From Flavobacteriales bacterium (GTDB lineage: Bacteria; Bacteroidota; Bacteroidia; Flavobacteriales_D; Crocinitomicaceae): DNA of 35,693 nucleotides. Where the stretch lies: positions 1 through 35,693 of the forward strand of contig CANJNE010000013.1 of NCBI GenBank assembly GCA_947475275.1. The letters run 5' to 3'. Both the position numbers and the translations under genes were made by a program. The notes under the pieces were generated by a model. The model had not been told where the DNA came from. It saw only the letters and a program-made list of their open reading frames with translations, and ran no database searches. Below, in pieces: positions 1-35,693 of the stretch (positions are counted from its first letter, which is position 1; each line of letters opens with the position of its first letter).

Positions 1-568
1 ATGCCTGGTCAACAGGTGGTACAGGATCAAGTGTTACAGTTTCTCCAACAACCACAACACCATATACGGTAACTTATACGGCAAATGGTTGTACTTCGAC
101 AGCTTCAACATCAACAGTTACAGTAAATCCATTGCCAACCTTAACAAGTACGAACCAAACAATTTGTGCAGGCTCACCAGCGACCTTGGTTGCAACTGCT
201 AGTCCAGCTGGCGGAACTTATACCTGGTCAACAGGTGGCACAGGATCAAGTGTTTCGGTTGCACCAACAACCACAACACCATATACGGTAACTTATACTG
301 CGAATGGTTGTATTTCAGCAGTTTCAACCTCAACAGTTACAGTAAATCCATTGCCAACGTTAACAAGCACGAACCAAACAATTTGTGCAGGCTCACCAGC
401 GACCTTGGTTGCAACTGCTAGTCCAGCTGGCGGAACTTATACCTGGTCAACAGGTGGCACAGGATCAAGTGTTACAGTTTCTCCAACAACCACAACACCA
501 TATACGGTAACTTACACGGCAAATGGTTGTACTTCGACAGCTTCAACATCAACAGTTACAGTAAATCC
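1..568 (+). repeat. In-frame tandem repeat, 219 bp period
   Basis: Unit boundaries at the ATTGCCAAC motif fall at 131, 350 and 569, giving two full 219-bp units plus the end of a preceding unit at 1-130. Copies are nearly identical at DNA level. The partial first copy is closer to the 350-568 copy than to the 131-349 copy: it shares GTTACAGTTTCTCCA and TGTACTTCGACAGCTTC, where the middle copy has GTTTCGGTTGCACCA and TGTATTTCAGCAGTTTC. The period is a multiple of three, so copy number can change without a frameshift. Confidence 0.95.
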
Positions 569-1043
569 ATTGCCAACAGTTGATGCGGGACCAGATACAA
601 TCGTATGTGAAAGTAATCTTCCTGTTATTTTAACTGCATCATCAAGTACGCTAGGTGTCTCATATCTATGGAGCACAAATGAGACGGCTTCTCAGATTAG
701 TGCGAGCTCTTCAGGACCATATACGGTTGAAGTCACATTAAATGGTTGTTCAACTACCGATACTATTGTTGTAACTGTTGATCCTTGTTCTGGTGTTTTT
801 GAAGACAATTGGAATATCGCATTGTATCCGAATCCAACTTCAGACTTATTCAATATTGAATCTGAAATTGAAATGGATGCAGTTATTTCAATCCATAGTT
901 CAGACGGCAAAATACTTATGACAGATACATTTAATGGTAATGAAAAGGTTGTCGATTTATCTTCTATTGCATCAGGCACCTATTTGTTGAAGATAGTTCA
1001 GGATGCTCAAGTTTTTGTATATAGAATTGTAAAAAAACCTTAA
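1..1043 (+). CDS. T9SS-secreted repeat protein, 3' part (5' end outside window)
   Basis: The reading frame is open from base 3 and stops with TAA at 1041-1043, so only the C-terminal ~346 residues are visible. It contains one partial and two full copies of a 73-residue (219 bp) Ig-like repeat with the motifs TICAGSPATLVATASPAGG, TYTWSTGG and TPYTVTYTANGC, and then one diverged copy beginning VDAGPDTIVC. Two Cys per unit could form a disulfide. The last ~80 residues form a type A T9SS sorting domain (IALYPNPTSDLF, then DLSSIASGTYLLKI and a basic tail KKP), which is normally cleaved or attached at the cell surface. By family knowledge such Ser/Thr-rich repeat proteins are secreted adhesins or gliding/matrix proteins; the specific role here is unknown. 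A terminator follows directly. Confidence 0.9.
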   Translation, partial: AWSTGGTGSSVTVSPTTTTPYTVTYTANGCTSTASTSTVTVNPLPTLTSTNQTICAGSPATLVATASPAGGTYTWSTGGTGSSVSVAPTTTTPYTVTYTANGCISAVSTSTVTVNPLPTLTSTNQTICAGSPATLVATASPAGGTYTWSTGGTGSSVTVSPTTTTPYTVTYTANGCTSTASTSTVTVNPLPTVDAGPDTIVCESNLPVILTASSSTLGVSYLWSTNETASQISASSSGPYTVEVTLNGCSTTDTIVVTVDPCSGVFEDNWNIALYPNPTSDLFNIESEIEMDAVISIHSSDGKILMTDTFNGNEKVVDLSSIASGTYLLKIVQDAQVFVYRIVKKP

Positions 1044-1083
1044 TTAGAAGCAGTTATAATTGCTGCTAGTTATTATTTAAGTA

Positions 1084-1116
1084 AAAAACCGTGGGATTTT
1101 TCTCACGGTTTTTTCA
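1084..1116 (+). terminator. Rho-independent terminator of the repeat-protein gene
   Basis: CCGTGGGA at 1089-1096 pairs with TCTCACGG at 1101-1108 (one G-T wobble) around a short T-rich loop. It is preceded by an A-run and followed by TTTTTTC. It lies about 45 bp after the stop codon at 1043. Confidence 0.85.
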
Positions 1117-1117
1117 T

Positions 1118-1413
1118 GGATTATTATTATCGATTTTATTTTAATCTTGGATTAGGACTTCGTTCATTAACTGTTCTATGTTTCTATGTATAGTTTGTCG
1201 GATATCGAATTAAAGTGAAGATAAATAGTTTAAAATGACTTATAATTCCCTGTCATAAATGAAATAAAGATTAACCGCAATTTCGTTTATCTTGAATATC
1301 ATAACTATTGGTAGTTTATTAGTGAAATCTAAATCAAGGATCATTAATTAACTTTAAAATTATTTTAGTTCTAAAGCTTGATGATTTTAATTAAAGATTT
1401 ATAATTCTTTACT
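1118..1413. other. AT-rich intergenic region, nothing recognised
   Basis: This sits between two convergent transcription units, each with its own terminator. No credible ORF, tRNA, repeat or structured RNA was seen. It is strongly AT-rich with many in-frame stops on both strands. Confidence 0.6.
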
Positions 1414-1442
1414 ACACAAAAAAAGGGGAGCGAACTCCCCTT
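1414..1442 (-). terminator. Rho-independent terminator for the 1468-2157 gene
   Basis: Read on the minus strand, AAGGGGAG, loop TTCG, CTCCCCTT form a perfect 8-bp stem with a stable UUCG-type tetraloop, followed by a run of T (TTTTTG). It lies 26 bp beyond the stop codon of the beta-barrel gene. Confidence 0.93.
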
Positions 1443-1467
1443 AATTTTATGATTTCTGATCGAAATT

Positions 1468-2157
1468 TTAGAATCTCCATCCCAAACGAATGGCAGCTGT
1501 TGCGCTGTTACCCATTGAAGAACTTTTACCTGACGATAAGATATCTAGGTTTGTTGTTGAGTTTCCAGAAGTAACACTTACTGTTCCACCTTTATCATTT
1601 TCAGATGTATACATCAATCCTAATTCAGCACCAATGAAAACATTTTGAGCAAAATAATAATCGAAACCTGCACTTAACCCAAATCCAATACCAGAACTTT
1701 TTGTGTCTATTTCTGCATCAACTCCTTTAACATAATCTGTTCCATCAGAATCAGCCCATTTCTCGTTGTAAGAACCCATTCCGTACATTAAGTCTAAAGC
1801 AACATAAGGTGATAATTTTTCCAATTGTGAAAAATGGTAAGAACCGCCTATAGAAACCCATGTCATGGATTCTTTAATCGTTATTGTTCCTAATGAATCT
1901 GCCGTTGGTTCGAAATTAGCATCTAACCCATAAACATTCTCTACCATTTTCGACGAGTTGTAAGAAAGTCCTAATCGTCCTGCAATATTGTCTGTTGCAA
2001 AATAACGTAATTTAATTGTTGGAGCACTGAACGTATTTTCTGTTGCGTTCAAACTCAAGCCACCCTCAAGGGAAAATGGATTACTGCCCTCAGGTCTTTG
2101 AGCTAATGTTGTTCCTGACAACGCAATTGCTCCTACTAAAATTGCTAACTTTTTCAT
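1468..2157 (-). CDS. Small outer-membrane beta-barrel protein (porin family)
   Basis: A 229-residue protein with a clear signal peptide (MKKLAILVGAIALSGTTLAQ, cleavage near residue 20). The mature part alternates polar and hydrophobic residues in strand-length blocks (IKLRYFATDNIAGRLGLSYN, WVSIGGSYHF, GFGLSAGFDYYF, VFIGAELGLMY) and ends in AAIRLGWRF. The terminal Phe after an amphipathic strand is the usual signal for BAM-dependent insertion. This fits the OMP_b-brl/OmpW-like class of 8-10 stranded barrels common in Bacteroidota. The substrate or role cannot be read from sequence. It is monocistronic: it has its own terminator and 156 bp separate it from the upstream porQ. Confidence 0.85.
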   Translation of the reverse strand: MKKLAILVGAIALSGTTLAQRPEGSNPFSLEGGLSLNATENTFSAPTIKLRYFATDNIAGRLGLSYNSSKMVENVYGLDANFEPTADSLGTITIKESMTWVSIGGSYHFSQLEKLSPYVALDLMYGMGSYNEKWADSDGTDYVKGVDAEIDTKSSGIGFGLSAGFDYYFAQNVFIGAELGLMYTSENDKGGTVSVTSGNSTTNLDILSSGKSSSMGNSATAAIRLGWRF

Positions 2158-2313
2158 AAATTTTAAATTTATTGTGTTTGGGCTAATTTACGGTAAGCAA
2201 CAATTGAAGGTTTCATAAAAAGATTAACTTTTTACTGTTAATTTAATTATTTGCTTTTAATTATTTGAAAATCAGAATTTTAAATATTTTTATGAAAATA
2301 TTTATTCAACGAA

Positions 2314-3342
2314 TCATTTCTTCCAAGTGGAAAGATTACTCGATAAAGTGAGCATATTATTGAATCCCGCACGCGAAAAGATGGAGAAACCATAATCTAA
2401 ACGAATTTTTTTAAAGCGCAATCCCAAACCAAATGTGAAACCAGAGAGTCCAGGACGATCTTCAAGTTTCATTTCTTGTCGACGATGGTAATCAAAACCA
2501 AGTCGTAAATGAACAGACTTTGAAGCCAAAATCTCCGCTTGATATGAAAAATGACGGGCTAACTTCTCCCCGAAACCAGCATAATTAACGGGAATCGTAT
2601 CTCCTGTAAGCACATCCAATGTAGGTTTTAAGTTTGGATCACGGTAAGTAATATCCCAAGAGTTTAAATGGTGAGCTAATATTGAAAATCGGAAAGGCGC
2701 ATGTGCCAATTTGTATGAAGCTGCCAGTTGAAATTCTGCTGGTAGCGGATCTCTTGTTTTTCCAACATAGTTTTTAAGTTGAACGCCCGCATTCTTAACC
2801 AAAGCTGTTACCAAAAGTTTTTCATCTTTTGATGTAAATGTCCCGGCTAAATCAATGGACATACCAAATGCGTTATAGATTTCAAGTTGGGAATACAACA
2901 AATTAAAATTTCCACCAACTGATATTCTTGGATTGAGTTGAACGCCATATCCAGTACCAATTATGCATTCAAAAGGTTTGAAATTTCCAATGTTTTGTCC
3001 AGTGGCATCCGTCATGGAAAAATTTCCATAATTCACATAGCGAATAGATCCGGCTAAAAATCCTTTAGATAAATTTCTACCAAATGCTACCTGACCATAA
3101 TTTATTCCGCCTGAAAGCAATGCTTGATTCAAACTAAGGAAATTACTCATACTTGTATTGTACAAGGATGGGTTTGCAACACCAAGATTGATATCGTCAT
3201 CTTTTACAGAAATAAAATCATTGGCCAGACCTGCAGCTCTAGCGTTGTAGGTTAAATCCAATAATGCAAAAGCATGTGTTCCGCCAGTTTGAGCGAATAA
3301 TCCTAAAGGAAGGAATGCTAAAAAAAGGAGTTTTATTTTCAT
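2314..3342 (-). CDS. porQ: Type IX secretion system protein PorQ
   Basis: A 342-residue outer-membrane protein with a signal peptide (cleavage after LFAQ, residue 18). The mature N-terminus GGTHAFALLDLTYNARAAGLAN is the hallmark start of the PorQ family, followed by GVANPSLYN and many amphipathic strands of a FadL-like barrel. Length matches the family. PorQ is known to associate with PorU, PorV and PorZ in the surface attachment complex of the T9SS in Porphyromonas. The gene lies 39 bp downstream of a phosphoesterase gene in the same direction, so the two may be co-transcribed. The window also holds PorX and T9SS cargo, consistent with a working system. Confidence 0.88.
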   Translation of the reverse strand: MKIKLLFLAFLPLGLFAQTGGTHAFALLDLTYNARAAGLANDFISVKDDDINLGVANPSLYNTSMSNFLSLNQALLSGGINYGQVAFGRNLSKGFLAGSIRYVNYGNFSMTDATGQNIGNFKPFECIIGTGYGVQLNPRISVGGNFNLLYSQLEIYNAFGMSIDLAGTFTSKDEKLLVTALVKNAGVQLKNYVGKTRDPLPAEFQLAASYKLAHAPFRFSILAHHLNSWDITYRDPNLKPTLDVLTGDTIPVNYAGFGEKLARHFSYQAEILASKSVHLRLGFDYHRRQEMKLEDRPGLSGFTFGLGLRFKKIRLDYGFSIFSRAGFNNMLTLSSNLSTWKK

Positions 3343-3381
3343 CTCAGTTAACCGAACGCAAAATAACTCTAAAAATTTTAT

Positions 3382-3879
3382 TTAAGCTCTTTTTCCCAAT
3401 TCAATAACCTCCAGATTTTCAATTTTATCTTTGTCAATTGAGAATCGAAGTAAAGTTTTTACTTTATGGAAGCCCTTAACGCCACAAGCTCCAGGATTCA
3501 TCCATAACATTTTGTATCTCGAGTCAAATTGCACCAAAAGAATGTGGGAATGCCCACAAATAAATAATTTGGGTGCTTTATGTTCTAATGCTTCAAATGC
3601 CGGTTTGGAATATTTACTTGGTTTTCCTCCAATATGGGTTATAAGAACTTCCACATCTTCACACCAAAATCGATTGAACTCAGGAAATTCTAATCGGATT
3701 TTGTGATCATCAATATTACCGTAAACAGCACGTAATGGTTTGAACTTTCTCAATTCATCAATTACCTCAATCGTACCAATATCTCCCGCATGCCAAATTT
3801 CGTCAACGTCTTTGAAATGTTTAAAGATCTTTGGGTCCAAATCCCCGTGCGTATCTGATAGCAGACCGATTTTTTTCAT
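3382..3879 (-). CDS. YfcE/MJ0936-type metallophosphoesterase
   Basis: A 165-residue cytosolic protein carrying the calcineurin-like phosphoesterase motifs in order: SDTHG near residue 8, HAGDIG near 36, GNID near 55, THIGG near 82 and GHSH near 110. These supply the Asp/His/Asn ligands for two metal ions. The length is that of the single-domain YfcE family, which hydrolyses phosphodiesters such as bis-pNPP in vitro; the cellular substrate is unknown. It is upstream of porQ with a 39-bp gap and is divergent from meaB (81 bp between start codons). Confidence 0.9.
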   Translation of the reverse strand: MKKIGLLSDTHGDLDPKIFKHFKDVDEIWHAGDIGTIEVIDELRKFKPLRAVYGNIDDHKIRLEFPEFNRFWCEDVEVLITHIGGKPSKYSKPAFEALEHKAPKLFICGHSHILLVQFDSRYKMLWMNPGACGVKGFHKVKTLLRFSIDKDKIENLEVIELGKRA

Positions 3880-3946
3880 CCCCTAAATTATCAATATTTA
3901 CATTTCCATAGTGTATTTGGTCTTGTTTTACCATTGATAACTTTCT

Positions 3947-3954
3947 TACATTTG
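3947..3954 (+). promoter_or_regulatory. Candidate -7 box for meaB
   Basis: TACATTTG matches the Bacteroidota -7 consensus TAnnTTTG. A TTG lies 21 bp upstream, an acceptable position for the -33 element. The expected start of transcription would fall at or within a base or two of the meaB ATG at 3961, which would make the mRNA leaderless. Confidence 0.4.
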
Positions 3955-3960
3955 TATAAG

Positions 3961-4998
3961 ATGGAAAATAATCATCTTCAAAATTGGATTAATAAACGTA
4001 AGGAAAGGAGAAATTCCTTGACTGCTGATTCATTAGTTGATCGACTAAGAAATGGTGACCGAGAGGCTTTGGCTACTGCAATTACCTTGATAGAAAGTAC
4101 CCGTAGTGAAGATCTTAAATTAGCAAACGCAATTATTGACGCATGTCTAGAGGTTAAAAATGATTCAATTAGAATAGGAATAACCGGTGTACCAGGAGTT
4201 GGAAAAAGTACTTTTATAGAAGCATTTGGGAAGTTTTTAGCTGAAAAACAATTAAAAATTGCGGTTTTAGCTATAGATCCTACGAGTCAAGCAACTGGAG
4301 GAAGTATTTTGGGTGATAAAACAAGAATGCAAGAATTGTCACAATTGAAGAATGTCTTTATTCGTCCTTCAGCTGCAGGACAAACTTTAGGTGGAGTAGC
4401 TAGAAAAACCAGAGAGACCATACATCTGTGCGAAGCAGCTGGTTATGATATTATTATCATTGAAACAGTTGGTGTTGGACAATCTGAAATCATGGTGCAT
4501 TCTATGGTTGATTTCTTTATGCTTTTGATGTTATCAGGAGCAGGTGATGAATTGCAGGGAATTAAGCGAGGTATTATGGAAATGGCTGATGCTTTGGTAA
4601 TTACCAAATCGGATGGTGATAATTCTAAAAACGCTTTGTCCGCAGCTAAAGAATACGCAGGTGCATTACATCTATTTCCACCAAAACCAAGCGGATGGAC
4701 AACACCATGTTTTACATGCAGCGCGATTGAAAATAAAAATATCGATAAAGCATGGGAGCATATTGAAAAATACATTTCAAAAACCCATCAAAACGGATGG
4801 TTTTCGGCGAATCGCTCCAAACAAGATCAATTTTGGTTGCAAGAAAGCTTAAAGGAAATGATTCTAGCTGATTTTTTTCAGAGCGATGCCTGGAAAAATG
4901 AATATAATTTAATGGAAAATAAAGTTACGAATGGAGAGATTTCTGCCTTTACTGCAGCTGAATTGCTCTACACGACTTACAAAAAATCAAGAAAGTGA
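3961..4998 (+). CDS. meaB: Methylmalonyl-CoA mutase-associated GTPase MeaB (ArgK family)
   Basis: I choose ATG 3961 (345 residues) over the in-frame TTG at 3934, because the extra residues are not typical of the family and the TTG lies upstream of the promoter-like box at 3947. G-domain motifs are clear: Walker A GVPGVGKS at residues 76-83, DPTSQATGGSILGDKTRM, ETVGVGQSE (Walker B/switch II region) and TKSD as the base-recognition motif. The N-terminal helical arm (LRNGDREALATAITLIES) and C-terminal dimerisation helices are present. MeaB protects and reloads adenosylcobalamin-dependent methylmalonyl-CoA mutase. The mutase genes are not in this window. The stop overlaps the start of the S4 gene (GTGA). 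Confidence 0.93.
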   Translation: MENNHLQNWINKRKERRNSLTADSLVDRLRNGDREALATAITLIESTRSEDLKLANAIIDACLEVKNDSIRIGITGVPGVGKSTFIEAFGKFLAEKQLKIAVLAIDPTSQATGGSILGDKTRMQELSQLKNVFIRPSAAGQTLGGVARKTRETIHLCEAAGYDIIIIETVGVGQSEIMVHSMVDFFMLLMLSGAGDELQGIKRGIMEMADALVITKSDGDNSKNALSAAKEYAGALHLFPPKPSGWTTPCFTCSAIENKNIDKAWEHIEKYISKTHQNGWFSANRSKQDQFWLQESLKEMILADFFQSDAWKNEYNLMENKVTNGEISAFTAAELLYTTYKKSRK

Positions 4999-5204
4999 TA
5001 CAAGAATTTAAAATCGAAGGCGAATACATCGAGCTTATTCAGTTACTCAAGGCTACTGGGTTGGCACAAACAGGTGGCCACGCTAAATGGATGGTAGATG
5101 AAGGAGAAATTATCCTAAACAATGAAGTAGAAATCAGAAAAAGAGCAAAATTGAGAAGCGGAGATGTTGTTAGGTTTGATACGTTTACAATCAATCTAAT
5201 TTAA
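4995..5204 (+). CDS. Small S4-domain RNA-binding protein (YbcJ/YaaA-like)
   Basis: A 69-residue protein that is essentially one S4 RNA-binding fold: the LIQLLKATGLAQTGGHAKWMV helix pair followed by EGEIILNNEVEIRKRAKLRSGDVV, the usual beta hairpin with basic residues. It starts with GTG at 4995, overlapping the meaB stop by 4 bp (GTGA), which favours translational coupling. The family is small and stand-alone, and its RNA target is uncertain. Its stop at 5202-5204 abuts the stop of the convergent gene with no gap. Confidence 0.85.
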   Translation: MIQEFKIEGEYIELIQLLKATGLAQTGGHAKWMVDEGEIILNNEVEIRKRAKLRSGDVVRFDTFTINLI

Positions 5205-5726
5205 CTAAAACAGCTCCTGCAATTCTTTTTTGAGAAGTTCTACAGTAATTTCAGATGGCAATTGACCTATCTCCGCTACCAATTCAAAAACCTTTGCAGA
5301 CAATTCCATACCCGTAGAGGTCGCTTGCATTTGGTTGCCGGCAATATTGATGATTTTAATGGTTTCCTCCTTCGAATTTTTAACCATTTGCCATGCTTGA
5401 GGGGAAATGAAAAGTTGCTGAGCCACATTGTGATCGTATTCTTCTCTTATTGATTTTAAAAATTCAGCTTGCAATGCTTTTGCTGGCATTCCTGGATTGT
5501 GAAGGCGCATTACCAAACTGTTCGGGTGTATGCGCTCCATCAATAATACGGCACGCTGATAAGCTTCAACTCTGTTAGGTAGGAAATATTCTTGTCTTTG
5601 CTTACGAAGATCTATCTGCATATTCAACAATTCCTTTGATGTTTCTCTGCGTAAAAAGAAAATGGCAGTTAATAAAACTCCTCCAGCTGGAAGAATGATA
5701 AGGGCAATTTGCAACAAAGCATCCAT
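5205..5726 (-). CDS. Membrane-anchored protein of unknown function
   Basis: A 173-residue protein with one N-terminal transmembrane helix (about residues 5-26, LLQIALIILPAGGVLLTAIFFL), then a charged, probably coiled-coil stretch (RRETSKELLNMQIDLRKQRQ) and a helical cytoplasmic or periplasmic domain. LPNRVEAYQRAVLLMERI and SPQAWQMVKNSKEETI are the most motif-like parts. I recognise it as the type of short conserved protein found across Bacteroidota, but know no function. It has a good -7 box upstream and appears monocistronic. Confidence 0.8.
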   Translation of the reverse strand: MDALLQIALIILPAGGVLLTAIFFLRRETSKELLNMQIDLRKQRQEYFLPNRVEAYQRAVLLMERIHPNSLVMRLHNPGMPAKALQAEFLKSIREEYDHNVAQQLFISPQAWQMVKNSKEETIKIINIAGNQMQATSTGMELSAKVFELVAEIGQLPSEITVELLKKELQELF

Positions 5727-5741
5727 AACTTAAATTTTTGA

Positions 5742-5749
5742 CAAAGATA
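5742..5749 (-). promoter_or_regulatory. Candidate -7 box for the 5205-5726 gene
   Basis: On the minus strand the bases read TATCTTTG, an exact match to TAnnTTTG, 15 bp before the ATG. No clear TTTG -33 element was found at the usual distance. Confidence 0.45.
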
Positions 5750-5838
5750 GAATTACCTTTTTGAAAAAAGTTACGGTTTCATAACCAATTTGGTTTCGTT
5801 TAAACAATAAGTCGTAATTTCAAGCTTCAAATTTGATT

Positions 5839-7299
5839 ATGAGTGCTACTTTGATTATTACAGTGCTTCTTGCCTATTTCGCATTTCTTTTTGTTATTTC
5901 CTACTTAACATCGAAGAATGCAGATTCTCAAACATTTTTTACCGGGAATAAGCAAAGTCCGTGGTATTTGGTTGCTTTTGGTATGATTGGTACCTCCTTA
6001 TCGGGAGTGACATTTGTTTCTGTACCAGGTTCGGTGGGTGCAAATGGGTGGACTTATTATCAATTGGTGATTGGGTTTTTCTTAGGTTATTTTGTCGTAG
6101 CATATGTTCTATTGCCTTTATATTATAAATACAACCTAACATCGATTTATACTTATTTATCTCATCGCCTAGGATTTAGCGCATACCAGTGGGGTGCGGG
6201 TTATTTTATTTTGTCTAGAACTCTTGGTGCTACTGTACGTTTGTATTTGGTCATCAATGTGATGCAAACATTTGTTTTTGAGGAAATAGGTATACCATTT
6301 TGGCTAACAACTTTAGTAATCATGTTGATGATAATTGCATACACTTTAAAAGGTGGGGTAAAAACAATTGTATGGACAGATACCCTTCAAACGACATTTA
6401 TGTTATTGGCTCTTGTTGTGTGCATTCTTGCCATACAAGATGCATTGAATTGGGACTGGACAACAATTTGGAATAAAATGAATGCCGAAGGAATGACTAA
6501 ACTCTGGGAAACTGATCCCAATAAAAAAAGTTATTTCCTAAAACACGTTCTTGGAGGTGCATTTATGACAATTGCCATGACAGGTCTGGATCAGGAAATG
6601 ATGCAAAAAAATATTAGCGTTAAAACACTCAAAGATGCACAGAAAAATATGGTGTCATTTAGTTTTGTATTGCTCTTGGTGAATGCTTTATTTATGTTTT
6701 TAGGAGGGCTTCTTTATTTGTACGCCAATCAAAATGGTTGGAAATTCGCTCCTGACGACATGTTTCCGTCAATCGTTCAATTGTACCTTTCTAATGGCAT
6801 ATTTTTAATATTTATTATTGGATTGATTTCAGCATTGTTCCCTTCAGTTGATGGTGCTATTACGGCATTAACTTCTTCTTTCTGTATTGATATTCTTGGA
6901 TTTGATCGAAGAGCAAATTTTTCTGAGAAGGATAAAACAAAACTTCGGAAGCAGATCCATTTAGGTTTTGCTTTGATCTTCATCATTTTAGTTTTCATTT
7001 TTAAAGCTGTCGATAGTAAAACAATAGTTGATTTGATTTTCTTAATTGCTGGCTACACATACGGACCATTACTTGGATTATTTGCTTTCGGAATTTTAAC
7101 CAAACGTATTTTGAAAAAGAATATCGTACCGGTTGTTTGTATTTTATCCCCAATTTTGTGCTATTTACTTGATTATTTTTCGGAAAGTATGTTCGGCTCC
7201 TATAAGATAGGTTATGAAATGTTAATCATCAATGGCCTTATTACCTTCGTTCTATTACATATTTTCAGCGACAGAAAAGAATTTGCATATGAAAATTAA
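5839..7299 (+). CDS. Sodium:solute symporter (SSS family)
   Basis: The start is set at ATG 5839 (486 residues); an in-frame TTG two codons earlier is less likely. About 13 hydrophobic helices span the protein, as expected for the SSS family (LeuT fold). Family signatures include an N-terminal helix followed by SKNADSQTFFTGNKQSPWYL, GMIGTSLSGVTFVSVPG (the Na+-site helix), YKYNLTSIYTYLSHRLG, the YTLKGGVKTIVWTDTLQT segment and the later SALFPSVDGAITALTSSF helix. Substrate cannot be deduced; sugars, amino acids, sialic acid or carboxylates are all possible. It overlaps the downstream GlmU-like gene by 11 bp, so the pair is probably translated in a coupled manner. Confidence 0.92.
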   Translation: MSATLIITVLLAYFAFLFVISYLTSKNADSQTFFTGNKQSPWYLVAFGMIGTSLSGVTFVSVPGSVGANGWTYYQLVIGFFLGYFVVAYVLLPLYYKYNLTSIYTYLSHRLGFSAYQWGAGYFILSRTLGATVRLYLVINVMQTFVFEEIGIPFWLTTLVIMLMIIAYTLKGGVKTIVWTDTLQTTFMLLALVVCILAIQDALNWDWTTIWNKMNAEGMTKLWETDPNKKSYFLKHVLGGAFMTIAMTGLDQEMMQKNISVKTLKDAQKNMVSFSFVLLLVNALFMFLGGLLYLYANQNGWKFAPDDMFPSIVQLYLSNGIFLIFIIGLISALFPSVDGAITALTSSFCIDILGFDRRANFSEKDKTKLRKQIHLGFALIFIILVFIFKAVDSKTIVDLIFLIAGYTYGPLLGLFAFGILTKRILKKNIVPVVCILSPILCYLLDYFSESMFGSYKIGYEMLIINGLITFVLLHIFSDRKEFAYEN

Positions 7300-8425
7300 A
7301 CTTGACGACAACGGATTAATACTGCGTTTCGCACCTTTAACGCTTACGCGACCTATTGGAGATTTGCGTTTTGGAATATTTACGAATCAAGAACGATGGA
7401 AGTTTTATTTGCCTGAAGCTGAAATATATTTTGAAACGGCAAAATACCTTCAAACTAAATTTCCAGATTGCTTGGACGCTGATTTGATCGTGAATGCTTG
7501 TATTATTCCTGATGAAGAAATTATAGCTGCAACAATAAACTTAGAAGATGATGAAGTTTTAGTTTATGAAGATATTTGGCTTGCAAAAAAGGGTAGTGCT
7601 CTAAAGAAAGTAATTTTCAAAGGTGAAAAACCATTGATACTTGAGAATCGCTGGGATATCTTTGAAAAAAATCACTTGGCAATACAAAACGATTTTAGCG
7701 GAATTAGTCAGGTAAAGCAATCTCAACAACTTTCAGAAACAAATATTTTAATTGGTAGTCCAGATTTTCTTTTTATTGAAGAAGGAGCTAAAATTGAAGG
7801 TGCCATTTTGAATACGACCCAAGGTCCTATTTATATCGGTAAAGGTGCTGAAATTATGGAAGGAAGCATGGTTCGCGGTCCTTTAGCATTATGTGAAGAA
7901 GCAACGCTGAAAATGGGTGCAAAAGTATATGGCGCTACTACTATTGGTCCGCATTGCAAAGTTGGAGGAGAAATTTCTAATGTTGTATTTCAAGCATTTT
8001 CGAATAAAGGTCATGACGGTTTTTTAGGGAACAGTTTAATTGGTGAATGGTGCAATTTAGGCGCTGATACAAACACTTCCAATTTGAAGAACAATTACAG
8101 TATGGTGTCAACCTATTCCTATGAAACACAAAATGAACAAAAAACGAATGTTCAATTTATGGGTTTAACCATGGGTGATCATTCTAAATGTGGCATCAAT
8201 ACGATGTTCAATACAGCCTCAGTTGTTGGCGTATTTTCAAATATTTTTGGTTCAGGATTTCCTAAGAAATTCGTTTCTTCATTTCAATGGGGAGGTGCTG
8301 AGGAAATGGAGGTTTTTCAGTTTGAAAAAGCATTGATTGCTGCAAATAACATGATGGAAAGAAGAGACTTAAAATTGTCAGATCCTGAAATACAAATCCT
8401 ACGTCATATTTATGACCAGAATTAA
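7289..8425 (+). CDS. GlmU-like sugar-phosphate nucleotidyltransferase/acyltransferase
   Basis: The real start is ATG 7289 (378 residues), inside the end of the symporter gene; a longer frame from 7232 would overlap it further and lacks family residues. The N-terminal part (residues 1-150) has the reduced nucleotidyltransferase feature LTLTRPIGDLRFGIFTN, where the arginine and RxG region bind the nucleotide. The C-terminal half has left-handed beta-helix hexapeptide repeats (IGKGAEIMEGSMVRGPLAL, GAKVYGATTIGPHCKVGGE) and the GLTMGDHSKCGINTMFN block. This matches the Bacteroidota alternative GlmU family, proposed to make UDP-GlcNAc or a related nucleotide sugar. The exact substrate is inferred, not shown. 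Confidence 0.85.
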   Translation: MKIKLDDNGLILRFAPLTLTRPIGDLRFGIFTNQERWKFYLPEAEIYFETAKYLQTKFPDCLDADLIVNACIIPDEEIIAATINLEDDEVLVYEDIWLAKKGSALKKVIFKGEKPLILENRWDIFEKNHLAIQNDFSGISQVKQSQQLSETNILIGSPDFLFIEEGAKIEGAILNTTQGPIYIGKGAEIMEGSMVRGPLALCEEATLKMGAKVYGATTIGPHCKVGGEISNVVFQAFSNKGHDGFLGNSLIGEWCNLGADTNTSNLKNNYSMVSTYSYETQNEQKTNVQFMGLTMGDHSKCGINTMFNTASVVGVFSNIFGSGFPKKFVSSFQWGGAEEMEVFQFEKALIAANNMMERRDLKLSDPEIQILRHIYDQN

Positions 8426-8531
8426 GACAAAATTTCCGAAGTGTTTCTGATGGTATAAAGTTTGGCAATTTGGGTAAGCCTGAATAAAATAACTGTTTTA
8501 ATGATTTAACTTGTTTATGTCGTTTAAAAAT

Positions 8532-8544
8532 TGACAGTTTGTCA
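8532..8544. promoter_or_regulatory. Perfect inverted repeat upstream of lon (possible operator)
   Basis: TGACA-GTT-TGTCA is a perfect 5-bp inverted repeat with a 3-bp spacer, 37 bp before the lon ATG. It overlaps TTGACA and TTTG sequences that could act as the upstream promoter element. Its position suits an operator or promoter for a stress-controlled gene. The binding protein is unknown. Confidence 0.4.
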
Positions 8545-8581
8545 TATTATTTCTAGGCATATAAATTTTTAGAATCTACAC

Positions 8582-11044
8582 ATGAAAAATAAATTTGGTT
8601 TAGACATTTTGAGTTTAACGCAAGCAATAGAAAATGATTCAGAGTTCATTCCTCTTATAACAGCAGAGGAAGAGGAAAACATGAATAAGGAGATTTATCC
8701 AGATGAACTCCCAATTCTGCCTTTGCGCAACAATGTACTTTTTCCTGGTGTAGTTATACCAATTACAGTTGGTAGGGATAAGAGTATTAAACTCGTTCAA
8801 GAAGCCAACAAAAGAAATAAAATCATTGGGGTTGTTTCTCAGAAAAATCAAGATGAAGAATCACCGGAATTTAAAGATTTACATAAGGTTGGAACTGTAG
8901 CTCAAATCATACGCTTATTAAAAATGCCAGATGGAAGTTCCACAATTATCATTCAAGGAAAAAGAAGGTTTGAAATTGATGAGCCCACCCAGACAGAACC
9001 TTACATGAAGGCGAAGGTGAAGATGCTTCATGAAAAAGTTTTTGATAAAGACAGTAAGGAACTTCAAGTAATGTTCCAAACGATAAAAGATCTTGCATTA
9101 CAGATAATCAAGGACAGTCCGAACATTCCCACAGAAGCATCATTTGCTATTGGTAATATAGAAAGCCCGACTTTTTTAGTGAATTTTATTTCATCCAACA
9201 TGAATGCTGATGTTTCTACAAAACAAGAAATGTTGGAGGAATTGGACATGACCAAACGTGTCAATAAAGTATTGGAACATTTAACAGTAGAGATGCAAAT
9301 GCTCGAAATGCGAAATGAAATTCAGATGAAGGTTCGCAGGGATATGGAAAAGCAGCAAAGAGAATATTTCTTGCATCAACAAATGCGCACAATTCAAGAT
9401 GAGTTAGGTGACAATCCGCAAGAGTCAGATGTCAGAGAATTGCAGGAACGTGCTCAAAAAAAGAAATGGCTTGAACCTGTGTCCAAACTTTTTTACAAAG
9501 AGCTTGATAAATTGCAAAGAATGAATCCGCAAGGTGCCGAATATACGGTACAGATGAATTATCTTGATTTATTGTTGGATTTACCCTGGAATGAATTTTC
9601 AAAAGATAATTTGGATTTAAAGCGTGCCAAGAAAATTTTAGAACGTGACCATTACGGTTTGGAAAAAGTGAAGGAACGTATTTTGGAATATTTGGCAGTT
9701 TTAAAACTAAAAGGAAATATGAAATCGCCAATATTATGTTTTTATGGTCCTCCTGGTGTAGGTAAAACTTCTTTGGGTAAATCTATCGCTGAGGCACTTG
9801 GCAGAAAATATATTCGCATGTCTTTAGGGGGTGTTCATGATGAATCTGAAATACGTGGTCACAGGAAAACTTACATCGGCGCAATGCCTGGAAGAATCAT
9901 TCAAAGCATAAAAAAATCTGGTATTGCCAATCCTGTATTTGTCCTAGACGAAATCGATAAATTAGGTAGAAGTAATCACGGGGATCCTTCATCAGCTTTA
10001 TTAGAAGTGCTCGATCCTGAACAAAATGCGACTTTTTACGATAATTATGTTGAGACAGAGTTTGATCTTTCTAAAGTCATGTTTGTTGCTACAGCGAACA
10101 GTTTATCTACCATTCAAGGTCCACTTAGAGATAGAATGGAAATAATTGAGGTTAATGGGTATACGCTTGAGGAAAAAATTGAAATAGCTAAGCGTCACCT
10201 TTTGCCAAAACAAATTGGGGAACATGGAATTGGTAAAAATGATATTTCAGTTGATAAAAAAGTACTTGAAAAGTTGATTGAAGAATATACCAATGAGTCT
10301 GGAGTTCGTGGTTTGGATAAAATGATTGCTAAACTTGTTCGAAATAGAGCGAGAGAAATCGCAATGGCCGAAAAATTTCAATCCAAAATATCACCAGAGG
10401 ATTTATTTAAGTATTTAGGTGCGGGTCGTTCAAGAACCAAGAACATTTCAAATGAAGTAGCCGGAGTTGTTACAGGTCTTGCTTGGACTGCAGTAGGGGG
10501 AGAAATATTATTTATCGAGTCTTCAATAACTAAAGGTAAAGGCAAATTAACTTTGACCGGAAACCTTGGTGATGTAATGAAAGAATCTGCGCTTATTGCA
10601 CTTGAGTTTCTTAAATCCCATTCTCATTTGCTCAATTTAGATCAAAATGTTTTTGATGAACACAATGTTCATATACATGTGCCCGAAGGTGCAACACCAA
10701 AGGATGGTCCAAGTGCGGGAATAACAATGTTAACTGCATTAGCATCTTTATTCACCCAACAACGCGTTAAAAAGAATTTAGCGATGACTGGTGAAATTAC
10801 CTTGCGTGGAGATGTACTTCCCGTTGGAGGAATAAAAGAAAAAATTCTAGCTGCGAAAAGGGCAGGGATTAATGAAATCATTCTCTGTGCAAAAAATAGA
10901 AAAGATATTGATGAAATCAATCCTGAATACTTAAAAGGATTGACTTTTCATTTTGTAGAGAAAATGACAGAAGTTTTAAACTTGAGTTTGACCGATAAAA
11001 AAGTAAAAAATCCAGTTTTAATTTCTCAAAATAATAATTTGTAA
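8582..11044 (+). CDS. lon: ATP-dependent Lon protease (endopeptidase La)
   Basis: An 820-residue LonA-type protein. It has an N-terminal substrate-binding LON domain (begins LPILPLRNNVLFPGVVIPI near residue 45), a coiled-coil (QMKVRRDMEKQQREYFLHQQ), an AAA+ module with Walker A GPPGVGKTS near residue 388, Walker B VFVLDEIDKLG and an arginine finger region, then the protease domain. The catalytic dyad is Ser711 (PKDGPSAGIT) and Lys752 (GGIKEK). Lon degrades misfolded and regulatory proteins in the cytosol. The N-terminal extension before the LON domain (~40 residues, acidic) is common in Bacteroidota. It appears monocistronic, and its 3' end overlaps the convergent histidine kinase gene by 19 bp. 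Confidence 0.97.
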   Translation: MKNKFGLDILSLTQAIENDSEFIPLITAEEEENMNKEIYPDELPILPLRNNVLFPGVVIPITVGRDKSIKLVQEANKRNKIIGVVSQKNQDEESPEFKDLHKVGTVAQIIRLLKMPDGSSTIIIQGKRRFEIDEPTQTEPYMKAKVKMLHEKVFDKDSKELQVMFQTIKDLALQIIKDSPNIPTEASFAIGNIESPTFLVNFISSNMNADVSTKQEMLEELDMTKRVNKVLEHLTVEMQMLEMRNEIQMKVRRDMEKQQREYFLHQQMRTIQDELGDNPQESDVRELQERAQKKKWLEPVSKLFYKELDKLQRMNPQGAEYTVQMNYLDLLLDLPWNEFSKDNLDLKRAKKILERDHYGLEKVKERILEYLAVLKLKGNMKSPILCFYGPPGVGKTSLGKSIAEALGRKYIRMSLGGVHDESEIRGHRKTYIGAMPGRIIQSIKKSGIANPVFVLDEIDKLGRSNHGDPSSALLEVLDPEQNATFYDNYVETEFDLSKVMFVATANSLSTIQGPLRDRMEIIEVNGYTLEEKIEIAKRHLLPKQIGEHGIGKNDISVDKKVLEKLIEEYTNESGVRGLDKMIAKLVRNRAREIAMAEKFQSKISPEDLFKYLGAGRSRTKNISNEVAGVVTGLAWTAVGGEILFIESSITKGKGKLTLTGNLGDVMKESALIALEFLKSHSHLLNLDQNVFDEHNVHIHVPEGATPKDGPSAGITMLTALASLFTQQRVKKNLAMTGEITLRGDVLPVGGIKEKILAAKRAGINEIILCAKNRKDIDEINPEYLKGLTFHFVEKMTEVLNLSLTDKKVKNPVLISQNNNL

Positions 11045-12468
11045 CACGTTCTTTTTGCACTTGTTTTTCTGTAGAGCTCACCGTCCAGTTGGTCAGTAAG
11101 ATTTTCGACGAGCATCATTCCGAGACTATCCTCTTTGATTTTTGATTCTGTTTGAAATCCATTTCCATCATCTTTATACAGGAGTTCGTATTTAAAATTT
11201 AGCCCAGAATTCAATTGAACATAAATTTTACCATTTTTTCTGTTTTTAAAGCCATGCTTTATTGAGTTGGTAACGAGTTCATTTATTAGCAAACCTAATG
11301 GTATCGCTTTGTCTAAAGAAAACTTTATTTCATCGGTTTTTAAAAATAACGCTATTTCTTGTCCCGGAGCCTTAAATGAATTTATTATGTCATTAGTTAA
11401 ATTTTCTAGATATGATTTAAAATCGATTGTTTTAAAATCTGGAGATTGAAGAAGGAGGTCGTGGACAGATGCCATAGATTTTATGCGTTGTTGGCTTTCC
11501 GAAAATATAGATTTTAAACTTTCATCACCAATTCGGTTCGAATGTAGGTTCAGCATGCTTGAAATAACCTGCATATTATTTTTTACACGGTGATGCAGCT
11601 CCTTTAAAAGTATATCTTTTTCTTCAATTGTTTTAATTACTTTCTCATGGCATCGTTTAACTTCTGTTATATCTATGCATACACCATTAATTTGAATTAA
11701 TTTATCATCATTAGTAAAAATGTTTTCCGTGGTTTTTTGAATCCATTTTACTCTTCCAGATGGCAAAACATGTTCTGTTTCATCGGTTGCTTCTTTATAT
11801 TTTTTATTAGTATTAATTATTTGCCAATTACAAGTGTCTTCATTTAAAATATTGTTTTTTGGGATTTCAATTTTATGAATACTTGCATCGGGTTGATTGA
11901 CTTCATAAATGTTAAACATTTCTTTAGACCAAGTTAATTCTGAGGTTAAAAGATTATAACTCCATAAACCAATTTTAAACAATTCATTAACAGGTTTAAT
12001 TTCCTCGCTTTGATTCTGGTTAACAATATTAACAATTGATGCCTTTAATATATCCTTAGAAGTGGCAAAAAAGCATTTTTTTTTCTCATCGTAGATCACT
12101 TTCCATTCAATATGAAGGACCTCTCCATTCGACTTTAAATAGCGGTTTTTGAAAGTATGGGGTTTATGCTTTTCAATAGTTAGGAATTTTAATTCCTCTG
12201 CGGTTTTTTGGATATCATCTGGATGAATAAATTGAGTATAGTAGTGAGAAATAATGAAGATTTTAGGATAACCTAATTGTTTACAAAAATTAGTACTAAC
12301 ATATTGAATTTTTCCGTCCAAACCTGTAATACAAATTAAATCTTTTAAGGAGTTACTTAAAGAATTCTCTAAGTTATTTACAGTAGGTGATTTTCCAGTA
12401 ATTTCGTTATCTTCTGGAATAACGTAATTACTAAATATGCTTTTAAGCAAATTTACAGTAGGTTTCAT
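11026..12468 (-). CDS. Soluble PAS-domain sensor histidine kinase (HisKA_2 type)
   Basis: A 480-residue protein with no signal peptide or transmembrane segment, so a cytosolic sensor. Two PAS domains are visible: residues ~43-140 (ICITGLDGKIQYVSTNF, FIHPDDIQ, KSNGEVLHIEW) and ~165-275 (IGLWSYNLLTSELTWS, LPSGRVKWI, GVCIDITE). The dimerisation/phosphoacceptor helix is ELHHRVKNNMQVISSMLNLH with the likely phospho-His at 293, typical of the HisKA_2/HWE-like group. The ATPase domain shows NELVTNSIKHGF (N box), DDGNGF (G1) and SLGMMLV (G2). No response regulator is adjacent, so its partner is unknown. TGA stop lies within the 3' end of lon. Confidence 0.92.
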   Translation of the reverse strand: MKPTVNLLKSIFSNYVIPEDNEITGKSPTVNNLENSLSNSLKDLICITGLDGKIQYVSTNFCKQLGYPKIFIISHYYTQFIHPDDIQKTAEELKFLTIEKHKPHTFKNRYLKSNGEVLHIEWKVIYDEKKKCFFATSKDILKASIVNIVNQNQSEEIKPVNELFKIGLWSYNLLTSELTWSKEMFNIYEVNQPDASIHKIEIPKNNILNEDTCNWQIINTNKKYKEATDETEHVLPSGRVKWIQKTTENIFTNDDKLIQINGVCIDITEVKRCHEKVIKTIEEKDILLKELHHRVKNNMQVISSMLNLHSNRIGDESLKSIFSESQQRIKSMASVHDLLLQSPDFKTIDFKSYLENLTNDIINSFKAPGQEIALFLKTDEIKFSLDKAIPLGLLINELVTNSIKHGFKNRKNGKIYVQLNSGLNFKYELLYKDDGNGFQTESKIKEDSLGMMLVENLTDQLDGELYRKTSAKRTCYKLLF

Positions 12469-12550
12469 TATTAAAAGGTAGTGTTAAGGTAAAGCGCCTG
12501 AACGCTTGAGCAAATTATGATATTTCTGTTTACAAATACTAAATTTTAAA

Positions 12551-12598
12551 CAAAAACACCTTTTGTGTTCATTATTTTTTTCAATAATTTAAGGTGTT
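12551..12598 (-). terminator. Probable terminator of the VPS10-like gene
   Basis: On the minus strand AACACCTT (12598-12591) pairs with AAGGTGTT (12562-12555), followed by TTTTTG. The loop itself contains a second short pairing, ATTATT with AATAAT. It starts 6 bp after the stop codon of the 12604-15858 gene and separates it from the histidine kinase gene. Confidence 0.65.
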
Positions 12599-12603
12599 AT
12601 TTC

Positions 12604-15600
12604 TCAATCCCACAGTAAATTAGATGTTTCAAGAATTGGAACTCCTTGATTAATAAGCTCTTCTTGAAGTGCATTGATTTTTAACAAGAGTGGTGAAAGT
12701 TGCTCGCGGAATGTATTGTATTCCTCCTTCACGATTTCAAGAATTCTTTCTTGAGTAGAGGTCACCTTGTATGTATTGTCATAAAGGGAATATTCAAGAA
12801 GCCCAAAACGTTGAGAAAAACCGGGGTAGGTTTCAAATTCTTTTGATGTTTTTAGGGCATCACCATTCATTAATATCCCGCAAGAGTCTATGCTTATGTT
12901 AATTTCTCTTGCCAACGTCAGATTTCCAAAATTGGTATTTGGATATTCTTTTAAAGCATAAATGATGGTATTAATTCTTGTTTTTGCAGCATCCAATATA
13001 AATGATGCATTATTAAGTAATTTTCCTGTTGCGGCAACTTCAGCTTTAAATATTTTCACATCCTCTGAAATGGCAATTGTATATTCTTTTTCATAAAGTG
13101 GTTTTACATTAAAACTTACTTCTTCGGCAAGGGTGTCTATTTTTCCATTATTAACCAATACAACATTTAAGTAGTAGACTCCTGCTGACACAAGAAAACC
13201 ATTGTTTCGATCTGATGTTGAACCAATATTTACAGGGTTTGAAGAGGTGCTTCTTAGGTTCCATGTAACACGTTGAATTCCTTTTTGAGGACTTGTAACC
13301 AATCTTCGGATCTCGTTATTTTGACTATCTGAAATTATCAGAATCAATTGCGCATTAGCCTCATTCTTCTCTGCGCGCAGTTCATCCATTGTAGGGTATA
13401 AAACATCGGATTTGCTTTTTTCCAATTCTTTCTCTTTTTCAATACGAGTGCTCTTAAGTGTTTTATCTTGGTCCTTGATGTAAATCGTAAAGGTTGCTCC
13501 AAAAGATGGATTAGATGCTGACCACAAATTGGCACCTTGAAATCCAGTACCTTCTAAACCAAGTGGGTCTGCCTGAACATATAGCAAGGCGTCTTTGATA
13601 GGAAATACATGACCTTTCTTTTCTAAGCTAGTTGCATTTAACATTCTTAAAGGGCTGTAGTTGTCAAGAACATAAAATCCTCTCCCAAATGTTGCTGCTA
13701 CCAAATCGTTTTCTCTCTTCTGTATGTCTAAGTCATAAACAGCTATGGTCGGTAAACCGCTAATTTTCACCCAATTTTTTCCGCCATTGTTAGAGAAATA
13801 TGCCCCGAATTCGGTGCCTACAAAAAGTAAGTTGGGGTCTAGATGATCTTGTTTTATGCAATAAACGGAACCCCTTTCAGGTAAATCGGATGCAATACTT
13901 ACCCATGTTTTACCTTTGTCAGCACTTTTTAAAAGGTATGGTTTAAAGTCTCCTGAGCGGTGGTTATTAAAAACTGCATAGACGGTATTCTCATCGTGAA
14001 TAGAAGCAGTAATCATATTAACTCTCGTGAACTCTGGAATACCCGTGAAAGAACTAATTTTTGTCCAATTTTTACCATCATTCTCAGAAACCTGAATCAA
14101 TCCATCATCTGAACCAATGTATAAAAGGCCTTTTTTCTTTGGTGATTCGTCCAAAGCAACAATATTTCCATAAATGGTTGTTGATGCATTTTTCATAACG
14201 GCGTCTATCGACCAAACTTGCCCCATCACTTCGAGTTTGTTTCTATCTATTTGACTGGTTAAATCCGGCGAAATAGTTTGCCAATCATCACCTTGATTTG
14301 TTGACTTGAACAATTTGTTAGCAGCGAAATATAAAGTTTTATTATCGTGACTTGAAACGATGAGAGGCGCATCCCAATTCCATCTGTAAGCATCTTCACC
14401 TTTTCCAGGTTGTGGTTGAATAAAGAATTTTTCTCCTGTATTTTTATTGTAGCGAATAAGCCATCCATATTGTGCTTGGGCATAAGCAATGTCGGGGTCT
14501 AGCGGATCGGTAGCAGATTCAAATCCATCTCCTCCATTGGTGATATACCAATCTGTATTAAGTATACCGGCAACATTATTAGTTGCTGATGGTCCACCCA
14601 TCGAATTGTTGTCTTGAGTGCCACCATATATATTGTAAAAAGGCAAGGCATTATCAGTAACAACTTTGTAGAATTGTGTAATAGATAAATTTGAATAGTA
14701 ATACCATTGCTTGGCTGAATTATAGGTTTCATAAATTCCTCCATCACAACCCGCAATCCAATGTTCTGTATTTTCTGGATCAATCCAAATTGCATGATTA
14801 TCTACATGTTTTTGGGATTCGCCTGTTGCTTTGAAGGTTACCCCTCCATCTTCAGTGTGATGCATATAGGTATCCATTGCAAAAACTTTATCCTTATCCT
14901 TCGGATCACAAATAATTTCTTGATAATAATTCCCACTGGTATTAAATCCAGACATTTTATTCCAAGATTCTCCTTTATTGGTTGATCGAAAGAAACCACC
15001 TTTTTCATACTTACCTTCAATGATTGCATAAACAATATTTGGGTCTACAGGAGATACAGCAATTCCAATTCTACCCATTTCTCCTTTTGGTAATCCGTTG
15101 GTGATTTCTCTCCAAGTGGTTCCACCATCCTCCGATTTATATAAGGTAGACTCTGGCCCACCTCCAATATAAGTCCATTCATGTCTTCTTCGTTGATGCG
15201 CTGACGCATATAAAATTTGTGGATTTGTCGGATCAATAGCAATTTCAGAAATACCCGTCTCATCTGAAATAAATAATGTTCGGGTCCACGTTTTTCCTCC
15301 ATCAGTTGTTTTATATACACCTCGTTCTCCTCCAGAACTCCAAAGAGGACCATATGCAGCCACCCAAACGGTATTTTCGTCATTAGGATGGATAATAATA
15401 TTACCGATATGTTCTGATTTCATTAATCCCATGTTGGTGAAAGAAATACCACCATCTATTGATTTATATACCCCATCGCCATATGCCGCTGATCTTTGAT
15501 TGTTATTTTCACCTGTACCAACCCATATAGTGTTGGGATTACTAGCAGAGATTTCAACACATGAAGTTGAAAATGAACCGTAAGTATCAAATATGGGTGA

Positions 15601-15858
15601 AAAAGTGGAGCCATGATTCGTTGTTAGCCATACTCCTCCTGATGCTGCTGCAATAAACCATTTATCTTTATTGGTAGGGTGAACGGCAATTTCAGCAACC
15701 CTTCCCGATGTTAAAGCCGGTCCAATTGACCTAAAGGAAATTCCTGATAGGGTAGATGCATCAAATAAATTCTTTGGTGTTTCTTCTTTAGATTTTTTCT
15801 GAGAAAATGAGAATAAAGGGACTAAGAATAAAACAAATAGAATAACAAAATTTTTCAT
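12604..15858 (-). CDS. Secreted VPS10/BNR-repeat beta-propeller protein
   Basis: A 1084-residue protein with a signal peptide (hydrophobic residues 4-19, cleavage near SFSQ). The first ~730 residues carry at least eight Asp-box/BNR motifs of the form S/T-x-D/N-x-G-x-x-W, such as TTDGGKTW, SEDGGTTW, STNKGESW, STNQGDDW, SENDGKNW, SADKGKTW and SNNGGKNW, which mark sortilin-VPS10 or sialidase-like propellers. The C-terminal ~300 residues contain an Ig/FlgD-like stretch (RRLVTSPQKGIQRVTWNLRS) and helical segments. No T9SS sorting domain or lipobox is visible, so it is probably periplasmic or exported another way. Homologues are often annotated as glycosyl hydrolases, but catalytic residues are not evident; enzyme activity is unproven. 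Confidence 0.87.
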   Translation of the reverse strand: MKNFVILFVLFLVPLFSFSQKKSKEETPKNLFDASTLSGISFRSIGPALTSGRVAEIAVHPTNKDKWFIAAASGGVWLTTNHGSTFSPIFDTYGSFSTSCVEISASNPNTIWVGTGENNNQRSAAYGDGVYKSIDGGISFTNMGLMKSEHIGNIIIHPNDENTVWVAAYGPLWSSGGERGVYKTTDGGKTWTRTLFISDETGISEIAIDPTNPQILYASAHQRRRHEWTYIGGGPESTLYKSEDGGTTWREITNGLPKGEMGRIGIAVSPVDPNIVYAIIEGKYEKGGFFRSTNKGESWNKMSGFNTSGNYYQEIICDPKDKDKVFAMDTYMHHTEDGGVTFKATGESQKHVDNHAIWIDPENTEHWIAGCDGGIYETYNSAKQWYYYSNLSITQFYKVVTDNALPFYNIYGGTQDNNSMGGPSATNNVAGILNTDWYITNGGDGFESATDPLDPDIAYAQAQYGWLIRYNKNTGEKFFIQPQPGKGEDAYRWNWDAPLIVSSHDNKTLYFAANKLFKSTNQGDDWQTISPDLTSQIDRNKLEVMGQVWSIDAVMKNASTTIYGNIVALDESPKKKGLLYIGSDDGLIQVSENDGKNWTKISSFTGIPEFTRVNMITASIHDENTVYAVFNNHRSGDFKPYLLKSADKGKTWVSIASDLPERGSVYCIKQDHLDPNLLFVGTEFGAYFSNNGGKNWVKISGLPTIAVYDLDIQKRENDLVAATFGRGFYVLDNYSPLRMLNATSLEKKGHVFPIKDALLYVQADPLGLEGTGFQGANLWSASNPSFGATFTIYIKDQDKTLKSTRIEKEKELEKSKSDVLYPTMDELRAEKNEANAQLILIISDSQNNEIRRLVTSPQKGIQRVTWNLRSTSSNPVNIGSTSDRNNGFLVSAGVYYLNVVLVNNGKIDTLAEEVSFNVKPLYEKEYTIAISEDVKIFKAEVAATGKLLNNASFILDAAKTRINTIIYALKEYPNTNFGNLTLAREINISIDSCGILMNGDALKTSKEFETYPGFSQRFGLLEYSLYDNTYKVTSTQERILEIVKEEYNTFREQLSPLLLKINALQEELINQGVPILETSNLLWD

Positions 15859-15877
15859 ATTTTTTGGCTGTATTTGT

Positions 15878-15885
15878 CAAAAATA
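15878..15885 (-). promoter_or_regulatory. Candidate -7 box for the VPS10-like gene
   Basis: The minus strand reads TATTTTTG, an exact TAnnTTTG match, 19 bp before the ATG at 15858. No convincing -33 TTTG at normal spacing. Confidence 0.4.
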
Positions 15886-16020
15886 CCCATTTTCGATTTA
15901 TTTCTTGCCGCTTATATCAAAAGACTCTTAAGAACGGAGAAAATATTGTATTTTAATCTTCTTAATGTGTAACTTTTACAATTTAAATACGATATATACT
16001 GTCGTTTTATTAATGAAAAT

Positions 16021-18063
16021 ATGAGACAATTTTTTACATTTTTTTTCGCTTTTATTTTTTTAACCACAAATGCACAAGATGATGCTGATATTTCTTGTTT
16101 AGATCCTTCAAAAAAGGTGCTGAAAATTCTTCAAAAAGCAATTGAAATTGAGAGTGAGAAGGAAGCTGTAGAATTGTTTAAAACAGCACTAGCAGAAGCG
16201 CCGGATAATGCTAAGGTGAACTATGAATTTGCTATGTATTTGTATAATTTAGGAAACCGTTATTATGAAACGCAGACCAATACAACTATGGCTGAAAAGT
16301 GTTTTGAGCGGGCAGAGGAATTATTTTTAGAAACCTTAAACCTATGTGAGGATTATCATGCAAGTTGCAGTTACTGTCTTGGGGTAATTAATTATGGTAA
16401 GATGAATGATGAGGAGGCCATCAAGTGGTTTAAAGAATTCAAAGAGTTTAAATCGGATGATGTTTCTAAATATCCTGACGATTATGACAAGCAGTTAAAG
16501 GATGTAACAGCTGTACTAGCCGAAATGGAAGAGCAACAATCAGTTTTAGAATCTACTGTTCCTTTCGAACCCTTGATGGTAGAAAATGTGAGTTCCAGAT
16601 TTGATGAATATTTCCCAATGATTTCACCGGATAATGAACTTATTTTTTTTACTAGAAAATCTGATAAATCTTCACTAGGAGATATTGCATCAAAGATGAT
16701 TGAGGAGTTTACGGTCTCTCAAAGGACTGATATTTTTTCAAATTTTGATTCCGGTGAGGCTTTGCCATTGCCTTTCAATGATGGAACGTATACCAATTAT
16801 GGATCTGCAACACTTTCCCTAGATAACAAGGAAATGATAATTTGCGCATGTAAAGAGGAAGAGGTTAGGGGTAATAAATACAATAATTGTGATTTATACA
16901 TAACCACCTACAAGCGTTCCGGTAAAGGTGGCAATGATTTTAATTGGACACCATTGGTGAATCTTGGTAATGGTATCAATACAAAAGATGGATGGGAAGC
17001 ACAGCCAACATTATCCGCTGATGGGAATACACTATATTTCACTGCAACACGAGCCAACACAAGAGACAATGACATATTTGTTTCAAAAAGAAATGAGGAT
17101 GGAACTTGGGGTACGGCTGTTCCTTTTGATGTTATCAATACTGCTGGTAAGGATAAAAGTCCATTTCTTCATCAGGACAGTGAAACATTGTATTTTGTAT
17201 CCTCTTGCACCGATACAAGAAAGGGAATAGGAGGGCTTGATATTTTTTACATCAGAAAAGAAAATGGTGAATGGACAGAACCAAAAAATATAGGTTTCCC
17301 TATAAATTCTACTGAAGATGAAATAGGTCTTTTTGTTTCCATTGATGGAAAAGAGGCTTTTTACTCATCAAGACAAAATGGAGATTGGAATATTTATTCT
17401 TTCGAATTGTATGAAGAGGCCAGGCCACAAGCAGTGGCAATGATTAAAGGCGAACTGAAAGATGATAAAGGTAATCCTGTTAGTGATGCTTCAATTCAAA
17501 TTGAATACGAGAATTCAGATGATCGCACTGAAATCAAAGTCAATGGTGATGATGGAAAATATGCCGCAATTGTTAAAATAGAAGAGGCACAAGACATAAT
17601 GGTCACTATTAAAAAAGAGGGTGTGGCTTTTGATTCTAAATTAATTGAAAAAGAATCATTTGGCGCGGGAGACCCTATAATTCGCGACAATAATTTATCA
17701 GTTAGAGAACTAAAAGAAGGTGAAGCATATACAATAAATGACATCCTTTTTGCCTCCAGTTCTGCTGAATTGAATGAAAACTCCAAATTTATCCTAAAAA
17801 GTTTTGCCGGATTTCTAATAGATAATCCCACAATAAATGTTTCCATTCAAGGTCATACTGATGATTTAGGTGAAGAAAATAAGAATTTGATCTTATCAGA
17901 AAATCGTGCTAAAAGTGTTATGAATTATCTCGTTTCAATGGGAGTGAAGGCCGAACGTCTTAATGCCAAAGGTTTTGGAGAATCAAAACCGAAAATACCG
18001 AATACTTCTGATGAGAATCGTTCCCAAAACAGGAGGACAGAGTTTTTAATTGAAAAGCTATAA
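16021..18063 (+). CDS. PorE-like TPR/PD40/OmpA outer-membrane-linked protein
   Basis: A 680-residue protein with signal peptide (MRQFFTFFFAFIFLTTNAQ). The domain order is TPR helices (~30-165, Cys-containing), a PD40/WD40-like propeller (~185-470; repeats such as FPMISPDNELIFFTRK, ATLSLDNKEMIICAC, PTLSADGNTLYFTATR, PFLHQDSETLYFVSS), a carboxypeptidase-regulatory-like domain (~478-555, IKGELKDDKGNPVSDASIQI) and a C-terminal OmpA domain (~570-680; GHTDDLGEENKNLILSENRA, NRRTEFLIEKL) that binds peptidoglycan. This is exactly the PorE architecture of the T9SS, but PorE is a lipoprotein and no lipobox is seen here, so it may be a paralogue. ATG 16021 is chosen because the nearby ATG at 16013 hits a stop at once. 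Confidence 0.85.
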   Translation: MRQFFTFFFAFIFLTTNAQDDADISCLDPSKKVLKILQKAIEIESEKEAVELFKTALAEAPDNAKVNYEFAMYLYNLGNRYYETQTNTTMAEKCFERAEELFLETLNLCEDYHASCSYCLGVINYGKMNDEEAIKWFKEFKEFKSDDVSKYPDDYDKQLKDVTAVLAEMEEQQSVLESTVPFEPLMVENVSSRFDEYFPMISPDNELIFFTRKSDKSSLGDIASKMIEEFTVSQRTDIFSNFDSGEALPLPFNDGTYTNYGSATLSLDNKEMIICACKEEEVRGNKYNNCDLYITTYKRSGKGGNDFNWTPLVNLGNGINTKDGWEAQPTLSADGNTLYFTATRANTRDNDIFVSKRNEDGTWGTAVPFDVINTAGKDKSPFLHQDSETLYFVSSCTDTRKGIGGLDIFYIRKENGEWTEPKNIGFPINSTEDEIGLFVSIDGKEAFYSSRQNGDWNIYSFELYEEARPQAVAMIKGELKDDKGNPVSDASIQIEYENSDDRTEIKVNGDDGKYAAIVKIEEAQDIMVTIKKEGVAFDSKLIEKESFGAGDPIIRDNNLSVRELKEGEAYTINDILFASSSAELNENSKFILKSFAGFLIDNPTINVSIQGHTDDLGEENKNLILSENRAKSVMNYLVSMGVKAERLNAKGFGESKPKIPNTSDENRSQNRRTEFLIEKL

Positions 18064-18117
18064 AACCCAAGCGAAATAATCAATTTCTTTTAAAAACATT
18101 TTTCAATAATAATTCGC

Positions 18118-18125
18118 TATCTTCG
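18118..18125 (+). promoter_or_regulatory. Candidate -7 box driving the cobalamin riboswitch transcript
   Basis: TATCTTCG differs by one base from TAnnTTTG. Transcription would start about 6-8 bp downstream, just where the P1 stem of the riboswitch begins (18135), which supports the assignment. Confidence 0.5.
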
Positions 18126-18132
18126 CGACGAT

Positions 18133-18287
18133 TTTATGGTTTTCGTCTGCGAAATTAATAAGGAATCCGGTGAAATTCTGGAACTGTGTCTGCAGCTGTA
18201 ATTACTGTTAAATCGCATCAAATGTCACTGTCTTACAAAGGATGGGAAGACGATGCGAGTTGGTAAAAGTCAGAATACTTGCCATAG
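18133..18287 (+). promoter_or_regulatory. Cobalamin (B12) riboswitch aptamer
   Basis: Conserved B12-element segments occur in the right order and spacing: GGAATCCGGTGAAATTCTGG (18162-18181), CTGCAGCTGTAA, GTCACTGT (18224-18231), GGGAAGACGATGCGA and AAGTCAGAATACTTGCC ending near 18283. Closing stem P1 is supported by TATGG 18135-18139 with CCATA 18282-18286. A further helix is supported by TCGCATC 18213-18219 pairing with GATGCGA 18252-18258. The aptamer binds a cobalamin and normally represses the downstream gene when B12 is plentiful. It is followed by ~130 nt of leader before the BtuG-like gene. Confidence 0.95.
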
Positions 18288-18414
18288 ATGTTGAGCGAAG
18301 ACTTCAGATTAAAGTCGGTCTCATGACTGCTAATCCCTTGGATAGTTGGTTGTGTCCCTCTTTTTTCATGTTTCCGTTTTTTGGTTTATTATTTAATTTT
18401 TAAAAACAGAAAAA
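18288..18414 (+). promoter_or_regulatory. Riboswitch leader / possible expression platform
   Basis: This leader between the aptamer and the ATG at 18415 contains alternatives that cannot form together: GACTT at 18300-18304 can pair with AAGTC (~18312-18316), which can otherwise pair in part with GACT at ~18325. A weak hairpin (GGATA with TGTCC, one G-T) precedes CTCTTTTTTC near 18358-18367, a possible weak terminator. I cannot tell whether control acts on transcription or translation. Confidence 0.4.
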
Positions 18415-19692
18415 ATGAAAAAAATTACACTTTTATTGTCACTTTGTTTGAGCAACTTTATGCTAGCTCAAAACTATGTTCATCAAGTTTATGTGCTAAA
18501 TGAAGGTTATTTTGATTACCAAACAAACACCATTCTTGAACCAGTAACATTAGGGTCATATAATCCTCAATCAGGAGTTTATTCGGTAGTTGATACAATT
18601 GAAAATATGCGTTTTGGTTCTGACATATACGTGGATGGAGATTTTGCATATGTAGCTGCTGATAGCAAGATCATGAAGTACAATAAAAATACAAATCAAT
18701 TGGTAGGAAGTGTGGATTGTCCTGGTGTTAGAAATGTTGTGGTATCCAACAATTATCTGGTTGCTACAAGGGGAGAATATTTGACGACATTCGATTCCTA
18801 TTTACATGTTTATGATGCAACTTCTTTACAGTTGGTTCAGGCAATTGATACGGTAAATGGTCCAAAGTGGGCAGCTCAAAATATGGTAATCAATGGTTCA
18901 ACAGTATATATAGCAGTGAATAATGGCTATGAATGGGGTAATGAAAAAGGTATAATTGGTCAACTTGACTTATCAAATTTGACTTATGGTAATGAAATTG
19001 ATTTAGGTTTGGATGGACGTAATCCTGATAACATGATGATTTCTGGATCAACCATTTTAACGGTTAATAACAAGGATTGGTCTGGAGCTTCTGTTTCAAA
19101 GTATGATATTGTTTCTGGTATTGCGACAACAAATACTATAGCTTCAACAATAACAGGATGTGGAACGTCATGTTTGAGAGAAGATAAAGTTGTTTACCAA
19201 ATTTCAGGTGAATCTACTTTGAATGAATGGAATATATTAACCATGTCCCCGGTTGGACCCGTTGCGAATCATAATCTAAATTATTATGAAATTGTGGAAG
19301 ATCAAATCAATGGGTTGTTTTATGCAAGCAATACAGATTTCTTCTCTTTTGGTAAAGTAAATATTTACGATGCATCGAACAATTTTATAAATAGTTTCGA
19401 TACCGGTGTATCTCCTGGAACTATTGCTTTTGATGTTAGAAGTGCTGCCGGATTGAATGATCTAAATTTTTCCGTTAATGTATATCCCAATCCTAGCAAT
19501 GGTTTAATTCAAATTGAGGGAATTACTGACGCTGAGGTTGCAGTATATTCAATCACTGGTGAAAAATTGTTGTCACTTGATATGTTGAATTCTTCAACGG
19601 TAGATCTTTCTGAACTGCCTTCAGGAAATTATTTTGTCAGCATTATACAAAACGATTTTACGAAAACAGTAAAAGTTATTTTGACAAAGTAA
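18415..19692 (+). CDS. BtuG-like surface beta-propeller with T9SS sorting domain (B12-regulated)
   Basis: A 425-residue protein with signal peptide (MKKITLLLSLCLSNFMLAQ). The body (~20-340) is a YncE/YVTN-type propeller: VYVLNEGYFDYQTN, FGSDIYVDGDFAYVAADSKIMKYN, LVGSVDCPGVRNVVVSNNYL, WAAQNMVINGSTVYIAVNNGY, NPDNMMISGSTILTVNN, FDTGVSPGTIAFDV. The last ~75 residues are a type A T9SS sorting domain (VNVYPNPSNGLIQIEG, DLSELPSGNYFVSII). In gut Bacteroides the propeller lipoprotein BtuG captures B12 at the cell surface and works with BtuB. The riboswitch directly upstream and the N-terminal NEG motif make a BtuG-like role likely here, but B12 binding is inferred, and no BtuB gene is present in the window. 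Confidence 0.8.
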   Translation: MKKITLLLSLCLSNFMLAQNYVHQVYVLNEGYFDYQTNTILEPVTLGSYNPQSGVYSVVDTIENMRFGSDIYVDGDFAYVAADSKIMKYNKNTNQLVGSVDCPGVRNVVVSNNYLVATRGEYLTTFDSYLHVYDATSLQLVQAIDTVNGPKWAAQNMVINGSTVYIAVNNGYEWGNEKGIIGQLDLSNLTYGNEIDLGLDGRNPDNMMISGSTILTVNNKDWSGASVSKYDIVSGIATTNTIASTITGCGTSCLREDKVVYQISGESTLNEWNILTMSPVGPVANHNLNYYEIVEDQINGLFYASNTDFFSFGKVNIYDASNNFINSFDTGVSPGTIAFDVRSAAGLNDLNFSVNVYPNPSNGLIQIEGITDAEVAVYSITGEKLLSLDMLNSSTVDLSELPSGNYFVSIIQNDFTKTVKVILTK

Positions 19693-19695
19693 TCC

Positions 19696-20283
19696 ATGTC
19701 GTTCTTGTCTTCTGATTATTGGTCAAACCGTTACGAAGTTGGTCAGACTGGTTGGGATTTAAAAAATATTTCTCCTCCTCTTAAGGCCTACATCGATCAA
19801 TTGCAGAACAAAAACTTAAGAATATTAATTCCTGGTGCGGGTTATGGGTATGAGGTAATGTATCTTTTTCAAAAGGGTTTTACGCATGTTAATTATCTTG
19901 ATTTTTCGCCCGCTCCTTTGGAAAATTTCAAAAAAAATCTTCCAGAATTTCCGGAAGAACAATTGTTTTGTGAGGATTTCTTTAAACATACAGGAGCATA
20001 TGATTTGATTTTAGAACAAACCTTGTTTTGTGCTATAGATCCTGAATTGAGAGATTATTATGCGAAAAAAGTTAATGATCTTCTAGTTCCTGGTGGAAAG
20101 CTTGTTGGTCTTTTATTTAACCGTCAATTCGATTCAGGGCCTCCATTTGGTGGAACAAAAGAAGAATATATGAGACGTTTTGAACCTTATTTTTCAATTT
20201 GTAAAATGGAAACCTGCTACAATTCTGTTGATGCAAGATCGGGAACTGAACTATTTATTCAGTTGCAAAAAAGTGTAAGTTGA
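19696..20283 (+). CDS. TPMT-family SAM-dependent methyltransferase
   Basis: A 195-residue class I methyltransferase. DYWSNRYEVGQTGWDLKNIS near the N-terminus and SPPLKAYIDQL are the TPMT-family signature. SAM-binding motif I is ILIPGAGYGYE (residues ~44-54), motif II is NYLDFSPAPLENF and EDFF; later blocks are DLILEQTLFCAIDP, LLVPGGKLVGLLF, GPPFGGTKEEYMRRF and CYNSVDARSGTELFIQL. Family members methylate thiols, thiopurines or Se/Te compounds. Its start lies 3 bp after the stop of the B12-regulated propeller gene, so it should be on the riboswitch-controlled transcript. The link to cobalamin is not known. Confidence 0.9.
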   Translation: MSFLSSDYWSNRYEVGQTGWDLKNISPPLKAYIDQLQNKNLRILIPGAGYGYEVMYLFQKGFTHVNYLDFSPAPLENFKKNLPEFPEEQLFCEDFFKHTGAYDLILEQTLFCAIDPELRDYYAKKVNDLLVPGGKLVGLLFNRQFDSGPPFGGTKEEYMRRFEPYFSICKMETCYNSVDARSGTELFIQLQKSVS

Positions 20284-20334
20284 TTATTATACTTGTAGAA
20301 AATTAGCCTTTATTCGCTGATTTATTTCTTTCAT

Positions 20335-20379
20335 ATGGGAAAACAGTCAGAACTTCCACCAAAAAAGTCTGGTGAATAG
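20335..20379 (+). other. Possible 14-codon leader ORF overlapping the PEP synthase start
   Basis: ATG at 20335 opens MGKQSELPPKKSGE and stops with TAG at 20377-20379, overlapping the GTG start of the PEP synthase gene at 20372 in another frame. The arrangement would suit translational coupling, but such a short ORF can occur by chance. Confidence 0.25.
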
Positions 20380-22771
20380 TTTTCCTTTAATTCAATCTTT
20401 TGAAGAAATTTCCTCTAGTAATGTTTTAAATTATGGAGGGAAAAATACGGCACTTGCTGAGTTGCAAAAAATTGCAAAACGCTCTGGTTTTCATGTTGCT
20501 GAGGGATTTGCACTGTCTGCCTTAATTTTTTGGCAATTTATTGTCGATAATAGATTGGAACTTCAAATAAAAAGAGCCTTATCTAATTTGGACACAACAC
20601 ATTATTCCAATTTAGAACTAGTATCTATGGAAATCAAATCCTTGATTCTAAGCGGGAAATTTTCGGAGGAAATCAAGGAAAACATATCTCAATTTTATGA
20701 TGAACTCTGCGGTAAAATAGGAAGACTCACAGAAGTTGCTGTGAGAAGCAGCGCAACATCCGAAGATTCACCCGGAGCTAGTTTTGCAGGTCAACACGAT
20801 AGTTTTCTTAATGTAAAGGGACTAGATAATTTGATTGAGTCAATTAAGAAATGTTATGCGTCACTCTATAATGCAAGAGCTATTAAATATAGAATTGATA
20901 AAGGATTCAGACACGAAGATGTAAGCATTTCAGTTGGAATTCAAACAATGATCAGGTCTGATTTAGCTTCTTCAGGTATAATCTTTACTATTGATCCTGA
21001 TTCGGGATTTAAGAATGTTTTGGTAATTCAATCTACCTACGGCTTGGGAGAGGGAATTGTGCAGGGATTAATAAATCCAGATGAACATGTTGTATTCAAA
21101 GAAAGTATTGCTAAGCACGATATTTTTCCAGTATTGGCTACCAAAATTGGCTCTAAACATTTGACTATAATTTATCGTAAAAATGGCAATGGAACGGTAA
21201 AAACAAAAACCGACTTGTCAAAGCGCAATCAATTTGTTTTATCGAATAGTGAAATTCAAAAATTAAGTTTTTGGGCTATACATATTGAAAAATACTTTGG
21301 AATGCCGATGGATATTGAGTGGGCCAAGGATGGTGAAACGAATCATTTTTACATATTGCAAGCAAGGCCTGAGACTATTCACTCTATAAAAAATAATAAT
21401 TCAATAAAAACATATGAATTATTACAGAAAGGTAATGTTGTTTGCACAGGGGAGGCAGTTGGATATGGAATTATAGCAGGTGAGGTATGTGTTTTAAATC
21501 ATCTTTCAGAGGCAAAGAATTTTAAGGAAGGTCAAATACTGGTTACCAAAAATACGAATCCTGATTGGGAGCCGATATTAAAAAAAGCTGCAGCAATAAT
21601 AACCGAAAGAGGCGGAAGGACAAGTCATGCTGCTATTGTAGCAAGAGAATTAGGTGCCCTGGCAGTTGTTGGAGTGAAAAATGCAATGGGTATATTTGAA
21701 AATGGACAGCAAATTACGATAGACAATACTTCGGGTAATATTGCAAACATTTACAATGAAATTTTACAATGGAAAGTAAATGAGCGCAGCTTCGATAAAG
21801 AATTAAATACTAAAACTAAAGCGTCATTGATTTTGTCTAACCCAAATCAAGCTTTTCAACACGCACTGTATCCATCGTCAGGAGTTGGTTTATTGAGGCT
21901 AGAATTCCTAATCAATAGCGAAATTGGCATCCATCCTTTAGCTTTGATTCATTTTGATGATTTAAAATCGAAAGATATTAAAAAGAAAATAGCAGTTCGA
22001 ACCCAATCATTTTCGAGTAAAGCAGAATTTTATATATCCAAATTATCAGAAGGAATTTGCAAAATAGCTGCTGCATTTTATCCTAAACCAGTTCTCGTGA
22101 GGTTTAGCGATTTCAAATCCAATGAATATAAGATGCTTCTTGGTGGTCAGGAATTTGAACAGATGGAGGAAAATCCGATGCTGGGTTTTCGGGGTGCTTC
22201 TCGATATTTAAATCCAACTTTTTCTGATGCCTTCAAGCTAGAATGCGAAGCATTAAAAAGGGTAAGAGATGTTCTCGGTTTTAAAAATGTTCAAATTATG
22301 ATTCCTTTTTGCAGAACAGTTCAAGAGGCACATGATGTTGTTCAATTACTCAAGCAAAACGGATTGAAAAAAGGACAATCTAACTTGGAATTATTTATGA
22401 TGCTTGAAGTGCCAAGCAATGTTATTTTATTCGAACAATTTGCAAATTATTTCGATGGTTTTTCAATCGGATCGAATGATTTGACACAATTAACACTGGG
22501 AATCGATCGTGATGCTGATAAAATAGGTTACCTGTTTAATGAAAATGATCCAGCTATAATTGAATCCATTTCTAAAGTTGTTGAAATGGCTAAAAAAAGA
22601 CACAAAAAAATTGGTATTTGTGGTCAGGCACCAAGTGATTCAGGAGAATTTATTCAGTTTTTAGTAGGCGCAGGAATTGATAGTATTTCATTTACTCCAG
22701 ATGCTTTTTTCAAAGGTTTTGAAGCTATAAAAGAGGTTGAAGAAAAAAATATACTTATATGTCAAGATTAG
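20372..22771 (+). CDS. ppsA: Phosphoenolpyruvate synthase-like protein
   Basis: A 799-residue protein with the three PpsA/PPDK modules in order: an N-terminal ATP-grasp domain (GGKNTALAEL, AVRSSATSEDSPGASFAGQHDSFL, PMDIEWAKDG, ILQARPETI), the swivelling phospho-His domain (ERGGRTSHAAIVARELG, His419) and the C-terminal PEP-binding TIM barrel (NPMLGFRGASRYL, MIPFCRT, SIGSNDLTQLTLGIDRD, GICGQAPSD with catalytic Cys750). It converts pyruvate, ATP and water to PEP, AMP and phosphate, serving gluconeogenesis. Length is near the usual ~790. It starts with GTG, since no ATG lies close upstream in frame. Sequence spacing around the barrel (ALIHFDDLKS) looks diverged from enterobacterial PpsA, so a PEP-synthase-like variant is possible. 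It overlaps the SDR gene by 13 bp. Confidence 0.88.
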   Translation: MNSFPLIQSFEEISSSNVLNYGGKNTALAELQKIAKRSGFHVAEGFALSALIFWQFIVDNRLELQIKRALSNLDTTHYSNLELVSMEIKSLILSGKFSEEIKENISQFYDELCGKIGRLTEVAVRSSATSEDSPGASFAGQHDSFLNVKGLDNLIESIKKCYASLYNARAIKYRIDKGFRHEDVSISVGIQTMIRSDLASSGIIFTIDPDSGFKNVLVIQSTYGLGEGIVQGLINPDEHVVFKESIAKHDIFPVLATKIGSKHLTIIYRKNGNGTVKTKTDLSKRNQFVLSNSEIQKLSFWAIHIEKYFGMPMDIEWAKDGETNHFYILQARPETIHSIKNNNSIKTYELLQKGNVVCTGEAVGYGIIAGEVCVLNHLSEAKNFKEGQILVTKNTNPDWEPILKKAAAIITERGGRTSHAAIVARELGALAVVGVKNAMGIFENGQQITIDNTSGNIANIYNEILQWKVNERSFDKELNTKTKASLILSNPNQAFQHALYPSSGVGLLRLEFLINSEIGIHPLALIHFDDLKSKDIKKKIAVRTQSFSSKAEFYISKLSEGICKIAAAFYPKPVLVRFSDFKSNEYKMLLGGQEFEQMEENPMLGFRGASRYLNPTFSDAFKLECEALKRVRDVLGFKNVQIMIPFCRTVQEAHDVVQLLKQNGLKKGQSNLELFMMLEVPSNVILFEQFANYFDGFSIGSNDLTQLTLGIDRDADKIGYLFNENDPAIIESISKVVEMAKKRHKKIGICGQAPSDSGEFIQFLVGAGIDSISFTPDAFFKGFEAIKEVEEKNILICQD

Positions 22772-23517
22772 AAAATAAAACAGTCCTTTTAACCGGTGCA
22801 GCTTCTGGAATCGGAGCAGCAATTGTTACTGAATTTGTTAAAGAAGGGGCTACAATGGTATTAATGGATAAGGATGTAGAAAATTTGAATAAACTTTCTC
22901 GTGAGATTCCGCATGAAACAGGTCAACTTATAACCGTTGGTGGAGATGTTTCTAAAGAGGAGGATGTTAGGAGGTTTATTGAAAGTGGTGTTTCACATTT
23001 TGGCGGAATAGATGTTTTGATCAATAATGCGGGAATAATGGATGACTTTTGTCCTGTAGCAGAAACAACCATTAACGCATGGGAAAATGTATTGGCTGTC
23101 AATTTAAACAGTTGTTTTTACACGACAAGACTGGTTGTGCCGATCATGGAACAGGCAAAAAGCGGCGTTATTATAAATATCTCTTCGGTTGCTGGAAGTC
23201 ACGGGGCAAGAGCTGGACTGGCATATACCGTTTCAAAGCATGCCATGGAAGGATTAACACGTAATATTGCTTTTATGTATGCTGTAAAAGGAATACGATG
23301 CAATGCTATCGCACCAGGAGGCGTTAATACCAATATTGGTAAAAACATGCACCCAAATGATTTTGGTTATAATAGGACCAACTCTGGAACCGGAAGTATG
23401 CCTAGAATGGGAGAACCTGAAGAAATTGCGAAAGTCGCCTTATTTCTTTCTTCAGACGATGCTTCCTATATCAATGGATCAGTTGTAACAGTTGATGGAG
23501 GTTGGACAGCTTATTAA
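22759..23517 (+). CDS. Short-chain dehydrogenase/reductase (classical SDR)
   Basis: A 252-residue classical SDR. The NAD(P)-binding motif is TGAASGIG (residues 12-19), with NNAG near 90 and the catalytic set Ser143, Tyr156 and Lys160 (ISSVAGSHGARAGLAYTVSK). A C-terminal INGSVVTVDGGW block is typical of FabG/glucose-dehydrogenase-like members. An Asp at the end of the second strand (LMDKD) suggests NAD+ preference. The substrate is unknown. Its ATG lies inside the 3' end of ppsA, so the two are probably translationally coupled. Confidence 0.9.
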   Translation: MSRLENKTVLLTGAASGIGAAIVTEFVKEGATMVLMDKDVENLNKLSREIPHETGQLITVGGDVSKEEDVRRFIESGVSHFGGIDVLINNAGIMDDFCPVAETTINAWENVLAVNLNSCFYTTRLVVPIMEQAKSGVIINISSVAGSHGARAGLAYTVSKHAMEGLTRNIAFMYAVKGIRCNAIAPGGVNTNIGKNMHPNDFGYNRTNSGTGSMPRMGEPEEIAKVALFLSSDDASYINGSVVTVDGGWTAY

Positions 23518-24467
23518 AGTAAAGCATCAATTATACTGTCCATAGAATATCCTTCAGCCTCAGCACGATAATTTCTCACAATCCTGTGTCTTAGAATTGG
23601 TTTAGCTACAGCTTTAACATCCTCGATATCTGGTGAATATTTTCCTCTTATAGCCGCATGACATTTAGCACCTACGATTAGGAATTGAGAAGCTCTAGGT
23701 CCAGCACCCCAGGATATAAAATCTTTGGTGATTTGAGGAGCAAATTCTGAATTCGCACGTGTTTTGCCAACCAATTTAACCGCATATTCCATCACGTTAT
23801 CAGCAACAGGAATTCTTCTTATCAAATCTTGGTATTCGATAATATTATCTCCGGTAAGAACATGACGAAGTTCAATTTTGGTATCCGATGTTGTTGATTT
23901 AACTATGGCTAATTCTTCCACATAACTTGGATAATCAACCCAAACATTGAACATAAATCGATCTAACTGAGCTTCAGGTAGGGGATATGTTCCCTCTTGC
24001 TCGATGGGATTTTGTGTTGCTAAAACAAAGAAAGGGTTTGGTAATTTATAGTTAACACCACCAGCCGTAACAGATCGTTCTTGCATTGCTTCCAATAATG
24101 CAGATTGCGTTTTTGGCGGCGTACGATTGATCTCATCAGCTAAAATGATATTTGAGAATAATGGCCCTTTTATAAATTTAAATTGACGATTTTCATCCAA
24201 AATTTCTGATCCAATAATGTCTGATGGCATTAAATCTGGAGTAAATTGTATACGATTAAAACTAAGTCCAAGCGTTTGAGATATGGTATTTACCAATAAA
24301 GTTTTAGCCAATCCCGGAACACCAACCAACAAACAATGCCCTCTTGAGAATATTGAAATCAGCACTTGGTCAACTACATCATCCTGACCAACGATAACCT
24401 TATGAATTTCTTGTTTTAATTCTTTATAATGCTCAACAAGTTGATCTATTGCTTTTGTATCTGACAT
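23514..24467 (-). CDS. MoxR-family AAA+ ATPase
   Basis: The start is set at ATG 24465-24467 (317 residues, MSDTKAIDQLVEHYKEL); a longer in-frame start at 24551 would run into the surA gene and adds residues untypical of the family. Motifs: VIVGQDDVVDQVLI, Walker A GVPGLAKT, QFTPDLMPSDIIG, Walker B ILADEINRTPPKTQSALLEAMQE, sensor 1 FVLATQNPIEQEGTYPLPEAQLDRF and sensor 2 GPRASQ. MoxR proteins act as chaperones, often with vWA-domain proteins, but none is in the window. It starts 13 bp after the surA-like stop, and its own stop overlaps the SDR stop by 4 bp. Confidence 0.93.
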   Translation of the reverse strand: MSDTKAIDQLVEHYKELKQEIHKVIVGQDDVVDQVLISIFSRGHCLLVGVPGLAKTLLVNTISQTLGLSFNRIQFTPDLMPSDIIGSEILDENRQFKFIKGPLFSNIILADEINRTPPKTQSALLEAMQERSVTAGGVNYKLPNPFFVLATQNPIEQEGTYPLPEAQLDRFMFNVWVDYPSYVEELAIVKSTTSDTKIELRHVLTGDNIIEYQDLIRRIPVADNVMEYAVKLVGKTRANSEFAPQITKDFISWGAGPRASQFLIVGAKCHAAIRGKYSPDIEDVKAVAKPILRHRIVRNYRAEAEGYSMDSIIDALL

Positions 24468-24480
24468 GCTTAGAATATTT

Positions 24481-25830
24481 TTAATAACTGGAAATCCATT
24501 TGTTTTTGAATTGACAATTTTCAAAGGATTCGTCAATACGAATATAAGCATTAGTCAACTTTGATGCTATCCATTCGTTTATTAGTTTTTCTTTTTTATT
24601 ACTTTCTGCAGCACTTTTGATTAATGCATAGTCGTCTTTTAGATTCGCTTTATGAGGCTCAGTTCTGTTCATTAAGCGCACAATTCGCACACCTTGCTTT
24701 CTTTCAAATATGTTCAGGTATAAGTTAGGTGAAGAAATATCACCTTTTTCCATTGCATCTGTAAGCAAATAGATTTCCTGATCGATTTGATTGAGGTCTT
24801 CCATACTCCATGTTTGCTCGCCTGTATAAGGATTGGTAATAATTCCTTTATTTTGTTTTGTAGCTTCATCATTTGAAAATGTTAAAACAGCTTCTTCCCA
24901 CGTAATTTGGTTTTGTTTTAGTAATTGGTAGCATGAATCAACGCGATTGGCTGATAGTTCTAATGCTTCACTACTAAATTCCGGGATGATAAGAATATGC
25001 TGACAAACGTAGTCATCACCTTTTCGGCTATTCAGCTTTAAGATATGATAACCATAACTCGTTTCAAAAATATCAGAAATTTCACCTTCTTTAAGTGAAA
25101 AGGCAGCCGCCTCGAATTGAGGAACCATCATTCCTCTAGAAGCTTCGATTGTTCCACCAAGAGACGCACTACCTGGATCCATGGAATGAATTCTGGCTTG
25201 TGTAGCGAAATTTTTACCGCCTTTAATGTCAGATAGAATTTCTGCCAATTTATCGTATGCTAATTTTTTATCATCTTTAGTAATTTCTGGGTAGTCTACT
25301 ATTTGCTGAAAACTTAATTGTGCATTAATCAATGGTATAGAATCTTCAGGTACAGTTTTAAAGAACTCTTCAACTTCTTTAGGTGTCACCGAAATGTCAG
25401 CAGTTACTTTGCGTTCCATTTCTTCAGCAAGTAAGCGTTCTCTAATTACTTCACGGAATTCGTCTTTTATTTCATTAACCGTTTTACCGTAAAATTCCTC
25501 CATCTTTTCGCGACTACCGATTTGGTTTTCAATTACGCGCAATCTGTTTTCCATTTCCGCATCAACATTCTCATCCGAAATAACCAAACTGTCCAATTTA
25601 GCTTGATTAACTAGAAGCTGTTGGTACATCATTTTTTCCAGAATTTCACAATCTAGTGTTGCAGTCATTGCAATACCAGAAGTTAGGGCTTGCTGTTTTT
25701 GGGCTTCAATGTCTGAAAGTAGAATGATATTATCACCTACCTGAGCGACGATTTTATCGATAACTGTTCCTTGTGCTTTTGCATGTATACAACAAGAAAT
25801 TAAAAAGAAACCCAATAAATAGTTTTTCAT
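24481..25830 (-). CDS. SurA-like periplasmic peptidyl-prolyl isomerase/chaperone
   Basis: A 449-residue protein with a signal peptide (cleavage near HAKAQ, residue 20). The N-terminal SurA chaperone region reads IDKIVAQVGDNIILLSDIE and continues with long helices to ~165. A first parvulin domain is clear (SFQQIVDYPEI, ARIHSMDPGSASLGGTIEAS, YGYHILKLNSRKGD), and a second, degenerate parvulin-like region follows (CQHILIIPE, IVRLMNRTEPHKANLKDDY). By family it assists folding of outer-membrane proteins in the periplasm. It lies downstream of a second PPIase gene and directly upstream of the MoxR gene. Confidence 0.9.
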   Translation of the reverse strand: MKNYLLGFFLISCCIHAKAQGTVIDKIVAQVGDNIILLSDIEAQKQQALTSGIAMTATLDCEILEKMMYQQLLVNQAKLDSLVISDENVDAEMENRLRVIENQIGSREKMEEFYGKTVNEIKDEFREVIRERLLAEEMERKVTADISVTPKEVEEFFKTVPEDSIPLINAQLSFQQIVDYPEITKDDKKLAYDKLAEILSDIKGGKNFATQARIHSMDPGSASLGGTIEASRGMMVPQFEAAAFSLKEGEISDIFETSYGYHILKLNSRKGDDYVCQHILIIPEFSSEALELSANRVDSCYQLLKQNQITWEEAVLTFSNDEATKQNKGIITNPYTGEQTWSMEDLNQIDQEIYLLTDAMEKGDISSPNLYLNIFERKQGVRIVRLMNRTEPHKANLKDDYALIKSAAESNKKEKLINEWIASKLTNAYIRIDESFENCQFKNKWISSY

Positions 25831-25943
25831 ATTTGTATTGCCTTAGTTGAGATTGTATGACGAATAACTTCGCAAATTAGTATTATCGATTTGATTCTTG
25901 GAATTCATTTTGAAAAATTAACAAGTTTGATAATTATGCAGAA

Positions 25944-27920
25944 TTATTTCTTCTTTTTGTAACCCTTGCCAACGGCGTAAAGGTTCTTATTATTTACGAC
26001 AATATTGTGTTTCGAATACAATTCATTGATCCATTCCTTTTCAAGATAATTTTGATAATCTGAGGTAATCGCTCCCTTAGCTTCAGAAAATTCTTTTTGC
26101 TTTGGTTGAAGCTTTTCATTCACTTTTATGACATAATATTTCCCTTCAAAATCATACGGAGCATTTATCCCTTTAATTAGATTTCTTCCTGAAAGATAGT
26201 TTGTTTGTGTAATATCAAACTTATTAGTCTTTACAGAAAGAGGTAAAGAACTTTCTTTATTTATTACATCAATTACGTGTTTGGAATTGATAGTATCATT
26301 TTGTATCATATTGAATACTTGATTGGCAATTTGATTATCTACACAAATGTAAACAACAGCATCAAGCCGCTCATTCCAATTATAATTAGATTTATTTCCG
26401 TCAAAATATGTTTTTAAACCAGTAGTATCATTAATAGCTTTTTGCCAAACTTTATCGTTCATTATTTCGTAAAGCAATATACCGTCATGGTATTCTGTTA
26501 GCAATGCTTTGTATTCGGGATATTTACCTGTCAATTTGCTATCTTCTAGGTTAAGAATGATTTCCTTTTCCCAGTTTTTATATTGTTCATTAACCGTAGA
26601 AATATTATCAGCATTTTTAACATTTCTATAATTATTTTCAAGATATATGGCAAATTGTTGTTGTTTAAAAGTTTGGCCGTCTATTTTAAAAAGAATGTTG
26701 TCTGTAGTTAAATTGTTCGCATTCCAAGTGCCATTGAAATATGTAGTGTCCATATTTTGATAAAACCATAGCAAACTTTCTTTAGATAGGTTTTTATATT
26801 TATATGTTTTCTTTAGTTTACTAACGTAGGAGTCTTGGGTCTTTTTGGCTCTATCATCTCGATTCACCTTAATTTGTAGTTCCTTTTTCATTTCTTCATA
26901 TGATCGAACAGGTTTTAATTCTATTCTTTTAATAATATGAAAACCATAATCCGTTTGGATTGGGGCAGAAAAATCACCATCATTTGCTAAAGCAAAGGCT
27001 GTTTCTTCAAAAATTGGAATCATCCTTTTTGATGTACCTGTACCAAATGCATCTAGTTCACCTCCTTTTTGATTTGAACTTGGGTCATCAGAATATTCTT
27101 TGGCCAATGTCTCAAATTTCCCTCCATTTTTCAACTTTTCATAGATCTCATTTATTTTTTTTGAAGCATTCATAATTTCCTCTTCAGGGTCAGTTTTTTT
27201 AGCCGCTATCATAATGTGAGCCGCTCGCATTGTTCCTCGAGCAGGTCTTAAATCTGTAACTTTTAATATATGGTAACCAAATCTTGTCCTAAAAGGTTCG
27301 GAAATTTTTCCAATGGCTGTATTGTATGCAATATCTTCAAAGGAATATACCATTTGAAATGCATTGAAATACCCAAGGTCCCCACCATTACTGGTTACAG
27401 AAGGATCGTCTGAACCATTTTTTCCTTTCGCAACAGATTCAAAGTTTTCGCCCTTTTCAATTCTGGCTTTTAAACCCATTATTCTGTTGTATGCTGCAAG
27501 TGTATCCTCAGGAGTAGCATTTGATTCCAAGCGCACTAAAATATGAGAAGCTCGAACATCATTAAGTGTTCTGTAATATGCCTCCTCAACAAGCTCTTCA
27601 TTTTTCTCATTGTCAACCAAATAAGGTTGAGCCAATTGTTTGCGGTAACCTTCCAATTCCTTTTTCAATTTTGGGATGGTATCATAGCCCAAATCTTCTG
27701 CTTCAATAACTTTTAGTTTGAATTTCTTGAATAGTTCGATGTATTCATCCAACGAAGCTTGATCAAATTTAGGATTTGGGTTATTTTTCAAATAAATCTG
27801 TAGAAATTCTGATTTCGTTACAGTGACGTCATCTATTTGCAAAATTATTGGGTCCTTTTGGGCACTTGAAATACCGCAATTCAAAAGAAAAAGAGCAGTT
27901 AAAAGAACAAATCTATTCAT
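25944..27920 (-). CDS. Secreted PPIase with two parvulin domains
   Basis: A 658-residue protein with a signal peptide (cleavage near SSAQ). Residues ~121-225 and ~231-345 are two full parvulin domains (RASHILVRLE, DDPSVTSNGGDLGYF, FGYHILKVTDLRP; then RAAHIMIAAKK, DDPSSNQKGGELDAFG, YGFHIIKRIELKP). The C-terminal ~300 residues look like another trigger/SurA-type region and end in KKKK. It would act in the periplasm on exported proteins. The gene lies 24 bp after guaB, so it probably shares its transcript, and 113 bp before the SurA-like gene. Confidence 0.92.
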   Translation of the reverse strand: MNRFVLLTALFLLNCGISSAQKDPIILQIDDVTVTKSEFLQIYLKNNPNPKFDQASLDEYIELFKKFKLKVIEAEDLGYDTIPKLKKELEGYRKQLAQPYLVDNEKNEELVEEAYYRTLNDVRASHILVRLESNATPEDTLAAYNRIMGLKARIEKGENFESVAKGKNGSDDPSVTSNGGDLGYFNAFQMVYSFEDIAYNTAIGKISEPFRTRFGYHILKVTDLRPARGTMRAAHIMIAAKKTDPEEEIMNASKKINEIYEKLKNGGKFETLAKEYSDDPSSNQKGGELDAFGTGTSKRMIPIFEETAFALANDGDFSAPIQTDYGFHIIKRIELKPVRSYEEMKKELQIKVNRDDRAKKTQDSYVSKLKKTYKYKNLSKESLLWFYQNMDTTYFNGTWNANNLTTDNILFKIDGQTFKQQQFAIYLENNYRNVKNADNISTVNEQYKNWEKEIILNLEDSKLTGKYPEYKALLTEYHDGILLYEIMNDKVWQKAINDTTGLKTYFDGNKSNYNWNERLDAVVYICVDNQIANQVFNMIQNDTINSKHVIDVINKESSLPLSVKTNKFDITQTNYLSGRNLIKGINAPYDFEGKYYVIKVNEKLQPKQKEFSEAKGAITSDYQNYLEKEWINELYSKHNIVVNNKNLYAVGKGYKKKK

Positions 27921-27944
27921 GATATAAAATGTAAAAATTAATAT

Positions 27945-29417
27945 TTATTTAATACTGTAATTTGGTGCTTCTCTCGAAATGGTGACATCATGCGGGTGAG
28001 ATTCTCTCATTCCTGCAGAGGTAATCCTGACGAACTGAGCTCCTTTTAATTTATCAATCGTTGGTGCGCCGCAATAGCCCATTCCTGCTCTCAATCCACC
28101 GATAATTTGATACATTACCTCATTGAGGTTTCCTTTGTATGGAACCCTTCCAGAAATTCCTTCAGGAACAAGTTTCTTAATATCGTCCTCAGCATCCTGA
28201 AAATAACGGTCCTTAGAACCTTTTTGCATAGCTTCAATGGAACCCATTCCTCGGTAGGATTTAAATTTCCTACCTTCATAAATAATAGTTTCACCGGGTG
28301 ATTCTTCAACTCCCGCGAACATTGATCCAATCATGATGGTATCTGCTCCTGCTGCGATGGCTTTAACTATGTCTCCGGTATATCGAATTCCTCCGTCTGC
28401 AATAAGAGGGACACCGGTGCCAGCTAGCGCATTGGCAACCGCATTAACAGCAGAAAGTTGAGGCACACCTACTCCTGCAATAACACGTGTTGTACAAATC
28501 GAACCTGGACCTATTCCAACTTTTACTGCATCAGCACCTGCATCAACCAAGAATTTAGCCGCTTCTGCTGTTGCAATATTACCAACAATAACTTCCAGGT
28601 TGGGATATTTCGCTTTAACTATTCTAAGTTGATCAACAACTCCCTTTGTATGACCGTGAGCGGTATCGATTACAATTGCGTCAACACCAGCTTCTACAAG
28701 TGCATCAACTCTTTCCATGGTGTCATGGGTAACTCCAACTGCAGCTGCAACCCTTAATCTTCCAAACTTATCTTTACAAGAATTCGGGTGTGTCTTTACT
28801 TTAATAATATCTCGGTAAGTAATTAAACCAATTAATTTATTCGATGCATCAACAACAGGTAATTTTTCAATTTTATTCTCCTGTAAAATGTCTTCAGCTT
28901 TGTGCAGATCTGTTCCATCAGATGTAGTAACAATGTTCTTTGAAGTCATTACCTCAATTATAGGCCGCTGAAGGTTTTTTTCGAATCGCAGATCCCTATT
29001 GGTAACAATACCTTTTAATTCGTTCTGGTCGTTGATAACAGGAATACCTCCGATTCCATTTTCTCTCATTATGGCCAAAGCATCTTTTACTAGTGCATCT
29101 TCTCTTAAAGTTACTGGGTCTAGAATCATTCCGCTTTCGGAACGTTTAACTTTTCGCACTTCAAGTGCCTGTTCTGAAATGGACATATTTTTGTGAACAA
29201 CACCAATCCCCCCTTGTTGAGCAATCGCTATGGCAAGTTTTGCTTCAGTTACAGTATCCATTGCTGCCGAAACTATTGGCGCATTAACCTCAATGTTACG
29301 GGTTAGTTTACTCTTCAATTTTACGTCTCGAGGTAAAACCTCTGAGTAGGCAGGAACGAGCAATACATCATCGTATGTTAATCCTTCTTGGATGTTTTGA
29401 ATAGAAGAAAGCGACAT
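27945..29417 (-). CDS. guaB: IMP dehydrogenase
   Basis: A 490-residue IMPDH, the NAD-dependent first committed step in GMP synthesis. The N-terminal TIM-barrel part begins [19 protein letters not shown]; two CBS domains are inserted at ~95-215 ([44 protein letters not shown]); the catalytic loop is [11 protein letters not shown] with the active Cys; then [28 protein letters not shown] and the flap YRGMGS. Length is normal for the bacterial family. It leads a likely operon with two PPIases and MoxR, and has a good -7 box upstream. Confidence 0.97.
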
Positions 29418-29443
29418 GAATCTATTTCTTTAATAAATTCTTA

Positions 29444-29451
29444 CAAAAGTA
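29444..29451 (-). promoter_or_regulatory. Candidate -7 box for guaB
   Basis: The minus strand reads TACTTTTG, an exact TAnnTTTG match, 26 bp before the guaB ATG. The -33 element is not clear. Confidence 0.45.
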
Positions 29452-29501
29452 ATATTATTTGTGATAATGATTTGAAGTTCAGATTTGTTAATTATTATAA
29501 A

Positions 29502-29509
29502 TATTTTTG
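29502..29509 (+). promoter_or_regulatory. Candidate -7 box for the 29541 gene
   Basis: TATTTTTG matches TAnnTTTG, 31 bp before the ATG. A TTTG 14 bp upstream is closer than usual for a -33 element. Confidence 0.35.
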
Positions 29510-29540
29510 TTGCCTCGACAGAAAAATGTAAGATTGTCAA

Positions 29541-30188
29541 ATGAAATTGAAAGTTGTTTCGGGTTGTGTTATTCTACTTTGCCTTATTACCATAAATAGG
29601 TTTGCAGCTCAAAAAGTCAATTTATTAGATTCAAATCTTATCCAGTTATCTGGCGTTGTGGTTTCAGATATAGATGTTATTCCAATCCCTTATTCCACCA
29701 TTTACGATAAAACTATTAAGAAAGGCGTTATTTCTGATTACTACGGCTTTTTTTCACTTGTTGTACTTCCGGGTGATACACTCGTGATTTCCTCCCCAGG
29801 TTACAGTACTTCAACTTACATGGTTCCTGATACGCTCACCGAAAAAAGATATTCTGTTATTCATATGTTAAATAGAGATACAGTTCATTTACCAGAAGTT
29901 ACGGTATATCCCTGGCCATCGAGAGAAGATTTCGCAAGGGCATTCGTTGAAATGGAGCCTTATGATGATGCAATAAGAAGAGCTCAGCGAGAACTCTCAG
30001 GAGAAAGTTTGGCATTTGTTGCGGCACGACTAGATAATGATGCCTCACTTGCTTACAGTTATGCGCTCAACCAACGATACACTAAGCTTTACACCAATGG
30101 GCAAATGCCTGTGAACAATTTACTCAACCCTTATTCTTGGGCGAAACTCATTCAAGATTGGAAAGCAGGAAAATTGTCTAAACAATAA
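29541..30188 (+). CDS. Secreted protein with carboxypeptidase-regulatory-like domain
   Basis: A 215-residue protein with a signal peptide (hydrophobic residues ~7-18, cleavage near FAAQ). Residues ~35-115 are a CarboxypepD_reg-like beta sandwich (QLSGVVVSDIDVIPIPYSTIYD, YYGFFSLVVLPGDTLVISSPGY, LPEVTVYPWPSREDF), as found at the N-terminus of TonB receptors and in small stand-alone Bacteroidota proteins. The C-terminal helical part (IRRAQRELSGESLAFVAARLDND, NLLNPYSWAKLIQDWKAG) is of unknown role. It is probably periplasmic. Its stop lies 3 bp from the stop of the convergent HD gene. Confidence 0.8.
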   Translation: MKLKVVSGCVILLCLITINRFAAQKVNLLDSNLIQLSGVVVSDIDVIPIPYSTIYDKTIKKGVISDYYGFFSLVVLPGDTLVISSPGYSTSTYMVPDTLTEKRYSVIHMLNRDTVHLPEVTVYPWPSREDFARAFVEMEPYDDAIRRAQRELSGESLAFVAARLDNDASLAYSYALNQRYTKLYTNGQMPVNNLLNPYSWAKLIQDWKAGKLSKQ

Positions 30189-30193
30189 TTGTT
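30181..30193. other. Perfect AT-rich inverted repeat between convergent stops
   Basis: AACAAT-A-ATTGTT covers the stop codon of the 29541 gene and touches that of the HD gene. It is a perfect 6-bp inverted repeat but has no GC pairs beyond two and no clear T-run, so a terminator role is doubtful. Confidence 0.3.
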
Positions 30194-31433
30194 AATCAAC
30201 CGGATAGCAAATAAAAAATTTCTCCACTGGATTTGCCAATGCGGAAATATTCAGATTGTCTGAAGCTTTACTCAAATCAATAATGTCGTTGTTTTTCATT
30301 AATAAGTTGATGTTTTGCTTGTTTTGATTGTAAGCATTGTTGGTGAGCCTGTCCGTGTAAACGAAATAATTCACATCTTCATCGTTAATATCCAGTTGCT
30401 TTTTCACCATTTCCTTCTCTAATTGCACCCTTTCCTCACTAAATCGTTCTTTTGAAATTTCAATTTTAAAAAGTTTACGATTTACTAACCTTTTAGCCAA
30501 AATGGAAAGAATAGGATCTTCATGATATTGCCAAACCTTTAGAGCTCCCAGGATATCATAGTCATCTAGATTTGCGAATTTATCCAAAATATGAGGATCC
30601 GATTTAAATGCATCTAACCCCAAATCGTTTCCTAAAAAGTATTGAAGTGTTGGACTGGCAAAAACTAATTCTCCTTTTTTTACTAAAAATTTTGCTCGCC
30701 TTAAAGCATGAATCAACATAAATTCAGCCGCAACTACGGTTTTATGGAGGTAAACTTGCCAATACATTAATCTTCTTGCAACAATAAATTTTTCTACCGA
30801 ATAGATGCCTTTTTCTTCAAGAACCAAATTACCGTTCCGAACATCCAGCATTTCAATAAGTCTTTCGGAGCCAATGATTCCTTCGCTAACTCCTGTATAA
30901 AAACTATCTCTATTCAGATAATCGAGCCTGTCCATATCCAATTGACTCGATACCAACTGATAAAGAAATGGTTTTGAATAGTTGTTATTGAAAATAAGTA
31001 AAGCTCTATTTAAATCATCACCATAAGTTTTAGATAATCTCTGAATTAAAAGGCTTGATATTTCCTCATGATTCACGCCATTTACAATATCATATTCCAA
31101 TGCATGACTGAAAGGTCCATGCCCTATATCGTGAAGTAAAATGGCTATTAAAACAGCACGCTCTTCGTCTGGTGTTATTTCGTGCCCCTTTCTACGAATT
31201 GTTGCAACAGCTTGTGTCATCAGGTGCATTGCTCCAAGAGCGTGATGAAACCGCGTGTGCAAGGCCCCAGGATAAACCAAATGACTCATTCCCAATTGCA
31301 TAATTCTTCTCAGTCTTTGCATGTAGGGGTGTTCGATCAAGTCAAAAATCAATGGGTCTGGAATAGAAATAAAACCATACACTGGGTCGTTTACTATTTT
31401 CTTTTTGTTGTTTCGGTTGAAATTCGGGCGCAA
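30192..31433 (-). CDS. HD-domain phosphohydrolase (dNTPase/SAMHD1-like)
   Basis: A ~413-residue cytosolic protein. It has the family start KIVNDPVYGFISIPDPLIFDLIEHPYMQRLRR, the metal-binding HD motifs HTRFHHALG (first His) and ILLHDIGHGPFSHALE (the His-Asp pair), and SSQLDMDRLDYLNRDSFYTG (the downstream Asp). This is the YdhJ/SAMHD1-like HD superfamily; a dNTP or other nucleotide phosphohydrolase activity is likely but unproven. The start is uncertain: TTG at 31431-31433 gives MRPNFNRNN; no ATG lies close upstream in frame. It is divergent from porX, with 46 bp between them. Confidence 0.88.
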   Translation of the reverse strand: MRPNFNRNNKKKIVNDPVYGFISIPDPLIFDLIEHPYMQRLRRIMQLGMSHLVYPGALHTRFHHALGAMHLMTQAVATIRRKGHEITPDEERAVLIAILLHDIGHGPFSHALEYDIVNGVNHEEISSLLIQRLSKTYGDDLNRALLIFNNNYSKPFLYQLVSSQLDMDRLDYLNRDSFYTGVSEGIIGSERLIEMLDVRNGNLVLEEKGIYSVEKFIVARRLMYWQVYLHKTVVAAEFMLIHALRRAKFLVKKGELVFASPTLQYFLGNDLGLDAFKSDPHILDKFANLDDYDILGALKVWQYHEDPILSILAKRLVNRKLFKIEISKERFSEERVQLEKEMVKKQLDINDEDVNYFVYTDRLTNNAYNQNKQNINLLMKNNDIIDLSKASDNLNISALANPVEKFFICYPVD

Positions 31434-31479
31434 ATCGATAACTTTAATATTTCTTTCAAAAATATAATAATTAAGATAA

Positions 31480-33021
31480 ATGGTGGGTAAAATACTTTGG
31501 GCAGACGACGAGATAGAATTGTTGAAACCGCATATACTTTTTCTTGAATCTAAAGGATATCAGGTTGAAGCAGTAAATAATGGTACTTCAGCGATTGAGA
31601 AAAGTTTGGAAGAAAATTTCGACATCATCTTTCTTGACGAAAACATGCCAGGTATTTCCGGACTCGAAGCATTAACAAAAATTAAAGAGCAGCGGCCATT
31701 GATACCAATTGTTATGATAACCAAAAGTGAGGAGGAACATATCATGGAGGAAGCTATCGGAGGTCAAATAGCTGATTACCTCATAAAACCCGTAAATCCG
31801 AATCAAATCCTTTTGAGCATAAAGAAAATTCTTGAAGGAAATAAATTGGTTTCTAACAGAACGAACTCTAATTATCAGCAAGAATTTAGACAGTTAGGAA
31901 TGGCTCTTGGCAATCGAATGGATGCCAATGAATGGGGTGAGTTATATGCTAAATTGGTTTTTTGGGAACTTGAACTGGATAAAGTTGAGGATAAAGGGAT
32001 GCATGAAATCCTGCAAATGCAGAAAAAAGAAGCCAATGCACTTTTTTCAAAATTCGTTGAAAATAATTACTTGGATTGGCTTAATGATGTTGATGATGCA
32101 CCAACGATGATTCATACCTTAATGAAGGATAAAATAGCTCCTGTGTTGAATCGAAAAACCTATGTTTTGGTAATCGATAACTTACGATTTGACCAGTGGA
32201 AAGTTTTGATGCCATATTTTTCAAAGTATTTTTCTGTGGATCAAGAGGAAATAGTTTATTCTATTTTACCTACCGCTACACACTATGCAAGAAATGCTTT
32301 TTTTGCAGGTTTAATGCCAAGTGAAATTGAGCGAAGATTTCCTGATTTGTGGAAAAATGAATACGATGAAGGTGGGAAAAATATGCACGAAAAAGATTTT
32401 TTAGAAGCAAATTTGAAAAGACTCGGAAAACAGCTCAAGTGGTCTTACACCAAAGTGACCAATTTCGATGCAGGTAAAAAAATGTTGGATAGCTTCAATA
32501 CTTTGAAGGAGAATGATGTAAATTTCATTGTTTATAATTTTGTTGATATGCTATCTCATGCAAGAACAGAAATGGAAGTCATTAGAGAATTAGCAGATAA
32601 TGAATCTGCCTATCGATCAATTACAAAATCTTGGTTTGAGCATTCTCCACTTAATGAATTCATTAAAAAAATTGCTGATTCTGGTTCCCAATTAATTTTA
32701 ACTACAGACCATGGTACAGTTAAGGTCAGTAATCCTGTTAAAATAGTGGGTGAAAGAAATACCAATTCTAATTTAAGATATAAAGTTGGTAGAGGTTTAA
32801 CATACAACCCTAAAGAAGTATTTGTTGTAAATAATTTGTCTGAAGCACATCTTCCAAAGCAAAAAATGTCAGCTGAGTTTGTTTTTACTAAAGGTTATGA
32901 TTATTTCGTTTATCCAAATAATTACAATCATTTTGTAAATTACTATGGTTCAACCTTTCAGCATGGTGGCATTTCAATGGAAGAAATGTTGATACCTTTT
33001 GTGATGTTAAGCCCAAAATAA
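31480..33021 (+). CDS. porX: PorX: response regulator with PglZ domain, T9SS regulator
   Basis: A 513-residue protein. Residues 1-120 form a CheY-like receiver with acidic pocket Asp9-Asp10, phosphoacceptor Asp53 (FLDENMPG), Thr81 and Lys103. After a helical linker, the C-terminal PglZ/alkaline-phosphatase-like domain shows the metal and catalytic residues in VIDNLRFDQW, ILPTATHYARNAFF, NFVDMLSHART, LTTDHGTV and FQHGGISMEEMLIP. PorX with the kinase PorY controls T9SS genes in Porphyromonas gingivalis, and the PglZ domain has been shown to cleave oligonucleotides. No PorY gene is in the window. It is the first gene of a tight operon (15 bp to tsaE) and is divergent from the HD gene. Confidence 0.95.
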   Translation: MVGKILWADDEIELLKPHILFLESKGYQVEAVNNGTSAIEKSLEENFDIIFLDENMPGISGLEALTKIKEQRPLIPIVMITKSEEEHIMEEAIGGQIADYLIKPVNPNQILLSIKKILEGNKLVSNRTNSNYQQEFRQLGMALGNRMDANEWGELYAKLVFWELELDKVEDKGMHEILQMQKKEANALFSKFVENNYLDWLNDVDDAPTMIHTLMKDKIAPVLNRKTYVLVIDNLRFDQWKVLMPYFSKYFSVDQEEIVYSILPTATHYARNAFFAGLMPSEIERRFPDLWKNEYDEGGKNMHEKDFLEANLKRLGKQLKWSYTKVTNFDAGKKMLDSFNTLKENDVNFIVYNFVDMLSHARTEMEVIRELADNESAYRSITKSWFEHSPLNEFIKKIADSGSQLILTTDHGTVKVSNPVKIVGERNTNSNLRYKVGRGLTYNPKEVFVVNNLSEAHLPKQKMSAEFVFTKGYDYFVYPNNYNHFVNYYGSTFQHGGISMEEMLIPFVMLSPK

Positions 33022-33036
33022 TTTTGAAAAGATAGG

Positions 33037-33459
33037 ATGGAATTTCAAATAGACTCGCTGAAAGACATAAATGCTGTGGCTAGAAATTTTTTAGAAATTT
33101 TTCGTCATCAAAAGGTTTTTGCGTTTAGCGGTGAAATGGGAGCTGGTAAAACAACATTTATTTCTGCCATATTGAATTGTCTTGGTCTTGATGAATCGGA
33201 AGGTTCTCCAACTTATTCGTTGGTTAATACTTATGATATCCCATCAATAGGGAAGCTATTTCATATGGATCTCTACAGAATAAATGAGGAGTCTGAGGCT
33301 TATGATATGGGCATAGAAGAAATGCTTTATTCCAATTCACTCTGTTTTATTGAGTGGCCTGAAAAAATTAAAAATTTGCTTCCAGAAAATACAATTTGGG
33401 TGTATATTCGTAAAGAAGTCAATGAATCGCGAATAATTATAATCGAAAATGGTAACTGA
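33037..33459 (+). CDS. tsaE: tRNA threonylcarbamoyladenosine biosynthesis ATPase TsaE
   Basis: A 140-residue P-loop protein with Walker A GEMGAGKTT at residues 32-40, GSPTYSLVNTY (switch-like segment), HMDLYRI and CFIEWPEKI, all hallmarks of TsaE. It works with TsaB and TsaD to place t6A at position 37 of ANN-decoding tRNAs. It lies 15 bp after porX and overlaps ald by 11 bp, so it is read from the porX transcript. Confidence 0.95.
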   Translation: MEFQIDSLKDINAVARNFLEIFRHQKVFAFSGEMGAGKTTFISAILNCLGLDESEGSPTYSLVNTYDIPSIGKLFHMDLYRINEESEAYDMGIEEMLYSNSLCFIEWPEKIKNLLPENTIWVYIRKEVNESRIIIIENGN

Positions 33460-34669
33460 TCCGGATATTTTAAAAAAAATTTTGGCACATGGAGGTTTGA
33501 TGCCGCAAGAAGAGATGTTGGAAATTGCCAAAAGAAAAGGAAGTTTAAATATTGGGATTCCTAAAGAAACTTCTTTTCAAGAGAGGCGTGTTGCATTGGT
33601 TCCTGAAGCTGTTTCCCTTTTGGTGTCCAACGGTCATAATGTTAAAATAGAAGCCAACAGTGGAGTAGGATCCAATTTTTCAGACAACGAATATAGCGAG
33701 GCAGGTGCTCAAATTTGTTATGATGCCAAAGAGATTTTTTCTTGTGATATCATTTTCAAGGTTGCCCCACCTTCAGAGGAAGAGGTTGAATTAATGCCTG
33801 GAGGACAAACACTAATTTCAGCGCTTCAATTGTCCATTCAACCTAAGGTGATATTGCAGAAATTAATGGAAAAGAAAATTACTGCAATAGCTTGGGATTA
33901 TATAAAAGACGAGGAAGGCGTGTTTCCTGTTGTACGAACCATGGGCGAAATCGCAGGAACAACCTCTATATTGATCGCTGGTGAATTGTTATCTTCTTTT
34001 TCCTCTGGAAAGGGAATGATGCTTGGAGGAATAGCTGGTGTGACACCAACAGAAGTAGTTGTAATTGGTGCAGGTACTGTTGGGGAGTTTGCAACACGTG
34101 CAGCTTTAGGATTGGGAGCTTCGGTAAAGGTTTTTGATAATTCACTTTACAAATTGAGAAGATTACAAAATGATTTGGGACAAAGGGTATATACTTCAAT
34201 ATTAAATCCAAAAGTATTAGCGAAGTCCTTGAAGAGGGCAGATGTTGTGATCGGTGCGCTTAGAGGTTCTTCCGGACGCACGCCTTGCGTGGTAACTGAG
34301 GAAATGATTCAATCCATGAAGCAAGGGACAGTTGTTGTTGATGTCAGCATAGATCAAGGGGGGTGTTTTGAAACTTCCAGAGTTACCAACCACAATGAAC
34401 CTGTATTTACCCAACATGGCGTAGTACACTATTGTGTTCCAAATATCGCTTCGCGGGTTTCTCGAACGGCTTCCTTTGCACTTTCAAATATTTTTTCTCC
34501 TGTTTTATTGGAAATGGGTGATCAAGGAGGAAGTAAGGAGTTGATTAAAAATAATGCAGGTTTTAGAAGTGGTGTTTATATGTACAAAGGCACTTTGACA
34601 AGTGAGGTATTGGGCAAAGTCTTTAATTTAAACTATAAGGATATAGAATTGCTTATACTTGGTATGTAA
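33449..34669 (+). CDS. ald: Alanine dehydrogenase
   Basis: A 406-residue protein with the AlaDH/PNT N-terminal domain (IGIPKETSFQERRVALVPEAV, GVGSNFSDNEYSEAGA) and NAD-binding domain (VVIGAGTVGEFATRAALGLGA, residues ~202-222; later VVVDVSIDQGGCFETS, HYCVPNIASRVSRTAS). It catalyses reversible oxidative deamination of alanine to pyruvate. A ~33-residue N-terminal extension (MVTDPDILKKILAHGG) precedes the usual start and makes it longer than the ~370-residue Bacillus enzyme, as I recall for flavobacterial members. The ATG lies inside the end of tsaE. A symporter gene starts 4 bp downstream. Confidence 0.92.
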   Translation: MVTDPDILKKILAHGGLMPQEEMLEIAKRKGSLNIGIPKETSFQERRVALVPEAVSLLVSNGHNVKIEANSGVGSNFSDNEYSEAGAQICYDAKEIFSCDIIFKVAPPSEEEVELMPGGQTLISALQLSIQPKVILQKLMEKKITAIAWDYIKDEEGVFPVVRTMGEIAGTTSILIAGELLSSFSSGKGMMLGGIAGVTPTEVVVIGAGTVGEFATRAALGLGASVKVFDNSLYKLRRLQNDLGQRVYTSILNPKVLAKSLKRADVVIGALRGSSGRTPCVVTEEMIQSMKQGTVVVDVSIDQGGCFETSRVTNHNEPVFTQHGVVHYCVPNIASRVSRTASFALSNIFSPVLLEMGDQGGSKELIKNNAGFRSGVYMYKGTLTSEVLGKVFNLNYKDIELLILGM

Positions 34670-34673
34670 TTGA

Positions 34674-35693
34674 ATGTTAGGTTTTTTCATTATATTCTAT
34701 CTCATTTTTACCGTTTTTATAGGAGTAATTGCCTCTAGGAGAGTAAAAAATAGCCGAGATTTTGCTGTTGCCAATAGGCAATTGCCTCTCTTTATGACAT
34801 CAGCGGCATTATTTGCTACTTGGTTTGGTAGTGAGACCATCTTGGGTTCCTCTGAAGAGTTTGTGGAATATGGTATTGTTGGTGTTATTCAAGAGCCTTT
34901 GGGCGCTGCACTCTGTTTAATTATTGTTGGTCTTTTTTATGCAAGAAGGATGTATCGGACCAATGCAATGACCTTTTCGGATGTTTTTCGAGATAAATAT
35001 GGTAAAAAATCAGAACTCATAAGCGCTGTCGTTATGATTCCATCCTTTTTTTCATGGATTGCAGCTCAGTTTATTGCTCTGGCTATGATTTTGGATTTGC
35101 TTTTCGGTTGTGGTTTTATTCCAGGGTTGTTGATAGGATCCTCAATGGTTGTCCTTTACACCTATCTTGGTGGTATGTGGGCGATAAGTTTGAATGATAG
35201 CATTCAAATGGTCATTATGGTAGTTGGTTTGCTGATTTTGGCAATAATTTTTATTGGAAAAATTGATGGGATCCCATCCTTTAAGCTTGAATCTGGTTTC
35301 TTCAACGTTTATGATGAGGGAAAAATGAATATGTGGCAATGGATTACCGCTTGGATCACGGTTGGTCTGGGCTCGGTTTCCTCTCAAGATGTTTTTCAAA
35401 GAATCGTCTCTGCAAAGAGTGAAAAGGTTGCTGTATCAGCTTCTCTTGTTTCTGGATTCTTATATGTAGTAATTGGTTCTATTCCATTATTAATTGCCCT
35501 GATAGGTAGCCAAATGTATCCAGAATTGTATGCCGAACACAAAGGTAATTTCATTTCAACATTGATTATCCAGAAGACACCTGTTTGGTTACAAATTATT
35601 TATTTTGGCGCTCTTGTATCCGCAATATTAAGTACGGCATCAGGAGCAATTTTAGCTCCATCTACAGTCTTGGCAGAGAATATCATAAAACCG
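34674..35693 (+). CDS. Sodium:solute symporter, 5' part (runs off the window)
   Basis: ATG at 34674 opens a frame that stays open to the last base (340 codons, no stop). The translation is a polytopic SSS-family protein: N-terminal helix then SRRVKNSRDFAVANRQLPL-type loop, TSAALFATWFGSETILGSS, EPLGAALCLIIVGLFYARRM, TFSDVFRDKYG, YTYLGGMWAISLNDSIQM, GSVSSQDVFQRIVSAK and ALVSAILSTASGAILAPST. It differs from the symporter at 5839. The start is 4 bp after the ald stop, so it is the fourth gene of the porX operon. The substrate is unknown; an amino or organic acid linked to Ald is only a guess. Some SSS proteins carry a C-terminal kinase part, which cannot be checked here. Confidence 0.92.
   Translation, partial: MLGFFIIFYLIFTVFIGVIASRRVKNSRDFAVANRQLPLFMTSAALFATWFGSETILGSSEEFVEYGIVGVIQEPLGAALCLIIVGLFYARRMYRTNAMTFSDVFRDKYGKKSELISAVVMIPSFFSWIAAQFIALAMILDLLFGCGFIPGLLIGSSMVVLYTYLGGMWAISLNDSIQMVIMVVGLLILAIIFIGKIDGIPSFKLESGFFNVYDEGKMNMWQWITAWITVGLGSVSSQDVFQRIVSAKSEKVAVSASLVSGFLYVVIGSIPLLIALIGSQMYPELYAEHKGNFISTLIIQKTPVWLQIIYFGALVSAILSTASGAILAPSTVLAENIIKP

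Follow-up and report, generated by a model that had tools for sequence, protein, structure and literature searches.

A predicted T9SS cargo with a BtuG-related propeller behind a cobalamin riboswitch in a Flavobacteriales bacterium

The B12 capture proteins of Bacteroides thetaiotaomicron described in PMC12751083 and PMC6143338 are lipoproteins of BtuB loci. BtuG (BtuG1–3) is a surface lipoprotein encoded beside BtuB and belonging to the DUF5074 family; PMC10404256 gives the charge of BtuG2 as −18e. In PMC12751083, BtuK1 is described as a lipoprotein enriched in vesicles, and BtuJ/DUF4465 as having a jelly-roll fold and no propeller.

Here, we analysed a window of 35,693 nucleotides, namely the whole stretch presented from contig CANJNE010000013.1 of a Flavobacteriales bacterium (assembly GCA_947475275.1), in which a riboswitch and two genes follow one another on the forward strand:

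18120–18300, forward strand: cobalamin riboswitch aptamer, complete (RF00174)
18301–18414, forward strand: leader from the aptamer to the start codon, 114 nt (folding)
18415–19692, forward strand: BtuG-like propeller protein of 425 aa, predicted T9SS cargo (ORF, Pfam/NCBIfam, predicted structure)
18415–18468, forward strand: signal peptide, residues 1–18, with presumed cleavage before Gln19 (...MLA/Q) and without lipobox (sequence reading)
18472–19449, forward strand: beta-propeller domain, residues 20–345 (predicted structure)
19480–19680, forward strand: T9SS type A sorting domain, residues 356–422 (PF18962, TIGR04183)
19696–20283, forward strand: TPMT-like SAM methyltransferase, second gene after the riboswitch (Pfam TPMT)

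The riboswitch matched RF00174 over the full length of the model (positions 1–189) at 89.3 bits (gathering score 31.5, E 5.4e-21), which bears out the complete aptamer that a preliminary description of this DNA had placed ahead of the propeller gene. No second RF00174 match turned up in the genome, which spans 2.68 Mb in 183 contigs and is 95% complete. The leader folded barely better than its shuffles (z −0.4 to −1.5), with neither a terminator-like site nor a convincing sequestering hairpin in it, and the riboswitch is presumably of the OFF type. Across 68 homologous loci, the spacing from aptamer to start codon ranged from 47 to 139 nt (median 103). The methyltransferase gene, on which the preliminary description was silent although its interval spans it, begins 3 nt past the propeller gene; its product scored 91.7 bits with Pfam TPMT (cut-off 26) and 51.1 bits with the NCBIfam equivalog (cut-off 223.2), and of six BtuB operons examined in the bacterial family, five end with a TPMT-like homologue. 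The locus is otherwise flanked by the gene of an OmpA/PD40 protein upstream and that of a PEP-synthase/PPDK-like enzyme 3' of the methyltransferase, neither BtuB nor BtuFCD being found among the neighbours of the propeller gene in the window, as had been stated before.

The signal peptide, propeller, and T9SS type A tail read earlier in the 425-aa protein were all recovered, by sequence reading, AlphaFold2, and profiles, respectively, the tail scoring 44.4 bits with PF18962 (cut-off 27) and 46.6 bits with TIGR04183 (cut-off 23). A lipobox-like Cys at positions 14–35 was found in none of 67 full-length propeller proteins, the window's included, with a pattern that flags just 7 of 11 BtuG proteins. 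Any Cys at positions 12–40 was absent from 58 of the 67 (the other nine have one at 12–15), and A/G/S-Q was present at residues 13–26 in 66 of them. In the BtuG comparison set, 10 of the 11 proteins carry a Cys at 14–21, the exception being the G450 protein, which has none. SprA, the sole part of the T9SS machinery looked for, was detected as an SprA_N match in a 2443-aa frame of the window's genome (G000:C10) and in 25 of the 26 genomes of the genus. On these sequence features, the propeller protein is predicted to be a T9SS cargo, and it would be located at the cell surface.

The AlphaFold2 model showed a beta-propeller over residues 19–344 (mean pLDDT 84.7), and its comparison with known structures, as proposed in the preliminary description, returned BtuG as the best match. 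The best 13 chains (8 entries) retrieved by Foldseek were all BtuG (E 2.8e-16 to 1.9e-13; next E 1.2e-12), and VIA-align gave Z scores of 30.8–33.6 for 11 BtuG entries (rmsd 2.3–2.6, 294–301 residues) against 29.4 for the best non-BtuG structure (rmsd 2.6, 280 residues), bearing in mind that propellers resemble one another. At the sequence level, the link to BtuG was visible only with a profile of 17 propeller sequences, which matched BtuG structures at E 4.4e-7; profile comparison with the relatives' BtuG gave a probability of 96.7 and E 3.9e-10 over residues 22–339, and a PDB search with the window protein alone yielded only T9SS-tail chains plus one chance match. No match to DUF5074 (PF16819) at E ≤ 1 was obtained for any of the 17 propeller proteins scanned; the homologue at locus L126 scored 15.5 bits (cut-off 27.2) and the relatives' BtuG 37–98 bits. 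Six of the 17 weakly matched an olfactomedin-like propeller family (best E 9.1e-5). Only 7 of 48 BtuG-conserved positions are kept in the window's propeller, and in a midpoint-rooted tree with two long end branches, a branch supported at 100/100 separated the 17 propeller rows from the 11 BtuG rows, the G450 protein among the latter. The label "BtuG-like" thus holds for the fold, which is closest to BtuG, but not for DUF5074 membership, the conserved positions, or the clade.

Top-face loops were better conserved than bottom-face loops, with the strands nearly matching the former; 28 of 76 top-loop positions reached 95% identity or more among 47 sequences (50 non-redundant ones minus three dropped at <40% identity), the faces having been set by strand order, not coordinates, and loop 30–43 excluded. 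The propeller contains 34 acidic and 15 basic residues.

Regarding the linkage with the riboswitch, all 17 loci of the relatives have one ahead of the propeller gene (one locus being truncated at a contig end), as do 68 of the 71 homologous loci that could be used from named genomes. Counting all 78 named-genome loci, the ten misses corresponded to six contig-edge starts, one tail-only match, and three true misses. A covariance model trained on 13 riboswitches was used instead of a strict regular-expression B12-box search, which overlooked most riboswitches; 10 of the 68 positive loci hold training sequences. Because the model had been trained partly on tested loci, Rfam's own model was applied to 15 other loci and confirmed the riboswitch in all of them. 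Homologues unlinked to cobalamin riboswitches, which the preliminary description had taken as counter-evidence if numerous, do exist at four loci with upstream DNA (the intact L126, L129, and L318, and the split L137) and thus speak in part against the earlier interpretation. A full-length propeller frame was present in 66 of the 78 named loci, most of the remaining 12 being cut by contig ends.

A search across the phylum detected the propeller in 4 of 395 genomes, namely in that of the window, in G046 and G321, and, weakly, in G450, whose protein scored higher with BtuG (85.5 bits) than with the window's propeller family (42.7 bits). The matches that one search gave in 98 of 99 genomes were nearly all to the T9SS tail and are not a count of homologues. 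The distant relatives G064 and G069 have the operon riboswitch-propeller-X-BtuB-BtuG, with btuFCD-like genes alongside in G064, and only in these two is btuB adjacent to propeller homologues. On the sequence comparisons, the window's propeller family is a separate sister family of BtuG, not BtuG itself, since it forms its own clade, co-occurs with BtuG in the G064 and G069 operons, and has most BtuG-conserved positions changed.

Within the genus, represented by 26 draft genomes (G019 being partial and G008 divided between two contigs), the propeller was found in 15, BtuB in 7, and BtuG in 8, BtuB and/or BtuG being carried by 8 in all; none combines the propeller with BtuB or BtuG, so that the two systems are mutually exclusive in this set, and neither was present in G001, G016, or G018. 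In the congeners, a riboswitch, read before BtuB in G002, G003, G005, and G021 of the eight BtuB/BtuG genomes, heads a five-gene operon whose first gene encodes a DUF4465 protein with a T9SS tail. Enzymes with B12-binding domains were present in all 26 genomes and an FecCD permease in 24, with CbiC in none of the 26. The window's genome encodes MetH, two mutases, and, away from the propeller locus, a BtuFCD-like transporter, and the bacterium appears to depend on vitamin B12.

The search for BtuB elsewhere, also suggested beforehand, produced no match at E ≤ 1e-30 with the congeners' BtuB profile in the window's genome or in any of the 15 propeller-carrying genomes of the genus, although this profile likewise failed to pick up the BtuB encoded in the operons of G064 and G069. 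The receptors read from three propeller genomes reached at best 70.8, 91.8, and 32.0 bits with a BtuB profile; the BtuB of three congeners scored 964–1035 bits, but these sequences sit in that profile. With the E. coli BtuB model, 619–641-aa receptors of the propeller genomes G017 (156 bits), G006 (150), and G025 (140) outscored the operon-borne BtuB of G003 (108), and a 618-aa BtuB-like receptor on another contig of the window's genome scored 96.9, all below the cut-off of 599.7. TIGR01779 gave no match above its cut-off in any of the 26 genomes, a test that says little because the BtuB-carrying ones fall below it too. A BtuB-like receptor of 612–638 aa was found in G000, G001, G006, G017, and G025, but not in G046, and it was not the best match in the other propeller genomes. 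The window's genome thus has no clear BtuB, nor was any outer-membrane B12 importer of a standard kind recognised in it; by its sequence, the 618-aa receptor is a candidate for its outer-membrane B12 transporter.

Among the TonB-receptor matches listed for nine genomes, 80 stretches were read from six: the propeller-carrying G000, G006, and G046 and the BtuB-carrying G005, G021, and G003 (10 stretches from the last). A few weak matches per genome, as well as G017, G008, and G002, were left out of this reading. Among the stretches read, one receptor family was found in all three propeller genomes and in none of the three BtuB genomes. It looks like SusC and was rejected as a B12 partner because its gene adjoins what reads as the gene of a SusD-like lipoprotein and a glycosidase fragment.

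Taken as a whole, these data make it likely that the window encodes a T9SS-exported accessory corrinoid-capture propeller, sister of BtuG, under a B12 riboswitch, most likely standing in the slot that BtuB/BtuG occupy in the congeners. Low intracellular B12 would permit its production through the riboswitch; the propeller would leave through the T9SS, capture corrinoids beyond the outer membrane, and hand the B12 over to a TonB-dependent transporter, from which it would pass to BtuF and BtuCD. The distant relatives, where the propeller is the first gene of an operon that also contains BtuB and BtuG, and the window's lineage, with propeller and methyltransferase only, may represent successive versions of the locus. 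A bolder proposal, which we regard as possible though unlikely, is that this lineage imports B12 without BtuB or BtuG, the propeller, released as a shared scavenger or surface-held, feeding a different TonB-dependent transporter; uptake would then be BtuB-independent, and a single exported protein would take over the function of the BtuJ-BtuB-BtuG complex at the surface, controlled by the same riboswitch. The unmatched BtuB profile, the low receptor scores, and the retention of B12-using enzymes and a BtuFCD-like transporter without CbiC are consistent with such a replacement; however, the profile overlooked true BtuB proteins, receptors that outscore the G003 BtuB could be diverged BtuB, and the sole receptor family confined to propeller genomes resembles SusC.

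Somewhat less probable still would be an ordinary T9SS surface protein, either adhesin or enzyme, under B12 control and not binding B12. A riboswitch implies regulation only, not B12 binding by the product, and the loss of most BtuG-conserved positions, the riboswitch-free homologues, and the olfactomedin-like matches agree with this; the fold nearest to BtuG, the conserved acidic propeller, and the operon shared with X-BtuB-BtuG next to btuFCD-like genes argue against it. We give very little credit to the earlier claim that the protein is BtuG itself, carrying a T9SS tail in place of the lipid anchor. G450 does seem to have a protein of that kind: there, a riboswitch precedes BtuB and a protein of 448 aa that matches DUF5074 at 58.7 bits and has a T9SS tail at 46.2 bits, but that protein falls with BtuG across the 100/100 branch, and propeller and BtuG coexist in G064 and G069. 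The least credible reading is that the unit is left over from a lost B12 locus and is decaying, as the five-gene operon of the congeners could suggest, given the retained riboswitch, the mostly full-length frames, and the nearly invariant top-loop positions.

Compared with the known systems, the window's protein is most similar to BtuG, with which it shares the beta-propeller, the control by a cobalamin riboswitch, and a strongly acidic character, and from which it differs in its T9SS tail, the absence of a lipobox and of a DUF5074 match, its separate clade, and the lack of an adjacent BtuB. BtuK1 (PDB 9s6c), also B12-binding, is a weaker structural match than BtuG (Z 25.9, rmsd 3.2, 294 residues), and the B12 binders of the BtuJ/DUF4465 type find their parallel in the riboswitch-led, T9SS-tailed DUF4465 protein of the congeners. 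The literature searched reported no T9SS cargo with a BtuG-like domain under a B12 riboswitch. Within one genus, some genomes thus have a BtuB/BtuG locus and others a lone T9SS-tailed BtuG-like protein behind the same kind of riboswitch, which turns the B12 uptake route of the window's bacterium into a testable question. If the propeller binds B12, T9SS would be added to the vitamin-scavenging routes, and these bacteria would be tractable for finding a B12 transporter that has so far escaped recognition or a shared B12 carrier outside the cell. With other T9SS type A cargo, the protein shares the signal peptide, the PF18962/TIGR04183 tail, and SprA in the genome, and it is set apart from them by a BtuG-like cargo domain under a B12 riboswitch.

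The riboswitch unit of the window, preceded by an OmpA/PD40 gene, comprises the following features, of which the riboswitch is the single RF00174 match found across the 2.68-Mb draft genome (G000):

18120–18300, + strand: complete cobalamin riboswitch (RF00174, 89.3 bits, E 5.4e-21)
18415–19692, + strand: propeller gene, 425 residues, first gene after the riboswitch
residues 356–422 of its product: T9SS type A tail (PF18962, 44.4 bits; TIGR04183, 46.6 bits)
19696–20283, + strand: TPMT-like methyltransferase (91.7 bits), 3 bases 3' of the propeller gene

The riboswitch, propeller and T9SS tail of the preliminary description were confirmed, and its signal peptide, without lipobox, was read by eye from the sequence. 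The methyltransferase lies inside the interval that it covered but was absent from its text; its match to a corrinoid-protein-associated methyltransferase model was very weak (17.7 bits, cut-off 180). Elsewhere in the window, positions 12604–15858 (− strand) encode a 1084-aa protein with Sortilin/BNR repeats.

An AlphaFold2 model of the propeller protein was built from a 17-sequence alignment (mean pLDDT 84.7). In Foldseek, the top 13 chains (8 entries) were all BtuG, the surface propeller of gut Bacteroides (E 2.8e-16 to 1.9e-13), followed by an archaeal surface-layer propeller (1.2e-12). VIA-align 2 superimposed it on eleven BtuG entries with Z 30.8–33.6 and rmsd 2.3–2.6 over 294–301 residues (identity 14–16%), versus Z 29.4, rmsd 2.6 and 280 residues for the best non-BtuG chain. 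Thus, the structural comparison that had been proposed placed BtuG best in both programs, with a narrow lead because propellers look alike. The family profile also matched BtuG structures (E 4.4e-7 and weaker) and, by hhalign, the BtuG of relatives (probability 96.7, E 3.9e-10, residues 22–339). DUF5074, the BtuG family, was absent from all 17 propeller proteins by Pfam; six of them matched an olfactomedin-like propeller family instead (best E 9.1e-5), which counts against kinship with BtuG. In a midpoint-rooted tree of 30 proteins, in which two end branches are long, the 17 propellers were separated from 11 BtuG with 100/100 support, and 15 propellers retained only 7 of the 48 positions conserved in 11 BtuG. 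The earlier BtuG-like reading was right in direction but not in membership: the protein belongs to a T9SS-tailed sister family and not to BtuG proper.

Conservation was mapped on 47 non-redundant homologues, with loop faces assigned from strand order. Positions at least 95% identical made up 28/76 of the top-face loops versus 2/40 of the bottom-face ones (entropy 0.87 versus 1.46, Mann-Whitney p 1.5e-4) and 44/155 of the strands (entropy 1.01). Acidic residues outnumber basic ones in the propeller, 34 to 15; for BtuG2, PMC10404256 gives a net charge of −18e. Both the conserved top face and the acidic charge fit a putative BtuG-like ligand site.

RF00174 was detected upstream of the propeller in all 17 relatives' loci tested, one truncated at a contig end. 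Among named genomes, a set overlapping with the former, 78 propeller loci were found, 68 of them with a riboswitch just upstream (47–139 nt from the start codon, median 103) according to a covariance model trained on 13 of the group's riboswitches. Ten of these 68 contain training sequences of that model, and Rfam's own model confirmed the riboswitch at 15/15 non-training loci tested. As six of the riboswitch-less matches start at a contig edge (L124, L128, L133, L135, L136, L138) and L139 is a tail-only match, the riboswitch link holds at 68 of the 71 named loci that can be used. The proposed association of homologues with the riboswitch holds widely, but not at the three real misses, L126 and L129 (both labelled Saprospiraceae) and L137, whose propeller gene is broken into two fragments, nor at L318 of genome G321, with none within the 15 kb read. 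The homologues of L126, L129 and L318 are intact and carry the T9SS tail. Conversely, two riboswitch-linked homologues show no such tail by Pfam (L121:10001–11164, 387 aa; L123:401–1597, 398 aa). An S15-Flavobacteria ribosomal leader (RF03161) lies on the opposite strand, about 0.1–1.3 kb from the riboswitch, in L009, L320, L321 and nine named loci (e.g., L065, L099).

In four congeners (G002, G003, G005, G021), the riboswitch is followed by genes for a DUF4465 protein, the outer-membrane partner BtuB, a DUF5074 lipoprotein (BtuG), a protein of about 320–335 aa here called X, and the methyltransferase, an order resembled in G042, from a different genus. G026 has a BtuB-type operon without methyltransferase, and its DUF4465 protein lacks the T9SS tail found in that of G005 (41.1 bits); X scores 34.3 for this tail in G026 and 23.1, under the threshold of 27, in G005. 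X was present in 8/8 BtuB operons read in detail (L140–L145, L197, L198; e.g., L142:4177–5148, L197:7353–8339, L198:6068–7075), with the T9SS tail as sole Pfam match in L142 (below cut-off) and L144. The operon of L142 opens with a T9SS-tailed DUF4465 (BtuJ-type) protein (8173–9132), with homologues in L140, L141, L143 and L145.

Among the 26 genomes of the genus, the propeller was found in 15, BtuB in 7 and BtuG in the same genomes as BtuB, with a further, partial BtuG in G023; none combined the propeller with BtuB or BtuG, and G001, G016 and G018 had neither the propeller nor BtuB/BtuG. Both versions of the locus have the TPMT-like methyltransferase downstream of the riboswitch unit. Seven propeller loci (L077, L080, L108, L111, L113, L114, L115) have upstream the same receptor family as the BtuB version, and the methyltransferase downstream. 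This receptor is 67% identical between G005 (BtuB version) and G006 (propeller version), the next G006 receptor reaching 32%; in G000, a homologue 75% identical to that of G005 lies on a separate contig (C74). We infer that one version was exchanged for the other in place, on the basis of an orthology test of the G005/G006 pair. In the lineage of the window, the propeller occupies the position of the congeners' BtuB and BtuG.

More distant loci combine both. G064 has btuF-btuC-btuD-like genes, riboswitch, propeller, X, BtuB and BtuG, and G069 the same order from the riboswitch onwards. Among the 78 named loci, only that of G064 (L134) carries BtuB and BtuG within five ORFs downstream of the propeller; the others have different genes there, often on the same strand, so that the propeller may be co-transcribed with them. 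By eye, a propeller-like lipoprotein gene follows the propeller in L123 (1676–2794; 3.5e-13 with the BtuG profile) and L125 (11159–12316). In G450 (L319:2706–6238), the riboswitch precedes BtuB and a 448-residue DUF5074 protein with T9SS tail, apparently an example of BtuG with such a tail; its propeller scores 85.5 bits with BtuG versus 42.7 with the window's family.

B12-binding domains were found in 26/26 genus genomes; their carriers in G000 are methylmalonyl-CoA mutase, a fused mutase and a MetH truncated at a contig end. CbiC, which acts in the synthesis of the corrin ring, was found in 0/26, and de novo synthesis is therefore unlikely. The T9SS protein SprA is present in 25/26, including G000, where genes for a BtuF-, BtuC- and BtuD-like transporter, putatively for B12, cluster on contig C84. 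Receptors read from three propeller genomes did not exceed 92 bits with the BtuB profile, versus 964–1035 for the true BtuB of three congeners, themselves part of it. The model behind the count of 7/26 failed to detect BtuB in the operons of G064 and G069, so propeller genomes may have a diverged BtuB. With the E. coli BtuB model (cut-off 599.7), receptors of 619–641 residues scored 156 (G017), 150 (G006) and 140 bits (G025), above the BtuB of G003 (108); the relative in G000 reached 96.9. For some members of the group, this BtuB-like receptor is thus a transporter candidate.

In the literature accessible on BtuG, cobalamin riboswitches, T9SS, Crocinitomicaceae with vitamin B12, and BtuG in Flavobacter, which included PMC9723704, PMC12751083 and PMC12578637, no T9SS-exported B12-binding protein was found; the part of PMC13398666 available does not mention T9SS or type IX, and no paper on cobalophores together with vitamin B12 was found. 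Most likely, the window protein works like a BtuG-type B12 trap, as predicted. The BtuG profile matches BtuG1 of Bacteroides thetaiotaomicron (E 5.1e-91). In this species, according to PMC6143338, cobalamin riboswitches repress their genes when B12 is plentiful, and by analogy that of the window would act in the same way.
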